DNA from: Acuticoccus sediminis
GTDB taxonomy: Bacteria > Pseudomonadota > Alphaproteobacteria > Rhizobiales > Amorphaceae
Direction of reading: 5' to 3'
Assembly (NCBI RefSeq): GCF_003258595.1
Contig: NZ_QHHQ01000003.1
Span: 62,001 to 126,000 of the forward strand
Length of the DNA: 64,000 nucleotides
Shown here in pieces: positions 1-64,000 of this stretch. Position 1 is the stretch's first letter. Each line of letters begins with the position of its first letter. Made by a program: the position numbers and the translations under genes. Under the pieces are notes generated by a model that saw only the letters and a list, made by a program, of their open reading frames with translations, did no database searches and was not told where the DNA came from.

Positions 1-220
1 CCCGCGACTGCAGGCCCAGGACGACGAGCGGCGGGGCCTCGGAGAAGACGTTGAAGAATGAGAACGGGGCCGCGTTGACCGCGCCGTTCGGCGCGAGGCT
101 CGTCACCAGCGCGATGGGGCGCGGGATGACGACGCTGCACAGGACCTTGTAGCAGTCCTTCTGCGAGAGGTCGGAGAGGGCGAGGTCGACCCCGCCCTCG
201 AGCGTTCCGCCCGCGCTCAT
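1..220 (-). CDS. Flavin reductase-like (FMN-binding split barrel) protein, N-terminal part
   Basis: Only the first 73 codons are in the window; the gene runs off the left edge. The protein starts MSAGGTLEGG and carries the segment SVVIPRPIALVTSLAPNG followed by NAAPFSFFNVFSEAPPL. This is the flavin-binding opening of the flavin reductase-like domain (PF01613 type), which holds FMN and either reduces free flavin with NAD(P)H or acts as a small FMN oxidoreductase. Its ATG (218-220) overlaps the TGA of the carbamoylase gene upstream in an ATGA junction, so the two are translationally coupled. It is the last visible gene of an operon that starts with the amino acid binding protein at 4324. The substrate is unknown; the context suggests catabolism of the imported compound. 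Confidence 0.8.
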   Translation of the reverse strand, partial: MSAGGTLEGGVDLALSDLSQKDCYKVLCSVVIPRPIALVTSLAPNGAVNAAPFSFFNVFSEAPPLVVLGLQSR

Positions 221-1146
221 ACCGACGGCGGCTCGACGCCGGTCTGGCTGGTGATCAGCCCGTAGTGCTCGATCCGGCGGTGGCGCTTGAAGTCGAAGAT
301 CGTCTCCTTGCCGAAGCGCGTCGCGTCGAGGTCGCAGGGGTGGACGATCAGCTCGTCGCCCTCGGTCTTCGTCTCGGCGACGACCTTGCCGTTCGGGTCG
401 ACGATCACGGTGCCGCCCATCAGGTGGTGCCCGTCCTCGTCACCGGCCTTCGCCACGGCGATGACCCAGGTCGAGTTCTGGTAGGCGCCCGCCTGCAGCG
501 AGAGCTTGTGGTGGAACAGCCGGTCCTCGATGCCCTCGTCGGACTTCTGGCTGTTCACAGACGGCGTGTTGAAGCCGAGCATCACCATTTCGACGCCCTG
601 GAGGCCCATCACGCGGTAGGTTTCGGGCCAGCGGCGGTCGTTGCAGATGCACATGCCCATGAGCCCGCCCAGCGCGTGCCACACGGGAAAGCCGAGGTCG
701 CCCGGCTCGAAGTAGCGCTTCTCGAGGTGCTGGAACGCCCGCTTCTCGTCGAACTCGGAGTGACCTGGGAGGTGGATCTTGCGGTACTTGCCGACGATCG
801 CGCCCGCCTTGTCGGTCAGGATCGAGGTGTTGAAGTGGTGTCCGTCCGGCGTCTTCTCGGCGTAGCCGAAGGAGATCGCGACGCCGAGTTCGCGGGCGCG
901 GTCGAACAGCGGCTTCGTCGCCGCGTTCGGCATCACGCTCTCGAACCAGGTGTCGATCTCCGCCGGGTCGGTCATGTACCAGCGGGGGAAGAAGGTCGTC
1001 AGCGCGAGCTCGGGGAACACGACGAGATCGCAGCCCTTGGCCGCCGCATCGTCGAGCAGCGCGATCATGCGGGCCACGACCTCCTGCCGCCCTTCGGCTT
1101 TCTGGATGGGTCCGAGCTGTGCGGCTCCGACGGTGAGGGTACGCAT
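217..1146 (-). CDS. N-carbamoyl-D-amino acid hydrolase (D-carbamoylase), nitrilase superfamily
   Basis: 309 residues, the usual length for Agrobacterium-type D-carbamoylases (about 304). The enzyme splits N-carbamoyl-D-amino acids into D-amino acid, CO2 and ammonia, the second step of hydantoin breakdown. The nitrilase triad is visible: Glu46 in VVFPELALTTFFPRW, Lys123 in GKYRKIHLPGH and Cys168 in MGMCICNDRRWPET. The stretches FQHLEKRYFEPGDLGFPV and NDRRWPETYRVMGLQG are hallmarks of this subfamily and separate it from beta-ureidopropionase and amidases. The protein has no signal peptide and should be cytoplasmic. It lies directly behind two ABC permease genes and overlaps the flavin reductase gene by 4 bases. 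No hydantoinase gene is in the window. The exact substrate is inferred from family likeness only. Confidence 0.9.
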   Translation of the reverse strand: MRTLTVGAAQLGPIQKAEGRQEVVARMIALLDDAAAKGCDLVVFPELALTTFFPRWYMTDPAEIDTWFESVMPNAATKPLFDRARELGVAISFGYAEKTPDGHHFNTSILTDKAGAIVGKYRKIHLPGHSEFDEKRAFQHLEKRYFEPGDLGFPVWHALGGLMGMCICNDRRWPETYRVMGLQGVEMVMLGFNTPSVNSQKSDEGIEDRLFHHKLSLQAGAYQNSTWVIAVAKAGDEDGHHLMGGTVIVDPNGKVVAETKTEGDELIVHPCDLDATRFGKETIFDFKRHRRIEHYGLITSQTGVEPPSV

Positions 1147-1170
1147 GGAAGTCTCCTTAAGACGCGCGGG

Positions 1171-1836
1171 TCATCCTGCGACGCGGCGTTCGAGGCGGCT
1201 GAGAAGCCGCACCACCGGCCACAGGAGGACGAGGTAGAAGGCTGCCGCCAGCACCAGCGGCGAGGCATTGAAGGTAATAGACCGTGCCATGTCGGCTGAG
1301 TAGAGGAGCTCGGGCAGAGCCACCACGCTGGCGAGCGAGGTCAGCTTCACCACCTCGATCGTGTTCGAGAGGAGGTCCGGCAAAACGTTGCGCACCGCCT
1401 GCGGGATGATGACGTAGAGGTTCGTCTGGAACGCCGTCAGTCCTGTGGAGCGTGCCGCTTCCCGCTGCCCCGCGCCGATGCTCTCGATCCCGGCCCGGTA
1501 GATCTCGCCGTAGAAGGCCGAGTTGTTGAGGAGGAACGCCAGCGTCACCGACTGGAACGGCGTCAGGCTGATCCCCGCGAACGGGAGGCCGCTGTGGATG
1601 AAGATGAGGAGCACCAGCGGCGGCACGGCCCGGAAGAGGTCGACGTAGGGCACCATCATGATGCGCAGCCAGCGGCGGTGGCTGGTGGCGCACAGCGCCG
1701 CGACCAGCCCGGCGACGAGCCCCACCGGAACGACGATCGCGCACACCTTCAGCGTCATGACGAGCCCCTTCAGCAGGAGCGGGAACGTCTTCGTCATGAT
1801 CGCGACGTTGAAGAACTGGTCGAGCAGCTGGTCCAT
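1171..1836 (-). CDS. Polar amino acid ABC transporter permease
   Basis: 221 residues from the ATG at 1834-1836, which has GGAG seven bases upstream; an open frame continues upstream to 1950 but overlaps the previous permease and has no such site. The protein begins MDQLLDQFFNVAIMTKTF and has about five membrane segments. The cytoplasmic loop EAARSTGLTAFQTNLYVIIP carries the EAA signature that docks on the ATPase. Length and loop match the HisM/GlnP family of inner-membrane permeases for polar amino acids. It probably forms a heterodimer with the permease encoded just upstream. Confidence 0.9.
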   Translation of the reverse strand: MDQLLDQFFNVAIMTKTFPLLLKGLVMTLKVCAIVVPVGLVAGLVAALCATSHRRWLRIMMVPYVDLFRAVPPLVLLIFIHSGLPFAGISLTPFQSVTLAFLLNNSAFYGEIYRAGIESIGAGQREAARSTGLTAFQTNLYVIIPQAVRNVLPDLLSNTIEVVKLTSLASVVALPELLYSADMARSITFNASPLVLAAAFYLVLLWPVVRLLSRLERRVAG

Positions 1837-1930
1837 CAGCGGCGCTCCGTCCTGGCTGGCCGGCCGATGACGGCGACGTCGCGCACGGGCGGAGCCGGCG
1901 TCGGCGCGCGCTTGGGTTCGGCGGGGTGCA

Positions 1931-2620
1931 TCAGGCGCGCTTCCAGGCAAAGCGCGTCTCCAGCCAGCGGCCGAAGATCACGACGGGGATGAAGAGGACG
2001 AGGTAGGCGACCGCGCCCATCATCAGCGGCGTGGCGTTGCCGGCGAACGACGTCGCCGTCGTCGCCTGGTTGAGGATCTCCGGCACGCCGATCACGGTGC
2101 CGAGCGCGGTGTTCTTGGTGATGGCGATGGTGCGGTTGGTGAGCGGCGGGATGGTGATCCGCGCCGCCTGGGGCATCACCACCCAGACGAGGGTCTGCGT
2201 GAAGCCGAGGCCGGTGGAGCGCGCCGCCTCCCACTGGCCCTTCGGCGTCGCGGTGATGCCGGCCCAGAAGATCTCCTCCGCGAACGCCGCCAGCACGAAC
2301 ATCAGGACGAGCCAGAGCACCACGAAGTTCGGCAGCGAGACCCCGACGTTGGGGAGGCCGAAGTAGACGACGAGGATCAGCACCAGCGGCGGCAGCGCCC
2401 GCATCATGTCCACGAAGACGACGATGACGACGTTCAGCGCACGGATGCGGTAGGCGCGCACCAGGGCGAGGGCGAGGCCGAGGAGGATCCCGGTGATCAC
2501 CACGAGGACGGCGCATTCGAGGGTCACGACGACGCCCTTGGCGATCGACGGCAGGTACTTCTCGATGACGGAGGATTTGAAGAACGTGTCGAGGAAGATC
2601 GACCAGCGGTCAGGGGGCAT
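1931..2620 (-). CDS. Polar amino acid ABC transporter permease
   Basis: 229 residues, five or six hydrophobic segments, with the EAA loop EAARSTGLGFTQTLVWVVMP facing the ATPase. It is clearly a paralogue of the next gene (1171-1836): both have an R-A-L/V-P-P-L-V-L turn before the third membrane segment and the same RSTGL core. Together they should make the two-permease pore of a His/Glu/Arg-type ABC importer. It starts 15 bases after the ATPase stop. The substrate cannot be read from the permease; the linked D-carbamoylase suggests an amino acid derivative such as a carbamoyl amino acid or hydantoin. Confidence 0.9.
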   Translation of the reverse strand: MPPDRWSIFLDTFFKSSVIEKYLPSIAKGVVVTLECAVLVVITGILLGLALALVRAYRIRALNVVIVVFVDMMRALPPLVLILVVYFGLPNVGVSLPNFVVLWLVLMFVLAAFAEEIFWAGITATPKGQWEAARSTGLGFTQTLVWVVMPQAARITIPPLTNRTIAITKNTALGTVIGVPEILNQATTATSFAGNATPLMMGAVAYLVLFIPVVIFGRWLETRFAWKRA

Positions 2621-2635
2621 GGGTCCGGCCTGACG

Positions 2636-3379
2636 TCAGTTGAGGACGCGGGAGAGGAAGGCGCGGGTGCGCTCGTGCGTCGGCGCCCCGAAGATCTGGC
2701 TCGGCGGGCCCTGCTCGACGATCACCCCGCCGTCCATGAAGACGACACGGTCGGCGGCCTCCTGGGCGAAGCGCATCTCGTGGCTGACGACGAGCATCGT
2801 CATGCCGTCGGCCTTGAGGTCGCGCATCACGGCCAGCACCGAGCCGACCAGCTCGGGGTCGAGCGCGGAGGTCGGCTCGTCGAACAGCATCACCTCCGGC
2901 TTCAGGGCGAGGGCGCGGGCGATGGCGACGCGCTGCTGCTGCCCGCCGGAGAGGGCGTTGGGGTGGTGCCCGGCGCGATCGCCGAGGCCGACCCGGGCGA
3001 GCGCCGCGTCCGCCTCGGCCCGCGCCTGGTCGCGCGGCAACTTCAGCACCTTGCGCAGCGCCAGCATGACGTTCCCGCGCGCGGTCATGTGCGGGTAGAG
3101 GTTGAACGACTGGAACACCATGCCGATGCGCCGGCGCATCGCGTTGATGTCGACCTTGGGCGCCAGCAGCTCCTGGCCGGCGAAGCGGATGGAGCCGTCC
3201 GTCGGCTCCTCCAGGCGGTTGCAGCAGCGCAGCAGCGTCGACTTGCCGGAGCCGGAGGGGCCGATCACGAAGACCAGCTCCTGCGGGCGGACGGCGAGGT
3301 CGATCCCCTTCAGGACCTCGGTCGAGCCGAAGCGCTTGGTGAGGCCGCGCACATCGAGAATGGGCTGTTGGGTCGCCAC
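2636..3379 (-). CDS. Amino acid ABC transporter ATP-binding protein
   Basis: 247 residues from the GTG at 3377-3379, which has GGGAT about eight bases upstream; a GTG at 3427 would add 16 residues that look non-coding. Motifs in order: Walker [11 protein letters not shown]-loop [12 protein letters not shown], signature LSGGQQQR, Walker [13 protein letters not shown] and switch His in VVSHEM. It is a standard GlnQ/HisP-type ATPase that powers uptake through the two permeases encoded downstream. Gene order from the promoter is binding protein, ATPase, permease, permease, carbamoylase, flavin reductase. Confidence 0.92.
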
Positions 3380-3487
3380 CGGACTATCCCGTACTGACTG
3401 AAGAATGGCCGGGACGGGCCCGGCCACGGGAGCGCCCGTCGCCGGGCGCCGCGCATGATGCCCGCCAGCGGCGGGCGCTCACGCTCG

Positions 3488-4324
3488 TCAGGAGCACTGC
3501 AGCTCGTGCTCGGTCGCGTCGTAGTTCGGCATGTCTGGGATGCCGACGCCGGGATAGATCGTCGCCGTCGCCGAGTCCGCGGCCGGGGCGTAGCCGAACC
3601 ACTTCTCGTGCAGCTCGGCGAGGGTGCCGCTCTTCTTCAGGCACTCGACCGCCATGTCGAGCTTGGCGCGCAGCTCCGTGTTGTCGAGCCGCAGCGGGAT
3701 CGAGAACACCTTGCCGGTGGAATAGAGGTACGACAGCTCAAGCTGCGGGTTCTGCTTCACCGCCCAGGCGGAGTTGGTGTTGCCGGCGACGTTCGCGAAC
3801 GCGCGGCCCGACATCACCGCCTGCAGCGCGTCGAGGTTGGTGCCGTAGGACTCCACCGTCCAGCCGATCTCGTCGGCGATGCCGCGCGCCCACTCGTCGT
3901 AGGCCGAGCCCTTGTTGACGGCGATCACCTTGTCCTTGAACTCCTTCAGGTCGGTGATCTTCGGCGCGCCCTTTTTCGTGACGAACTGGAAGTCGGTGTT
4001 GAGGTAGGGCTCGGTGAAGAGCATGTTCTCGGCGCGCTCAGGCGTCACCGTCGTCGGCGCGAGCACGAAGTCGTAGGTGCCTGCCTGCAGACCGGGCAGA
4101 AGGCCGGACCACTGGGTCACGTCGATGTCGACTTCGGTGCCGAGCTCCTCGCCCAGCGCCTTGCCGAGGTCCATGTTGAAGCCCTCGGTCTTGCCGTCGA
4201 GCGTCGGGAAGGCGTGCGGCGCGAACGTGCCGTCGACGCCGGTCTTGAGGCTCTGGGCCGACGCCGCGACCGGCGCGGCGGCGAGGCCGGCCGCGAGCAG
4301 CGTGGCCATCAGGGCAGTTTTCAT
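3488..4324 (-). CDS. Amino acid ABC transporter substrate-binding protein
   Basis: 278 residues with a signal peptide ending near ASA at residue 22 (MKTALMATLLAAGLAAAPVA). The mature protein opens LKTGVDGTFAPHAFPTLDG and continues with EGFNMDLGKALGEELG, the typical start of the family 3 extracellular solute-binding proteins. It should sit in the periplasm and deliver its ligand to the two permeases. Its start has a good ribosome site (AGGAGAAAG). It is the first gene of the operon, so expression of the carbamoylase should follow that of the transporter. Confidence 0.92.
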   Translation of the reverse strand: MKTALMATLLAAGLAAAPVAASAQSLKTGVDGTFAPHAFPTLDGKTEGFNMDLGKALGEELGTEVDIDVTQWSGLLPGLQAGTYDFVLAPTTVTPERAENMLFTEPYLNTDFQFVTKKGAPKITDLKEFKDKVIAVNKGSAYDEWARGIADEIGWTVESYGTNLDALQAVMSGRAFANVAGNTNSAWAVKQNPQLELSYLYSTGKVFSIPLRLDNTELRAKLDMAVECLKKSGTLAELHEKWFGYAPAADSATATIYPGVGIPDMPNYDATEHELQCS

Positions 4325-4638
4325 CGTCTTTCTCCTCTCCCGTGGGCCCCGGCGACGTGCGCGCCAGGGGGCCGCGCGGTGAGGGCGGCAGCGTCAGGCA
4401 CGAGGTCCGGAACCGGTCCGCCCACGCTGATGCATTTTGCGTGCCGATGGAATGCCAAGAGGGCGCCGAGCCGCGTGCAATCCGCGATCCGGCGGAGACA
4501 CCATTGGGAGATGCAGGGAGGGGGAGGCGGCGCCGCGGGGCTCGGGCTTCACCAAGGAACAGGCGGAGGGATCCGCCGTGCCTGTGGCGGCGCGGCGGGA
4601 CCGTGGGTCCGGTGCGGGGAGGCTCAGGGGGTTGCCGG
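4325..4638. promoter_or_regulatory. Upstream region of the amino acid transporter operon
   Basis: About 310 bases without a convincing gene lie between the binding-protein start (minus strand) and the purN stop. The promoter of the minus-strand ABC/carbamoylase operon must be here. A short hairpin, GGCGGA-GGGA-TCCGCC, lies near 4563-4578. No known riboswitch pattern was recognised, and no clear -35/-10 pair could be picked with confidence. Confidence 0.4.
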
Positions 4639-5235
4639 CTACCCGGCGAGATAGGCGGCCAGCGCCGCGGGGTAGAGCTTGTGCTCCTCGACGAGGACGC
4701 GCTGGGCGAGCGTGTCCGGGGTGTCGTCCGGCCGGACCGGGACGCGCGCCTGGGCGAGCGCCGGCCCGTCGTCGAGCTCCGGCGTGACGAGGTGGACGGT
4801 GACGCCATGCTCGGCGACGCCGTCGGCGAGCGCCCGGGCGTGGGTGTCGAGGCCGCGGTAGGCCGGCAGCAGCGACGGGTGGATGTTCAGCATCCGGCCC
4901 TCCCACCGCTCCACGAAGGGGCGGCCGAGGATGCGCATGAAGCCGGCGAGGCAGATGAGCTGTGCGCCCGCCTCGTGCACCTTCGCCTCGAGCGCGCTGT
5001 CGAAGGCGTCGCGGCTGTCGTAGTCGCGCCGCGCGACGGCGGCGGTGGCGATCCCCTTCGCCCGCGCGAGGTCGAGGCCCTTGGCGTCCACCTTGTCGGA
5101 GAGGACGAGGACGATGCGGGCCGGGTAGGCCGGATCCTCCGCCGCCTCGGCGAGCGCGGCGAAGTTGCTGCCCCGCCCCGACAGGAAGACGGCGATGGGA
5201 ACGCGGCCGTCCGCGTCCCTCACGAAATCAGGCAT
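4639..5235 (-). CDS. purN: Phosphoribosylglycinamide formyltransferase
   Basis: 198 residues. PurN transfers a formyl group from 10-formyl-tetrahydrofolate to GAR in de novo purine synthesis. Seen in order: the phosphate loop [12 protein letters not shown] near residue 17, the catalytic block [18 protein letters not shown] with the conserved Asn and His, and the [15 protein letters not shown] segment with the catalytic Asp. Its ATG (5233-5235) lies inside the end of purM, a 16-base overlap, so the two are expressed as one unit. The family usually has 190-220 residues. Confidence 0.95.
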
Positions 5236-6254
5236 TGCGGTCCGTCGCCCTCGCGCTCGACCACGGTGCCGACCCGCACGGCCGTCTCGCCGGCGGCCTC
5301 GAGATCGGCGACGACGGCGTCCGCGGCCTCGGCGGCGACCGCCATGACGAGGCCGGTGCCGCAGTTGAAGGTCGCTTCCATCTCCGCCGGCGAGAGGTCG
5401 CCCTGCTCGGAAAGGAATGCCATCAGCTTGCTCGGCGGAAGGAGGTCGCGCTCGATCGCCGCGCACTGGTCGTCGGCCAGCATGCGCGGCACGTTGCCGG
5501 TGATGCCGCCGCCGGTGATGTGGGCGATGCCGTGGACCGGATGCGCCGCGACGGCGGCCAGCACGGGCTTCACGTAGATGCGGGTCGGCGTCATCAGCGC
5601 CTCGCCGAGGGTGACGTCCTCGAACGGGGCGGAGAGGTCCCAGTTGCGGTCGGCCGCGAGCCGGCGGATCAGCGAGTAGCCGTTGGAGTGCGCGCCGGAG
5701 GAGGCGAGGGCGATGAGCGCGTCCCCCACCGCCACGTCCTTCGGCAGCACGCGGTTGCGCGGCACGGCGCCGACCACGAAGCCGGCGAGGTCGTAGTCGC
5801 CCCGGGCGTAGTGGCCCGGCATCTCCGCCGTCTCCCCGCCGACGAGGGCGCAGCCGGCCTGGCGGCAACCCTCGGCGATGCCCTCGACGACCTCCGCCGC
5901 GGCGGCGACCTCGAGCTTGCCGGTGGCGTAGTAGTCGAGGAAGAGGAGCGGCTCGGCGCCCTGGGCGAGCACGTCGTTGACGCACATCGCGACGAGGTCG
6001 ATGCCGACCCCGCGGTGCATGCCGAGCTCCACCGCGAGGCGGAGCTTGGTGCCGACACCGTCGGTCGATGCGACGAGCAGCGAGTCGGCGTGGCCGGCGG
6101 CTGCAAGGTCGAACAGCCCGGCGAATCCGCCGAGCGAAGGTGTGCATCCGGGCCGGGCCGTCGAAGCGGCGGCCGGCTTGATGCGCTCGACGAGCGAATC
6201 GCCGGCCTCGACGTTCACGCCGGCGGCGGCGTAGCGTGCGCGGGGGTCTTCCAT
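5220..6254 (-). CDS. purM: Phosphoribosylformylglycinamidine cyclo-ligase (AIR synthetase)
   Basis: 344 residues from the ATG at 6252-6254 ([19 protein letters not shown]). The open frame reaches 6332, but this ATG gives the standard PurM start Y-x-x-A-G-V-x. It makes aminoimidazole ribonucleotide from FGAM with ATP. Family motifs include [16 protein letters not shown], the [18 protein letters not shown] segment, GGETAEMPG and AHITGGGI. It overlaps purN, the usual alphaproteobacterial purM-purN pair. The promoter must lie in the 236 bases shared with divergent hdaA. Confidence 0.95.
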
Positions 6255-6490
6255 CGATGCCTTCCGAAATCTCGCCTGCGACCTGCCACGGTTCGGGGTC
6301 GAGGGAAAGGGCGAACGGGCCAAGTGCCGCACAGGTTGTCAACAGGCAATCTGCAAAACCATGTTGAAAGCGGTGAGGCGACATGGCGGCGGCCCCCGGA
6401 TCGGCGGGGCCTCGCTAGGGTGGCGTCGGCCGGGGCGGTTCCGCCGGGACGGACATGCCGACAAGGACGACGGGTCACGTTGGGGCTTTG

Positions 6491-7153
6491 ATGGAACAGC
6501 TAGCGCTCGACCTTAACAACGGGGAAGTACCGCCCGCGACGATCGTCACGCCGTGCAACGCGGCGGCCTTCGCGCTCGTCGACGAGTGGCCGCGCTGGTC
6601 GCATCCGGTGGCGCTCGTGCGCGGCGGCGAGGGGACGGGCAAGTCGCACCTCGCCCGCGCCTTCGCCGAGCGGACGGGGGCGGCGCACCTCGCCGGGGAG
6701 GCTCTGAGGGCGGGGGACGTGCTGCAGCTCGCGCGCGGGCCCGTGGTGGTCGACGACGCGGACCGGGCGGACGAGCGGGCGCTCTTCCATCTCATCAACG
6801 CCGTGCGGGCCGCCGGGACGACGCTTCTCCTCACCGCGCGTTCGCGGGCCGGGATCGCGCTGCCGGACCTCGCCTCGCGCCTCAACGCCACGCCCGAGAC
6901 GGTGCTGCAGCCGCCAGACGACATCCTGCTGCGGCGTGTCCTGGTGGAGGCGTTCCTCGCCCGCCAGCTCCCGGCCGACCCGGCCGTGGTGACCTTCCTC
7001 ATGGCGCGTGTCGAGCGTACACTGCACGCCGCGGTGCAAATGGTGGAGCGGATCGACAAGGCCGGGCTCGCCGAGCAGAGGGGACCCACGCGGCCACTTG
7101 CTGCACGAGTCTTGAAAACAGGCGGTTCAATCCCCGACGACATTGTGCCATAG
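6491..7153 (+). CDS. hdaA: DnaA-related regulatory ATPase HdaA (RIDA system)
   Basis: 220 residues from the ATG at 6491 ([15 protein letters not shown]). HdaA pairs with the DNA polymerase sliding clamp and drives hydrolysis of DnaA-ATP to prevent re-initiation. The N-terminus holds QLALDL at residues 3-8, which fits the clamp-binding motif of Hda proteins. An AAA+ domain follows: Walker [10 protein letters not shown] (46-54), Walker B VVVDDADR (about 85-92) and a sensor-1 strand LLLTARS. There is no C-terminal DNA-binding domain IV, so it is not DnaA itself. It stands 32 bases before ppk1 and may be co-transcribed with it, an order common in Rhizobiales. Confidence 0.88.
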
Positions 7154-7185
7154 CCCCGGCAGCAGCCAAACCGGCGAGGGCGAAC

Positions 7186-9468
7186 ATGGCGATCTCTGAC
7201 ACCGAGGAGGCGTCGCGCACGTCCTCCAAGGCGGGCGCGGTGGCGGCGAACGCCTCCATGCCGGACAAGTCCGACCCGAGGCCCGCGGGGCAGGCTCACG
7301 GACATGGACACGGACATGGGCACGTGCGGCCGCACACCCACAACGTCGACGAGGAGCTGAGGGCGAGCCCCGATCGCTTCACCAACCGCGAGCTGTCCTG
7401 GCTCGGCTTCAACGAGCGCGTGCTCGAGGAAGCGGCGAACACCAGCCACCCGCTGCTCGAGCGGCTGCGCTTCCTGTCGATCTCGGCCAACAATCTCGAC
7501 GAGTTCCTGATGGTGCGCGTCGCCGGCCTCATCGCCCAGCAGCGCGCCGGGGTCGACGCGGTCAGCGACGACGGCCTCACCCCGGGCGGCCAGCTGGCGC
7601 GCATCAACGAGCGCGTCGCCAACCTTCAGGCCGAGCAGCAGCGCCAGTTCAACGAGCTCAAGACCGAGCTCGTCAGGGAGGGGATCGAGATCGTCGGGCC
7701 GGACGACCTCACCGAGCGCGAGCGCGATGACCTCGAGAAGACCTTCCTGACGCATATCTTCCCGGTTCTGACGCCGCTCGCGATCGACCCGGCGCACCCG
7801 TTCCCATTCATCCCCAACCTCAACCTCTCGCTCGCGCTTGTGCTGAGGGCGCCGGAGGGCGAGGCGCGCGTCGCGCTGGTGCGCATCCCGGCCCAGGTGG
7901 AGCGGTTCATCCGCGTCTCCTCGGGCGAGGGCGAGCGGTTCATAATGCTCTCCAACGTGATCCGGCTGCATCTGCACCGGCTCTTCCCGTCGCACGAGAT
8001 CCTCTCCACCGGCTCCTTCCGGGTCATCCGCGACAGCGACCTCGAAATCGAGGAAGAGGCGGAAGACCTGGTGCGCACCTTCGAAAGCGCGCTGAAGCGG
8101 CGGCGCCGGGGGTCGGTGATCCGCCTCGAGATCGAGGCCTCGATGCCGGACGACCTGCGCGCCTTCGTCTGCGAGCGGCTCGGCGTCGACGACAACGCGG
8201 CGATGATCATCGACGGCACGCTGGCGCTGAAGGACCTGTCCCAGCTCGTCTCGCTGGAGCGGCCGGACCTCAAGTTCCAGCCCTATACGCCGCGCTTCCC
8301 CGAGCGCGTGCGCGACGCGGGCGGGGACGTCTTCGCCGCGATCCGCACCAAGGACATGGTGATCCACCATCCGTACGAGTCCTTCGACGTGGTGGTGCAG
8401 TTCGTCAGCCAGGCGGCGGCCGACCCGGACGTGGTCGCGATCAAGCAGACGCTCTACCGCACCTCCAACAACTCGCCGATCGTCGCCGCGCTGATCGCCG
8501 CCGCGGAGGCGGGCAAGTCCGTCACCGCGCTGGTCGAGATCAAGGCGCGCTTCGACGAGGAGGCCAACATCCGCTGGGCGCGCGACCTGGAACGGGCGGG
8601 CGTGCAGGTCGTCTTCGGCTTCCTGGAGCTGAAGACGCACGCCAAGCTGTCCCTGGTGGTGCGGCGCGAGGGCGGCAAGCTCGCCACCTACACCCACATC
8701 GGCACCGGCAACTACCACCCGATCACGGCGAAGATCTACACGGACCTCTCCTTCTTCACCGCCAACCCGGAGATCGGGCAGGACGCGGCGCGGATCTTCA
8801 ACTTCGTCACCGGCTACGCCGAGCCGGCGGAACTCAACCGCCTCGCGGTCTCGCCGATCACGCTGCGCCGGCGAATCCTCGACCATATCGACGCCGAGAT
8901 CGCCCATGCCCGGGCCGGTCGTCCGGGCACGATCTGGATGAAGATGAACTCGCTCGTCGACGCCAAGGTGATCGACAAGCTCTACGACGCGTCCGCGGCG
9001 GGCGTGGAGGTCGATCTGGTGGTGCGCGGCATATGCTGTCTGCGGCCGGGCGTCCCGGGCCTCTCCGAGAATGTGAGGGTGAAATCGATCGTGGGTCGAT
9101 TTCTCGAACACTCTCGGATCTTTTGCTTCGGCAATGGCTCGGCGCTGCCGTCGCGTGATGCGGTGGTTTACATCGGGTCCGCGGACATGATGCCCCGCAA
9201 CCTCGATCGACGTGTGGAAACCCTGGCACCGATCGACAACGACACCGTGCATCAGCAGATTCTCGATCAAATTATGGTAGCGTCCCTGCGCGACAACGAG
9301 CAGAGCTGGATGATCAATCCCGACGGAAGCCACAGCCGCGTCACGGTCGAGGACGACGAGGAGCGTGTGAACGCACATAAGTACTTCATGACCAATCCAT
9401 CGCTGTCCGGCCGGGGCAAGGCGGGCGAATTGCAGAAGCCCAAGGCGCTCGCGCCGTTCCTGGATTGA
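7186..9468 (+). CDS. ppk1: Polyphosphate kinase 1
   Basis: 760 residues from the ATG at 7186. PPK1 reversibly adds the gamma-phosphate of ATP to polyphosphate. The conserved body starts at [20 protein letters not shown] near residue 65, the usual PPK1 N-terminus. The phosphate-accepting His is in [10 protein letters not shown], and the second conserved His is in [14 protein letters not shown]. An extra 60-residue leader holds a His/Gly run (about residues 38-52, [16 protein letters not shown]) that is not part of the known fold; it is encoded by a short repeat of ggacatgg/ggacacgg units (about 7300-7326). The stop is 3 bases before ppx, giving a polyphosphate make-and-break operon. Confidence 0.95.
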
Positions 9469-9471
9469 TCG

Positions 9472-10995
9472 GTGCCGGAGCTCACCCGAGCCCGCGAGAT
9501 CCCGCGGGGCACGCGTCTGGGCGATGGGATTGCCGTCATCGACGTCGGTTCCAACTCGGTCCGCCTGGTCATCTACGAACGGGCGTCCCGGGCGCCGACC
9601 GTTCTGTTCAACGAGAAGGTGCTCGCCGCCCTCGGTGAAGGTCTCGTCGACAACGGCCGCCTGACGGAGGAGGCGATGGGACGGGCGCTCATCGCCATCC
9701 GCCGCTTCATGGCGGTGGTCCGTGCCGCGGAGGTCGACAACGTCACCATCGTGGCGACGGCGGCGGCGCGCGTCGCCTCCAACGGGGCGGCCTTCATCCG
9801 CGACATCGAGGCGATCGCCGGCGTGCCGGTCCGGGTGCTGCAGGGCGTCGAGGAGGCGCAGATGGCGGCGGCCGGCGTCCTGTGCGGCTTCTGGCGGCCC
9901 GACGGCGTCGTCGGCGACCTCGGCGGCGGCTCGCTGGAGCTGATCGACCTGTCGCCGAAGGGCGTCGGCGAGGGGGACAGCTACCCGCTCGGCACGCTCC
10001 GGCTGCGCGGCGACGCGAAGTCGTCGCTGGCGCGGGGCGGCGAGATCGCGCGGGACATCCTCGCCCGGTCCGAGCCGCTCCGGGCCTGTCAGGGGCGCAA
10101 CTTCTACGCCGTCGGCGGGACATGGCGATCCCTGGTCCGCCTGCACATGGCGGTGACGAGCTACCCGATCTCGATCATGCACCAGTATGCGGTCGAGGCG
10201 GACGAGATGGCCGACTTCTGCGACGAGGTGCTGAAGCACGGCGTCGACACCATGGACAAGAGCGGCGTCATCTCGAAGGGCCGCCGCGGGCTCGTCCCCT
10301 GGGGCGCGGTGGTGATGCGAGCGCTCATCGCGCTCGGCCGGCCGCGGACCATCGTCGCCTCGTCGCTGGGCGTGAGGGAGGGCCTCATCTACGAGGCGCT
10401 GACGGAGGAGGAGCGCTCGCCCGATCCGCTGATCCTGGCGGCGGAGGAGCTGGCGATCCTGCGCAACCGCTCGCCGCAGCAGTCGGCCGAGCTGGTGGAG
10501 TTCTCCAGGGCGTGCCTGGAGGCGATGGGCCTCGACGAGACGCAGTCGGACGAGCGGCTGCGCGTCGCCGCATGCCTGATGTCGGACATTTCCTGGCGCT
10601 CGCACCCGGACTATCGCGCCGATCAGGCGATCGCGGTCGTCTCCAACGTCGCCCTCTACGGCGTGGACCACCACGGGCGCGGCTTCCTGGCCCAGGTGCT
10701 GATCGACCGCTATGGCGGGCCGGAGCATCCGCAGACCAGTCCGGGCGCGGCGATGCTGTGCTCGGGCAAGATGCTGGAGCGGGCGGAGGTGATCGCCGCC
10801 ATCCTGCGGGTCGCCTACGTGCTCGCGCCGGGAATTCCGGGCGTTCTGCCGAAGGCCTCCATCGTGCAGGAGGAGGGTAACCTCATCCTGCGTCTTCCGG
10901 CGGACATGGCGGTGTTCGACGGGGAGAGGCCGCTCCGCCGCATGCGCCAGCTCGCCCGTCTCGTGGGGCTCGACGGGCGCATCCAGTCGGGCTGA
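9472..10995 (+). CDS. ppx: Exopolyphosphatase / guanosine pentaphosphate phosphohydrolase
   Basis: 507 residues from a GTG at 9472, three bases after the ppk1 stop. It is a Ppx/GppA-family phosphatase of the actin-like ATPase fold that trims phosphate from polyphosphate ends or converts pppGpp to ppGpp. The fold's nucleotide loops are plain: [16 protein letters not shown] near residue 21 and [12 protein letters not shown] near residue 150. The C-terminal third contains the HD-like helical region ([25 protein letters not shown]). An in-frame alternative start could lie a few codons downstream, but the close coupling to ppk1 favours this one. Confidence 0.93.
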
Positions 10996-11102
10996 GCCGC
11001 CACGGCGGCGCGGTGGAGCATCGCGCCCCAAGGGCTTGATCGGCGGCGCGTTTGGGCGTCGTCTACTCGTGCCAGCGGGTGCGGGGGGCGACATTGGGCG
11101 GC

Positions 11103-12293
11103 ATGTTCGAGGCCACCAAGGCACAGTTCGAGTTGCCGGAGGGCGTGATCTACCTCGACGGCAATTCCCTCGGCCCCCTGCCGAAGGGCGCCGCCGGCCG
11201 CGTCGCGCGGACGATGACCGAGGAGTGGGGCAAGCGCCTCATCCGCGGCTGGAACGACGCGGGGTGGATGGCCGCGCCCGAGCGGATCGGCGACCGCATC
11301 GCCCCGCTGGTCGGCGCCCCGGCCGGCTCCGTCACCATGGGCGACACGCTCTCCATCAAGATGTTCCAGGCGCTTGCCGCCGCGCTCGGTCTCGCGCCGG
11401 AGGGGCGGCGGGTGGTGCTGTCGGACGAGGGCAACTTCCCCACCGACCTCTACATGGCCGACGGGCTTCTCGCCGCGCTCGGCCGGGGCCACGAGCTGAA
11501 GGTCGTCGCGCCCGAGGCGGTCGAGGACGCCATCGACGAGAGCGTCGCGGTGCTGATGCTGACCGAGGTGGACTACCGCACCGGCCGCCTGCACGACATG
11601 GCGCGCCTCACCGCGAAGGCGCACGCCGCCGGGGCGCTCGCGGTATGGGACCTCGCCCATTCCGCCGGCGCGCTCCCCATCGACCTCGAAGGGGCGGGGG
11701 CGGATTTCGCGGCGGGCTGCACCTACAAGTACCTCAACGGCGGCCCGGGCGCGCCGGCGTTCATCTACGTGGCGCCCAGGTGGGCGGATGTGGCGCGGCC
11801 GATCCTCTCCGGATGGCTCGGCCACGAGGCGCCGTTCGCCTTCGACCTCGACTACCGCCCCGCGCCCGGCGTCGCGCGGATGCGGGTCGGGACGCCGCCG
11901 ATCATCGCCCTCGCATCCCTCGACGCGGCGCTCGACGTCTGGGACGGCATCTCCCTTGCCGAGGTGCGCCGCGCGTCGCTCGCCCTCTCCGAGCGCTTCA
12001 TCGCCGAGGTGGAGGCGCGCTGCCCGATGCTGACGCTCGCCTCGCCGCGCGACGGGGCGGAGCGCGGCAGCCAGGTCTCATTTCGCCATCCGGAGGGCTA
12101 CGCGATCATGCAGGCGCTCATCGCGCGCGGCCTCATCGGCGACTTCCGCGCCCCCGATGCCCTGCGCTTCGGCTTCACGCCCCTCTACATCGACGAGGGC
12201 GACGTGATGGCGGCCGTCGCCATCCTGGAGGAGGTCATGGCCGGGAGGCTGTGGGACCGGCCCGAGTACCGCAAGAGGGCGCGCGTCACATGA
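11103..12293 (+). CDS. kynU: Kynureninase
   Basis: 396 residues from the ATG at 11103 ([20 protein letters not shown]). KynU is a PLP enzyme that cuts kynurenine to anthranilate and alanine. Seen: the substrate-side motif [13 protein letters not shown], the PLP Asp in [16 protein letters not shown], the Schiff-base Lys in [16 protein letters not shown] and the conserved tail [13 protein letters not shown]. The frame opens earlier at 11052 but those residues lack family likeness. Its TGA overlaps the kynA ATG in an ATGA junction. The formamidase that normally stands between the two reactions is not in the window. Confidence 0.93.
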
Positions 12294-13126
12294 CGGACCC
12301 CTACGATCCGTCCGCCGAGGGGGCGGAGATGTCGTTCCGGGACCGCATGTCCTACGGCGACTATCTCCACCTCGACGCCGTCCTCGACGCGCAGGCCCCG
12401 CTCTCGGACGCGCACGACGAGCTCCTCTTCATCGTCCAGCACCAGACCAGCGAGCTCTGGATGAAGCTCGCCGTGCACGAGATCCGCTCGGCGATGGCGG
12501 CGCTCAGGACCGGCGAGGCCCGGCCGGCCTTCAAGATGCTGACGCGCGTTGCGCGCATCTTCGAGCAGCTCAACTCGGCCTGGGACGTGCTGCGGACGAT
12601 GACGCCGAGCGAGTACACCGAGTTTCGCGGCGCGCTCGGCCAGTCGTCGGGCTTCCAGTCCTACCAGTACCGGGCCATCGAGTTCCTGCTCGGCAACCGC
12701 AACGAGGCGATGCTGCGCCCGCACGCGCACCGGCCCGAGATCGCAAGGCGGCTGGAGGAGATCCTCGCCGCGCCGAGCCTCTACGACGAGGCGATCGGCC
12801 TCCTCGCCCGCAGCGGTTTCGACATCGGCCCCGACGCCGGGCGAACGGACTACCGCGCCCCGCGCACGCCCAACGATGCCGTGCTGGAGGCCTGGCGCAG
12901 CATCTATGCGGCGCCCGGCGCGCACTGGGAACTCTACGAACTCGCAGAGAAGCTCGTCGACCTGGAGGACTACTTCCGCCGCTGGCGCTTCAACCACGTC
13001 ACGACGGTGGAGCGCATCATCGGGCTGAAGCGCGGGACCGGCGGGACGGGCGGCGTTCCGTACCTGCGCAAGATGCTTGAGGTGGTGCTCTTCCCCGAGC
13101 TCTGGGACGTCCGCACGCGCCTCTGA
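12290..13126 (+). CDS. kynA: Tryptophan 2,3-dioxygenase
   Basis: 278 residues, standard for bacterial TDO. It opens the indole ring of L-tryptophan with O2 to give N-formylkynurenine. Motifs: [32 protein letters not shown] with the active-site His, [15 protein letters not shown], and [19 protein letters not shown] with the axial heme His and the flexible GTGG loop. The start overlaps the kynU stop by four bases, so the two enzymes are coupled. The pair supplies anthranilate from tryptophan. Confidence 0.95.
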
Positions 13127-13270
13127 TGCAGCGCCGCGCGTTTCGCGTATCGCACTTTGGCGGAAGGCGCGGTAGAGCCTCCTGGGCGATGCGCGTCGCC
13201 CGACGCAACCGCCTGCCCGCCGGTACGTGACCGTCCGGCCAGGCTTCAGAAACGCTCTAGGAGATCCCCC

Positions 13271-14119
13271 ATGCGCTTCGTCTCATATGTTCGGCTCGGC
13301 CGGCCCTCGTTCGGTGCTCTCGTGGATGGCGGCATCGTGGATCTCGCCCGCCACATGCCCGGCATCGACACGCTGCGCGAGGCGATCGCGGAGGACCTCC
13401 TCGCCGATGCCGCACGCGAAGTGGTCGGCCGCGCGCCAGAGTTCGCGATGTCGGACGTGATGCTGCTGCCGGTGATCCCGGATCCGGCGAAGATCCTGTG
13501 CGTCGGCGTCAACTACGTCGCGCACCGCGAGGAGACGGGCCGCAAGGAAGTCGGCTACCCGACCTACTTCACCCGCTTCGCCGACACGCTGGTCTCCCAC
13601 GGCGCGCCGATCATCAAACCGGCGGTCTCCGACAAGCTGGACTACGAGGGCGAGCTGGCGCTGGTGATCGGCCGCGGCGGCCGCAACATTAAGCCGGAGA
13701 ACGCGCTCGACCACGTCGCCGGCTACGCCCCGTTCATGGACGGCTCGGTGCGCGACTTCCAGCGCCACACCGGCCAGTTCACGCCGGGCAAGAACTTCCC
13801 CGCGACCGGCGGCTTCGGCCCCGCGCTGGTGACGCCGGACGAGCTCGGCGACGTGACCTCGCTGCCGATCGAGACGCGCGTCAACGGCGAGGTGCTGCAG
13901 AAGGCCTCCCTGTCCGACCTCATCTTCTCGATCCCGGACGTGATCGCCTACGCCTCGACCTTCACCCCGCTGCAGCCGGGCGACGTGATCGCGACCGGAA
14001 CGCCCGGCGGCGTCGGCGAGCGGCGCGACCCGCCGATCTGGCTGAAGTGCGGCGACGTGGTCGAGGTCGACGTCGGCGCGGCCGGCACGCTGGTCAACCG
14101 CATCGTCGCGGAAGTCTGA
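13271..14119 (+). CDS. Fumarylacetoacetate hydrolase family protein
   Basis: 282 residues from the ATG at 13271. The FAH family holds metal-dependent hydrolases and hydratases that cut or hydrate acyl-pyruvates and related acids in aromatic and amino acid breakdown. The core segment ILCVGVNYVAHREETGRK, the metal ligands in DKLDYEGELALVIGRGGRN and the end TGTPGGVGERRDPP match the single-domain bacterial group (acylpyruvase or 2-keto-hydratase-like). It stands 144 bases after kynA and before an enolase-superfamily enzyme, so it may serve a catabolic branch, but the substrate is not readable from the sequence. Confidence 0.85.
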   Translation: MRFVSYVRLGRPSFGALVDGGIVDLARHMPGIDTLREAIAEDLLADAAREVVGRAPEFAMSDVMLLPVIPDPAKILCVGVNYVAHREETGRKEVGYPTYFTRFADTLVSHGAPIIKPAVSDKLDYEGELALVIGRGGRNIKPENALDHVAGYAPFMDGSVRDFQRHTGQFTPGKNFPATGGFGPALVTPDELGDVTSLPIETRVNGEVLQKASLSDLIFSIPDVIAYASTFTPLQPGDVIATGTPGGVGERRDPPIWLKCGDVVEVDVGAAGTLVNRIVAEV

Positions 14120-14133
14120 GACGCGGGTGTCTC

Positions 14134-14162
14134 CCGCGGCCGGCGCACGGCGCCGGCCGCGG
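14134..14162. terminator. GC-rich hairpin after the FAH gene
   Basis: A 13-bp stem with a three-base loop (CCGCGGCCGGCGC-ACG-GCGCCGGCCGCGG) starts 15 bases after the stop of the FAH-family gene. There is no T-run, so it could end transcription only weakly or with help; it could also protect the 3' end of the mRNA. Confidence 0.5.
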
Positions 14163-14266
14163 TGGCGGCCATAGGCTGCCATGCGGTTGTTTCTTCACGG
14201 CCGATTGAAGCAATGTAGACGCAAATCAGAAGCCCGCCGGGCAACGGCGGGCGTGGAGGAGCGTCT

Positions 14267-15349
14267 ATGGCTGCCATTGCCGAGGTCGTGTCGACCTATC
14301 ATCGCGTCCCGCTGCCGGTCGTCCTTTCGGACAGCCGCCACGGCACGATCGAAGCGTTCGAACTGTGTCTTGTGCGGGTCGTGGATGCCGACGGGGCGGA
14401 GGGGACCGGGTACACCGTTACCGTCGGACGCAACGGGCGCGCCATCATGGCGACCCTCGCCGAGATCGCCGAGATCGTCGCCGGCGCGGACGCGGATCTC
14501 ATCGAGGCGCTCTGGACCCGGATCTGGTGGGCGCTGCACTACGGCGGGCGCGGCGGGCCGACGGTGTTCGCCATGTCCGCCTTCGACATGGCGCTCTGGG
14601 ACCTCAAGGCGCGCCGGGTGAACCTGCCGCTCTGGCGGCTCCTCGGCGGCTACGAACCGGCCGTGCCGTGCTACGCTGGCGGCGTCGACCTCGACTTCAC
14701 GCTCGACGCGCTGCTCGCCCAGACCGACCGGAACCTCGAACGCGGCTTCCGCGCCATCAAGATGAAGGTGGGACGGCCGCGCCTGTCGGAGGACGTGGCG
14801 CGCGTCGCGGCGATGCGCGAGCATCTCGGGCCGGACTTCCCGCTGATGGCGGACGCGAACATGGCCTGGACGGCGGACGTCGCGATCCGTGCCGCGCGCG
14901 CTCTGGAGCCATCGCGTCTGGTGTGGCTCGAGGAGCCGACGATCCCGGACGACTATGCCGGGCACGCGCGGGTGATCGCCGAGGGCGGGGTGCCGGTCGC
15001 CTCGGGCGAGAATCTGCGCACCATCCGCGACTTCCGCGCTCTTATCACGGCGGGTGGCGTCAGCTATCCGGAGCCGGACGTCACCAACTGCGGCGGCATC
15101 ACGCCCTTCATGAAGATCGCCCACCTCGCCGAGGCGTTCAATCTTCCGGTCACGTCGCACGGCGCGCACGACGTGACGGTGCACCTTCTCGCGGCGCTGC
15201 CCAACCGCTCCTTCCTCGAGGTCCACGGCTTCGGGCTGGAGCGGTACATCGACGAGCCGCTCCAGGTCCGCGACGGCGTGGCGACGGCGCCGGAGCGTCC
15301 CGGCCACGGCATCGCCTTCGACCGCGACGCCCTGGCGAAGCTCGGCTGA
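14267..15349 (+). CDS. Mandelate racemase / muconate lactonizing enzyme family protein (acid-sugar dehydratase-like)
   Basis: 360 residues, with a strong GGAGGA ribosome site before the ATG at 14267. It belongs to the enolase superfamily, which removes a proton next to a carboxylate using Mg2+. The MR-subgroup parts are all visible: the KxK pair in AIKMKVGRP, metal ligands Asp in MADANMAW, Glu in WLEEPT and Glu in ASGENLRT, then the Asp/His dyad formed by EPDVTNCGG and TSHGAHDV. The cap domain has a TVTVGRNGRA loop that sets substrate choice. Most relatives are sugar-acid dehydratases or racemases; the substrate is not known. It may be co-transcribed with the FAH gene or have its own promoter in the 147-base gap. 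Confidence 0.85.
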   Translation: MAAIAEVVSTYHRVPLPVVLSDSRHGTIEAFELCLVRVVDADGAEGTGYTVTVGRNGRAIMATLAEIAEIVAGADADLIEALWTRIWWALHYGGRGGPTVFAMSAFDMALWDLKARRVNLPLWRLLGGYEPAVPCYAGGVDLDFTLDALLAQTDRNLERGFRAIKMKVGRPRLSEDVARVAAMREHLGPDFPLMADANMAWTADVAIRAARALEPSRLVWLEEPTIPDDYAGHARVIAEGGVPVASGENLRTIRDFRALITAGGVSYPEPDVTNCGGITPFMKIAHLAEAFNLPVTSHGAHDVTVHLLAALPNRSFLEVHGFGLERYIDEPLQVRDGVATAPERPGHGIAFDRDALAKLG

Positions 15350-15567
15350 CGTCAGCCCGGGCGGCGGTCCGGTCGCCGCTCCACGTACGGCGGTTCTCCC
15401 GCGGCGGAGGCTCGCGTCGCCGTGCCGGATGCCGCCGCGCCTGTTGCCCGGGCCCGTAAGCGGGACCGGGCAGGGGCCGGCGGTGCGCTCGATTTCGAGG
15501 CGCGCACCATCCGCCGAATCCGAAATCTCCAGCCGCAGCACTTTCGCATGGATCACCGCGTACCCAT

Positions 15568-15593
15568 TTAATTTGAATTGCAACTCAAATTAA
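15568..15593. promoter_or_regulatory. 26-bp palindromic operator in front of the MarR gene
   Basis: The arms TTAATTTGA (15568-15576) and TCAAATTAA (15585-15593) are exact inverted copies, and the centre TTGCAA (15578-15583) is itself a palindrome on the same axis. Only the pair at 15577/15584 breaks the symmetry. The site is AT-rich in a very GC-rich region and ends one base before the first possible start codon of the MarR gene. Size and symmetry fit a MarR-dimer binding site for autoregulation. Confidence 0.8.
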
Positions 15594-15594
15594 G

Positions 15595-16086
15595 ATGGAT
15601 TACCGGCGACGCATGCCTCGTGAAGACCGCTCGCCCCGATCGCTATTCGGGATCCGCTTTTCCCTGCTCGCCCGGCGCTGGCGCCGCGCGCTCGACGCGC
15701 ATCTGGCGAGCGCCGGGCTGACCGCGGCAACCTGGGTACCGCTCGTCCATCTCAGCGAGTCCGGCGGCGGCATCACGCAGAAGGAGCTTGCCGTCCTCGT
15801 GGGCGTCGACGGGTCGAGCCTCGTGCGTGTGATCGACATCCTCGCCCGCGAGGGACTGATCGAGCGTCGCCGCGACGAGAGCGACGGCCGTGCCCGCCTG
15901 ATCCATCTGACCCCCGGGGGCGAGCAGCGGGTGGCCGAAATCTACCGCCAGCTCGCCGAGGCGGAGCGGGAGATGCTGGCCGATCTCACCGATGACGACC
16001 TCACCAAGATGCTGGGACACTTCGAAATGATCGAGCGCCGCCTGTCCGGCCTGGAAGATGCACGCCGGGACGAGGACGCGCGATGA
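15595..16086 (+). CDS. MarR family transcriptional regulator
   Basis: 163 residues from 15595, or 157 from the ATG at 15613. The winged helix-turn-helix is clear: GGGITQKELAVLVGVDGSSL (helix-turn-helix), LVRVIDILAREGLIERRRD and the wing ESDGRARLIHLTPGG. Such proteins are dimers that usually repress an efflux or degradation operon and release DNA on binding a phenolic or similar ligand. Its last codon overlaps the start of the FUSC-family gene (ATGA), so regulator and transporter form one operon behind the operator at 15568-15593. The first ATG nearly touches the operator and has no ribosome site, so either a leaderless transcript or the second start is used. Confidence 0.92.
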   Translation: MDYRRRMPREDRSPRSLFGIRFSLLARRWRRALDAHLASAGLTAATWVPLVHLSESGGGITQKELAVLVGVDGSSLVRVIDILAREGLIERRRDESDGRARLIHLTPGGEQRVAEIYRQLAEAEREMLADLTDDDLTKMLGHFEMIERRLSGLEDARRDEDAR

Positions 16087-17204
16087 GCGAGACCGCACCG
16101 TCGCCGCCGACCCACCTGCCAGCGCGCCGCCTCGACGCCGCGCGCCACCTGCTGCAGCCGCGTCACCTGCGCGGCAGCTTCGCGCTGCAGCGGCAGCCGT
16201 CCATGCGCAACGCCATGCTGGCGGGTGCGCAGGCCGCCGTCACCGTCGCGATCGCGCTCCCGCTGGCGTACCTCTCACCGTGGCCGCACCTGATCGGTTA
16301 TGCGTCGCTGGGCGCGCTGGTGGCGCTCTTCGGCCGGTTCTCGCCGGAGCGGCGCCGGAACGGCATCGTCTTCATCTGCGCGGTCTGCCAGACGCTCGCC
16401 GTCCTCGTCATGTCCACCGCCGTCTGGGCCGGCTTGCCCGAGACGGGGCAGCTCGTCCTTCTGGCGCTCTCGTGCGGCGTGTTCTTCTTCGTCGCCGTGA
16501 CCGCGCAGGTCGGTCCGCCGGGCGCGCTGATCTTCGTCTTCGCGGTCGGGGCGTCGATGCACGACGTGGGGAGCTTTCAGGTGGTGCTGGAGCGGACCGC
16601 CGCAGTGGCGGTTGTTGCGACGCTCGCCTGGGCGATCTGCGCGGCCACAGAGGCGCTGCGACACCACCCGACCGCGGAGCGGCCGCTGCCGGTCGACCCC
16701 GTGCCGCCCGTCGCCGACCGGTTCGTGGCGGCGCTCAGGATCTCGGCCGGCGCCGGTCTCGCCGTGTTCGCGTGCCACGCCATCGGCGCGCCCCATCCCG
16801 CCTGGGCGGCGATGGGTGCCCATGCCGTGATGCAGGGCGCGCACCTTCACATCAACATGCATCGCGCGCTGCAGCGCATGACCGGCACGGTCCTCGGCGC
16901 GCTGATCGCCTGGGCAGTCCTCAGCCAGGCGCCGTCGCTCTGGGTCGTGGTCGCCGCGCTGGTGCTGCTCCAGTTCCTGACCGAGGTGATCATCGGCTCG
17001 AACTACGGCCTCGGTCAGATCCTCGTCACGCCGATGGCGCTGCTGATGACCCACCTCGCCGCGCCCCACATCGCGGGCGCCGAGATGGCACCGGAACGGG
17101 TGCTCGACACTGTCCTCGGCGCCTCCATCGGCATGGTCGTCGCCGTGCTGCTGTCGTCGCTGGAAGACAGGCACCGCCTCGCCCGGCACGTCCTCGCGAC
17201 CTGA
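16083..17204 (+). CDS. FUSC family membrane protein (putative aromatic acid / toxic compound exporter)
   Basis: 373 residues with two repeats of hydrophobic segments, roughly residues 40-190 and 230-350, separated by a hydrophilic loop rich in Pro around residue 200. The second half opens RISAGAGLAVFACHAIGAPH and contains HINMHRALQRMTGTVLGALI, the R-x-x-G-T-x-x-G pattern typical of FUSC/AaeB-like inner-membrane proteins. Family members export aromatic acids or confer resistance to fusaric acid. It is shorter than full AaeB. The four-base overlap with the MarR gene suggests that its substrate, or a related molecule, is the MarR ligand. Confidence 0.85.
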   Translation: MSETAPSPPTHLPARRLDAARHLLQPRHLRGSFALQRQPSMRNAMLAGAQAAVTVAIALPLAYLSPWPHLIGYASLGALVALFGRFSPERRRNGIVFICAVCQTLAVLVMSTAVWAGLPETGQLVLLALSCGVFFFVAVTAQVGPPGALIFVFAVGASMHDVGSFQVVLERTAAVAVVATLAWAICAATEALRHHPTAERPLPVDPVPPVADRFVAALRISAGAGLAVFACHAIGAPHPAWAAMGAHAVMQGAHLHINMHRALQRMTGTVLGALIAWAVLSQAPSLWVVVAALVLLQFLTEVIIGSNYGLGQILVTPMALLMTHLAAPHIAGAEMAPERVLDTVLGASIGMVVAVLLSSLEDRHRLARHVLAT

Positions 17205-17279
17205 CGCCGGCTGGCGCGCCGGCGCGCCGCGGTGCGACGTCGGGCCGGGCCACGATGCAGATCCGGGCCGGGCCCACTC

Positions 17280-17332
17280 ACGTCCGCCGCGACAGGCGCC
17301 GTGCTCGGACGCGCCGCGCCTGTCGCGGACGT
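17280..17332. terminator. Hairpin between convergent FUSC and cysH genes
   Basis: A 12-bp stem CGCGACAGGCGC / GCGCCTGTCGCG (17288-17299 and 17316-17327) is extended by ACGTC / GACGT with a three-base bulge. It lies between two genes that converge, 76 bases after the FUSC-family stop and 71 before the cysH stop, and could act in both directions. There is no T-run. Confidence 0.5.
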
Positions 17333-17402
17333 AACGGTCCGGCGCCTGTGGAGATCTGCGGTGGGGTGGGGGACAGGGACCCGGGCGGGTCTGGAGGATG
17401 CC

Positions 17403-18110
17403 TCAGCGCATCCAGTGGATGCCGCACTCGGTCTTGCCGGAGCCGTCCCAGCGGCCGGCGCGGGCGTCGTCACCCATGGCGGGGCGCTTGGTGCAGGGCG
17501 CGCAGCCGATCGAGGGATAGCCTTCCGCCACCAGCGGGTGACGCGGCAGATCGCGATCCTCGATGTAGGCGTCGACGTCCTCCTGGGTCCAGCTCGCGAT
17601 CGGGTTGAGCTTGATGTGCGTGCCGTCCGCCTCGATGACGGGCAGCCCGCGCCGGGAGAAGGTCTGGTGCCGACGCCGCCCGGTGATCCACGCGTCGTAG
17701 GGTTTCAGGGCCCGGGCGAGCGGGTGCACCTTGCGGATGGCGCAGCAGGCGTCCGGATCGCTCCGGTGGAGCGTTCCGTCCGGGTCGTCCCGCGCGAGGG
17801 CAAGCGGCTCCGGATAGAGGTCGATCACGTTGGTGAGGCCGAGCCTGCGCGTGAGCTCGTCACGATAGCGCAGCGTCTCGTCGAAGTGCTTGCCGGTCTG
17901 CAGGAACAGGACCGGCAGATCCGGCTTCACCTCGGCGACGATCGACAGCAGCGTGACCGAGTCGGCCCCGAACGAAGAGACCAGCGCCATCCGGTCGGGG
18001 AAGAAATGATAAGCCATGGTCGCGATGAGCTCGGCCGGGGGAAGCTCGCCGTAGCGGGCATCGAGGTCCGCAGCGCGAGCCTCGACCGAGCGGAGGGGAA
18101 TGTCGAGCAT
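17403..18110 (-). CDS. cysH: Phosphoadenylyl/adenylyl-sulfate reductase
   Basis: 235 residues. It reduces activated sulfate (APS or PAPS) to sulfite with thioredoxin. The nucleotide loop is in VSSFGADSVTLLSIVAEV (residues 45-62). Four iron-sulfur Cys are present, CC at 122-123 and CAPC at 203/206, which marks the [4Fe-4S] APS-reductase type; E. coli-type PAPS reductases lack them. The C-terminal catalytic Cys is in KTECGIHWMR. It is the last gene of the cys operon. APS as substrate is inferred from the cluster Cys. Confidence 0.93.
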   Translation of the reverse strand: MLDIPLRSVEARAADLDARYGELPPAELIATMAYHFFPDRMALVSSFGADSVTLLSIVAEVKPDLPVLFLQTGKHFDETLRYRDELTRRLGLTNVIDLYPEPLALARDDPDGTLHRSDPDACCAIRKVHPLARALKPYDAWITGRRRHQTFSRRGLPVIEADGTHIKLNPIASWTQEDVDAYIEDRDLPRHPLVAEGYPSIGCAPCTKRPAMGDDARAGRWDGSGKTECGIHWMR

Positions 18111-18146
18111 GGCGCTCTCCTGGAAAGTCCGAAAGGCGGTGGGCCG

Positions 18147-18926
18147 CTAGCCCACGAACGCCTTTTCGACGACGTATCGTCCGGGTTGGGAGTTCGACCC
18201 TTCCTCGAGCCCAGCCTCCTCGCACAGCGTGCGGGTGTCGTTGAGCATCGCGGTCGAGCCGCAGATCATCACGCGGTCGTACTCGGGCGACCACGGCGTC
18301 GTTTTGGTGGCTTCGAACAGCTCGCCGGAGCGGATGAGGTCCGTACAGCGGCCTTCGAGCGTGTTCGGCCCGGGCTCCTCGCGCGTCACCGTCGCGACGT
18401 GCGCCAGCCGGTCGCCGACGATCTCCGACAGCATCTCGTCGCGGCGGATCTGGTCGACGATGTCGATCCCGTACTGCAGCTCCGCCATCTGCCGGCACGT
18501 CTGCACCAGGATGACCCGTTCGAAGCGCTCGTAGGTCTCCGGGTCACGCGCGATCGAGGTGAACGGCGCGATGCCGGTGCCCGACGAGACGAGCCAAAGG
18601 TTCCGCCCCGGCAGCAGCGCGTCGTGAACGAGGGTCCCCGTCGCCTTCGGCTTCAGGAGGATCTCGTCCCCCGGCTTGATGTGCTGCAGACGCGAGGTCA
18701 GCGGACCGTTCGGCACCTTGATGGAGTAGAACTCCAGCTCGTCCGCCCAGTTGGGCGAGGCGATTGAGTAGGCCCGCAGCAGCGGCTTGCCGTCCGCCAT
18801 CAGCCCCAACATCGCGAACTCGCCGGAGCGGAACCGGAAGGAGGACGGACGGGTGGTTTTGAAGGCGAAAAGATCGGGGGTGTAGTGGTGTGTCGAAAGG
18901 ACGGTTTCCGTCGGGATCGCTGCCAT
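18147..18926 (-). CDS. fpr: Ferredoxin/flavodoxin-NADP+ reductase
   Basis: 259 residues. It moves electrons between NADPH and ferredoxin, here most likely to feed the ferredoxin-type sulfite reductase. FAD binding is seen in LRAYSIASPNWADELEFYS, the NADP domain in LVSSGTGIAPFTSIARDPET and VILVQTCR, and the bacterial-type end GRYVVEKAFVG. It lies between the DUF934 gene (15 bases) and cysH (36 bases). Members of this subclass are common beside cysI in Rhizobiales. Confidence 0.93.
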   Translation of the reverse strand: MAAIPTETVLSTHHYTPDLFAFKTTRPSSFRFRSGEFAMLGLMADGKPLLRAYSIASPNWADELEFYSIKVPNGPLTSRLQHIKPGDEILLKPKATGTLVHDALLPGRNLWLVSSGTGIAPFTSIARDPETYERFERVILVQTCRQMAELQYGIDIVDQIRRDEMLSEIVGDRLAHVATVTREEPGPNTLEGRCTDLIRSGELFEATKTTPWSPEYDRVMICGSTAMLNDTRTLCEEAGLEEGSNSQPGRYVVEKAFVG

Positions 18927-18941
18927 TCTTAATTTTCCGTG

Positions 18942-19346
18942 TTACTGACCGTGTCGCGCGGCCCAGATACCGTGTTCTGGTCCACGGCTGCCACGTCTTG
19001 GCATATAAAGCTCGCGCACGGTTAGTGACATGGCATTGGCCCATGCCGATTCGCCTTGTCTGGTGACCGCTGCGTCATCGACTGCGACCGCATCGAACCC
19101 GGACTGGAAGGCGTGACGGGCCTGGTCGGGGACCAGGGGGCCGACGGCCACGAGGCGTCCCCGGTAGCCCATCGCCCTGAGGCGATTGGCCGTGGAGTAG
19201 CCCCGCCCGTCGGCGTATCCGCCGAATCGGATGGTGACGACGGGCTCGGCGGGGATCGTGTCGGGCACATCCTCGCCGGCGATCTCGAGGCCCAGCTCGA
19301 CGGTGTCGTGGTGGGCGAAGCCGCCCTCGGCATCAAGCAGCCACAT
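18942..19346 (-). CDS. DUF934 family protein of the sulfite reductase cluster
   Basis: 134 residues. The motif TIRFGGYADGRGYSTANRLR followed by GYRGRLVAVGPLVPDQA is the DUF934 hallmark. The family is almost always beside cysI or nitrite/sulfite reductase genes and is sometimes called an oxidoreductase, but its function is not settled. It overlaps the end of cysI by 14 bases. No cofactor motif is obvious. Its tight coupling suggests a role in assembling or assisting the reductase. Confidence 0.88.
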   Translation of the reverse strand: MWLLDAEGGFAHHDTVELGLEIAGEDVPDTIPAEPVVTIRFGGYADGRGYSTANRLRAMGYRGRLVAVGPLVPDQARHAFQSGFDAVAVDDAAVTRQGESAWANAMSLTVRELYMPRRGSRGPEHGIWAARHGQ

Positions 19347-21003
19347 GGAGGGGCTCCTCGTAGACGGCAGCCTTGAAAACGGCCTTGCCGATTCTGGTGT
19401 AGGTGTCGCTGAAGCTCTCGCCGCCGGCGCGGTGGGCGCGCCAGGTGGCGATGATCCGGTCGACCACGGCCGGCACTTCCTCGGCGGAGAAGCCGGGACC
19501 CAGGATCTCGCCCACGGCGGCGTGCTCGTCGGCGCGCCCGCCCAGGGTGATCTGGTAGCTCTCCTTCTCGGCCTTGTTGAGGCCGAGGATGCCGATGTTG
19601 GCGGCGTGGTGGTGGCCGCACGCGTTGATGCAGCCGGAGATGTTGATCGTCGGGCCGCTCGGGTCCTCGCCGTTGGAGCGCGCCTCGGCCTCCCAGGCCG
19701 AGAGCTGCTCGGAGAGGGCCTGCGCCACCGGGATGGAGCGGGCGGTCGCGAGCGCGCAGTAGTCGAGGCCCGGGCAGGCGATGATGTCGCTCGAGAGGCC
19801 CACGTTGGCCGTCGCGAGTCCCGCCTCGACCAGCGTGTCGTACACGGCGCGCAGGTCCGTCTTGGCGACGAACGGCAGCACGACGTTCTGCCGGTGCGTG
19901 ATCCGCAGCTCGGAGTGCGAGAAGCGGTCGGCGATGTCGGCCAGGACGCGCATGTCCTCGCCCGTGGCGTCGCCCGGGATCGCGCCCTCGGCCTTGAACG
20001 AGACGGAGACCGCCGCGTAGCCCGGCACCTTGTGCGCCATCACGTTCTGGCCGAGCCACTCGGCGTACGCGCCCGATCCCTCGACCACCGGGTCGGCGAG
20101 CGGGGCCACCTGGCCGAGGTCGAAGTGCGCGGCGATGCGGTCGTATTCCTCGCCCGCCACGTCGAAGGCGGAGAGGTCACGCCCGTCGCGGTCCTCGTAG
20201 ACCTCGCGGCGGTACTCCTCGAGGCCGAGCTCGGCGACCAGGATCTTGATCCGCGCCTTGTACTTGTTGTCGCGCCGGCCGTAGAGGTTGTAGACGCGCA
20301 ACATCGAGTCGAGCGTCGGCAGGAGACGCTCGAACGGCACGTTCTCCTCGAAGAGCTGCGCGACGCGCGGCGTGCGGCCCTGGCCGCCGCCGACCCACAC
20401 GTCGTAGGTCGGGCGTTCGCTGCCCGATGTCGGCTTCGCGACGAGGCCGATGTCGTGGAACTTCATCGCCGCGCGGTCCTCGGCGGCGCCGATCACGGCG
20501 ATCTTGAACTTGCGCGGCAGGAACGCGAACTCGGGGTGCGCGCTCGACCACTGGCGCAGCAGCTCGCACGTCGCCCGCGGGTCGACCGTCTCGTCCCCGG
20601 CGACACCCGCGTAGGCGTCGGTCGTGACGTTGCGGATGCAGTTGCCGGAGGTCTGCAGCGCGTGCATCCCGGCGTCGGCCAGAATGTCGAGCATGTCCGG
20701 CACGTCCTTCAGCTGCGTCCAGTTGAACTGCAGGTTCTGGCGCGTCGTGAAGTGGCCGTAGCCCCGGTCGTAGTTGTCGGCGAGGTGCGCGAGGGTGCGC
20801 ATCTGGTTCGCCGACAGGACGCCGTAGGGGATGGCGATCCGCAGCATGTAGGCGTGAAGCTGCAGGTAAAGGCCGTTCTTCAGCCGCAGCGGCTTGAACT
20901 CGTCTTCGGAGAGCTGGCCGGCGAGACGGCGCGCCACCTGGTCGCGGAACTCGGCCGCGCGGGCGGCGACGAACGCCTGATCGTATCCGTCGTATTGGTA
21001 CAT
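19333..21003 (-). CDS. cysI: Sulfite reductase (siroheme, ferredoxin or NADPH type)
   Basis: 556 residues from the ATG at 21001-21003 (MYQYDGYDQAFVAARAAEFR). It makes the six-electron reduction of sulfite to sulfide using siroheme and a [4Fe-4S] cluster. The substrate Arg region is FTTRQNLQFNWTQLKDVPDM. The four cluster Cys lie in ACPGLDYCALA and SGCINACGHHH. A nitrite reductase is a possible alternative in this superfamily, but the neighbours cysH, fpr and DUF934 fix the sulfite role. A siroheme synthase gene, often upstream in relatives, is not here. Confidence 0.93.
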   Translation of the reverse strand: MYQYDGYDQAFVAARAAEFRDQVARRLAGQLSEDEFKPLRLKNGLYLQLHAYMLRIAIPYGVLSANQMRTLAHLADNYDRGYGHFTTRQNLQFNWTQLKDVPDMLDILADAGMHALQTSGNCIRNVTTDAYAGVAGDETVDPRATCELLRQWSSAHPEFAFLPRKFKIAVIGAAEDRAAMKFHDIGLVAKPTSGSERPTYDVWVGGGQGRTPRVAQLFEENVPFERLLPTLDSMLRVYNLYGRRDNKYKARIKILVAELGLEEYRREVYEDRDGRDLSAFDVAGEEYDRIAAHFDLGQVAPLADPVVEGSGAYAEWLGQNVMAHKVPGYAAVSVSFKAEGAIPGDATGEDMRVLADIADRFSHSELRITHRQNVVLPFVAKTDLRAVYDTLVEAGLATANVGLSSDIIACPGLDYCALATARSIPVAQALSEQLSAWEAEARSNGEDPSGPTINISGCINACGHHHAANIGILGLNKAEKESYQITLGGRADEHAAVGEILGPGFSAEEVPAVVDRIIATWRAHRAGGESFSDTYTRIGKAVFKAAVYEEPLHVAA

Positions 21004-21011
21004 GATTCCTC

Positions 21012-21314
21012 TCAGGCCGCCTGGCGTGCGGTCGGGAGCGCGAAGGAGGGGCCGGCGAGACGCCGACGCTCGCGAAGCAGGACCGGCTCGCTCGACTCCG
21101 GGTCGAGGGCGACGAGGTAGGCGCCGACCACGCGGTTGGCGTCCTCTTCGTCGCGGCCGGTCTCCTCGAGGTCGGCCCGGGCGTCGGGACCGGCGCGCTC
21201 GGCCTCGGCGATCTCCGTCGACCAGCCGCCGCCCGTCCAGAAGACGATGGCGCCGGTCAGGATCTCGTTCGCCGTCAGAACCGAGGGTCCCGCAAGCCGC
21301 TTCTCTTTCGCCAT
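21012..21314 (-). CDS. DUF2849 family protein
   Basis: 100 residues from the ATG at 21312-21314 (MAKEKRLAGPSVLTANEIL). The segment GAIVFWTGGGWSTEIAEAE is typical of DUF2849, a short protein found at the head of alphaproteobacterial sulfite reductase operons. It has no known fold or catalytic site. It is the promoter-proximal gene of this cys operon and ends 8 bases before cysI. An open frame runs further upstream, but only this start gives the family N-terminus. Confidence 0.85.
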   Translation of the reverse strand: MAKEKRLAGPSVLTANEILTGAIVFWTGGGWSTEIAEAERAGPDARADLEETGRDEEDANRVVGAYLVALDPESSEPVLLRERRRLAGPSFALPTARQAA

Positions 21315-21412
21315 CACGCCACCTCCACTCGTCCCCGCGTTCGGATCGCGGTGGCGGTGCGGACCGGCTGTCCGGTCGACGACACGCGCCGTTTGCGTCC
21401 CCAAAGATGTCG

Positions 21413-21432
21413 TTGTCCCTCGCGAGGGGCAA
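21413..21432. promoter_or_regulatory. 20-bp near-perfect palindrome in the cys/lrp divergent region
   Basis: TTG-T-CCCTCGCGAGGG-G-CAA: a perfect 12-bp core with matching outer TTG/CAA arms; only one base pair breaks the symmetry. It lies between the divergent DUF2849/cysI operon and the Lrp gene and could be an operator for either side. Confidence 0.5.
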
Positions 21433-21478
21433 TATCGGGGATGAAATAAGACAGGGCGCTATGGTAGCATCGCGCAAA

Positions 21479-21493
21479 CGGGAAAATTTCCCG
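21479..21493. promoter_or_regulatory. Lrp-type palindrome CGGGAAAATTTCCCG
   Basis: A 15-bp perfect palindrome with an AT centre, ending 30 bases before the lrp-like ATG. Lrp/AsnC proteins favour short palindromes with an AT-rich middle, and most are autoregulated, so this is a likely operator for the adjacent regulator. Confidence 0.5.
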
Positions 21494-21523
21494 CCGCCGG
21501 CACTTGGGGGACGACATAGCGCC

Positions 21524-22000
21524 ATGGACGATCTGGATCGTAGAATCCTCTCCATCCTGCAGAAGGACGCGACACTGCCCGTTGAGCGTGTGGCCGCGAT
21601 GGTCCACTCGTCCAAGTCGCCGGTCTGGAACCGAATCCGGAAATTGCGCGAGGCCGGGATCATCGACCGGCAGGTCGCGATCCTCGACGCCGAGAAGGTC
21701 GGCCGCGCGGAGGTCTTCTTCGTCATGGTCAAGACGTCGAGCCACTCGCGCGCCTGGCTGGAACGCTTCGCGGCCGCCATCGCCGACATGGGCGAGGTTC
21801 AGGAGGCGCACCGCCTGGCGGGGGAGATCGACTACCTCCTCAAGGTCCGCGTGACGGACACCCGCGCGTTCGACTCCTTCTATAAGCGGCTGGTGGCCGA
21901 GGTGGAGCTCTTCAGCGTTACATCGCTCCTCTCCATGGAGACGCTCAAGGAGACGACGGAGATTCCGCTGACGGAGGAGGACGTCGACACCCCGGAGTAG
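21524..22000 (+). CDS. Lrp/AsnC family transcriptional regulator
   Basis: 158 residues from the ATG at 21524. N-terminal helix-turn-helix: MDDLDRRILSILQKDATLPV, then MVHSSKSPVWNRIRKLREAG. The C-terminal ligand-binding RAM domain includes the strand AHRLAGEIDYLLKVRVTD. It is transcribed away from the cys operon with 209 bases between, holding two palindromes. Lrp-type regulators beside cysI are common in Rhizobiales, so sulfur-amino-acid control of the cys operon is a reasonable inference. Confidence 0.9.
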   Translation: MDDLDRRILSILQKDATLPVERVAAMVHSSKSPVWNRIRKLREAGIIDRQVAILDAEKVGRAEVFFVMVKTSSHSRAWLERFAAAIADMGEVQEAHRLAGEIDYLLKVRVTDTRAFDSFYKRLVAEVELFSVTSLLSMETLKETTEIPLTEEDVDTPE

Positions 22001-22097
22001 GCGGGGGCGCCGTCACGGCAGGGCGGGCGTGTGGCTTTGCGGAACTAGGCAGCCACGCGCCCGGTCGATTAGTTGCTCCATAACATTAGGAGGCAAC

Positions 22098-22391
22098 ATG
22101 GTCCGCAGCATCACCCTCACCGCGCTCGCGCTGGCATTCACCATCGCCGGCGCCGCCGCGCAGCAGTCGCTGGACGCGAAGATGGAGAAGGAGCAAGCCG
22201 CCCAGGACCGTGCGATGGGCGTCGAATCGATCGGCGCCGAGGCCGCCGACGACGAGACCGTCGACGATCAGGTCGCCCCCGCCCAGGACGGCATGAGCCG
22301 AGAGCTCAGCGAGATGGAGCGGAGCGAGGAAACGGACGGCTGCGAAGGCGGCAACGACGACGCCGGCTGCCCGGGCGCCGACCTCGACTGA
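22098..22391 (+). CDS. Small secreted acidic protein
   Basis: 97 residues with a perfect AGGAGG ribosome site (22088-22093) before the ATG. A signal peptide MVRSITLTALALAFTIAGAA ends near AAAQQ. The mature part is short, strongly acidic and without predicted fold; it holds one pair of Cys in DGCEGGNDDAGCPG near the C-terminus that could form a disulfide. No family was recognised. The strong ribosome site and signal peptide support a real gene; the role is unknown. Confidence 0.7.
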   Translation: MVRSITLTALALAFTIAGAAAQQSLDAKMEKEQAAQDRAMGVESIGAEAADDETVDDQVAPAQDGMSRELSEMERSEETDGCEGGNDDAGCPGADLD

Positions 22392-22543
22392 CCACGTCAC
22401 CGCCGGTACGGCCCGGCTTCGCGTCGCCGAGGCTGTGCCGGCAGCCCCCGGTTTGCGCAAGGGACTCCCGGATCGGCGCAGGCGGGACTGCTGCGACCGT
22501 GTCCGAGATGGCGTGAGCCTCCGGCGGGCTCGGGTCCCACCAA

Positions 22544-22703
22544 CGATCAGTCCCGCCTGATCGTCGAAGCCGCCGTCGCGATTGCCCCCTGGCAGCGGGC
22601 GGGGCCCGGCGCAAGGGCAAGCGGCTTCGCCGGCCTTCGGCCCCTTGCCCCGGGCCCCGCCCGCCGCCTTTCCGGGGGCGCGACGGCGGCTCCGACGATC
22701 AGG
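22544..22703. repeat. Long inverted repeat (about 148 bases, fold-back) with end motifs
   Basis: Two 25-base arms at 22556-22580 and 22679-22703 are reverse copies except for a central AA/TC pair: CCTGATCGTCG-AA-GCCGCCGTCGCG against CGCGACGGCGGC-TC-CGACGATCAGG. Inside, a second exact 15-bp pair (GCGGGCGGGGCCCGG at 22595-22609 and its complement at 22650-22664) and GCAAGGG/CCCTTGC (22611-22617, 22642-22648) let the whole unit fold back on itself. The left end has an extra CGATCAG-TCCCGC-CTGATCG palindrome (22544-22563), and both sides carry CGATCAG followed by TCCCGCC. No gene lies in 22392-22794. It looks like a mobile palindromic unit or a large terminator. Confidence 0.75.
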
Positions 22704-22794
22704 CTCCCGCCCCGGATTGCGTGGGCGGAGCCTTGATTGCCGGCAGAGGGCTTGGCCGGGTGAATTGCAGGGCTGCGGCGTTGGCGCCGGGCGG

Positions 22795-23817
22795 TCAGAT
22801 CGCGATGGAGAGGCCGCTCCAGCGCTGGCCGTTCTGGTCCGCCGCGTGGGTGGCGCCGGTCTCCGCGTCGGGCCGCGTCTGCCAACCGACGCGGATCTGG
22901 TTCCGGCCGGACTGCTTGGCGGTATAGAGCGCGGCGTCGGCGGTCTTGAACCAGGCTGAGACGGTGCCGAGCGCGGCGTTCAGCGGCGCGACGCCGAAGC
23001 TGGCGCTGACGGCGATGCCCTCGTGTTCCGGCACGGCGAGCGTGCCGATCGCCCGGCGCGTCCGCTCCAGCACCGGCAGCGCCATGTTCAGCGTGTACTG
23101 CGGCAGCGCGATCGCGAACTCCTCCCCGCCGAGACGGCACAGGATCGCGTCCGGGCCGAGGACGCGGCGCATGGCCTGTGCGGCGAGCCGCAGCACGAGG
23201 TCGCCCGCGGCATGGCCGAACCCGTCGTTGATGCGCTTGAAGTGGTCGAGGTCGACGATCGACAGCACCGCCGGCGTCTCGTGCTCCGCGAACTCGTGCA
23301 GGAGCAGGCCGAGCGCGGCGGTGAACGGCTGGCGGCGGGTGAGGCCGGTCAGGTCGTCGGTGTCGGCACGTTCGCTGAGGTGCAACTCGCTGAGGATGCA
23401 GCGCGCGAACTGGGCGAGAATCGCGAGGTCGCGCTCGGCGAAGTCGCGCGGCACGATGTCGAACGCGACGACCGCGCCGCAGCCGTGCTGCGGCGAGACG
23501 AACGGGGCGGCGATGACCGCCCGCACCGGCGTCTCGGCCGGTGTGCCGTCGACCGAGTGGGGGCCGAGGGTGTCGCAGACCGCGACGGGCCGTCCTTCGC
23601 CGATCGCGCTGTCCACCACCGCGGCGATCCGTTGTGCGTTCGGGCCGAGCTGCGTGGGTGTGCTCGTCGGGAACACGACCGCCGCGTACGGCACGTCGAG
23701 GACGAGGCGGATCGCGTCGATGATGGGGGCGCTGACGCGCTGGTCCGTCGCGCGGTCGCGCGCGTTGGGGGTGGGTGACGTGCCGAATGGGGTCACCATC
23801 GTCCTATCGATCAACAT
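22795..23817 (-). CDS. GAF-GGDEF diguanylate cyclase
   Basis: 340 residues. An N-terminal GAF-like sensor (about 25-145, with VCDTLGPHSVDGTPAETPVR) is followed by a GGDEF domain opening DTDDLTGLTRRQPF. The active-site loop is LGGEEF, so it should make cyclic di-GMP from GTP; SIVDLDHFKRINDGFGHAAG holds the metal Asp. No RxxD inhibitory site is seen at the usual place before GGEEF (the text there is LGPDAILCRL), so product inhibition is probably weak. There is no membrane segment, so it should sense a cytoplasmic signal. The gene follows the Fur-family gene after 232 bases and probably has its own promoter. Confidence 0.9.
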   Translation of the reverse strand: MLIDRTMVTPFGTSPTPNARDRATDQRVSAPIIDAIRLVLDVPYAAVVFPTSTPTQLGPNAQRIAAVVDSAIGEGRPVAVCDTLGPHSVDGTPAETPVRAVIAAPFVSPQHGCGAVVAFDIVPRDFAERDLAILAQFARCILSELHLSERADTDDLTGLTRRQPFTAALGLLLHEFAEHETPAVLSIVDLDHFKRINDGFGHAAGDLVLRLAAQAMRRVLGPDAILCRLGGEEFAIALPQYTLNMALPVLERTRRAIGTLAVPEHEGIAVSASFGVAPLNAALGTVSAWFKTADAALYTAKQSGRNQIRVGWQTRPDAETGATHAADQNGQRWSGLSIAI

Positions 23818-24049
23818 CCACCCCTGTCACTCGAAGTGCCGGCTCTGCCCGGGCCAATCCCTCCCGGCACCAAAACGTTAACGAAACGAATAAAATCAAG
23901 TCTCGACACGCTATAGCCCAAAACGCTGTGCCCCGCAGCTTACAATTAAGGCATCTTTAATACGAAGATTAGCACCCGCCGGATGACGGATGCAACTTTT
24001 GATTGCGGATTTTTCGGGTGTGGTGGAATCCGCCGGGAGGGACGCGGCC

Positions 24050-24475
24050 TCAGGGCTTGCGCGGCCTGCGGCAATAAAGCTCCAGCCGGTGCCTGACCAC
24101 CTCGTACCCGAGCTCCTTGGCGATCTCCTGCTGAAGCCGCTCGATCTTCTCCGACTGGAACTCGATGACGTCGCCGGTCTCTATGTCGATGATGTGGTCG
24201 TGGTGTGGCAGGTCCGCCGTCTCGAACCGGGCGGGCGTGCCCTCGAAGACGTGCCTGTGGATGATGCCCTGCGCCTCGAGCGCGGCGAGGGTGCGGTAGA
24301 CTGTCGCCAGCGACACCGTCTCCTCGATGTCCCGCGCGCGGCGGTGCAGCTCGCTGGCGTCCGGATGGTCGCCGGCCTCGGACAGGACCTTCAAAATGGC
24401 CGCGCGCTGGCGCGTAATGCGCACACCGTCCGCCCGCAGGGCCTGCTCCAACCGATCTGCCGATGCATCATCCAT
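24050..24475 (-). CDS. fur: Fur family metal-responsive regulator (Fur/Mur type)
   Basis: 141 residues from the ATG at 24473-24475 (MDDASADRLEQALRADGVR). The winged helix has ITRQRAAILKVLSEAGDHPD and SLATVYRTLAALEAQGII; the metal and dimer region is LPHHDHIIDIETGDVIEFQ. There is no CxxC structural zinc site, as in alphaproteobacterial Fur, which often works as the manganese regulator Mur. Irr is less likely because the His-Asp pattern after ATVYRT is that of Fur. The divergent glpR gene starts 150 bases away. Whether it answers to iron or manganese cannot be read here. Confidence 0.88.
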   Translation of the reverse strand: MDDASADRLEQALRADGVRITRQRAAILKVLSEAGDHPDASELHRRARDIEETVSLATVYRTLAALEAQGIIHRHVFEGTPARFETADLPHHDHIIDIETGDVIEFQSEKIERLQQEIAKELGYEVVRHRLELYCRRPRKP

Positions 24476-24625
24476 GACGCGCCAATTTAAAGGCTCCGGC
24501 CGCCTCGGGCAAAGCGTTACGGTCCGGGCGGCGCAATCTGTTGATGGACGCGGCGCGAGCGATCTTGCCAAAGCCTTCAAGGATCGGTCACACCAGAGTC
24601 GGCGCGAACAAGGCGAGGACTACGA

Positions 24626-25423
24626 ATGAAGGGAGAGTTCGTGGATCTCACCCGTCCGGCGGACGTTGCCATGCGCCAGGACGGGATCGTCGCCCTTGCC
24701 CGCGAGCATGGCCGCGTCACCGTCGACGACCTCGCCGCGCACTTCGACGTCACCCCCCAGACCATCCGCCGGGACCTCAACGAGCTGGCCGCGCGCCAGA
24801 TCCTGCAGCGGGTCCATGGTGGCGCCGTGTTCTCGACCGGCGTCGCCAACCTCGAGTACGAGAAGCGGCGGCAGGTGGCGGCGGGGGAGAAGGCCGCCAT
24901 CGGCCGGGCGGCGGCGGCGCTCATCCCGGACGGCGCCTCGCTCTTCGTCAATATCGGCACCACGACGGAGGCGGTCTCCGAGGCGCTCCTGTCGCACGAC
25001 GCGTTAATGGTGATCACCAACAACATCAACGTCGCCAACCGGATGCGGCTCCACCCCAAGTTCGAGGTGGTGATCGCCGGCGGGGTGGTGCGCGGATCGG
25101 ACGGCGGCATCGTCGGGGAGGCGGCGAGCGACTTCATCCGCCAGTTCAAGGTCGACTACGCCGTCATCGGCGCCTCGGCGATCGACGCCGACGGCGCGCT
25201 GCTCGACTACGATTTCCGCGAGGTGCGCGTCGCGCAGGCGATCATCGCCAACGCCCGGCACGTGATCCTCGTCAGCGACGCCTCGAAGTACGAGCGGGCG
25301 GCGCCCGTTCGGATCGGGCACATCAGCCAGGTGGCGACCTTCGTCACCGACCGCGCCCCGCCCGCGCTCGCCTCGGTGTGCCACGCCCACGACGTCCGCC
25401 TGATCGAGACCGGCAAGGCCTGA
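24626..25423 (+). CDS. glpR: DeoR family glycerol-3-phosphate regulon repressor
   Basis: 265 residues. The DeoR helix-turn-helix is seen in RVTVDDLAAHFDVTPQTIRR and DLNELAARQILQRVHGGAVF. The sugar-phosphate-binding domain follows with FVNIGTTTEAVSEAL, ITNNINVANRM and VSDASKYERAAPVRIG. It stands at the head of the glp genes and should repress them until glycerol-3-phosphate accumulates. An ATG inside at residue 16 is possible, but 24626 has a fair ribosome site (gcgAGGAC). Confidence 0.92.
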   Translation: MKGEFVDLTRPADVAMRQDGIVALAREHGRVTVDDLAAHFDVTPQTIRRDLNELAARQILQRVHGGAVFSTGVANLEYEKRRQVAAGEKAAIGRAAAALIPDGASLFVNIGTTTEAVSEALLSHDALMVITNNINVANRMRLHPKFEVVIAGGVVRGSDGGIVGEAASDFIRQFKVDYAVIGASAIDADGALLDYDFREVRVAQAIIANARHVILVSDASKYERAAPVRIGHISQVATFVTDRAPPALASVCHAHDVRLIETGKA

Positions 25424-25475
25424 GGCCCCGTTCCCCTCCGCCCGCCCCGGGCCGGGGAGGGGGCCAGTCCGTCAT
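25424..25475. terminator. GC-rich hairpin between glpR and glpD
   Basis: Arms around CCCCTCC and GGAGGGG with outer GGCC/GGCC pairing follow immediately after the glpR stop. This may separate glpR from the glpD promoter. No T-run is present, so confidence is modest. Confidence 0.35.
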
Positions 25476-25569
25476 CACCGCATTCGGGATGCCCCTCGCC
25501 GTCGTCCGGCGGGGGTATGAGTCGTCGCGGGCCGGCGTATGCGCCTGATCGAACGGCGGTCATGTTCAT

Positions 25570-25600
25570 TTGACATTCGGTTTGCTTTCACTTACCCCGA
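25570..25600 (+). promoter_or_regulatory. Probable glpD promoter
   Basis: A perfect TTGACA (25570-25575) lies 45 bases before the GTG start of glpD; a weak -10 of the form TTACCC follows at 25592. The surrounding AT-rich text (tgttcatttgacattcgg) is a plausible place for GlpR binding. It also shows that the TTG at 25570 is unlikely to be a start codon. Confidence 0.5.
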
Positions 25601-25620
25601 TCAAAGGGGAGAGAACGCTC

Positions 25621-27141
25621 GTGGATCAACACGACACCTTCGACATCCTGGTCATCGGCGGCGGCATCAATGGCTGCGGCATCGCGCGCGACATGATCGG
25701 GCGCGGCTACTCCGTCATGCTGGCCGAGAAGGTGGACTTCGCCTCCGGCACCTCCTCCTGGTCGACGAAGCTGATCCACGGCGGTCTGCGCTATCTCGAA
25801 CACTACGAGTTTCGCCTCGTGCGCGAGGCGCTGATCGAGCGCGAAGTGCTCTGGGCGATGGCCCCGCACATCATTCGCCCGCTCCGGTTCGTGCTGCCGC
25901 ATCACGAGGGGCTCCGCCCGACGTGGATGCTGCGCCTCGGCCTCTTCGCCTACGACCACCTCGGTGGCCGCAAGCTCCTGCCGCCGACGCGCACGCTCGA
26001 CCTCGCCCACGACGAGGCCGGTGCGCCGCTGAAGCCCGAGTTCGTCAAGGGTTTCGAGTATTCGGACTGCTGGGTGGACGACGCTCGCTTCGTCGTCCTC
26101 AACGCGCGCGACGCGGCCGACCGCGGCGCCGTCATCCGCACCCGCACCGAGGTCACCGAGGCCCGCCCGGACGGCGACGCCTGGCGCGTCACGCTGCGCG
26201 GGGCCGACGGGGCGACGCGCGAGTTGCGGGCCCGTTGCCTCGTCAATGCCGCCGGCCCCTGGGTGGACCATGTCCTAGGCGAGACGTTCGGGCGGAACGA
26301 CGCTCACAACGTCCGGCTCGTCCAGGGCAGCCACATCGTCGTGAAGAAGCTCTACGACCACGACAAGGCGTACATCTTCCAGAACGCCGACGGGCGGATC
26401 ATCTTCGCGATCCCGTACGAGGGCGCCTTCACGCTCATCGGCACCACCGACCGGGACTTCGAGGGCGACCCGCGCGACGCGAAGATCACCGACGAGGAAG
26501 TCGGCTACCTGGTCGAGGCGGCGAGCGAGTACTTCCGGACGCCGGTCGAGCGCGAGGACATCGTCTGGACCTACTCCGGCGTGCGCCCGCTCTTCGACGA
26601 CGGGGCGTCCAAGGCGCAGGAGGCGACGCGGGACTATGTGCTGCGGACCGAGGGCGGGCACGGCAAGCCGGCGCTCCTCAACGTCTTCGGCGGCAAGCTG
26701 ACGACCTACCGCCGCCTCGCCGAGTCGGCGGCCGAGCGGATCGCGACGATGATCGGCGCGAAGGGCGGCAGCTGGACCGCGAGGGCGCCTCTTCCGGGCG
26801 GCGAGATGCCAATCAGCGTCGCCCAGTCGTTCGCCAACCGGCTCTGTTCGACGTATCCTTGGCTCGATCCGTCGCTCGCGGCGCGGCTGTCGCGGCTTTA
26901 TGGCGTGCGCGCGCAGGACATTCTGCGCGGAGCCGAAAGCGCCGACGATCTCGGCCGCTCGTTCGGGGCCGGGCTCACGGAGCGCGAAGTGCGCCATCTG
27001 GTCGACACCGAATGGGCGATCACGGCCGAAGACATCCTGTGGCGTCGGACCAAGCTGGGGCTCTTCGTGACGAAGGACGAGGCGAGCGCCCTCGACAGCT
27101 ACCTCAAGGATGTGACGGGGCACGCCGCGCACGCCGCCTGA
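25621..27141 (+). CDS. glpD: Glycerol-3-phosphate dehydrogenase (FAD, aerobic)
   Basis: 506 residues from the GTG at 25621, which has AGGGGAGA nine bases upstream. It oxidises glycerol-3-phosphate to DHAP and passes electrons to quinone at the inner face of the membrane. Seen: FAD dinucleotide fold DILVIGGGINGCGIARDM, the family segment SSWSTKLIHGGLRYLEHYEF and VFGGKLTTYRRLAE. The E. coli enzyme has 501 residues. It lies between glpR and the glycerol transporter genes, the same order as in rhizobial glp operons. Confidence 0.95.
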   Translation: MDQHDTFDILVIGGGINGCGIARDMIGRGYSVMLAEKVDFASGTSSWSTKLIHGGLRYLEHYEFRLVREALIEREVLWAMAPHIIRPLRFVLPHHEGLRPTWMLRLGLFAYDHLGGRKLLPPTRTLDLAHDEAGAPLKPEFVKGFEYSDCWVDDARFVVLNARDAADRGAVIRTRTEVTEARPDGDAWRVTLRGADGATRELRARCLVNAAGPWVDHVLGETFGRNDAHNVRLVQGSHIVVKKLYDHDKAYIFQNADGRIIFAIPYEGAFTLIGTTDRDFEGDPRDAKITDEEVGYLVEAASEYFRTPVEREDIVWTYSGVRPLFDDGASKAQEATRDYVLRTEGGHGKPALLNVFGGKLTTYRRLAESAAERIATMIGAKGGSWTARAPLPGGEMPISVAQSFANRLCSTYPWLDPSLAARLSRLYGVRAQDILRGAESADDLGRSFGAGLTEREVRHLVDTEWAITAEDILWRRTKLGLFVTKDEASALDSYLKDVTGHAAHAA

Positions 27142-27443
27142 TTGACGATCGCGGCCACAGCGCCGCAACACTGGGGGCCGGGTACAACCGGCGATAGCGG
27201 CGACGCCGCGGAACGGCGAAGCGGCAGTGCCGCGGCGCTACGACAGGGCCAAGGCACGGCGAAGCGGTCGCCGCGTGCACGAACGAAGCGGCGCGAGCCG
27301 CAAACGAAAAGCGGTCCGAAGCCGCGAACAATAATCGGCGGCGATACGTTGCCGAACCGGCGGCGGAAAGCCGCCAAGACGGGTGAAGCGGCCGCAAGCC
27401 GCAGGGGAGACGACGGCACCGGGTGCCGCAGAGGGGAGTGGCG
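27142..27443. other. Gap between glpD and glpS with short repeats and hairpins
   Basis: About 300 bases with no supported gene. The 12-mer ACGGCGAAGCGG occurs at 27213-27224 and 27256-27267, with shorter copies (CGAAGCGG, TGAAGCGG) at 27284 and 27384. A clean stem-loop GGCGGC-GGAAA-GCCGCC lies at 27359-27375. The segment may hold the promoter of glpS or an RNA processing site. Confidence 0.45.
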
Positions 27444-28526
27444 ATGCTGGAATTGCGCGGCGTCAGCAAGCGCGTGGGCGAGGCGACGCACCTGGCGGAC
27501 ATTTCGCTCGCCCTGCAGCCCGGCTCGCTCAACGTCCTGCTCGGCCCGACCCTGTCCGGCAAGACCAGCCTCATGCGCCTCATGGCCGGGCTCGACCGCC
27601 CGACCTCCGGAACGATCCACTTCGATGACGCGGACGTCACCGGTGTCCCGGTCCAGAAGCGCGACGTCGCGATGGTCTACCAGCAGTTCATCAACTACCC
27701 GGCGATGACGGTGTACGAGAACATCGCCTCGCCGATGCGGATCGCCCGCAGGTCGAAGGCCGAGATCGAGACGACGGTCGCCCGCGTCGCCGGTCTCCTG
27801 AAGCTGACGCCCTACCTCGACCGCCTGCCGCTGCAGCTCTCGGGCGGCCAGCAGCAGCGCACGGCGCTGGCCCGGGCGCTCGCCAAGAACGCGCGCCTCG
27901 TGCTGCTCGACGAACCGCTCGCCAACCTCGACTACAAGCTGCGCGAGGAACTGCGGGCGGAGCTGCCGAAGATCTTCGCCGAATCGGGCGCGATCTTCGT
28001 CTACGCCACGGCCGAGCCGGAGGAGGCGCTGCTCCTCGGCGGCAACACCGCGACCCTCAAGGAGGGGCGGATCACCCAGTTCGGCCCGACGGTCGACGTC
28101 TACCGCCGTCCCAACACGCTCGACACCGCGCGGACCTTCTCGGACCCGCCGCTGAACGCGGTCGAGGTGAGGAAATCCGGCGGGATCTTCCTGCACGAGA
28201 GCGGCTTCGACCTCGCAGTGCCGCCGGACTTCGCGGGCCTTGCCGACGGGACCTACGCCATCGGCGTCCGACCGCACCACCTTCAGCCGCACGCCGAGGC
28301 GGGGATGCTGACGCTTCCCGCCACCGTGCGCGTCACCGAGATCACCGGATCGGAGAGCTTCGTGCACATGACGTGCCTGGGCGAGCCGTTCGTCATGCTG
28401 GCGCACGGCATCCACGACTACCGGGCGGGCGACGACCTCACGGTCTCGTTCGCGCCCCGGCATCTCCTCGTGTTCGACATGAACGGCGACGCCGTCATGG
28501 GCGACGGCGGACGGATGGCGGCCTGA
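27444..28526 (+). CDS. glpS: Glycerol ABC transporter ATP-binding protein GlpS
   Basis: 360 residues. One of two different ATPases of the rhizobial glycerol importer. Motifs: Walker A GPTLSGKTS (34-42), signature LSGGQQQR (132-139) and Walker B LVLLDEPLANLD (152-163). The switch His, normally in VYVTHD, is replaced: here the text is VYATAEPEEA with Ala at 190. A C-terminal OB-like regulatory region of the MalK type follows (IGVRPHHLQPH). It precedes glpT by two bases. The missing His suggests that one of the two ATP sites is not catalytic. Confidence 0.92.
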   Translation: MLELRGVSKRVGEATHLADISLALQPGSLNVLLGPTLSGKTSLMRLMAGLDRPTSGTIHFDDADVTGVPVQKRDVAMVYQQFINYPAMTVYENIASPMRIARRSKAEIETTVARVAGLLKLTPYLDRLPLQLSGGQQQRTALARALAKNARLVLLDEPLANLDYKLREELRAELPKIFAESGAIFVYATAEPEEALLLGGNTATLKEGRITQFGPTVDVYRRPNTLDTARTFSDPPLNAVEVRKSGGIFLHESGFDLAVPPDFAGLADGTYAIGVRPHHLQPHAEAGMLTLPATVRVTEITGSESFVHMTCLGEPFVMLAHGIHDYRAGDDLTVSFAPRHLLVFDMNGDAVMGDGGRMAA

Positions 28527-28528
28527 CC

Positions 28529-29592
<1,064 letters not shown>

Positions 29593-29596
<4 letters not shown>

Positions 29597-30458
29597 CCAA
29601 GACCGAGAACAACAAGGCCTGGTTCCTCGTCCTGCCGGTGCTCCTCCTGGTGGCGATGAACGCGATCATCCCGCTGATGACGGTGGTGAACTACTCCCTC
29701 CAGGAGAGCTTCATCGCCGGCTTCTGGGACTGGGTCGGCACCCGCCACTACGAGGACGTGCTGCACTCCGAGCGCTTCCACGCCGCGCTGATCCGCCAGT
29801 TCGCGTTCACCTTCATCATCCTCGCCATCGAGGTTCCGCTGGGGGTCGCCGTCGCGCTGGCGATGCCGCGCAAGGGCGCCTGGGCGTCGGTCTGCCTCGT
29901 CCTCATGGCGCTGCCGCTGCTGATTCCGTGGAACGTGGTCGGCGCGATCTGGAACATCTTCGCGCTGCCCGAGATCGGACTTCTCGGCTGGGGCCTCAAC
30001 TCGCTGGGCTTCAACTACAACTACACCAACCAGCCGGTGTCGGCCTGGTTCACCGTCATCCTGATGGACGTCTGGCACTGGACCTCTCTCGTCGTGCTCC
30101 TCGCCTACGCCGGACTGCAGTCCATCGACGAGGCGTACTACCGCGCGGCGAAGATCGACGGGGCCTCGCGCTGGGCCGTGTTCCGCTACATCCAGCTGCC
30201 GAAAATGAAGACCGTGCTGATCATCGCGATCCTGCTGCGCTTCATCGACTCGTTCATGATCTACACGGAGCCCTTCGTCCTGACCGGCGGCGGCCCCGGC
30301 AACGCGACGACGTTCCTCTCGATCGACCTCGTGAAGGCGGCGGTTGGCGAGTTCAACCTCGGCATCGCGGCGGCCATGTCCATCATCTACTTCCTGATGA
30401 CGCTGCTCGTCTGCTGGCTCTTCTTCACCCTGATGACCAAGGACAAGGAGGCCGGCCA

Positions 30459-30462
<4 letters not shown>
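29593..30462 (+). CDS. glpP: Glycerol ABC transporter permease GlpP
   Basis: 289 residues with six hydrophobic segments and the EAA loop EAYYRAAKIDGASRWAVFRY that contacts an ATPase. It is of the MalF/UgpA type (carbohydrate uptake family 1). TGGGPGNATTFLSIDL is a typical family segment before the last membrane helices. Both ends overlap neighbours by four bases (glpT and glpQ), so expression is tightly coupled. Confidence 0.93.
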
Positions 30463-31339
<877 letters not shown>

Positions 31340-31340
<1 letters not shown>

Positions 31341-31711
31341 TGCTGCGACGCGCGCTCCTCGCGGCGGGCTTCGTCCTCGTCGCCGCACCGGCGCTGGCGC
31401 AGGCCGCCGAGCCGACCATCGCCGAGCGCCTCGGGCTCGGCTGGATGGCCTGGACGTGGCAGACGGCGGTCTTCTTCGCCTCCATCGCCGCCGCGCTCCT
31501 CCTGATGACGGGGTGGGAGCTGGTGCGCCCCGGCGGGCACCCGCGCGACGGGGCGCTCGGCCTGCGCACCACTCGCGGCGACAGGCTGTTCATTTCGCTC
31601 CTCGCCGCCGCCTACATCCACCTCGGCTGGCTCGCCGTCGCCACCGGACCGCTGTGGATCGCCTCGATCATCGCGGTGGTCGTGGCGATCGTCGTGTTCC
31701 TCGTGGTGTGA
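31340..31711 (+). CDS. glpU: GlpU, DUF2160 small membrane protein of the glycerol operon
   Basis: 123 residues. A signal-like first helix is followed by WMAWTWQTAVFFASIAAALL and two further membrane helices; TTRGDRLFISLLAAAYIHL is the DUF2160 core. In rhizobia this gene always sits in the glycerol operon, usually directly before the binding protein glpV. Its role is unknown; it may be an accessory membrane subunit. Here the next gene is on the other strand. Confidence 0.88.
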
Positions 31712-31721
31712 GATGGCCGGC

Positions 31722-32042
31722 TCAGGCGCGCTTGCAGTCGATCGTCGAGCCACCCTTGTGGTCGTGGAAGGTCAGCGAGCGCTTGGTCGTGTTGAAGACC
31801 GAGTAGTGGCCGCCCTTGGTCGTGAAGAGGCCGTAGTCGGCGTTGCCGCCGGTCTCGATCCACGCGATCGATTCGCTCTTGCCGTCGACGTCGACGCTGC
31901 GGGAGGACAGGGCGAGCCTGGTGTCGCCGCACTTCCAGTCGCCGACAAATGCGTCGCGGCCGAGGTCGGCCTTGTTGCTCAAACAGCCGGCGAGGCCGAC
32001 CGCGACCAGCGCGGCGCAAACGCCGAAGACCCGAAACACCAT
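31722..32042 (-). CDS. Small lipoprotein of unknown function
   Basis: 106 residues with a lipoprotein signal: MVFRVFGVCAALVAVGLAGC, Cys20 being the lipid site. The mature part includes DWKCGDTRLALSSRSVDVDG and ends GGSTIDCKRA, with two Cys that could pair; it may be a small beta-sheet domain. No family recognised. It is antisense to the operon and splits glpU from glpV, which normally touch. It faces glpU tail to tail (10 bases) and is divergent from glpV. Confidence 0.7.
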   Translation of the reverse strand: MVFRVFGVCAALVAVGLAGCLSNKADLGRDAFVGDWKCGDTRLALSSRSVDVDGKSESIAWIETGGNADYGLFTTKGGHYSVFNTTKRSLTFHDHKGGSTIDCKRA

Positions 32043-32159
32043 ACGTATCCTGACCTTGCGTGGGCTTGGCGCGCAGGGACCGGCGCCCGAGCGGTTGCAT
32101 CCATATCAGCAGCCGCGGGGCAATAACACGTCCAACGAGAACGAAGGGAGACGAAGCGC

Positions 32160-33902
<1,743 letters not shown>

Positions 33903-33943
33903 GCCGCTGACATCCCGGCCCTCCGGCTTCGACGACCTCCAGC

Positions 33944-33970
33944 GGGGCGCCCTTGCGGCGCCCCGTTTTC
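33944..33970 (+). terminator. Rho-independent terminator of the glp operon
   Basis: An 8-bp stem GGGGCGCC-CTTGC-GGCGCCCC is followed by GTTTTCATTT, the best classical terminator in the window. It starts 41 bases after the glpV stop. Confidence 0.85.
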
Positions 33971-34097
33971 ATTTGTGCCGCCGTTTGTTGCACTCTGCCG
34001 TCAGACCGCTGGTCCGGTTCGGGCGATCACCCGATCGGGATCAGGGTTGAGACTGGCCCGCCGACGCGCTGGGCCATAGTCTGAAGGGGAGACGGCA

Positions 34098-34541
34098 ATG
34101 AGCGAGCGGATGGGGATGGGCTGGGGACGGGCGATCATGCGATGCCTGCTCGGCGCGTTCCTCGCGGCGTTCGTCGGCTCGGTCGTGAGCGCGCTCGTCC
34201 TCGTGCTCGGGCTGATGCTCGCCCGGGCGACCCAGGCGCCGTCCGAGAGCTGGCCGACCTTCGTGCAGCTTGCCGCCGCGTTCTGGATCTACGTGCGGTT
34301 CGCCGCGGTGATCGTCGGCCTGCCGGCGCTCGTCGTGGGAATTCCGATCTGGTTCGGCCTCGACCGCTTCGGGCTGCGGCCGCGCCGCGGGCTGATCGCC
34401 GGGGCGGTCTTCGGCCTCGTCTTCGGCGTCCCGTTCGTGCACCTCTTCACGCCGATCTGCGTCGTCGTCGGGGCGATTGCCGGCTGGGGCAGCGTCAAGC
34501 TCGTCAACAGGTGGCTTCCGGCGGAGATGGACGCGCCGTGA
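34098..34541 (+). CDS. Small integral membrane protein
   Basis: 147 residues with about four hydrophobic segments (near 14-42, 58-86, 101-118 and 120-135). No motif of known function was recognised. The charged turn WFGLDRFGLRPRRG separates the two halves. The C-terminal part (GLVFGVPFVHLF to SVKLVNRWLP) is repeated in degraded form by the open frame right behind it. An AGGGGAGA ribosome site lies upstream of the ATG. Confidence 0.7.
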   Translation: MSERMGMGWGRAIMRCLLGAFLAAFVGSVVSALVLVLGLMLARATQAPSESWPTFVQLAAAFWIYVRFAAVIVGLPALVVGIPIWFGLDRFGLRPRRGLIAGAVFGLVFGVPFVHLFTPICVVVGAIAGWGSVKLVNRWLPAEMDAP

Positions 34542-34617
34542 GCCCGATGCGCGCCGCCGGACCGGTCCGTGCAGCGCAGCGGGCCGCGGACGACGACGGG
34601 CGGGGGAGAGGGGGCCG

Positions 34618-34776
34618 ATGGCCGGGCAGTTCGTCGAGGGGCTGGTGGTGTCCGGCGTTCCCGTCGGCCATGCGTTTGCGCCGCTCCGCGGCATCGGCGG
34701 GACGCTGGCGGGGTTCCGGAGCGTCCGGCTCGTTGACCGGTGGGTGCCCGGACCCGCGGAGCGGCCGGTGCGCTAG
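34618..34776 (+). pseudogene. Truncated tandem copy of the preceding membrane protein
   Basis: A 52-codon frame from the ATG at 34618 with a purine-rich ribosome site. Its product aligns with the last 45 residues of the upstream protein: GLVVSGVPVGHAFAPL against GLVFGVPFVHLFTPI, and SVRLVDRWVP against SVKLVNRWLP. The first two thirds of the gene are missing. This is best read as the remnant of a tandem duplication; a short expressed protein is not excluded. Confidence 0.55.
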
Positions 34777-36011
34777 TCGCGCAGCCAGCCGTCCAGGAAG
34801 ACCACGCCCTCGCAGCCGGCGAAGCGGGCGAGGCGGGTAAGCTCCGCCTCCAGCGCCCGCGCCCTCGCGGCGCCGAATCGCACGCCCGGCTCCGGCCACA
34901 CCCCGGTCACCTCGAGCGCGCCGGAGGTTCCGCGCGTCATGTCGATCCGACCGACGAAGCGGTCCCCCTCAAGGATCGGAAACACGTAGTAGCCGTAGCG
35001 GCGCTTCGGCTTCGGCACGTAGATCTCGATCCGGTAGTGGAAGTCGAACAGGGCCTCCGTGCGGCGGCGGTCGCGCACCATGGGGTCGAAGGGGCTGACG
35101 ATGCGAAGCCGCGCGGTCGGACCGGCGGTCTCCAGCGGGGCGCCGTCGGCAAAGGCGTAGGCCGGGCGCACGGTGCCGTCCGCGAGGGTGATCCCGATGC
35201 GGCGCAGCCGGCCGGCGTTGCGCGACAGCCAGCCCTCCGCCTCGGCGGTGGTGATCAGCTCGAAGAAGTCGGCGAGCTGGCGGGGCGTGGCGAAGCCGAG
35301 CCGCTCCAGCGCCGCCTCGGCTGCCCAGTCGACGATCTCCTCGTCGGTGACCTCGTGGGCGTGGATATCCGGCGGAACGACGCGTTCGGTGAGGTCGTAG
35401 ACCTTCTGGAACGCCTCGCGGTGGCAGACGGAGAGCTGCCCGGTGCGCCAGAGGAACTCGAGCGCGACCTTGCTGGGCTGCCAGTTCCACCACCCGGCGG
35501 AGGACTTCTCCTCCTCGAAGTCGCGCGACAGGGTGGGGCCGTTGTCGCGGATGTGGGCGAGGACCTCGTCGCACTGGCTGAGGTCGCGGCCGTGCCGGTC
35601 GCCCCAGCGCTCGCGCAGGGCCGCCTCGGCGGTGCGGAAGCGGCGCCGCCAGTACGGCCAGAACGCCATCGGAATGAGGCTGGCGTCGTGCGTCCACCCC
35701 TCGAACAGCAGCCGCTGGTCGAGGAGGCGGGTCAGCGTGCCGGGACGGTAACGATGGTGGCGGGCGTAGAGGATCATGTGATGCGCCCGCGCGACGGTGG
35801 ACACCGAATCCACCTGCACGAAGCCGATCTGGCGGATCGTATCGCTCACGGTCGCGGGGTCGGCGGGGCCGGTCGGCGGTGCGGCCAGCCGGTGGCGCGT
35901 CAGGAAGACGTGCCGGGCCTCGGCATTGCTGAGGATGAGCTCGGGCGCCGCCGCGCGTGGGGCGCGCGGTCGGGTCGGGCTGGGGAGGGGGGAAGGATCG
36001 CGCTCGGTCAC
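34773..36011 (-). CDS. YcaQ-like DNA glycosylase (HTH_42 / winged-helix family)
   Basis: 412 residues from a GTG at 36009-36011 that overlaps the stop of the His-rich gene (GTGA). The protein belongs to the HTH_42 family, whose members remove alkylated or crosslinked bases from DNA. The catalytic region is QIGFVQVDSVSTVARAHH; the Q-V-D text fits the Q-x-D form of E. coli YcaQ, while AlkZ has Q-x-Q. Other family blocks are LFEGWTHDASLIPMAFWPYW and VSPFDPMVRDRRRTEALF. Its place as last gene of a guanidine operon is unusual. Confidence 0.85.
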   Translation of the reverse strand: MTERDPSPLPSPTRPRAPRAAAPELILSNAEARHVFLTRHRLAAPPTGPADPATVSDTIRQIGFVQVDSVSTVARAHHMILYARHHRYRPGTLTRLLDQRLLFEGWTHDASLIPMAFWPYWRRRFRTAEAALRERWGDRHGRDLSQCDEVLAHIRDNGPTLSRDFEEEKSSAGWWNWQPSKVALEFLWRTGQLSVCHREAFQKVYDLTERVVPPDIHAHEVTDEEIVDWAAEAALERLGFATPRQLADFFELITTAEAEGWLSRNAGRLRRIGITLADGTVRPAYAFADGAPLETAGPTARLRIVSPFDPMVRDRRRTEALFDFHYRIEIYVPKPKRRYGYYVFPILEGDRFVGRIDMTRGTSGALEVTGVWPEPGVRFGAARARALEAELTRLARFAGCEGVVFLDGWLRD

Positions 36012-36523
36012 ACCGGGGAGAGAGCGCGAGCCTCCTCGAAGGTCAACTCCATCGTCGCCCTGCCGTCGAAATAGACGAAGGCGAGCGATGAGCGCTTGGA
36101 GACCATCGCCGCCGGGAGCGGGTCGTAGCGGAACGAGCCGCCGCCGAGATGGGGCGTCAGCGAAGCCATGTCCGCCGAGGTGCCGAGCGCGACGCGCAGC
36201 AGCTTCAGCTCCGCCCCGTCGGCCCGGCGGCCGACGAAGGGGATCCCGGCGAGGCGCAGGAAGCTCGTCGGGTCGCCGGTGTGCCGGAAGCCCTCGACGA
36301 AGGCCGTTTCGACGAGGTCGAGGTCCGGCTCGTGCGGGGCGTGTTCGTGGACGTCGCCGCCGTGGGGGTCGTGCGGCGTCTGCCACTGCACGGTGCCGCG
36401 GTTGTGGCCGTGTGCATGGGAATGGGAATGGGAATGGGAATGCGCCTCGGCGTGGGCATGCGCGTGGCCGCCGGCGGGGCGGACGGCGTACGGGTTGTAG
36501 GGCTCGTCGTGGCCGCGGTGCAT
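36008..36523 (-). CDS. Histidine-rich protein, possible metal chaperone for the guanidine hydrolase
   Basis: 171 residues. Seventeen of the first 64 residues are His, mostly in an alternating run (residues 20-40, HSHSHSHSHAHGH), then HDPHGGDVHEHAPHEPD. The C-terminal 100 residues look folded (LKLLRVALGTSADMASLTPH, SSLAFVYFDGRATMELTFEE) but match no family I know. The ATG is 4 bases after the hydrolase stop, with GAGAAGG as ribosome site, so the two proteins are made together. His-rich tails of this kind store or deliver Ni, Zn or Co (compare HypB and UreE). A role in loading the hydrolase is an inference. Confidence 0.75.
   Translation of the reverse strand: MHRGHDEPYNPYAVRPAGGHAHAHAEAHSHSHSHSHAHGHNRGTVQWQTPHDPHGGDVHEHAPHEPDLDLVETAFVEGFRHTGDPTSFLRLAGIPFVGRRADGAELKLLRVALGTSADMASLTPHLGGGSFRYDPLPAAMVSKRSSLAFVYFDGRATMELTFEEARALSPV
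36415..36442. repeat. Hexanucleotide tandem repeat inside the His-rich gene
   Basis: Four to five copies of gggaat/catggg-type hexamers encode the His-Ser run. Such repeats can slip, so the length of the His tract may vary between strains. Confidence 0.7.
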
Positions 36524-36527
36524 GGGG

Positions 36528-37742
36528 TCAGGCCTTCTCGTAGTCGATGGGCTTGTCGATGATGGACCGGTGCTTGCCGAGCGTGCCGTGGGCGCACATC
36601 GACCCGAGCGCCTCGACCGCGACGCGCACGCCCATCAGCGCGGTGATGTCGGACGTGTCGTAGGGCGGCGAGACCTCGACGACCTCGAGGCCGCAGATCC
36701 CGGGAGCGCAGACGAGGCCGAGGATCTTCAGCGCCTCGCGCGGCAGGAAGCCGCCGGGCTCGGGCCAGCCGGTGCCGGGAACGAAGCCGCAGTCGAGGCT
36801 GTCGACGTCGAAGGAGATGTAGACCGCGTCCGCGTCCTTCCAGGCGAGCTCCAGCGCGATCTCGGCCGTCTTCTCGAGGCCGTACTCCTCGATGTCCTCG
36901 ATGGTCAGCACGTTCGTCTGGCGCCGGAATGCCTCCTTCGCGCCGGGGCGGGGGACCTGCCAGCCGCCGATCCCGAGTTGCACGAGGTTCACCGCCGGCA
37001 CGTTCGGAAGGTTCGTCGCCCAGAACCAGGGCGTCGTGTGCATCCGCTCGTCGAGATCCTTCTCCTGGATGTCGATGTGACGGTCGAAGTGGATGATGCC
37101 GATGCGCTTGGAGGTGTTCTCCGCGATGCCGCGCACGCAGGGAAAGCCGATCGAGTGGTCCCCGCCGAGGATGATCGGCAGCGCGCCCGAGGCGAAGACA
37201 TGGCCGACGCCGCGGCTGATCTGGTCGAACGACTTTTCGAGGTTGCCGGGGATCGTGAAGACGTCGCCCGCGTCGCACAGGGTCATCTGCTCGCGCAGGT
37301 CGACGCCGAGCTCGTAGTTGTAGGTCGTGTAGAGCGCGGAGATGCGGCGGATCCCCTGCGGCCCGAAGCGGGTTCCTGGCCGGTAGGTGGTGCCGGAATC
37401 GAACGGGACGCCGAGCACCGCGGCGTCGTACTTGGCGACGTCCCTGATGTTCTCCACGTAGGGCGCCTTCAGGAAGGTGTTGATGCCGGCGAAGTGCGGC
37501 AGCTCGCCCCGCGCGAAGGTCGGGATCGTCCGGTCTTCCAAAGAGGGCGCCCCGGGCAGCCCCATCTCCAGCGCCCACTTCTGCTCGCGCGCCCAGGCGC
37601 TGCCGGGCAGCTTGTCCTCCGCCTCGAGCGCCTTCCAGCCGCGCGTCTCGCGGGCGTTGAAGTCCGGATGGTGCGCCCGCGCCGGCGCCGGCCGGCTACG
37701 GGCGCCGGCCTTCCGGGACAGGCGGACGGGTTGGTCGTTCAT
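36528..37742 (-). CDS. gdmH: Agmatinase-family ureohydrolase, probable guanidine hydrolase
   Basis: 404 residues, about 100 longer than E. coli agmatinase, with an N-terminal extension before the core. Metal-binding blocks of the arginase fold are present: GGDHS (193-197), FDRHIDIQ (219-226; the usual text is D-A-H-x-D) and SFDVDSLD (310-317), plus GLEVVEVSPPYDTSD. The operon starts with a guanidine-I riboswitch and holds a guanidine/urea-type ABC importer, the same set of functions as the Synechocystis locus of the Ni-dependent guanidine hydrolase GdmH. So urea plus ammonia from guanidine is the likely reaction; agmatine or another guanidino compound is the alternative. The ghaA/ghaB nickel helpers are not in the window. 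The start overlaps the ATPase gene by 47 bases. Confidence 0.75.
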   Translation of the reverse strand: MNDQPVRLSRKAGARSRPAPARAHHPDFNARETRGWKALEAEDKLPGSAWAREQKWALEMGLPGAPSLEDRTIPTFARGELPHFAGINTFLKAPYVENIRDVAKYDAAVLGVPFDSGTTYRPGTRFGPQGIRRISALYTTYNYELGVDLREQMTLCDAGDVFTIPGNLEKSFDQISRGVGHVFASGALPIILGGDHSIGFPCVRGIAENTSKRIGIIHFDRHIDIQEKDLDERMHTTPWFWATNLPNVPAVNLVQLGIGGWQVPRPGAKEAFRRQTNVLTIEDIEEYGLEKTAEIALELAWKDADAVYISFDVDSLDCGFVPGTGWPEPGGFLPREALKILGLVCAPGICGLEVVEVSPPYDTSDITALMGVRVAVEALGSMCAHGTLGKHRSIIDKPIDYEKA

Positions 37743-38538
37743 GAGAGACGTCCTTCACGTTCGTGTCCGTCACGAGGGTGAGATGCGGCGCCGCGGGAGC
37801 GGGCGCCTCCACCGGGACGGGAGTCTTGAGGGGAATGTCGTAGGTGATCGTCGCGCCGTAGGCGTGCGGGTGCTGCGGGTCGTGACGGATCTTGTCGAAG
37901 ACGAGGACGCGGGTGCCGAGCTCGAAGGCTTCCTTGATGTCGTGGGTGACCATGAAGACGGTCATCCCCGTCTCTCGCCAGAGCTCGGTCAGGAGCTCCT
38001 GCATCTCGCGTCGGGTGCCGGGGTCGAGCGCGCCGAAAGGCTCGTCGAGGAGCAGGATCTTCGGCCGGCGCAGCAGGGCCTGGCCGAGCGCCAGACGCTG
38101 CTGCATGCCGCCGGAGAGCTGCGCCGGCCAGCGCCCTGCCGCGTGGGTGAGGCCGAGGCGCTGCATCATCGCCCCCGCTTTCTCGCGCGCGGCGCGGCGT
38201 CGGGCACCGAAGAGGCGGGCGAACGGGCCGCCGGTCTCGATCTCGAATGGCAGCGTCAGGTTTTCCATCACCGTGAGGTGCGGGAAGACCGAGCACTTCT
38301 GGAACACGATGCCCCGGTCCGGGTCCGGCTCGGCGGCGATCGGCGCGCCTTCGATGAGGACGGCACCAGCGGTCGGCCGCTCCTGACCGAGGAGGATGCG
38401 CAGGAACGTCGACTTGCCGCAGCCCGACGCGCCGACGATCGTCACCATCGCGCCTTCGGCGACGTCCATCGAGACGCGCTCCAGGATCGGAAATTCGCCA
38501 TAGGTGACGCCGAGCCGGCGCACCTCAACGAAACTCAT
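37696..38538 (-). CDS. NitT/TauT-type ABC transporter ATP-binding protein (guanidine importer)
   Basis: 280 residues from the ATG at 38536-38538, which overlaps the permease stop (ATGA). Walker A GASGCGKST (36-44), Q-loop IVFQKCSVFPHL, signature LSGGMQQR, Walker B ILLLDEPFGALDP and switch His in MVTHDIKEAF are all intact. After VLVFDKIRHDPQHPHAYGA comes a tail of about 60 residues rich in Pro, longer than in most SsuB/TauB proteins; its end overlaps the hydrolase gene in another frame. Confidence 0.9.
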   Translation of the reverse strand: MSFVEVRRLGVTYGEFPILERVSMDVAEGAMVTIVGASGCGKSTFLRILLGQERPTAGAVLIEGAPIAAEPDPDRGIVFQKCSVFPHLTVMENLTLPFEIETGGPFARLFGARRRAAREKAGAMMQRLGLTHAAGRWPAQLSGGMQQRLALGQALLRRPKILLLDEPFGALDPGTRREMQELLTELWRETGMTVFMVTHDIKEAFELGTRVLVFDKIRHDPQHPHAYGATITYDIPLKTPVPVEAPAPAAPHLTLVTDTNVKDVSHERPTRPPVPEGRRP

Positions 38539-39356
38539 AGGCCGTCCCCCGTCAGATGCGCCCAGGGGAACAGCCGGCGTGACAGGATGGCAAGCACCCT
38601 GTCGATCACGTACGCGAGCACGGTGATCCACACGACGTACGGGATGATGACGTCCATCGCGAGGTAGCGGCGGACGAGGAAGATGCGGTAGCCGAGCCCC
38701 TCCGTCGCCGCGATCGCCTCCGCCGAGACGAGGAAGATCCAGGCCGGGACCAGCCCCATCCGCACCGCCCGGATCAGGTGGGGCCACATCTGCGGCAGCA
38801 CCACGCGCATGGTGAGCTGCAGCGAACTGGCGCCGAGCGTCTGGGCGCGGATGATCTCCTCGCGCGGCAGGTCGAGGATCGCCTGGGCGACGGCGCGGAT
38901 CATCAGTGGCGCGGTGCCCACCACGATGAGCCCCACCTTCGCCGCCTCGCCGAGCCCCAGCACGATGAAGAGGATCGGCAGCACCGTGATCGGCGGGATC
39001 AGCGAGAACGCCGCCACGAAGGGCGAGAAGAACGCCCTTCCCAGCGGCAGGATGCCGATGACCGCGCCGATCACCACAGCCAGCAGCGCGGCGATCGCCA
39101 TGCCGTAGAAGAGGCGTTCCAGGCTCGCCGCGGTATCGACCCACAGGAGGTAGTCGCCGGAGCGCTTGTCCGCCTCGAAGGCCATGCGGACGAAGGCCTC
39201 CGCCATGGCCGAGAGCGACGGCAGGAGCTTGTCCGCCGGGTTCTCGGCGCGGCGGATCCCACTGCCGACGGCGTAGGCGCCGATCGCCAGCGCGAACGGG
39301 ATCGCGCCGATGAGGATGGCGACGACGCGGCCGGGCTTCCGGTTGATGAGGCGCAT
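38535..39356 (-). CDS. NitT/TauT-type ABC transporter permease (guanidine importer)
   Basis: 273 residues with six membrane segments. The ATPase loop is REEIIRAQTLGASSLQLTMR, the SsuC/TauC form of the EAA motif. SLIPPITVLPILFIVLGLGE is the typical middle segment of the nitrate/sulfonate/taurine class. It lies 27 bases after the binding protein gene and overlaps the ATPase gene. A homodimer is expected. Confidence 0.92.
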   Translation of the reverse strand: MRLINRKPGRVVAILIGAIPFALAIGAYAVGSGIRRAENPADKLLPSLSAMAEAFVRMAFEADKRSGDYLLWVDTAASLERLFYGMAIAALLAVVIGAVIGILPLGRAFFSPFVAAFSLIPPITVLPILFIVLGLGEAAKVGLIVVGTAPLMIRAVAQAILDLPREEIIRAQTLGASSLQLTMRVVLPQMWPHLIRAVRMGLVPAWIFLVSAEAIAATEGLGYRIFLVRRYLAMDVIIPYVVWITVLAYVIDRVLAILSRRLFPWAHLTGDGL

Positions 39357-39383
39357 GGGCCGGCGGCCGCCCGGGAATCCGGC

Positions 39384-40460
39384 CTAGAGCTCCTGGTCCG
39401 CCGCCATCTGCATGAAGGTGCTGTCAAAGCGCAGCTTCACGTTGTTCTCGTCGCCGGTGACGGACCCGTCCGGATATTCGATGCCGACGAAGTCCGCGCT
39501 CGGCGCGCCGGTGCCGAGGATGCCGTGGTCGAAGAGGAACGAGGCGACGAAGGTCATCGTCTCCGGCAGCCCTTCGCCGCCGACGAAGTCGACCGCTTCC
39601 TCGGCCATGTAGAACATCGCGGTGGAGTCGAGCTGGCTCTTGTAGCCGGCGATGTCGGTGCCGGAGGCGGTCGCCATCGCGGTCAGGGCGTCGATGTCGT
39701 CCGCCTCCATCAGCGCCATCGCCTCGTACCAGGCGCCGACGAGCGCCTTCCCGAAGTCGGGGTTGTCCTTCAGCGTCTCGGTGTTGACGACCATCATGTC
39801 GATGATCTCGCCGGGGATCTGCGAGGAATCGAAGACCTCGTGGGAATCCGGCATGCCGAGGATCTCCGACAGCAGCGGGTTCCAGGTCACGACCGCCGTG
39901 ACGTCGGGCGTCGTGTAGGCGGCGACCATGTCGGCGTCGGAGGTGTTGACGACCGTGATGTCGCGTTCGGAGAGCTCCACCGTCTCGAGGGCGCGGGCGA
40001 GCAGGTAGTGCGAGACCGACAGCTCCACGAGGTTGACGCGCTCGCCCTTGATGTCGGCGAGCTGGTCCTTGCCCTTCAGGATGATGCCGTCGTTGCCGTC
40101 CGAGTAGTCGCCGACGATGAGCGCGGTCGTGTCGACGCCGCCGCCCGCGGGGATGGAGAGGGCGTCCATGTTGGTCATGCTGCAGCCGTCGTACTGGCCG
40201 GCGGTGTACTGGTTGATGGACTCGACGTAGTCGTTGATCTGCACCGCCTCGATGGTGATGCCGTACTTGTCGGCCCACTTCTTTAGGATGCCGGAGTCCT
40301 GCATGTACCCCCACGGCATCCAGCCGACATAGATGGACCAGCAGACGGAGAAGTCCTTCTTCTCCTCGGCGCTGGCGGGCTGGACGATGGTCGTGGCGCC
40401 CAGAAACGCGCCCAGTGCGATGCTGGCGAGCGCTGCGCGGGCCGCGGTCAACTTCCTCAT
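39384..40460 (-). CDS. ABC transporter substrate-binding protein, urea/guanidine-associated type
   Basis: 358 residues from the ATG at 40458-40460, with GAGGAGGAGAAGG directly upstream. The signal peptide ends at PASA (residue 31). The mature part opens FSVCWSIYVGWMPWGYMQ and continues SINQYTAGQYDGCSMTNMDA, a pattern of the periplasmic proteins found next to urea/guanidine carboxylase genes (TIGR03427-like). It is the first gene behind the guanidine-I riboswitch, so guanidine is its likely ligand. Confidence 0.88.
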   Translation of the reverse strand: MRKLTAARAALASIALGAFLGATTIVQPASAEEKKDFSVCWSIYVGWMPWGYMQDSGILKKWADKYGITIEAVQINDYVESINQYTAGQYDGCSMTNMDALSIPAGGGVDTTALIVGDYSDGNDGIILKGKDQLADIKGERVNLVELSVSHYLLARALETVELSERDITVVNTSDADMVAAYTTPDVTAVVTWNPLLSEILGMPDSHEVFDSSQIPGEIIDMMVVNTETLKDNPDFGKALVGAWYEAMALMEADDIDALTAMATASGTDIAGYKSQLDSTAMFYMAEEAVDFVGGEGLPETMTFVASFLFDHGILGTGAPSADFVGIEYPDGSVTGDENNVKLRFDSTFMQMAADQEL

Positions 40461-40462
40461 CA

Positions 40463-40549
40463 CCTTCTCCTCCTCATGCCGGCAGGTGCCGGATTGCCGA
40501 ACCGGCAGCGTGCCGGATCCCGAATATGCGCGTGAGAAGGACCGGGAGA
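40463..40549 (-). promoter_or_regulatory. Riboswitch expression platform and ribosome site
   Basis: Read on the minus strand: TCTCCCGG (40549-40542) can pair with the aptamer segment CCGGGAGA (40588-40581). Immediately after it CCTTCTC (40540-40534) can pair with GAGAAGG of the ribosome site (40469-40463). Two small hairpins CCGGCA-CGC-TGCCGG (40516-40502) and CCGGCA-CC-TGCCGG (40492-40479) lie between. No T-run is seen, so control of translation is more likely than termination. Confidence 0.55.
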
Positions 40550-40574
40550 CGGACCCGCTCTGCGCGGAACCGTG

Positions 40575-40680
40575 CGGCGTTCTCCCGGGATTTTGGCCCG
40601 CCGTGTAACCCCACCACCGGTGGAGCATGCGTCTCTCGGACCAGTCACGCTTCCCGAGGGAAGCGCCGGAACCCTAGACG
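40575..40680 (-). ncRNA. Guanidine-I riboswitch (ykkC class)
   Basis: Minus strand, 115 bases before the binding protein start. The conserved blocks come in the right order and spacing: CTAGGGTTCCGG (40677-40666), then GACTGGTCCGAGAGACGC, then TACACGGCGGGCCAAAATCC and CCCGGGAGAACGCC. CUAGGGUUCCG, CUGGUCCGAGAG, ACACGG and CCCGGGAGA are the signature strings of the ykkC subtype 1 aptamer that binds guanidinium. It usually turns genes on when guanidine is present. This decides the function of the whole operon down to 34773. Confidence 0.95.
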
Positions 40681-40794
40681 CACCGCACGACCTGACAAAA
40701 GCAAAGCCTATGCCAGATTGCCGAGGCTCGACGGCGAAGAGCCGGCGCGGGTCGGCCGGACGCGATGGCCCGCTCCGTCGGAGAGGGGCCGGGC

Positions 40795-41439
40795 CTACCC
40801 GCGCAGGCGGGCGAGGCGGCGGCGCAGGCGGTCGCGGCCGCGCGAGAGGCGAAGCTTCACCGTCGCGACCGATCGGCCCGAGGCGGCCGCCGCGTCCGCG
40901 AGAGTGAAGCCCTCCAGGTGGCAACGCTCGATGGCCTGCCGCTCCTCGTGCGGGAGCGTGCGGACCACGGCGCGCACCGCGGCCGCGGTCTCGCCCGCGC
41001 CGATCGCGTCGGGTGCGGCGAGCTCCTCGCTGATCGGCAGCGTCGGGACGGCGCTGGCGGCCCGGGCGGCGTCGATCTTGCGGTGGGCGAGCGTCGTGAT
41101 CCACGCGGTCCCGCGTGTGCTGCCGTCGAACCGCCGGGCGGCGTTCCAGACCTCCAGCATGGTGTCCTGGGCGATGTCCTCGGCGGCGACGGGATCGTCG
41201 AGCAGGCGCGCGGCGAACCTCTCGAGACGCGGCGCCATCGTCGTGTAGAGACGATGGAACGCCCGCACGTCCCCGCCCGCGACCGCGCGGATGAGGCGTG
41301 CCACCGGGTCGCGCGCCGGCGGCGGGGGGTGCTCGGTGGAGCGGGCGCCCATCTCGACTGGCCGACCCGCGCGAGGACGATCGGCGCGCGGCTGACCGGG
41401 ACGGGGCCGCTCGAGATGGACGAGAGTGGCAACGGCCAT
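40795..41439 (-). CDS. ECF-type RNA polymerase sigma factor
   Basis: 214 residues from the ATG at 41437-41439. Region 2 is seen in FHRLYTTMAPRLERFAARLL and DIAQDTMLEVWNAARRFDGS, followed by TRGTAWITTLAHRKIDAARA. Region 4 is AIERCHLEGFTLADAAAASG and SVATVKLRLSRGRDRLRRRL. The N-terminal 45 residues are Pro/Arg-rich and not conserved. No anti-sigma gene is adjacent in the expected place downstream, so control may be through another partner or through its leader hairpin. It resembles SigK-like ECF factors. Confidence 0.9.
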   Translation of the reverse strand: MAVATLVHLERPRPGQPRADRPRAGRPVEMGARSTEHPPPPARDPVARLIRAVAGGDVRAFHRLYTTMAPRLERFAARLLDDPVAAEDIAQDTMLEVWNAARRFDGSTRGTAWITTLAHRKIDAARAASAVPTLPISEELAAPDAIGAGETAAAVRAVVRTLPHEERQAIERCHLEGFTLADAAAASGRSVATVKLRLSRGRDRLRRRLARLRG

Positions 41440-41453
41440 GGTCGCGATCTCCC

Positions 41454-41488
41454 GTTGTGCTGGGGCAGCGCGCCGGCTGCCGCACAAC
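41454..41488 (-). promoter_or_regulatory. Hairpin in the leader of the sigma factor gene
   Basis: GTTGTGC/GCACAAC and GGCAGC/GCTGCC stack into a 13-bp stem with one three-base bulge and a six-base loop. It ends 14 bases before the ATG, just in front of the GGGAGA ribosome site. It could be an RNA control element or a protein operator. Confidence 0.5.
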
Positions 41489-41726
41489 AGGTGGGTCGTC
41501 CAAAAGCGCAAAACCGTGCCGGCGAGCACAGACGCCGACGGGAAAGCGCCCGTGCCCTTTGGATGTCGACTTCGGCACCCGCTGCGAGCGCCGCATCGCC
41601 CGCCCCGAGGGCGCGGCGCCAGTCCTGGTGGAGATGATTTGCGAGGGCTTCTTGGCGGACCCGCCCGGTGCCCCGGCGGGCTCCTGAACGGGTATGTCCG
41701 AGCGGGAGCAGGGCTCGCGAAACGTC

Positions 41727-41751
41727 AGGCCCCGCGGTCGGGGCGGGGCCT
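41727..41751 (-). terminator. Hairpin after the host-attachment-family gene
   Basis: AGGCCCCGC / GCGGGGCCT with a seven-base loop, 11 bases after the stop. It is likely the end of the five-gene rpiA operon. The rest of 41440-41762 shows no gene and must hold the sigma factor promoter. Confidence 0.55.
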
Positions 41752-41762
41752 GGGATCCGGCG

Positions 41763-42206
41763 TCAGTCCTTGGTGAGCGCCTTCTCGATCTCGTCGATCG
41801 GGTGGTTGGTCAGCTCCTTGGCGACGTCGAAGACGATCTTCTCCTCGACTTCCTTGTGGAGCGCCTTGCGCAGCTCGCCGAGGACCACCGGCGGGGCGGC
41901 GATGATCAGCTTGTCGTACCGGCCCTTGTGGGCCGCCTTGTAGAGCCTGTCGGCGATCTCCCGGGCGAACCGCTCCTTTTCGAGGCGGTGCCAGTCGGTC
42001 TCCTCGACCGCGCTCTTGTGGCCAGGGCCGTTGTCGTGACGGCGGCCGGGGCTGTCGGTGCCCTGTTCGCGGGTGGGCGGGTTCTCCTGCACCATCTCGC
42101 GCACGACGGTGAGGTTGGGGAACCCCTCGTCGATGCCGTTCTTCAGGAAGAGGGCCTTTTCGCCGTCACCCACCAGAACCCAGGCTTCGGCTGGAATCGT
42201 TCGCAT
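41763..42206 (-). CDS. Host attachment family protein (baeRF-like)
   Basis: 147 residues, cytoplasmic. It has WVLVGDGEKALFLKNG at the start, WHRLEKERFAREIADRLYKA in the middle and DKLIIAAPPVVLGELRKALH near the end. These blocks match the family called host attachment protein after an Agrobacterium mutant; the fold is related to release-factor domains (baeRF), and a role at ribosomes or in stress is suspected. It is the last gene of the rpiA-TRAP-dipeptidase operon. The true function is not known. Confidence 0.82.
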   Translation of the reverse strand: MRTIPAEAWVLVGDGEKALFLKNGIDEGFPNLTVVREMVQENPPTREQGTDSPGRRHDNGPGHKSAVEETDWHRLEKERFAREIADRLYKAAHKGRYDKLIIAAPPVVLGELRKALHKEVEEKIVFDVAKELTNHPIDEIEKALTKD

Positions 42207-42233
42207 GTTGGCCTCCCGATAGTCTTCGAGAGA

Positions 42234-43304
42234 TCAATGTGTGTCCGGAGCGCTCGTTCCAAGGGCCAGCGACTGTGTACGCTTTGTCACATCGAGCCAG
42301 TTGCGGTAGCAGATCGCGTCGACGAGATCGGCCGAATAGCCCGCCTCGATCATCACGTCGACGAGACGCGGGAGGCCGGCGACGTCGCTGATTGCGGCCG
42401 GAATCACCGCGCCGTCGAAGTCGGAGCCGAGCGCCACGCCGCGCGGGCCGAGCTTTTCCAGCATGTGGTCGAGATGGCGCCGCATCGCGTCGAGCGGGGT
42501 GTTCGGGTCGCGCCGGCCGTCGTCGCGCAGGAAGAAGGTGGCGAAGTTCAGTCCGGCGACGCCCTCGGTGTCGCGGATCGCGTCCATCTGTGCGTCGGTC
42601 AGGTTGCGGGAGGACGGGGAAAGGACGTGCGCGTTGGAATGCGTCGCCACGATCGGCGCGTCGGACACGCGCACCACGTCCCAGAAGCCCTTCTCGTTGA
42701 GGTGGCTGCAGTCGACCATCACACCGAGCTGGTTGCACGCCTTGACGAGGGCGACGCCGCGGTCGGTCAGCCCTTCGCCGATGTCGGGCGTCGAGGGGAA
42801 GCGGAAGGGGACGCCGTAGCCGAAGACGGTCGGTCGGCTCCAGACGAGGCCGAGGGAGCGTACGCCGGCGGCGTACAGCGTCTCCAGCTCGTCGAGGTCG
42901 GGGCCGATCGCCTCGGCGCCCTCCATGTGGAGCATCATCGCGAAGGCGCCCGCATCGTTCGCCGCCTGCACCTCGTCGGCCGAACGGCAGATCCGGACCG
43001 AGCCCTTGGACGCCCGCTCGATCCGGAAGGCGATGGCGAGCTGGGCGAGGGTGACGTGAAGCGCACGCTCCTGCGAAAGGCCCACCATAGGCGCCTCGAC
43101 GCTGCCTTGCGGCTCGGCCGGCTTGGGCCGCTGCTCGTCCATGACGAAGGTGGCGAAGATGCCGCCGGCAAGACCGCCCTGGCGCGCCCGCACGAGGTCG
43201 AGGTGCCCCTCGGCGTTGAGGCCGAGGAAACGCTCGCCGGTCCGATCGCGGCGCCACAGGCGCAAGAGCACGTCGTTGTGCCCGTCGAAGATGCGTTGGT
43301 TCAT
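42234..43304 (-). CDS. Membrane dipeptidase (renal dipeptidase family, M19)
   Basis: 356 residues from the ATG at 43302-43304. These zinc enzymes cut dipeptides, often with a D-residue, or related amides. Metal ligands can be seen: FDGHNDVLL (His9, Asp11), the bridging Glu in MLHMEGAEAIG, His in VDCSHLNEKG and VATHSNAH, and GSDFDGAVIP. No signal peptide is present, so the enzyme is probably cytoplasmic. It follows a TRAP binding protein gene by 47 bases, which suggests the imported acid is a dipeptide-like compound. Confidence 0.92.
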   Translation of the reverse strand: MNQRIFDGHNDVLLRLWRRDRTGERFLGLNAEGHLDLVRARQGGLAGGIFATFVMDEQRPKPAEPQGSVEAPMVGLSQERALHVTLAQLAIAFRIERASKGSVRICRSADEVQAANDAGAFAMMLHMEGAEAIGPDLDELETLYAAGVRSLGLVWSRPTVFGYGVPFRFPSTPDIGEGLTDRGVALVKACNQLGVMVDCSHLNEKGFWDVVRVSDAPIVATHSNAHVLSPSSRNLTDAQMDAIRDTEGVAGLNFATFFLRDDGRRDPNTPLDAMRRHLDHMLEKLGPRGVALGSDFDGAVIPAAISDVAGLPRLVDVMIEAGYSADLVDAICYRNWLDVTKRTQSLALGTSAPDTH

Positions 43305-43351
43305 AGGCTTCCTGCGCGATCCGGACAGTCTCACGCCAAGGCTGGAGATCG

Positions 43352-44329
43352 TCAACGGGCCGCTTCGATGGCTTTGTAGGCATCCATCGCCGCCGGGCTG
43401 AGGCCCGAGACGTAGGACTGGACGAAGGGGGCGACGGCCTCGCGCCAGGGAGCCTGGTCGACCTCGACGAGCTGGGCGCGCTGGCCGATGGCGCGTGTCA
43501 TCGCGCTGTCCTGCTCCTCTTCGGCCAGCTTGTTGAAGTAGGCGGCCGCCTGCTGGGCGGAGGACTCGAAGAGCTTCTGGTCCTCCTCCGGGAGGCTCTC
43601 CCAGAAGTTGCGATCGAAGTAGACGACGCCGATCGCCCAAATGTGCGCCGTTTCGCTGAGGACCGGTGCCACTTCGAAGAGCTTCAGCGCCTCGTATCCG
43701 GACTTGGTGAGGTCCATCGCCTCGACGACGCCGGTGCCGAGCGCGGTGTATGTCTCGGTGATCGGCAGAGCGGTCGGGTTGGCGCCCAGCGAGCGCCACA
43801 GCGCGATGTGCAGGTCGCTCTCCAGTACGCGCATGGTCAGGCCCTTCACGTCCTCCGGCTTGGTGAGCGGGCGGTCCGACAGGAGGTGGCGGGCGCCGAA
43901 GATGATGAACGCCGGCGTCTCGAAACCCTGCTCCCGGTAGGCGGCGCGAAGCTGCTTGCCGAGCGGGCCCTTCATCGCCGACATGATCTGGTCGCGGCCG
44001 GAGAAGACGAACGGGAGGTCGAGCACCGCGCCCTCGGGGACCCAGGTGGTGAGGTTGGCCACCGTCGACAGGGCGCCGGTGATGGAGCCGAGGCGTACGC
44101 CTTCGGCCTCTTCCTTCTCGCCGCCGAGCGCGCCGTTGGTGACGATGTTGAACTTGTAGACGCCCGGGCGGCCGCTCTCGACGAGGGCGGCGAAGCGCTC
44201 CCAGAATTTGCTCTGGGGCTTTTCCGGACCGTACTGCGAGGTGACGGTGAGGGTGTCCTGGGCGTTCGCGGGCGCTGCGAGACAGGCCGCGACCAGGAGT
44301 GCGGCGATCAAACGGATCATGCGGATCAT
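43352..44329 (-). CDS. TRAP transporter substrate-binding protein (DctP family)
   Basis: 325 residues; signal peptide MIRMIRLIAALLVAACLAAP ends near ANA (residue 23). The mature protein has the DctP core: GALGGEKEEAEGVRLGSITG, LTMRVLESDLHIALWRSLGA with the carboxylate-binding Arg, and TALPITETYTALGTGVVEAM. It should capture an organic anion in the periplasm for the fused permease encoded 17 bases upstream. The ligand is not readable; the linked dipeptidase hints at an acyl-amino acid or dipeptide. Confidence 0.92.
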   Translation of the reverse strand: MIRMIRLIAALLVAACLAAPANAQDTLTVTSQYGPEKPQSKFWERFAALVESGRPGVYKFNIVTNGALGGEKEEAEGVRLGSITGALSTVANLTTWVPEGAVLDLPFVFSGRDQIMSAMKGPLGKQLRAAYREQGFETPAFIIFGARHLLSDRPLTKPEDVKGLTMRVLESDLHIALWRSLGANPTALPITETYTALGTGVVEAMDLTKSGYEALKLFEVAPVLSETAHIWAIGVVYFDRNFWESLPEEDQKLFESSAQQAAAYFNKLAEEEQDSAMTRAIGQRAQLVEVDQAPWREAVAPFVQSYVSGLSPAAMDAYKAIEAAR

Positions 44330-44346
44330 GGAGCGTGCTCCTTCAG

Positions 44347-46140
44347 TCAAACCAATCCGGCGAGCCCGGAAGTGAGGGCCGGCAGGGCGATCAGGACGCC
44401 GAGGCCAGCGATCAGGGCGATCAGATAGGGCAGGACGGCGAGATAGACGCCCTTCATTTGTGTCACATCCTTCACCACCAGCACCAGGATGCCGACCGGC
44501 GGGGTCAGTCCCCCGAGGAGGAGCGCGACCGTGAGGACGACGGTGGCGTGGATCATGTCGCCACCGACCGCCGGCACCAGGACCGGCATGAGGAGGAGAA
44601 TCGCCGCGCCCACGTCGAGCACGGTGCCGATGAGGAGGGCGATGCCCGTCGCGGCGACGAGCGCGACCCAGACCGGACCGTCGGGGAGGAATGTGGCGGC
44701 GTCTAGGCCGCTGGTGGCGAATATGAAGCCGACGGGGGCGGCCGCACCGATGAGGAGCGCGACGCGGCCGGACTGCCGCGCCGCATCGCGGAGCGCGGCG
44801 AGGAGCGGGCCGGCGCCGGCCCGTACGGCGAAGAGGGCGGACATCGCGACCGCGAGGAGCCCCGCCTCGACGGACGTCACGAGCCCCAGCCGCAGGCCGC
44901 CCAGCACCGCCACCGCGATCGCCAGCGGTGGCAGCAGACCCCACAGGACGTGCGGGGTAGCCGGCTGTCCGGAGGGCTGCGGGGAACCGGAGACCGGGGT
45001 CGCGCCGGCGGCCGGTGACGGAGCGGAGCCGTCGGCCCGTGCCGGACTCGGGATCAAGGAGGACGGGGCGCCGACGGGGGTGATGCGGACGGCGAACCAG
45101 AGCGTCGCGGCGAGGACGACGCCCGCGCCGAGCCCGGCGACCCAGAGGGCGCCGACGGACTGGTCGGTGGACGCTGCCGCGAGGAGGAGCGCGATCGACG
45201 GCGGCAGGATGTTGGGCAGCACCGCCGAGGCGGCGGTGATCGCCGCGGCCCGCGCGGCCGGATAGCCCGCGGCGACCATCGCCGGGACGAGGAGGCGGGC
45301 GCCGAGCGCGGCGTCGGCGATGGACGAGCCCGACACGCCGCCGAAGAGGGCGCTGGCGAACACGTTCGCCTCGCCGAGCGCGCTGCGGCGGCGGCGCGCG
45401 AACCAGCCTGCCGCGGCAACGAGTCGCTCGCCGATCCCGCCCGCCAGCATCAGCGCGGCGGAAAGGATGAAGAGCGGGATGGCGAGGAGCACGTAGGGCG
45501 ACAGGCCGCGCATCAGGTTCTGCGCCAGCGCCGCCTCGGAGAGGTGCCCCGGCGCGACCGCGACGCCGGCGACCAGCGCGAGCGCCACCGGCACCCGCGC
45601 CCAGAGCGCAACGGCGAAGACGGCGACACCTGCGAGCGGTCCCTGCGGCGGGATCGGCACCAGGCTGATGGCGACCCCCACCGCGATACCCGCCACCGCC
45701 GAGGGCCGGCGCAGCGCCGCCACGAGGGCCAGCACCGCGAACCCCGCGCCGACCACGTAGCGCCAGGCGCGCGGGATCGCGAGTACCGGCTCGACCCCGC
45801 CGACACGCCCCGCCGCGTCCGCGAGGCCGGCGGCGAGCGTCGCCGCGGCAAAGCCCGCGATCAGCGCGGCGAGGCCGGCGCGCGGGCCGCTCTCGTCGCT
45901 GGCGAGGAGGGTCGGGAGGGTGGCGAAGGCGAGCGCGCCGAAGGCCCAGCCGGCGACCAGCGCGGCGCCGACGACCGGCAGGTCGAAGACCCGCGCGGCG
46001 ACGTTGAGCGACAGCGCCGCCACGAGCACCGCCAGCAGCAGCGTCGCCGCCACGTCCGCCGCCGCCTCGACGCCGCCGGGGATCCTCGCAGCGCCGGCGC
46101 GCATCGTGCGCCTCTCGCGGTCCTGGTCGCTCTCGGGCAC
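44347..46140 (-). CDS. TRAP transporter permease, DctQ-DctM fusion-like
   Basis: 597 residues from a GTG at 46140; an ATG at 46104 with GAGAGG upstream is a good alternative. The first 170 residues hold about five hydrophobic segments in the place of DctQ. The large DctM domain follows: LSPYVLLAIPLFILSAALML, the family hallmark FGGVSGSSIADAALGARLLV, and VLPNILPPSIALLLAAASTD. A Pro/Ser/Ala-rich linker (about 373-403) interrupts the DctM part, which is unusual. GGLTPPVGILVLVVKDVTQM closes the second half. It starts 5 bases after rpiA. Confidence 0.85.
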   Translation of the reverse strand: MPESDQDRERRTMRAGAARIPGGVEAAADVAATLLLAVLVAALSLNVAARVFDLPVVGAALVAGWAFGALAFATLPTLLASDESGPRAGLAALIAGFAAATLAAGLADAAGRVGGVEPVLAIPRAWRYVVGAGFAVLALVAALRRPSAVAGIAVGVAISLVPIPPQGPLAGVAVFAVALWARVPVALALVAGVAVAPGHLSEAALAQNLMRGLSPYVLLAIPLFILSAALMLAGGIGERLVAAAGWFARRRRSALGEANVFASALFGGVSGSSIADAALGARLLVPAMVAAGYPAARAAAITAASAVLPNILPPSIALLLAAASTDQSVGALWVAGLGAGVVLAATLWFAVRITPVGAPSSLIPSPARADGSAPSPAAGATPVSGSPQPSGQPATPHVLWGLLPPLAIAVAVLGGLRLGLVTSVEAGLLAVAMSALFAVRAGAGPLLAALRDAARQSGRVALLIGAAAPVGFIFATSGLDAATFLPDGPVWVALVAATGIALLIGTVLDVGAAILLLMPVLVPAVGGDMIHATVVLTVALLLGGLTPPVGILVLVVKDVTQMKGVYLAVLPYLIALIAGLGVLIALPALTSGLAGLV

Positions 46141-46145
46141 GCCGG

Positions 46146-46832
46146 TCAGGCTGGGGTCAGCCGCCTCACGTTCTGTCCGTCGGAGACGAGCGCCTCGCTC
46201 GCCATCCCGATGAAGAGCCCATGCTCCACCACTCCGGGGATGCCGGCGAGGGTGCGCGCGGTCGCCTCCGGGTCGGCGATGGTCCCGAAGGGGAGGTCGA
46301 GGATGAAGTTGCCGTTGTCGGTCTTCAGCACCTCGCCGCGGGCCTCGCGCAGCTGCGGCTCGACGCCGAGGCGCGACCGGATGAGGTGGGCCGTCGAGGC
46401 CCAGCCGAACGGCACGATCTCGACCGGCAGCGGAAAGGCGCCGAGCTGCTCCACCACCTTCGATTCGTCGATGATCACGACGAAGCGCCTGGCGAGCGCC
46501 TCCACGATCTTCTCGCGCAGGAGCGAGGCGCCGCCGCCCTTGATGAGGCTCAGCCTGGGGTCCGCCTCATCGGCCCCGTCGATGGCGAGGTCGAGCTCGG
46601 CAGGCGCGTCGGGGCCCATCATGTCGATGATGGCGATGCCGGCGCGCCGGGCGGCGTCCTCCGAGGCGCGCGAGGTCGCCGCCGCGGGAGGGAGATCGAG
46701 GCCGTCCGCCACGCGCCGCCCCAGCGCCTCGATAAACAGCGCCGCCGTCGATCCTGTGCCGAGGCCGAGCCGCATGCCCGGCTCCACAAGTTCCGCCGCA
46801 GCTTCGGCTACGCGCCGCTTCGCATCGCTCAT
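46146..46832 (-). CDS. rpiA: Ribose-5-phosphate isomerase A
   Basis: 228 residues. It interconverts ribose-5-phosphate and ribulose-5-phosphate. Family blocks: MRLGLGTGSTAALFIEALGR, DLAIDGADEADPRLSLIKGG with the catalytic Asp, GGASLLREKIVEALARR and the end EHGLFIGMASEALV. It is the first gene of an operon with the TRAP genes, dipeptidase and host-attachment-family gene. Confidence 0.95.
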   Translation of the reverse strand: MSDAKRRVAEAAAELVEPGMRLGLGTGSTAALFIEALGRRVADGLDLPPAAATSRASEDAARRAGIAIIDMMGPDAPAELDLAIDGADEADPRLSLIKGGGASLLREKIVEALARRFVVIIDESKVVEQLGAFPLPVEIVPFGWASTAHLIRSRLGVEPQLREARGEVLKTDNGNFILDLPFGTIADPEATARTLAGIPGVVEHGLFIGMASEALVSDGQNVRRLTPA

Positions 46833-46948
46833 CGTGTTCCCTGACCGGAGTTGATCCCGTATCGATGTTGGCCTTATTCACCGGGCCAGTACATCCGGGA
46901 TCGACCGAGGTCTATATCCCGGCGTGTGATCTAGTATGGAGCGTCCGC

Positions 46949-47929
46949 TTGGACAACGACACGCGAGCAGGGGATCCCGAACCGATCAAACGGGTGGTGA
47001 TCCACATCGGATCGACGAAGACCGGCAGCTCGGCGCTGCAGACGGCCCTTTTCAAGCGCCGTGGCGAGCTCGCCGGGCAGGGCGTCCACTACTCCCAGCT
47101 CGGCGTTCACTTCAACCACGAGGGCGTGCCCTCCGGCGCTCACCATCTCCTGTCCGCGGCCGTGCATCCCGGCGCGTGGCGCATGCACCAGGCGGACCTG
47201 CCGGAGGACCGCGAGGCCTACTTCCGCGACACCGTCGCGCAGATCAAGACCGACGCCACCGCCGAGAAGGCGCACACCATCGTCCTCTCCAGCGAGTACT
47301 GGTGGGGCTCCTTCCCGCTGCCGATGTACCGCACCATCGCCGCCGCCTTCGCCCCGGCGACGTTCGAGGTCGTCGCCTTCATCCGCCGCCAGGACGAGTG
47401 GGCGATGTCGTCCTACCTGCAGGCGGTGAAGTCGGGCGAGACGCGCGACTTCCGCGAGTGGGCGGAGCGGGCGCTCTTCAAGGTCGGCTCCGGCCTCAAC
47501 TATTTCCGGGTGATCAACCGCTGGGCCTACATGCTGCAGGCCAAGGCGGTGCACGTGCTGCGCTATCAGGACGTGAAGTCCAACGTGTTCGCCGCATTCT
47601 GCGACACCATCGGCGCCGACGTCGACCGCACGATCCCCGTGGCGCGGGTCAACCCGTCGCCGTCGGCCGAGGGCGTTCAACTCCTGCTGGAGATCAACCG
47701 CTCGGGCCGGACCGACGAGGAGAAGCGCGCGGCGCGCGCCGAGGTCATGGGCTCCCACCGTGCCAGCGGCTCGCTCGCGATGCTGCTGACGCCGGAGGAG
47801 CGCGAGGCGACGTTCAAAGCATCGCGCGAATCGGACGCTCTGATTGTTCGTCGCTTCCTTCGCAGCGAGCTGCCGCTGTTCGATCTCGATGATCTCGAGA
47901 AGACAGAAGCCGCGGCTCCCGCGCCCTGA
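46949..47929 (+). CDS. Sulfotransferase-like protein
   Basis: 326 residues from a TTG at 46949 with GGAG seven bases upstream; an ATG in the same frame at 46865 would add 28 residues that lie in what looks like the shared promoter with rpiA. The PAPS phosphate loop is VVIHIGSTKTGSSALQ, and the 3'-phosphate region is FEVVAFIRRQDEWAMSSYLQ. These mark a cytosolic-type sulfotransferase of the P-loop family, often linked to surface polysaccharide. The last 116 bases overlap the end of the glycosyltransferase gene on the other strand. Substrate unknown. Confidence 0.78.
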   Translation: MDNDTRAGDPEPIKRVVIHIGSTKTGSSALQTALFKRRGELAGQGVHYSQLGVHFNHEGVPSGAHHLLSAAVHPGAWRMHQADLPEDREAYFRDTVAQIKTDATAEKAHTIVLSSEYWWGSFPLPMYRTIAAAFAPATFEVVAFIRRQDEWAMSSYLQAVKSGETRDFREWAERALFKVGSGLNYFRVINRWAYMLQAKAVHVLRYQDVKSNVFAAFCDTIGADVDRTIPVARVNPSPSAEGVQLLLEINRSGRTDEEKRAARAEVMGSHRASGSLAMLLTPEEREATFKASRESDALIVRRFLRSELPLFDLDDLEKTEAAAPAP

Positions 47930-50381
47930 ACCAGTCCGCCAGGGCGCTCGGGTTGCCGTGGCGCTCCGGCACGTCCGGCGCCCATAGGGCGTCCATGTCG
48001 AGGGCGAGCAGCGCGTCGTTGAGCGCGACGGGATCATCGCGCAGGTAGGCGTCCAGCACCGTCCCGCGCGGATAGTCCTTCACCCGCTCTCCCTGCGCGC
48101 CGAGGTTCAGCGCAGCCGTCGGCAGATGCAGCGCCATCGGCACCGACAGGGTGAACACGTACGTCTCCGGCCAGATCGAGGAGAAGAGCGCGAGGTCGGG
48201 CTGGATGTTGCGAATCAGCCGGATCGCCTCGGCCTCACCGGCATAGCGGCCGTGGACGGTGACCTTCCTGCCGGTCTTGATCTCCTTCACCGCCGTGTAG
48301 CCGACCACGTCGATGTGGATCGGCAGGTCGCGGTGCTCGATGTCCTTGATCATCGCGTGGAGCAGGTAGGCGCCCTTGTGCGGGCCGATGGCGCCCAAAA
48401 TGACGATGCGCCGCACACCGTCACCACGCGACGGCTTCTCGAGCGGCTCGGCCTCGTCGAGGTCCGGCTCCGGATGGGGATGGATCTTCACCTTGGAGAC
48501 GTCGGTGAGGCGCCGCGCGCGCAGGGCTGCCGCCTCGGACGGGGCGCTCACCATGTCGGCATGGGACAGGTAGTCGCGGAACCGGGCGCGCCAGTCGTCG
48601 ATCCGCACCCACTCGAACGCGGTGCTGGACGAGGCGAGGCAGGAGACGCAGCGCGAGGCGTCGGTCTCGCCGCAATAACGGTCCTCGGCGTCGAGGAAGG
48701 TGAGGCGCGGGCAGAGCGGCTGATGGTCGTGCCAGACATGCCAGTAGGGCTTGCCCGAGCGCATGAGCGTCGTCATCAGCTGGCCGATCGCCTCAGACGA
48801 CAGGCCCGCGAAGGTGTTCATGTGGATGAGCTCGGGGTCGAGCACCTCGATGATCCGGTCGAGCAGCGCGTTGTGGCGCTCGATGTTCAGTTCCTCGAGG
48901 TTGGGAAGATACGGCAGCGCCTGCTCGTTGAAGGCGGAAATGCGCACGAAGCCCTGCACCTGCGTCTGCACCACGATCGCGCGGTCGGCGACGGCCTTCT
49001 GCCCGGCTGCGACCATCGCGTAGTAGGTGTTGCGCAGGTAGGTCTCGATGCCGCCGCCCCGGGTGTGGGTGAAGAAGACGATCGAGATCGGGCCCAGCGC
49101 CTCGCGCAGGCGCGCGATGTCGAACAGGATCCGGGAGGGGAGCAGCGGGTCGGCCGAGACGTGCCGCGCGATGCGGCCGGCATACTCGGGGTGCTTCTGG
49201 GCCAGCAGCTCCTGCGCCTTTTCCGAGCGGGTGGACTGCGTCGGCCCGAACGAGGCGGAGCCGAAGTGGCGCACGTAGATGCCCGTCGCCATGACGTTGC
49301 GCCAGCCGTCCTTGATGGCGCGCATGCAGAAGTCGCATTCCTCGCCGTAGCCGAGGCCGAAGGTCTCCGCGTCGAACAGGCCGAGGCTGTGGATGGCGCT
49401 GCGGCGGACCGCCATGCAGAAGCCGATGCCGGTCGGCACGTCGACGATGGTCTTGCCGTTCGCCTCCCGGGCGAGGCGGTCGAGCGTCGCCGAATCGACC
49501 TCCAGCTCGTAGGAGTTGTCGACCACGCTCATCGGATAGCTGGCGATGGTGGCGTTGTTGGAGAGCGGCGTCACGGTCGCGATGCGCGGGTCGTCGCGCA
49601 GCGGCTCCATCAGCCGGTCGAGCCAGCCGTCGTGGACGTAGGTATCGGCATTGAGGAGCACCACGTCGCGGTGCTCGTTGTGGGCCATGCCGCGGTTCAC
49701 GGTGCCCACGAAGCCGAGGTTCTCCTCGTTGACGAGGAGGCGGATGAGGCCCTTCTCCTCCAGCATCCGGAGGAAGGCGCTGACTTCGGGCTGCGGCGAG
49801 CAGTCGTCGATGACGAGGCACTCGCACGGCGTCTCGTTCTCGGCGGCGAGCACCGACCAGATGGTCGCCGAGACGTGCTCCAGACTTTTGTAGACCGGGA
49901 TGACGACGTTGACGGCGTGGGCCGTCGGCGGGTCGATGACGCGGGCGGGGAGGTCGTCCCAGTCGCTGTCGGCCTTGAGCCGCGGGACGAGGAGCGCCTG
50001 GTCCGGCTGCTGCAGCGCGACGCGGCGGGCGCGGGAGACCGACGCCGTGCGGCCTTCGTTGCGGCCGTGGGTCAGCCAGTGCCGGTAGGGGTTGATGCGG
50101 GCCTCGGCGACGTCGCCGTACGTCTCGAGATAGTCGCGCGTCGAGAACAGTTCGGACGGGTCGCGCCCCTCCTTCCATCCCTTCAGGATGTAGTGCCGCG
50201 CCGGTCCGAAGACCATGTTGCGCAGCTCGGGGTACGTGTCGAGATAGAACTGGTTGTCGAAGTGGCGGATGATGTCGGCGCGCTCGGCCATGAACCGCTT
50301 CGAGTTCATGGTCCACTGGACGTGCCAGACGACCGACTGGGGATGGCGCGCCAGTCCGGTGATCGTGGACCAACGCATCAT
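47814..50381 (-). CDS. Two-domain glycosyltransferase (GT2 + GT4-like)
   Basis: 855 residues from the ATG at 50379-50381. The N-terminal 120 residues (FDNQFYLDTYPELRNMVFGP, HYILKGWKEGRDPSELFSTR) are the YLxxYPDV-type repeat often found before rhamnosyltransferases. A GT2 domain follows: NVVIPVYKSLEHVSATIWSV, LVIDDCSPQPEV and VLLNADTYVHDGWLDRLMEP with the metal-binding NAD(T) text. From about residue 420 a second, GT4-like part runs: ISIVFFTHTRGGGIETYLRN and VILGAIGPHKGAYLLHAMIK. It probably builds O-antigen or capsule. The last 38 residues are read from the antisense of the sulfotransferase gene. Confidence 0.85.
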   Translation of the reverse strand: MMRWSTITGLARHPQSVVWHVQWTMNSKRFMAERADIIRHFDNQFYLDTYPELRNMVFGPARHYILKGWKEGRDPSELFSTRDYLETYGDVAEARINPYRHWLTHGRNEGRTASVSRARRVALQQPDQALLVPRLKADSDWDDLPARVIDPPTAHAVNVVIPVYKSLEHVSATIWSVLAAENETPCECLVIDDCSPQPEVSAFLRMLEEKGLIRLLVNEENLGFVGTVNRGMAHNEHRDVVLLNADTYVHDGWLDRLMEPLRDDPRIATVTPLSNNATIASYPMSVVDNSYELEVDSATLDRLAREANGKTIVDVPTGIGFCMAVRRSAIHSLGLFDAETFGLGYGEECDFCMRAIKDGWRNVMATGIYVRHFGSASFGPTQSTRSEKAQELLAQKHPEYAGRIARHVSADPLLPSRILFDIARLREALGPISIVFFTHTRGGGIETYLRNTYYAMVAAGQKAVADRAIVVQTQVQGFVRISAFNEQALPYLPNLEELNIERHNALLDRIIEVLDPELIHMNTFAGLSSEAIGQLMTTLMRSGKPYWHVWHDHQPLCPRLTFLDAEDRYCGETDASRCVSCLASSSTAFEWVRIDDWRARFRDYLSHADMVSAPSEAAALRARRLTDVSKVKIHPHPEPDLDEAEPLEKPSRGDGVRRIVILGAIGPHKGAYLLHAMIKDIEHRDLPIHIDVVGYTAVKEIKTGRKVTVHGRYAGEAEAIRLIRNIQPDLALFSSIWPETYVFTLSVPMALHLPTAALNLGAQGERVKDYPRGTVLDAYLRDDPVALNDALLALDMDALWAPDVPERHGNPSALADWFRAREPRLLSSRDHRDRTAAARCEGSDEQSERPIRAML

Positions 50382-50585
50382 GAACGGTAGTTTCAACGCG
50401 TGGTCCTCATCCCCGCAACCCCGCATGCGCGGCGGTGACGTTGCGACTGGACGCGGTGACCCCAACAACAGGTCTGGCAGGCATTGGGCTTGCGAGCGAT
50501 GCGCACCGATTTACTCCGACAGGATATCGGAGGCTTACGGCGCCGCATCAGGTCGATCAACCCTCGTCCGGTGATCGGGGGTTCG

Positions 50586-51590
50586 TCATACGAGGCGCTG
50601 CGGCGGCTCCGCGAGTGGGCGGTCGACCCCGGCGGCCACAGCACCCTTAGGGGTGTAGATCGGCGGTCGCTCGCTGTATCTCTCGGCTCCCGGCCACAAT
50701 TCCTCGTCCACCAGCTCCCGTACCACGGACTTCAACTCGTGGATGACGGCGCGCGTCGTCTGCGACACCGGGCGCTGGGAGGAGGTGGCGAGGATCAGGG
50801 TGCGCGACAGGGACGGGTCCCTCAGGCTGCGCACAAGTAGGTGATCGTCGGGCGACACGGCGCCGCGGGGCAGGATCGTCGCGACGTTGTCCTTGCGGAC
50901 CATCGCCTTGATGGCCTCCACCGAATCGACCTCGGCGGCTACCGAGAGCGCGGTGTGCGCCTGCGCCGCCGTGCGCTCCACGAGGAGGCGCAGGCCATGG
51001 CTGCGGCGCGGCAGCACGAGCCGGCAGGTCGCGATCTCGCCGAGCGTGATGGGCCCCAGTTCGCGGTCGGAGCTGGCGGCGGCCGAGACGAAGACCAGCT
51101 CCTCGCGCAGCAGCGGCTCGGTCAGGAAGTGCTGCGTGCGGGTCGCGTCGTGGAGGATCGCGACGTCCAGCAGGCCGTTGGAGAGCCACTCGTTCACGTA
51201 GCCGGAGAATCCCTCCGTGAACTCGAGGTCGAGCTCGGGGTGCGTCCGTGCGACGCGGCGCAGCAGCGGCGGCGCAAGATAGCGGATCACCGTCGGGGTG
51301 GAGCCGATGAGGAGCGTTCCCTTGGCGACGCCCACCGTGTCGCGCACGTTCTGCTCGGCATGGCGCACCGCCTCCAGGATCTCGCTGGTGTGGGCGTAGA
51401 GCTGCTTGCCGGCCTCGGTGAGCTTCACGCCCCGCCCGTTGCGGAAGAAGAGCGGCGTGCCGAGCGCCTCCTCGAGGTTGGCGATCTGTCGGCTGACGGC
51501 GGGTTGTGCCACCGAAAGTGCGGCGGCCGCGCGCGAGACGCTGCCCGCGTCGGCGACACGCTTGAAATAGCGAAGTTGCTTGATTTCCAT
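50586..51590 (-). CDS. LysR family transcriptional regulator
   Basis: 334 residues from the ATG at 51588-51590. Helix-turn-helix MEIKQLRYFKRVADAGSVSR, then AAAALSVAQPAVSRQIANLE. The substrate domain follows with LLIGSTPTVIRYLAPPLLRR and ILPRGAVSPDDHL. It is close to the Nac/Cbl-like subgroup in its N-terminus. No gene is divergently placed beside it, so its target is not indicated by context. The C-terminal 25 residues are not conserved. Confidence 0.9.
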   Translation of the reverse strand: MEIKQLRYFKRVADAGSVSRAAAALSVAQPAVSRQIANLEEALGTPLFFRNGRGVKLTEAGKQLYAHTSEILEAVRHAEQNVRDTVGVAKGTLLIGSTPTVIRYLAPPLLRRVARTHPELDLEFTEGFSGYVNEWLSNGLLDVAILHDATRTQHFLTEPLLREELVFVSAAASSDRELGPITLGEIATCRLVLPRRSHGLRLLVERTAAQAHTALSVAAEVDSVEAIKAMVRKDNVATILPRGAVSPDDHLLVRSLRDPSLSRTLILATSSQRPVSQTTRAVIHELKSVVRELVDEELWPGAERYSERPPIYTPKGAVAAGVDRPLAEPPQRLV

Positions 51591-51938
51591 TGGCGGACCC
51601 TCGCGTACCGGTCGGCGGCGCCGGCGAGGCCGCCCGTTTGCGTGTTGACGTTCTCCTCGATCACAGGTCCGGGCCACATTGCGGGGCGTGCGCGCGCCAG
51701 CGGTGTCGGGGCGCCGCCGCAACGTGGATCGTCGAACCGTCGGTCATGTCAGGCAGGTCATCACCGTGACGCCGGCACAGGCGGTCGGCCTGTGGGCGAG
51801 GGACGCCGCCGGGCCGTGCCCGCAGCGTCCTTGCGCATCATCGCATAGCTGACACTAAGGTCCGTGGATGGTGCGAGCGTTGCGTCCCCGTCGCCGGGTC
51901 GATGGCGCGGGCGCCGCGTCATGGGCGGCGACGTCGCC
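51591..51938. other. Gap upstream of the LysR gene
   Basis: About 350 bases between the LysR start and the SppA-like stop. No gene, hairpin of note or known element was found; the LysR promoter must lie here. Confidence 0.4.
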
Positions 51939-52745
51939 TCAGGCGCCGTAGCGGTCCCACAGCATGTGCTGGTAGGCGGCGCCGACCAGCGAATCGGCGC
52001 TCGGCGCGGACGCGAGCCCCAGCCGCCGCAGCAGGGACGGGCGGGACGTCGACACCGACTTGATGCGGATCTTCTCGCCGAAGCGTGACTTGAGCGTGGT
52101 GCGGATCTCGCCTAGCCCGTCGACGAGGCCGAGACCCACCGCCGCATGACCCGACCAGAAGCGACCGGTGAAAAGGTCAGGGTCGTCACCGAGCCGGTCG
52201 CCCCGCCGGTCCTTGATGGCGGCGACGAAGGCCTCGTGCACGTCGCTCTGAACCGCGTGGAGGATTGCGACGTCCGCGTCACGCTGCGGCTTGAAGGGGT
52301 CCAGGATCGCCTTGTTCTCGCCGATCGTGTAGACGCGCCGCTCCACGCCGATCCGGGACAGCAGCTCCGGAAACCCGAACGTCGCCGTCACCACGCCGAT
52401 GGAGCCGACGATGGAGCTGGCGTCGGCGATGATCTCGTCCGCCGCGCAGGCCAGCCAGTAGCCGCCGGAGGCCGCGACGTCCTCCACGAAGGCGATGGTC
52501 GGCTTCTCGTGCTTCTCGGCGAGCGCCCGGATGCGCTGGACGATCAGCGAGGACTGCACCGGCGAGCCGCCCGGCGAATTGATCACGAGCGCCACGGCCG
52601 GTCCCCTCATCGCGAAGGCCTTGTCGAGCGCGCTCTCCACCCCGGCGAGGGAGAGGCCGGGCCGGAGCGAGGTTCCCTGCCCGATGACGCCGTGGAGGCG
52701 CACGACCGGGACGACGGGTTTCTTCGAGCGGGGCCAAAAGCGCAT
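51939..52745 (-). CDS. sppA: S49 family signal peptide peptidase (SppA-like)
   Basis: 268 residues from the ATG at 52743-52745. The short SppA type cuts leftover signal peptides in the membrane. The protease fold is seen in VALVINSPGGSPVQSSLIVQ, the nucleophile Ser in VEDVAASGGYWLACAADEI and IVGSIGVVTATFGFPELL, with the general-base Lys further on (about GENKAILDPFKP). An N-terminal membrane helix is weak, so it may be soluble or membrane-bound. It is divergent from the FIST gene, 223 bases away. Confidence 0.88.
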   Translation of the reverse strand: MRFWPRSKKPVVPVVRLHGVIGQGTSLRPGLSLAGVESALDKAFAMRGPAVALVINSPGGSPVQSSLIVQRIRALAEKHEKPTIAFVEDVAASGGYWLACAADEIIADASSIVGSIGVVTATFGFPELLSRIGVERRVYTIGENKAILDPFKPQRDADVAILHAVQSDVHEAFVAAIKDRRGDRLGDDPDLFTGRFWSGHAAVGLGLVDGLGEIRTTLKSRFGEKIRIKSVSTSRPSLLRRLGLASAPSADSLVGAAYQHMLWDRYGA

Positions 52746-52968
52746 CACACCACCTTCATCGATCAACGGGCGCCGGCCCGGCGGACCGGGTGGCCCGATC
52801 CGGAGGCCGGCGGACCGGATACGTGGGGTCGGGGAGGGGAACGCGCCAGCCGCCCGGCTTCGCCCCGACCTTGCCGGCATGTCCGAATGGGGCGGCGACT
52901 ATCCGTTTGCCATCGGGCGCGGCCGCCCGCGCGGGCGTATTGCACGGTGCGTTGGAAAGGGACGCGTC

Positions 52969-54138
52969 ATGCGCATCGAGATCAACGTCTCCCCGGCCGG
53001 CGAAGCGGCCGGCGCGGTGTCCGGGCAGAAGCTGGACCCGGAGCCGGACTTTCTGGCCGCCTATTTCACGGAGGGCCACGACGCTCACGAGGTGGCGAAG
53101 GCGCTCGGCCGCCTGAAACCGCGCGCGCTCCACGGCGGGACATCGTGCCGCGGCGTGATGAGCGCGGCGGGAATGAGCGCGGACGGCCCGGCGCTCGGCA
53201 CCTTCGCTGTCTACGACCGCGCGGGCGACTACGGGACGAGCCTTGTCGCCAAGGGGAGCGACGCGCGCGCGAGCGCCCGCCGCGCGATCGCCGAGGCGCT
53301 GTCCCACGCCGGGCGGCGCGGGGAGATGCCGGACCTCGTCTGGCTGACATCCTCGCCCGGCGACGAGGAGGCGATCATCCACGGCATCCAGGACGAGGTC
53401 GGCCCGCATGTCCCGATCATCGGCGGGAGCGCGGCCGACGACACCCTCGCCGGCCGCTGGCGCGTCATCTCCGCCGCCGGCGCTCTGACGGACGGGATCG
53501 TGGTGTCGGTGCTGTTTCCGTCCCGTCCGCTGGCGTCGGTGTTCCACTCCGGCTACGCGCCGACCGGGGAGCGGGCGCGCGCGACGGCGACGGACGGGCG
53601 CCGCGTCCTCGCGCTCGACGGGCGTCCGGCGGCGGACGTCTACGCGGAATGGACCTCCAATCCGGCGCTGGCGGCTCGGGGCGGCGTTCCGTGCAGCATC
53701 CTCGGCGAGGCGGCGCTGACGCCATTCGGCCGCAGCATCGGCCACGTGGCGGACGTTCCCTACTACCTCCTCGCGCACCCGACCGCGGTGCATCCGGACG
53801 GCTCGATCGAGCTCTTCGCCACCGTCGCTCCGGGGGAGGAGCTCGTCATGATGCGCGGCTCGCTGGACAGCCTCGCCGGCCGGGCGCGGCGGGTGGCCCG
53901 GCAGTCGCTGGAGCTCGCGCGGCAGCGCGAGGCGCCGGCGGGGGCGCTGGTGGTCTACTCCGGCGGCTGCATGATGGCGGTGTCGCACCGGATGGACGAG
54001 GTCGCGGCCGGCGTCAGCGCCGCGCTCGGCGGCGCGCCCTTCCTCGGCATCTTCACCTTCGGCGAGCAGGGCCGCGTCAGCGACGGCAGCAACCGCCATG
54101 GCAACCTGATGATCTCCTGCGTCAGCTTCGGCGTCTGA
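52969..54138 (+). CDS. FIST domain sensory protein
   Basis: 389 residues from the ATG at 52969 with GGAAAGGGA upstream. FIST_N is seen in LHGGTSCRGVMSAAGMSADG and VPIIGGSAADDTLAGRWRV; FIST_C in LAHPTAVHPDGSIELFATVA and LVVYSGGCMMAVSHRMDEVA. FIST proteins are thought to sense small ligands such as amino acids and are often next to histidine kinases. Here the hybrid kinase gene follows by 96 bases, so FIST is probably the input of that system. No membrane segment, so it is cytoplasmic. Confidence 0.9.
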   Translation: MRIEINVSPAGEAAGAVSGQKLDPEPDFLAAYFTEGHDAHEVAKALGRLKPRALHGGTSCRGVMSAAGMSADGPALGTFAVYDRAGDYGTSLVAKGSDARASARRAIAEALSHAGRRGEMPDLVWLTSSPGDEEAIIHGIQDEVGPHVPIIGGSAADDTLAGRWRVISAAGALTDGIVVSVLFPSRPLASVFHSGYAPTGERARATATDGRRVLALDGRPAADVYAEWTSNPALAARGGVPCSILGEAALTPFGRSIGHVADVPYYLLAHPTAVHPDGSIELFATVAPGEELVMMRGSLDSLAGRARRVARQSLELARQREAPAGALVVYSGGCMMAVSHRMDEVAAGVSAALGGAPFLGIFTFGEQGRVSDGSNRHGNLMISCVSFGV

Positions 54139-54234
54139 CCCACCGGACGCGGGAGCGCCGCGCGGGAGCGGCGGCCGACAATCTCCGCGCCAGTCGCCTG
54201 TGATGGACTGATGCGTCAGACGGAGACGACGGCG

Positions 54235-57024
54235 ATGACCGACGACGAAGCGCTGCGCGAGGCGCTTCTCGAGATCAACCACCTGCGCGCCCGCGAGGCA
54301 GCCGCCTTGCGGGAGGCGAACGCGCTCCTGCGCGGCGTCCAGCGGATGAACACCGCCCCGACGCCCGGGAGGGCGCTGGTGGAGCTGCTGCACTCGATCG
54401 CTGCCACCATGGCATGCGACTGCGTGGCCGTCGTCCACGACCGCAGCGGCGACGCGATCTTCCACCCGGTCGTCGGCGGCGACCTCGGCCGCGCACTGGC
54501 GCGTGCGGGGGCGCAGTTCACAAGGACGTCGCGCCTCGTCCTCGACCTCGCCCTCACCACCTGGTGGAACGCCTCGGTCGGCCCCTACCGCAGCCTCGCG
54601 CTGGTACCGATCGTCGTCTCGGGCGAGGCGGCGGCCATCGCCTGCTTCTCGATGACGCCGGGCAGCTTCACCAGAGGCGACATCGCGCTCCTCAACCGGC
54701 TCAGCGAGCTCGCCGCGCAGGCGCTGTCGACCCACGACCTCGCCGAGCGCAACGCGCTCCTCGCCGCGGTGATCGACGGTGCGCCGATCGCGGTCAGCAT
54801 CGCCGACACCTCCCGTCCCGGCAGCCCGGTCATCTACGTCAACGACGCCCACTGCCGGATGACGGGCACCCCGCGCTCGGACGTGATCGGCAAGTCGTGC
54901 GAGGCGATCTCGCAGGGGCTCGATGGCACGCCCGACCGGGAGCGGCTGCGCGCCGCGATCGCCGCGCGGGCGATCGGGCGCTTCGAGACCGTCAGCGTGC
55001 GGCATGACGGGACGCGCTTCGACAGCGACCTCACCGTCTACCCTGTGGCGCTGCAGGGGCGGCGCAGCTACCTCGTCGCCAGCCAGATGGACACCACCGA
55101 ACGCCGCGCCGCCGAACGCGAACGCGACCAGGTGCGGCACCGAATGATCGCGGCGCTGTCGGAAGCATCGGAGGGCTTCCTCATCCTGGACGCCGACGGG
55201 ACGGTCGTGCTCGCCAACCCGTCGTGGCGCTCGCTGTTCGCGGGCGCCCCGTGCGGCTGGCAGGAGGGCCGGCGCTTCGTCGACATCTGGGCCGAGCGGC
55301 TGCTCGTCTCCGGCGTCGGGCACAAGGAGGCCGCGAGCCAAGCCGAGGCGCGGCTCGCGGCGATGCGGAGCGGGCGGCGCGACCACGAGGAGACGCTGCC
55401 GGACGGGCGCGTCGTCCTCCTCTCGGAGACCTCGTTCGGGGGCAGCCAGTGCGTCTCCGTCGCGACGGACGTCACGCGCCTTCAGGCCTCCCGGCGGGAG
55501 CTGGCGCTGCGGGCGGCGGCGATCGAGGCGGCGCAGGACGGCATCGCGATCATCGACGAGGGCGGGCGCTACCTCTACATGAACTCGGCCCATCTCGACA
55601 TGTTCGGCTACGCCGCGCACGAGGTGATTGGCCACTCCTGGACCGGTCTCTACGCAGAGGACGTCGTCGACCGGCTGCGCCAGACGGTGCTGCCGGCGCT
55701 GGCGCGCGGCGGAAGCTGGCGCGGCGAGCTGATCGGCCGGCACAAGTCGGGCGGCCCGGTCGAGCAGGAGGTGTCGCTCACCATGCTGAGCGGATCCGGC
55801 CTCGTCTGCCTCACCCGCGACATCGGCATGCGCAAGCGGCAGGACGCGGAGAACATGCGCCTGCGCGAGCAGCTCAACGCGGCCCAGCGGCAGGAGGCGA
55901 TCGGCGTCATCGCCGCCGGCGTCGCGCACGACTTCAACAACGTCATCGCCGCGATCAGCGGCTCGGCCCTGCTGCTTGCCGAGAACGAGGAGATCGCCGA
56001 GCGCGACCGGGCGCACGCGAGGCGGATCCTCAAGGCGAGCGAGCGGGCGGGCAACCTCGTCGGGCGGCTGCTCGACTTCGGCAAGCGGCGCGCCTGCGCC
56101 AGGCGGATCGACGCCACCGCCGTGCTGGCGGAGGCGTCGGACCTCATCGCCGCGTCGGCCACCGGGCGCATCGACGTGCAGCTCGACCTGCCCGACGAGA
56201 CGGTTCCCATCGTCATCGACGGGACGGACCTTCTGCAGGTCGTGCTCAACTTCGTCATCAACGCGCGCGACGCGATCGAGGGGGGGCGCGGGTCGATCGC
56301 GGTGGAGCTGATGGCGGAGGCCGATCCGGGCGGCTTCGGCGACATCATCATCGGCCGCCTCGGCGCCGGCCCCTACGCGGCCGTGAGCGTGACCGACACC
56401 GGCTCGGGGATCGCCCGCGACCGCTTCCGCGCGATCTTCGATCCGTACGTCTCGACGAAGGGCAAGGACGGGACCGGGCTCGGCCTCGCGGTCGTGGCCG
56501 AGCTGGCGCGCGACGCGAACGGGCTGATCGCCATGACGTCCACGCTCGGCGAGGGGACGCGCTTCACCCTCCTGCTGCCGCGTGCCGACGCACCGCGGTC
56601 CCGGCCGTGCGAGCGCGAGCCGGCGGTGCCGTCGACGGACCTCACGCTGTCCGGCCGCCTGCTGCTGGTCGTCGACGACGATCCCGACGCGGGGGAGACA
56701 ACGGCGGCCATGCTGGAACGTCTCGGCGCCGAGGTCGCCCAGTGCTGCGATCCGGAGGACGCGCTGGAGGCCGTGCGGGACGATCCCGGCGCCTGGGACG
56801 CGCTGGTGACGGACTACGAGATGCCGAAGCTCGACGGGCATTCCCTCGCGGCATCGGTCCACGCCCTGAGGCCCGACCTGCCGTGCGTGTGCGTCACCGG
56901 GCGGCGCGACGTTTCCGTCGCCGGTACGCCGTTCGCCGCGGTGCTCACCAAGCCGGTCGGTTCGACCGAACTCGCGGCCGCCATCGTCGCCGCCGTCATG
57001 CGAAAGGAAAAGGTGCTGCAATGA
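54235..57024 (+). CDS. GAF/PAS hybrid histidine kinase with receiver domain
   Basis: 929 residues from the ATG at 54235 (GGAG upstream); an ATG at 54211 is an alternative. Order: a coiled N-terminus, a GAF-like domain (about 40-165), three PAS domains (about 170-560; for example YVNDAHCRMTGTPRSDVIGK, GFLILDADGTVVLANPSWRS, YLYMNSAHLDMFGYAAHEVI). The phospho-accepting His565 is in GVAHDFNNVIA, followed by N-box NFVINARDAIEGG and ATP lid DTGSGIARDRF / GKDGTGLGLAVV. A C-terminal receiver holds Asp860 in VTDYEMPKLDG. No membrane segment is present. It overlaps the LuxR response regulator gene (ATGA). Confidence 0.92.
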   Translation: MTDDEALREALLEINHLRAREAAALREANALLRGVQRMNTAPTPGRALVELLHSIAATMACDCVAVVHDRSGDAIFHPVVGGDLGRALARAGAQFTRTSRLVLDLALTTWWNASVGPYRSLALVPIVVSGEAAAIACFSMTPGSFTRGDIALLNRLSELAAQALSTHDLAERNALLAAVIDGAPIAVSIADTSRPGSPVIYVNDAHCRMTGTPRSDVIGKSCEAISQGLDGTPDRERLRAAIAARAIGRFETVSVRHDGTRFDSDLTVYPVALQGRRSYLVASQMDTTERRAAERERDQVRHRMIAALSEASEGFLILDADGTVVLANPSWRSLFAGAPCGWQEGRRFVDIWAERLLVSGVGHKEAASQAEARLAAMRSGRRDHEETLPDGRVVLLSETSFGGSQCVSVATDVTRLQASRRELALRAAAIEAAQDGIAIIDEGGRYLYMNSAHLDMFGYAAHEVIGHSWTGLYAEDVVDRLRQTVLPALARGGSWRGELIGRHKSGGPVEQEVSLTMLSGSGLVCLTRDIGMRKRQDAENMRLREQLNAAQRQEAIGVIAAGVAHDFNNVIAAISGSALLLAENEEIAERDRAHARRILKASERAGNLVGRLLDFGKRRACARRIDATAVLAEASDLIAASATGRIDVQLDLPDETVPIVIDGTDLLQVVLNFVINARDAIEGGRGSIAVELMAEADPGGFGDIIIGRLGAGPYAAVSVTDTGSGIARDRFRAIFDPYVSTKGKDGTGLGLAVVAELARDANGLIAMTSTLGEGTRFTLLLPRADAPRSRPCEREPAVPSTDLTLSGRLLLVVDDDPDAGETTAAMLERLGAEVAQCCDPEDALEAVRDDPGAWDALVTDYEMPKLDGHSLAASVHALRPDLPCVCVTGRRDVSVAGTPFAAVLTKPVGSTELAAAIVAAVMRKEKVLQ

Positions 57025-57638
57025 AGGTGCTCGTCGCCGACGATCACGAGCTCGTCCGGGACATGCTGGCCGCGTTCCTGGAGCGGGAGGGGGACTTCGA
57101 CCTCACCACCTGTTCCGACTACGGGAGCGCGGCGGAGGCGATCCGGGGACAGGGGCCGTTCGATCTGGTGCTGCTCGACTATCAGATGCCCGGGATGCGC
57201 GGGCTCGACAGCCTGGCCGAGGCGATGTCCCTCAACGCTCCGCTCCCGGTGGCGCTGATGTCCGGCACCGCCGACAAGCGCATCGCCGAGTGCGCCCTAA
57301 AGGCGGGCGCGGCGGGGTTCGTGCCGAAGTCGATGCCGGCAAGGTCGCTGGTCCATGCGGTGCGCTTCATGCTGGCGGGGGAGCAATATGCGCCGATCGC
57401 CTTCATGACCGCGCCCGAGGTGGAGGACGCCGCCCATCCGCTGGCCCAAAAGCTGTCGCCGCGCGAGCTCGAGGTGCTGGAGGGGCTCTGCAACGGCCAG
57501 GCGAACAAGGAGATCGCCCGCGACCTCGGCCTCGCCGAAGTCACCGTGAAGCTCCATGTGCGCACCCTCGGCCGCAAGCTCGGCGCCCGCAACCGCACCC
57601 ACGCGGCGATGATCGCCAAGGAGGCGGGGATGTTCTAG
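57021..57638 (+). CDS. LuxR family DNA-binding response regulator
   Basis: 205 residues. Receiver with phospho-acceptor Asp53 in FDLVLLDYQMPGMRG and the Lys in GFVPKSMPARSL; LuxR-type helix-turn-helix in LSPRELEVLEGLCNGQANKE and VTVKLHVRTLGRKLGARN. The four-base overlap with the hybrid kinase makes it the cognate output, so the FIST protein, kinase and regulator form one signalling operon. Its targets are unknown. Confidence 0.93.
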   Translation: MKVLVADDHELVRDMLAAFLEREGDFDLTTCSDYGSAAEAIRGQGPFDLVLLDYQMPGMRGLDSLAEAMSLNAPLPVALMSGTADKRIAECALKAGAAGFVPKSMPARSLVHAVRFMLAGEQYAPIAFMTAPEVEDAAHPLAQKLSPRELEVLEGLCNGQANKEIARDLGLAEVTVKLHVRTLGRKLGARNRTHAAMIAKEAGMF

Positions 57639-57681
57639 GCACCGCGCGCCCCCGAGAGGGAGCCGTGGACCGGCGCGGTGC
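57639..57681. terminator. Hairpin between convergent response regulator and dehydrogenase-like genes
   Basis: GCACCGCGC (57639-57647) and GCGCGGTGC (57673-57681) form a 9-bp stem around a 25-base loop. It starts directly after the stop of the LuxR gene and could work in both directions. Confidence 0.45.
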
Positions 57682-57701
57682 GTGACGGAACGGGGCCGCC
57701 G

Positions 57702-59057
57702 TCATGCGGCGGCACGGGAGAGCGCGGTCGGGACGGACGGGCCTGTGACGTCGAGCGAGAGGGCCTCGATCACGGGCTTCTCGAACTCCTGCGCCGCCGC
57801 GAACCGGAACGCGTCGCAGTCGGCGGCGATGACGATGACGTCGGACGCATCGACGACCTCCTCTGCGGTCGGCCGCACCATGCGGGGCAGCGTGAAGGCG
57901 AGGGTGCGCTGGGCGGTGCTCCTGTGGTGCAGCGTGGTCGCGAGCGCGGCGTACGGGACGATCGCGCCGCCGTCGCCGGTGTGGACCGCGACGTCGACGC
58001 CAGCCTCCCGGAGCTCGGCGATCAGCGTCAGGACAGGGCTGTCGCAGGCCGTGGCGCCGAGGTTCAGCGGCAGGCCGAGGATGCCGACCCGCCGGGGCCG
58101 CCATGCCATCGCGAGCTGCGCCACCCGCAGCGCCTCGAGCTCCTGGTTGGCGGCGAGCGCCGCCGCTAGTAGCGGCAGGTCCTCGTCCGCGACCTGGACC
58201 CGGCGGTAGCCCGCCGTGGTGACGTCGACCTCCGGCGGATGGAGGACCGGGAGGATCCCGGGTCCCGCGCGCTCCGGCAACCGGTCCGCGGCGACGGGGC
58301 CGTCCATGATCATCCAGGGGTCGGCATCGTCCGTCCCGGGGATGTGCCAGACGACGTCGACGTGCTTGATCATCTCGGCGACGGCGATGGAGGTCAGCGT
58401 CGGCGTCCGCTCGGCCGAGGCGAAGACGCGCATCACCAGGTTGCGCGAACGCGAGTCGATCGCGCCGATCACCGTCTTGGGCGGGGCGTTGAAGTCGACG
58501 ACCCCGAAGCCCGGGCGCTGGAAGGCGGGGACGAAGGCGGCCCCGAAGTCGGTGCCGAGGCTGAGCCCCGAGACCGCCTCGATCCGCGGGATCAGCATCT
58601 TGAGCGTCGTCCCCGGCGGCACGCACGTGCGCATGACGACCACGTGGTAGTCGTCGCGCAGCCTCAGCCCGAGACCGATGGCGTCGGCGAGCGCCATCAG
58701 CGGCTCGAGGTCCGGCGTGCCGTCAGGGCTGGCGTCGAGGTCGAGGGAAATGAGGGAGAGGTCCGAATTCGCCACCGCGTCCGCCACCGAGGTGCTGGCG
58801 ACCAGCCGGTTGCCGCGCAGGCTCCCCTCGATCAGCGGGTAGAGGCCGGCTTCGTCGACCGGCGAGCGCCCCGCGTTGAGCGTCGTCACGCGGGCGGGGT
58901 CGGGGTCCACGGCGTGGACGCGATGCCCGGCGCCGGCAAGGCATGCCGCCGCGACGGTGCCGACGCGGCCGAGGCCCAGCACGGCAACGGATGGTAGTCC
59001 CCAGAGGATCGCCTGCGAGACATCGGTCACTCTCGGGAGGCTCGTCATCATCGTCAT
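57702..59057 (-). CDS. UDP-glucose/GDP-mannose dehydrogenase-like protein, catalytic motif not seen
   Basis: 451 residues. The N-terminal NAD fold is clear: SVAVLGLGRVGTVAAACLAG, with RVHAVDPDPARVTTLNAGRS and the segment VVMRTCVPPGTTLKML. The C-terminal sugar domain has GILGLPLNLGATACDSPVL and DVIVIAADCDAFRF. The centre is unusual: after AEMIKHVDVVWH the text goes to PGTDDADPWMIMDGP, and the catalytic stretch G-G-S-C-L-P-K-D of active UGD/GMD enzymes is not visible. It may be a dehydrogenase with a changed site, or an inactive paralogue. It may still act on nucleotide sugars for the exopolysaccharide. Confidence 0.8.
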   Translation of the reverse strand: MTMMTSLPRVTDVSQAILWGLPSVAVLGLGRVGTVAAACLAGAGHRVHAVDPDPARVTTLNAGRSPVDEAGLYPLIEGSLRGNRLVASTSVADAVANSDLSLISLDLDASPDGTPDLEPLMALADAIGLGLRLRDDYHVVVMRTCVPPGTTLKMLIPRIEAVSGLSLGTDFGAAFVPAFQRPGFGVVDFNAPPKTVIGAIDSRSRNLVMRVFASAERTPTLTSIAVAEMIKHVDVVWHIPGTDDADPWMIMDGPVAADRLPERAGPGILPVLHPPEVDVTTAGYRRVQVADEDLPLLAAALAANQELEALRVAQLAMAWRPRRVGILGLPLNLGATACDSPVLTLIAELREAGVDVAVHTGDGGAIVPYAALATTLHHRSTAQRTLAFTLPRMVRPTAEEVVDASDVIVIAADCDAFRFAAAQEFEKPVIEALSLDVTGPSVPTALSRAAA

Positions 59058-59276
59058 GGTGCGTCTCCTTCGTGTTGCTTTGTGACTTGTGATTTAGCCG
59101 CCCGGCTCAGCGCCTCATCTGTCGCGAAGCTTAGCTGCCATGCATCTGTCGCGCGTCAGACTGGTCGAACGGATAGGGGCGGGCCGAAAGATCGGGCCGT
59201 TCGCAAAAAAGACGTGTCGCGGGGGTTCGCGCGGCGGCCGGCATGACGATATGAAGAGCGATCCCGACCCTCGCCC

Positions 59277-60431
59277 ATGTGCCCGTTTCGAACCGTTTGG
59301 ACGCCTGTGACTGCCGAAATCGCCGTCGCCCCGATGATGGACTGGACCGACCGGCATTGCCGCGTGGTCCATCGTCGCCTGAACCCCGCGCTGCGCCTCT
59401 TCACCGAGATGGTGACGGCGAAGGCGGTGATTCACGGCGACCGCGAGCGGCTGCTCGGGTTCGACGCGGAGGAGCACCCGCTGGTGCTCCAGCTCGGCGG
59501 CGCGGACCCGAAGGAGCTGGCCGAGGCGTCGCGCATCGCGGCGGAGTGGGGTTACGACGAGGTGAACCTCAACGTCGGCTGTCCGTCGGACCGGGTGCAG
59601 GGCGGCAGCTTCGGGGCCTGCCTGATGCGCGAGCCGGGCCTCGTCGGGGAGTGCCTGGCGGCCATGGGCGACGGCGGCATCCCGGTCAGCGTGAAGTGCC
59701 GCCTCGGCGTGGACGACCAGGACACCGAGACGGCGCTCGACGCCGTGGCGGACGCGGCCGTGGCGGCCGGGGTCTCCGCGATCTGGGTGCATGCCCGCAA
59801 GGCGTGGCTTCAGGGCCTGTCGCCGGCACAGAACCGGGACGTGCCGCCGCTCGACTATGACCGTGTCCACCGCCTCCACGCCCGGCTCGACACCTTCGTC
59901 GGGATCAACGGCGGCATCGTCGACGCCGATGGCGTGCGCGCGCAGGCGGCGGCGGTCGACGGCGTCATGATCGGCCGCGCGGCGTACCAGCGTCCGGGCC
60001 TCCTCGCCGAGCTCGCTGGGCGCGGCAGCTTCGCCGAGCGCTTCGCGGTCGCGCGCTCCATGGAGGAGTATGCGCGGGCGTGGTGCGACGCGGGCGGCCG
60101 CCTCGCCCCGGTGCTGAAGCCGCTCCTCGGGCTGTTCCACGGCGAGCCTGGCGCCCGCGCCTTCCGCCGGACCCTGTCGGAAGAGGGACACCGCCAGGAA
60201 GCGACCCCCGCCGTCCTCGCCGCGGCGCTCGACCGGCTGGAGGGCGAGGCCGCCCGCACCGCGGAGCGGGCCGCGCAGTATGCCGCCGAGACGTGCGCGG
60301 AGGGCGTCTGGACGGCCCCCGCCCATGCCGCTCCCGCGCATGTTGCGGATGCGCGTGACGCAGGCGCCTCCGCGCCGGCCGCGCGCGAGACCGGGCGAGG
60401 CTCGCACACCGCCCCGCTGGCGGCCGAATGA
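59277..60431 (+). CDS. dusA: tRNA-dihydrouridine synthase (DusA-like)
   Basis: 384 residues from the ATG at 59277; a GTG at 59307 is also possible. It reduces uridines in the D-loop of tRNA with FMN. Seen: the start AVAPMMDWTDRHCRVVHRRL, the active-site Cys in NLNVGCPSDRVQGG, VSVKCRLGVDDQDT and VGINGGIVDADG. The C-terminal 70 residues are Ala-rich and not part of the fold. The gene shows an upstream gap of 219 bases shared with the divergent dehydrogenase-like gene. Confidence 0.93.
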   Translation: MCPFRTVWTPVTAEIAVAPMMDWTDRHCRVVHRRLNPALRLFTEMVTAKAVIHGDRERLLGFDAEEHPLVLQLGGADPKELAEASRIAAEWGYDEVNLNVGCPSDRVQGGSFGACLMREPGLVGECLAAMGDGGIPVSVKCRLGVDDQDTETALDAVADAAVAAGVSAIWVHARKAWLQGLSPAQNRDVPPLDYDRVHRLHARLDTFVGINGGIVDADGVRAQAAAVDGVMIGRAAYQRPGLLAELAGRGSFAERFAVARSMEEYARAWCDAGGRLAPVLKPLLGLFHGEPGARAFRRTLSEEGHRQEATPAVLAAALDRLEGEAARTAERAAQYAAETCAEGVWTAPAHAAPAHVADARDAGASAPAARETGRGSHTAPLAAE

Positions 60432-60492
60432 TCCTTCCGCACATGGACTTCACCTTGGACTGCGAGCGAATGGCGACCCGGCGGCACGTTCC

Positions 60493-61254
60493 ATGATCCC
60501 CTGGCACCCGGCGCTGCTGACGGTCATCGGCTTCTACTCCCGCCTTCCGGTACCCGTCGCCGGCGGCATGACGCTGGCACGGTGCGTGTGGCTGCTGCCG
60601 GCGGCCGCCGTCGCCATCGCACTCCCCGCCGCGCTCGCCGGATGGGGCGCCGACTGGCTCGGCCTTTCGGCGCTGGCGGCGGCGTTCGTCGCCACGCTCG
60701 TCCTCGCAATCGTGACCGGCGCACTGCACGAGGACGGTCTCGCCGACTGTGCGGACGGCTTCTGGGGCGGCGCGACGATCACGCGCCGGCTGGAGATCAT
60801 GCGCGACAGCCGGATCGGGACCTACGGCGTCCTGGCGCTGGTCGGGGCGGTCGGGCTGAAGGCGGCGCTGCTTGCCGACCTCGTCGCGGCGCTGGGCGGA
60901 TGGGCGTTCGTCGTGTTCGTCGCGGCGGCGGTCGCGGCGCGCGCCGTCGCGCTCTTTCCCTGGGTCGGGCTGCCCAACGCACGGGCCGGCGGGCTCGCTG
61001 CCGCCGCCGGACGGCCCACCGGCAAGGACTTCCGCATCGCTGTTCTGATGGCGCTCGGGATTACCGTGGTCCTGACCGTGTGGATCTCCCCGCTCGGCAC
61101 GATCATCGCCGCGGTCGCGGCGGCGGCGAGTGCAATGGGGGTCGCGACCATTGCCGATCGCAAGATCGGAGGGCACACGGGCGATGTCATCGGTGCCGCA
61201 GTCGTCCTCGCTGACCTTTCATATTTGGCCGGTTTTACTATTTCTGTGGGATGA
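60493..61254 (+). CDS. cobS: Adenosylcobinamide-GDP ribazoletransferase (cobalamin synthase)
   Basis: 253 residues, membrane-embedded with about six hydrophobic segments. It joins adenosylcobinamide-GDP and alpha-ribazole, the last step of B12 assembly. The family motif ALHEDGLADCADGFWGG and GTYGVLALVG are present. cobT, which makes alpha-ribazole-phosphate, lies two genes downstream. No cobalamin riboswitch was recognised in front. Confidence 0.93.
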   Translation: MIPWHPALLTVIGFYSRLPVPVAGGMTLARCVWLLPAAAVAIALPAALAGWGADWLGLSALAAAFVATLVLAIVTGALHEDGLADCADGFWGGATITRRLEIMRDSRIGTYGVLALVGAVGLKAALLADLVAALGGWAFVVFVAAAVAARAVALFPWVGLPNARAGGLAAAAGRPTGKDFRIAVLMALGITVVLTVWISPLGTIIAAVAAAASAMGVATIADRKIGGHTGDVIGAAVVLADLSYLAGFTISVG

Positions 61255-61273
61255 TAAGCAGCGAGACAGGGCG

Positions 61274-61963
61274 ATGATCGCGTGGGTTCGGCGGTGGAGC
61301 GTCATCGGGGCCGCATTGACGTTCGGCACCGCCGCCATGGCGCAGACGCCCGACGTCGTCTCGATCGACAACTCCGGTCCCATGACCGTGAAGCTGGTGA
61401 TCATCATCGCCGTGTTCGCGGTCCTGCTCTTCGCCGCGCGCCATGTGAGGATCGGTGAGGTCCTGCGCACCGCGGCGATCTGGATCAGCATCTTCGTCCT
61501 CGTCATCGTCGGCTACACCTACCGCTACCAGCTCGAGCTCGTCGGGCGGGACGTCATGAGCGTCCTGATGCCGGGGACGCCCATCGCGCGCGGCGAGAGC
61601 GTGACGGTGCACCGCGCCTTCCGCGGCCAGTTCGTGCTGGACGGCTACGTCGACGACACGCCGGTCACCTTCCTGTTCGACACCGGCGCCAGCACGGTGG
61701 TCCTGTCGGCCGCCGACGCGAGGCGCGCCGGCTTCAATGCGGAGCGGCTCGACTACCGCATCCCGGTCATGACGGCGAAGGGCATGACGACGGTCGCCCC
61801 GGTGCGGCTCGACTCGCTGACGATCGGCAACATCAGCGTCGACAACGTGCAGGCCGCGGTGGCCCGGCCGGGCGACCTTGACTCAAGCCTCCTCGGCATG
61901 ACCTTTCTCAACCGGCTCGACGGCTATGAAGTCCGCCGTGATCGCCTTGTTCTGAACCCGTAA
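61274..61963 (+). CDS. Retropepsin-like aspartic protease (TIGR02281 type)
   Basis: 229 residues from the ATG at 61274. Two N-terminal hydrophobic segments (about 38-56 and 64-82) anchor it to the membrane. The catalytic site is FLFDTGASTVVLSAADARRA, followed by the strand VDNVQAAVARPGDLDSSLLG and MTFLNRLDGYEVRRDRLVL. Such one-domain clan AA proteases should act as dimers. The gene sits between cobS and cobT without apparent link to B12 and may be co-transcribed. Confidence 0.9.
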   Translation: MIAWVRRWSVIGAALTFGTAAMAQTPDVVSIDNSGPMTVKLVIIIAVFAVLLFAARHVRIGEVLRTAAIWISIFVLVIVGYTYRYQLELVGRDVMSVLMPGTPIARGESVTVHRAFRGQFVLDGYVDDTPVTFLFDTGASTVVLSAADARRAGFNAERLDYRIPVMTAKGMTTVAPVRLDSLTIGNISVDNVQAAVARPGDLDSSLLGMTFLNRLDGYEVRRDRLVLNP

Positions 61964-61971
61964 AGTCTCTT

Positions 61972-62988
61972 GTGACCGATCGATCCCCGTTTGAAGACTT
62001 CCGCGCTCTCGCGCGGGCCGACCGCCCCGACACCGCTGCCGCCGTCGCCGCGACCCGTGCCCGGGAGGCGCAGCTCACCAAGCCCGCCGGCTCGCTCGGC
62101 CGGCTGGAGGCGATCTCCGAGTGGCTCGCCTCCGTGACCGGCCGCGCGCCGCCCGCCGTCGACCGCCCGCGCGTGGTGGTCTTCGCCGCGAGCCACGGCG
62201 TCGCCGACCGCGGCGTGTCGGCCTTCCCGTCCTCGGTGAACGCCCAGATGCTCGCCAACTTCCGTGAGGGAAAGGCGGCGATCAACCAGATCTGCGGCGC
62301 CTACGGCATCGGCCTGTCGGTGTTCGACCTCGCCGTGGACGTTCCGACCGGCGACATCGCCGAGGTCGACGCCTTCGCGTCCGAGCGGGACACCGCCGCG
62401 ACGCTCGCCTTCGGGCTGGAGGCGATCGCCAACAATGTCGACCTTCTCGGCCTCGGTGAGATGGGGATCGGCAACACCACCGTCGCGGCGGCGCTATGCG
62501 CGGCCATCCTCGGCGGCAGCGGGGCGGACTGGGCCGGGCCCGGCACGGGCGTCACCGGCTCCGCGCTCGCGCGGAAGGCCGAGGTGATCGATCTCGCCGT
62601 GGCGCGCGTCGCCGGCGAGACGGATCCCTTCATCCTGCTGCAGCGGATCGGCGGGCGCGAGATCGCGGCGATGGCCGGCGCCATCCTCGCCGCGCGCTCG
62701 CAGGGCGTGCCGGTCGTGGTCGACGGCTACGTCGCGACGTCCGCCGCCGTCGTGGTCCACGCGATGAACCCGGCCGCCATCGACCACTGCATCTTCGCCC
62801 ACCGCTCGGCCGAGCCGGCGCACGCCCGCGCGATGGCGGCACTCGGGGTGGAGCCGCTCCTCGACCTCGGCATGCGCCTCGGCGAGGGCACGGGCGCCGC
62901 GCTTGCGATGGGCCTCATCAAGGCGGCGGCGGCGTGTCACTCCGGCATGGCGACATTCGCGGAGGCGGGTGTCGACGGACCGGCCTGA
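61972..62988 (+). CDS. cobT: Nicotinate-nucleotide-dimethylbenzimidazole phosphoribosyltransferase
   Basis: 338 residues from a GTG at 61972. It makes alpha-ribazole phosphate for the lower ligand of B12. Seen: QLTKPAGSLGRLEAISEWLA, FAASHGVADRGVSAFPSSVN, the nucleotide region GLGEMGIGNTTVAAALCAA and the catalytic C-terminal segment LLDLGMRLGEGTGAALAMGL with the Glu base. The stop shares one base with the start of the next gene. Confidence 0.95.
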   Translation: MTDRSPFEDFRALARADRPDTAAAVAATRAREAQLTKPAGSLGRLEAISEWLASVTGRAPPAVDRPRVVVFAASHGVADRGVSAFPSSVNAQMLANFREGKAAINQICGAYGIGLSVFDLAVDVPTGDIAEVDAFASERDTAATLAFGLEAIANNVDLLGLGEMGIGNTTVAAALCAAILGGSGADWAGPGTGVTGSALARKAEVIDLAVARVAGETDPFILLQRIGGREIAAMAGAILAARSQGVPVVVDGYVATSAAVVVHAMNPAAIDHCIFAHRSAEPAHARAMAALGVEPLLDLGMRLGEGTGAALAMGLIKAAAACHSGMATFAEAGVDGPA

Positions 62989-63698
62989 TGGCCCGGCCGC
63001 CGGCCCCGACGGCGCGGCGGCCGACGGCGCCGCGCGGGCCCCGCAAGCGGCGCCCGGCAGGCGGGGAGGCGGGCCTTCAGGACCTCCTCTTGCGCATGAA
63101 GGCCTGCCGCGTGTGCGTGGAGGCGCCGCTCGGCGGCCCGTTGCCGCAGCACCCGCGGCCGATCTTCCAGATCTCGCCCAGCGCGCGCATCGCCGTCTGC
63201 AGCCAGGCGCCCGGTAACCGCGCCCACATCGCGGGCCGGCCCTTCTTCGACCCGTCCGGCGTGCGGCTGAGGTCCTGGATGGGCCTCGACGAGGCGACCT
63301 TCTACGACGCGGCCCGCGTCGCCATCATCCCGATGGGCTTCTGCTTCCCAGGCTATGACAGGAACGGCGGGGACCTGCCGCCCCGGCGCGAATGCCGCGC
63401 CACCTGGCACGACGCGCTGTTCGAGAAGCTGCCGCAGCTCGAGCTGCTCCTGTGCATCGGCCGCTATTCGCTCGCCTACCACCTGCCCGAAACGAAGCGG
63501 ATGTCGCTCACCGAGATCGTCGCCGCCTGGCGGGAGATCGCCGCGCGGACGGCGCCGCGCACGGTGATGGCGCTGCCGCACCCGTCGTGGCGCAACAATG
63601 CGTGGCTGCGGAGGAACGCCTGGTTCGAGGCGGAGCACCTGCCGGAGTTGCGGCAGCGGATCCGGACGATCCTTTCCCGCACCGAGGATGCCGCCTGA
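62988..63698 (+). CDS. Uracil-DNA glycosylase family protein
   Basis: 236 residues from the ATG at 62988. A Pro/Arg-rich tail of 25 residues precedes the fold. KACRVCVEAPLGGPLPQHP could ligate a metal with its two Cys. The first motif is VCSQAPGNRAHIAGRPFFDP and the last is MALPHPSWRNNAWLRR (HPS). This fits the uracil-DNA glycosylase superfamily, but the first motif differs from the G-E-A-P-G of family 4 and 5, so the damaged base is uncertain. It is coupled to cobT (TGATG). Confidence 0.85.
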   Translation: MARPPAPTARRPTAPRGPRKRRPAGGEAGLQDLLLRMKACRVCVEAPLGGPLPQHPRPIFQISPSARIAVCSQAPGNRAHIAGRPFFDPSGVRLRSWMGLDEATFYDAARVAIIPMGFCFPGYDRNGGDLPPRRECRATWHDALFEKLPQLELLLCIGRYSLAYHLPETKRMSLTEIVAAWREIAARTAPRTVMALPHPSWRNNAWLRRNAWFEAEHLPELRQRIRTILSRTEDAA

Positions 63699-63854
63699 CC
63701 ACCGGCCACAGACCCCGGCGTTGCTTGCGGCGGCAAGTCGCCTTCTGTTCTTAACTAATAAGTAATAGTAAGTGTCCTCAAGGACTTGCCGACTGGAAAA
63801 GCAAGCGTCGTGCGCCTATCATGATCGATACACCGATGCTCTGAGGTTGATGTA

Positions 63855-64000
63855 ATGAAGTCCGAGGCCGCTCGGTTACTCACAGGCATGATACTTTCGG
63901 TCGGCCTGACCGGGACGGCGTTCGCGCAGAACCAGGACCTGCCGCCCGCCGCGGCCGAGACGCGGGACACCGGCCGCATCTTCCTCGACGGCCGCGTCGC
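63855..64000 (+). CDS. Secreted protein, N-terminal fragment
   Basis: The first 48 codons are in the window; the gene runs off the right edge. A signal peptide (MKSEAARLLTGMILSVGLTG, then TAFAQ) ends near residue 25. The start of the mature part is QNQDLPPAAAETRDTGRIFL. The upstream 150 bases are AT-rich (ttaactaataagtaatagta at 63750-63769), so a strong promoter is likely. The function cannot be read from this part. Confidence 0.7.
   Translation, partial: MKSEAARLLTGMILSVGLTGTAFAQNQDLPPAAAETRDTGRIFLDGRV

Follow-up and report, generated by a model that had tools for sequence, protein, structure and literature searches.

We describe an operon in the window (the whole 64,000-nucleotide stretch of Acuticoccus sediminis DNA analysed) in which a histidine-rich (His-rich) protein probably acts as the nickel loader of the guanidinase GdmH, replacing HypA/HypB. 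That the operon serves the sensing, uptake and splitting of guanidine as a source of nitrogen is well supported. The guanidine pathway itself is a known system, and the novelty lies in the regular occurrence of the His-rich partner in place of HypA/HypB. The evidence comprises the gene content, the riboswitch, the co-occurrence of the His-rich gene with gdmH, the absence of HypA/HypB where they were searched for, the composition of the His-rich tail and the predicted domain that follows it.

Six open reading frames (ORFs) in the same direction lie behind a riboswitch, the whole occupying window positions 40688 to 34773 on the minus strand (Table 1). According to their coordinates, successive genes are separated, in gene order, by a 27-bp gap, a 4-bp overlap, a 47-bp overlap, a 4-bp gap and a 4-bp overlap. 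An earlier note on this DNA had placed a riboswitch-led operon here, with genes for a binding protein, a permease, an ATPase, a hydrolase, a His-rich protein and a glycosylase in that order. The RF00442 covariance model matched above its gathering score at that place, and all six genes are present as ORFs. The interpretation that the note gave to the operon was nonetheless only partly supported, as its view of the last two genes did not hold.

Table 1. Features of the guanidine operon and its leader (positions in the window).
Feature	Position	Strand	Evidence or remark
Guanidine-I (ykkC) riboswitch aptamer	40580..40688	-	RF00442, 82.3 bits, gathering score 63, E 3.9e-13, full length
Putative expression platform	40542..40588	-	TCTCCCGG (40542-40549) complementary to aptamer 3' end CCGGGAGA (40581-40588)
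Purine-rich ribosome-binding-like stretch	40463..40475	-	Sequence; just ahead of the binding-protein ATG
Substrate-binding protein, probably for guanidinium	39384..40460	-	TIGR03427, 560 bits, cut-off 334
ABC transporter permease	38535..39356	-	PF00528 (BPD_transp_1)
ABC transporter ATPase	37696..38538	-	PF00005 (ABC_tran)
Guanidinase, GdmH clade of the ureohydrolase superfamily	36528..37742	-	Arginase family; nearest solved relatives 9fek and 7esr/7oi1
His-rich partner protein, putative nickel-loading factor	36008..36523	-	Tail and C-terminal domain (about residues 66-168)
AlkZ/YcaQ-like DNA glycosylase	34773..36011	-	PF06224, 224 bits; 4-bp overlap of its start with the end of the His-rich gene

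The guanidine-I riboswitch was the sole Rfam match of the window at gathering scores. The same riboswitch scored above the cut-off in 13 of 14 GdmH-bearing genomes, lying in each, by position, upstream of gdmH at a distance of up to about 3 kb, and the operon is therefore not a chance assembly. In the one genome in which it was missed (G039), gdmH is missing approximately 106 codons at its start and no importer lies alongside, and the His-rich gene is retained. From the class of the riboswitch, the leader aptamer would be expected to bind guanidine, and the operon would then be expressed. The predicted fold of the leader contains a competing hairpin with an eight-base complement. Complements of at least 7 nt within 45 nt were found in 38 of 65 leaders, including that of the window, against 2.7 expected from mononucleotide shuffles (the 65 come from 81 sequences, the script having found no aptamer in the other 16). 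Because such complements are far commoner in leaders than expected, a hairpin competing with the 3' end of the aptamer is likely. The whole leader folded no better than its shuffles (z -0.6 and -0.3), and the T-run downstream of the hairpin is weak. The ribosome-binding-like stretch partly pairs with CCTTCTC in the predicted fold.

The nearest solved relatives of the hydrolase are two characterised guanidinases, from Nitrospira inopinata (9fek; 537 bits, 63% identity over the aligned stretch) and from Synechocystis (7esr/7oi1; 532 bits, 64%), the third match being a guanidinobutyrase at 164.5 bits. Membership of the GdmH clade was judged from these search scores. The published specificity residues are Thr97 and Trp305 in the Synechocystis enzyme and Thr105, His222, Trp313 and Glu344 in that of Nitrospira (PMC11410670). 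Their counterparts here, T119, H235, W326 and E356 (numbering transferred by reading the pairwise alignment and alignment A1), are invariant in the nine-row alignment A1. The earlier reading of the locus in terms of guanidine sensing, import and hydrolysis is thus borne out by the solved relatives and by the presence of the specificity Thr and Trp. The clade and these residues suggest that GdmH hydrolyses guanidine to urea and ammonia. The genome has one GdmH gene, with four further matches at 27-35% identity. Urease would then split the urea: urease alpha scored above the cut-off at contig position 158398, about 32 kb past the end of the window (126000), with a UreG-like match at position 162270 of the same contig. 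Urease alpha was above the cut-off in 13 of the 14 GdmH genomes, the present one among them.

It is extremely unlikely that the operon handles another guanidino compound, such as agmatine or guanidinobutyrate. Two annotated alphaproteobacterial relatives do carry an agmatinase-family label, but the guanidine-I riboswitch, the GdmH clade and the T/W signature argue against this reading, as does the agmatinase equivalog TIGR01230, which remained below its cut-off for the hydrolase (164.2 vs 174.3). Agmatine was rejected as the substrate on the same grounds.

The family of the binding protein, TIGR03427, bears the NCBIfam name 'putative urea ABC transporter substrate-binding protein'; the ligand here is probably guanidinium, which the ABC transporter would bring into the cell. 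Among the best 80 of at least 567 loci, homologues of the binding protein were found in 64, of the permease in 66 and of the ATPase (>150 bits) in 68, with L082 marginal.

The earlier note had put the last two genes of the operon, for the His-rich protein and the glycosylase, on the same footing as additions. The two part company in their distribution: the His-rich gene is a regular feature behind gdmH, whereas a glycosylase was found near the operon in only one of the best 80 of at least 567 loci, and this is a locus of the same genus, the assembly of G002 itself. The glycosylase gene lies directly behind the His-rich gene in G004 and about 1.7 kb behind it in G002; in G032 it is encoded upstream, on the opposite strand. 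The 4-bp overlap of the two genes and their adjoining position in G004 might speak for a function in the pathway, for example in the repair of guanidine-related DNA damage, but in view of its distribution the glycosylase was rejected as a pathway member; such a role is very unlikely, and the gene is probably a passenger or neighbour.

Wherever the enzyme of an examined alphaproteobacterial locus had the guanidinase Trp, the His-rich gene lay behind gdmH, which makes this gene a core part of the system and the best candidate for a nickel helper. Among 61 genomes of relatives, GdmH (E 1e-100) was found in eight and the His-rich protein (E 0.001) in nine, which included all eight GdmH genomes, with the genes adjacent. 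The ninth match (G026) is weak (E 1.7e-4), has an internal stop and comes from a genome without GdmH; there was no His-rich match at 1e-5 in the stretch fetched from it. In a sample of 398 genomes of Pseudomonadota, the same seven carried GdmH (E 1e-100) and the His-rich protein (E 1e-5), again adjacent; the hypergeometric probability of 3e-15 ignores relatedness and overstates independence, because the genome sets overlap and share descent. GdmH-like matches (E 1e-80) were obtained in 13 of 385 genomes of Alphaproteobacteria, with the His-rich gene behind in 11, two of which were already known (G000 and G332) and nine new. The two exceptions, G803 and G815, form a divergent subgroup (57-58% identity); the specificity Trp is replaced by Thr in G815, and the G803 contig ends ahead of that residue. 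When the relatives, phylum and class samples are combined, GdmH-like matches occur in 25 genomes, 23 of which carry the His-rich gene.

Congruent results were obtained with plasmids and with loci collected by their match to the enzyme. Of 72,556 plasmid records, 11 contained GdmH (E 1e-90) and seven the His-rich protein (E 1e-4), these seven being exactly the alphaproteobacterial GdmH plasmids, with the genes adjacent by position. Each of the best 80 of at least 567 genome-contig matches has the His-rich gene behind gdmH (79 at E 1e-8, the last at 2e-8), and the gap between the two was no more than 40 bases in 65 of the 78 of these loci with an assigned start (maximum 344). The His-rich counts rest in part on a single-sequence pass, with 99 matches in 99 of 100 loci. 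The titles of 79 of these 80 indicate Alphaproteobacteria or unranked Pseudomonadota metagenome-assembled genomes; one is titled Anaerolineae, and a sample of the phylum of that genome gave four matches with positions and scores equal to those from Pseudomonadota. Several of the 80 assemblies recur in the genome samples, and the sets are not independent. Records with the His-rich gene behind the guanidinase bear the titles Mesorhizobium, Sinorhizobium, Bradyrhizobium and Roseibium, among others. The viral and phage collections yielded no relative of GdmH or of the His-rich protein. The binding protein was absent from 16 of the best 80 of at least 567 loci (13 of them with a full 7-kb upstream flank), and all 16 retained the His-rich gene, which thus tracks the enzyme rather than the importer.

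The His-rich protein has 17 His within residues 1-66 and no Cys. The AlphaFold2 model shows no secondary structure ahead of residue 66 and, beyond this point, a domain predicted with confidence, with pLDDT values of 94-98 per block from residue 71 and of about 50-65 earlier. The tails of 76 aligned members have a median of 17 His (range 4-28) and vary in length and sequence; in the domain of the same 76, F75, D84, S87, R90, L108, P124 and P137 are invariant, and there is no conserved His or Cys. Alignment A2 omits L046 (start uncertain), L058 (Ns), L105 (tail-less), and L063 and L074 (no start assigned); in alignment A3, L105 was restored and ten more loci were removed as near-duplicates. Some homologues have short, lost (L105, L175) or partly lost tails (L170, L171, L173). 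The tail therefore cannot be essential everywhere, and the domain is the constant part. No Pfam family matched the His-rich protein at E 1, and the NCBIfam scan returned a single row at chance level (8 bits vs a cut-off of 650). PF01155 (HypA) went unmatched in all 76 members (E 0.1), neither TIGR00073 nor a GTPase family gave a match that would indicate a HypB-type GTPase domain, and for UreE there was no Pfam match, with fold comparisons giving no confident structural match. The protein is labelled 'hypothetical protein' on two annotated plasmid records, and no comparable protein is named in the consulted passages of the open-access literature.

The earlier claim that the operon lacks HypA/HypB-type helpers was upheld by family scans, which found none among the six genes. 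In the best 80 of at least 567 loci, three HypA seeds (E 1e-4) revealed no HypA homologue, and four HypB seeds (E 1e-4) matched only His tails and UreG-like ORFs, the latter, read by eye, from two Methylopila loci (L053 and L077). At genome level, HypA was above the cut-off in five and HypB in four of the 14 GdmH genomes, on other contigs or, in G019, about 250 kb from gdmH, and neither exceeded it in the present genome or in the two congeners that have GdmH. Weaker HypB matches, below the cut-off, occurred in all 14, the better ones being UreG-like. A HupE/UreJ gene was present in 30 of the best 80 of at least 567 loci (25 behind and five ahead of gdmH), spanning seven genus names; the seed, from L025, matches PF04955 with 148 bits. 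HupE has been called a nickel uptake transporter (PMC11399263).

The same source reports the activation of GdmH by nickel chaperones, and states that the related metformin hydrolases needed co-expression of HypA/HypB (PMC11399263). The comammox guanidinase is described as active without known chaperones (PMC11410670), so a dedicated loader is not universal. Within 6.5-8 kb of two Rubrobacter and one Nonomuraea plasmid guanidinases, from an actinobacterial sample of four plasmid loci, there was no HypA/HypB or recognised His-rich partner; these three enzymes keep the Thr and Trp. Given this trio and the comammox enzyme, all without a recognised helper, such a helper may improve activity rather than permit it. 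The Nonomuraea stretch also contains a 607-codon frame on the opposite strand with nine His in 40 residues.

We infer metal binding, docking and activation for the His-rich protein. It would act post-translationally on GdmH: the flexible tail would hold nickel, and the small domain, in which neither His nor Cys is conserved, would dock on the enzyme, the metal passing to the active site. The domain may thus be read as a docking module and the tail as a nickel reservoir, for which the tail of UreE provides an analogy, and the protein would replace the HypA/HypB-type loaders of the cyanobacterial system. On balance, we also favour a broader proposal, with somewhat greater reserve: that the His-rich protein represents a previously unrecognised nickel metallochaperone family. 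Such a protein would load the metal independently of GTP, by means of its flexible tail and its small domain for docking, and would have evolved in Alphaproteobacteria as a non-orthologous replacement of the HypA/HypB pair for guanidinase alone.

Adjacency and co-inheritance are also compatible with a structural subunit or a regulator. The retention of the His-rich gene next to the shortened gdmH of G039, and the weak match in G026 without GdmH, likewise count against the loader reading. The protein might serve GdmH as a folding factor or as a stably bound second subunit, with the tail as a metal buffer or incidental, which would accord with the constancy of a domain without conserved His or Cys and with the few homologues that nearly lack the His tail. 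Metformin hydrolase does need a second subunit (PMC11399263), but the guanidinase of Nitrospira is described as a homohexamer (PMC11410670), and the tail is His-rich in most members despite its varying length and sequence. We consider this explanation fairly unlikely. Alternatively, the protein may store or detoxify nickel or zinc in a general way, as Hpn-type proteins do, and just happen to be co-regulated. Its composition resembles that of known His-rich metal stores, and HupE genes lie nearby, but a general store would also be expected without GdmH, whereas the His-rich protein scored only alongside GdmH in the 398-genome sample and the plasmids, which makes a store distinctly improbable.

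The loader reading has parallels in known nickel systems. The tail of UreE, CooJ and Hpn are His-rich nickel proteins or regions with a flexible stretch, to which the present tail may be likened, and the N-terminal stretch of HypB is likewise His-rich and flexible, several tails matching it by composition. The His-rich protein differs from these in that no GTPase, HypA, HypB or UreE model fits it. Unlike in Synechocystis-type operons, the helpers of which bear the names GhaA/GhaB, an unrelated His-rich protein here follows gdmH. The operon of Synechocystis GdmH (Sll1077) and its picocyanobacterial kin share with the present one the guanidine riboswitch, similar ABC importer genes and a guanidinase, which is Ni2+-dependent there and probably also here (PMC8390497, PMC12186494, PMC10119275). 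Those operons, as described in the same sources, hold hypA/hypB homologues or accessory Ni2+-delivery proteins (PMC12186494, PMC8390497, PMC10119275), of which there are none here. The operons for metformin and dimethylguanidine hydrolases (MefH, DmgH) resemble the present kind of locus in having hupE beside a ureohydrolase that uses nickel, putatively so here, and differ in the two-subunit enzyme, the substrates and loading via HypA/HypB (PMC11399263).

The locus of the comammox bacterium Nitrospira inopinata shares the guanidine-I riboswitch and a GdmH-clade enzyme, and likewise has no nickel chaperones in the region, as far as the relevant passages of its description go (PMC11410670). It differs in having an APC permease rather than an ABC importer, and the same passages report no chaperone in that genome (PMC11410670). 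How the comammox guanidinase is loaded with nickel without HypA/HypB has been called unclear in print (PMC11410670). The His-rich protein, from a family without a Pfam or NCBIfam model, provides a concrete candidate nickel helper for a lineage other than comammox. It could help such enzymes to reach full activity when expressed, and as a marker it helps annotators to separate guanidine use from 'agmatinase'.

The divergent GdmH-like enzymes encoded on two stretches, L179 and L178, carry a His-rich insertion of their own, at about residue 245 in the numbering of the window enzyme, and the L179 enzyme has a threonine at the position of the specificity tryptophan. No gene for the His-rich partner was found in these two stretches. 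The insertion may be a metal-gathering loop within the enzyme itself. In genome G039, gdmH lacks its first ~106 codons, no importer lies beside it, and neither riboswitch nor urease scores above the cut-off, yet the His-rich ORF is intact.

The riboswitch motif lies immediately 5' of gdmH in ten related loci (L072, L074, L080, L084, L087, L088, L090, L091, L093 and L094), the flanks of which contain no importer-type binding protein. A hupE-like ORF is located upstream in half of these loci (5/10) and downstream in L072.

In the window, the ECF-type sigma factor gene lies upstream of the riboswitch, on the same strand, and ends ~100 bases from it. The ORFs preceding the SBP_bac_1 gene resemble sugar-type ABC permeases, as judged by eye.

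Features neighbouring the operon and in other loci
Feature	Location	Strand	Remark
ECF-type sigma factor gene	window 40795-41529	-	upstream of riboswitch
baeRF-family protein, M19 dipeptidase, TRAP transporter (DctP, DctM) genes	window 41763-46140	-	upstream of operon
Extracellular solute-binding protein (SBP_bac_1)	window 32160-33902	+	strand opposite to operon
Divergent GdmH-like enzyme	L179 1240-2682		His-rich insertion TTHHDHSHMHD
Divergent GdmH-like enzyme	L178 1420-2286		His-rich insertion resembling that of L179
gdmH and His-rich ORF	L028 7455-8981		G039
Guanidinase-like gene, sodium:solute symporter, urease genes, formamidase	L122 7986-15403		Rubrobacter plasmid

The formamidase gene of the Rubrobacter plasmid locus is on the other strand relative to the group containing the guanidinase-like gene, and the whole set is perhaps a guanidine-to-ammonia island.
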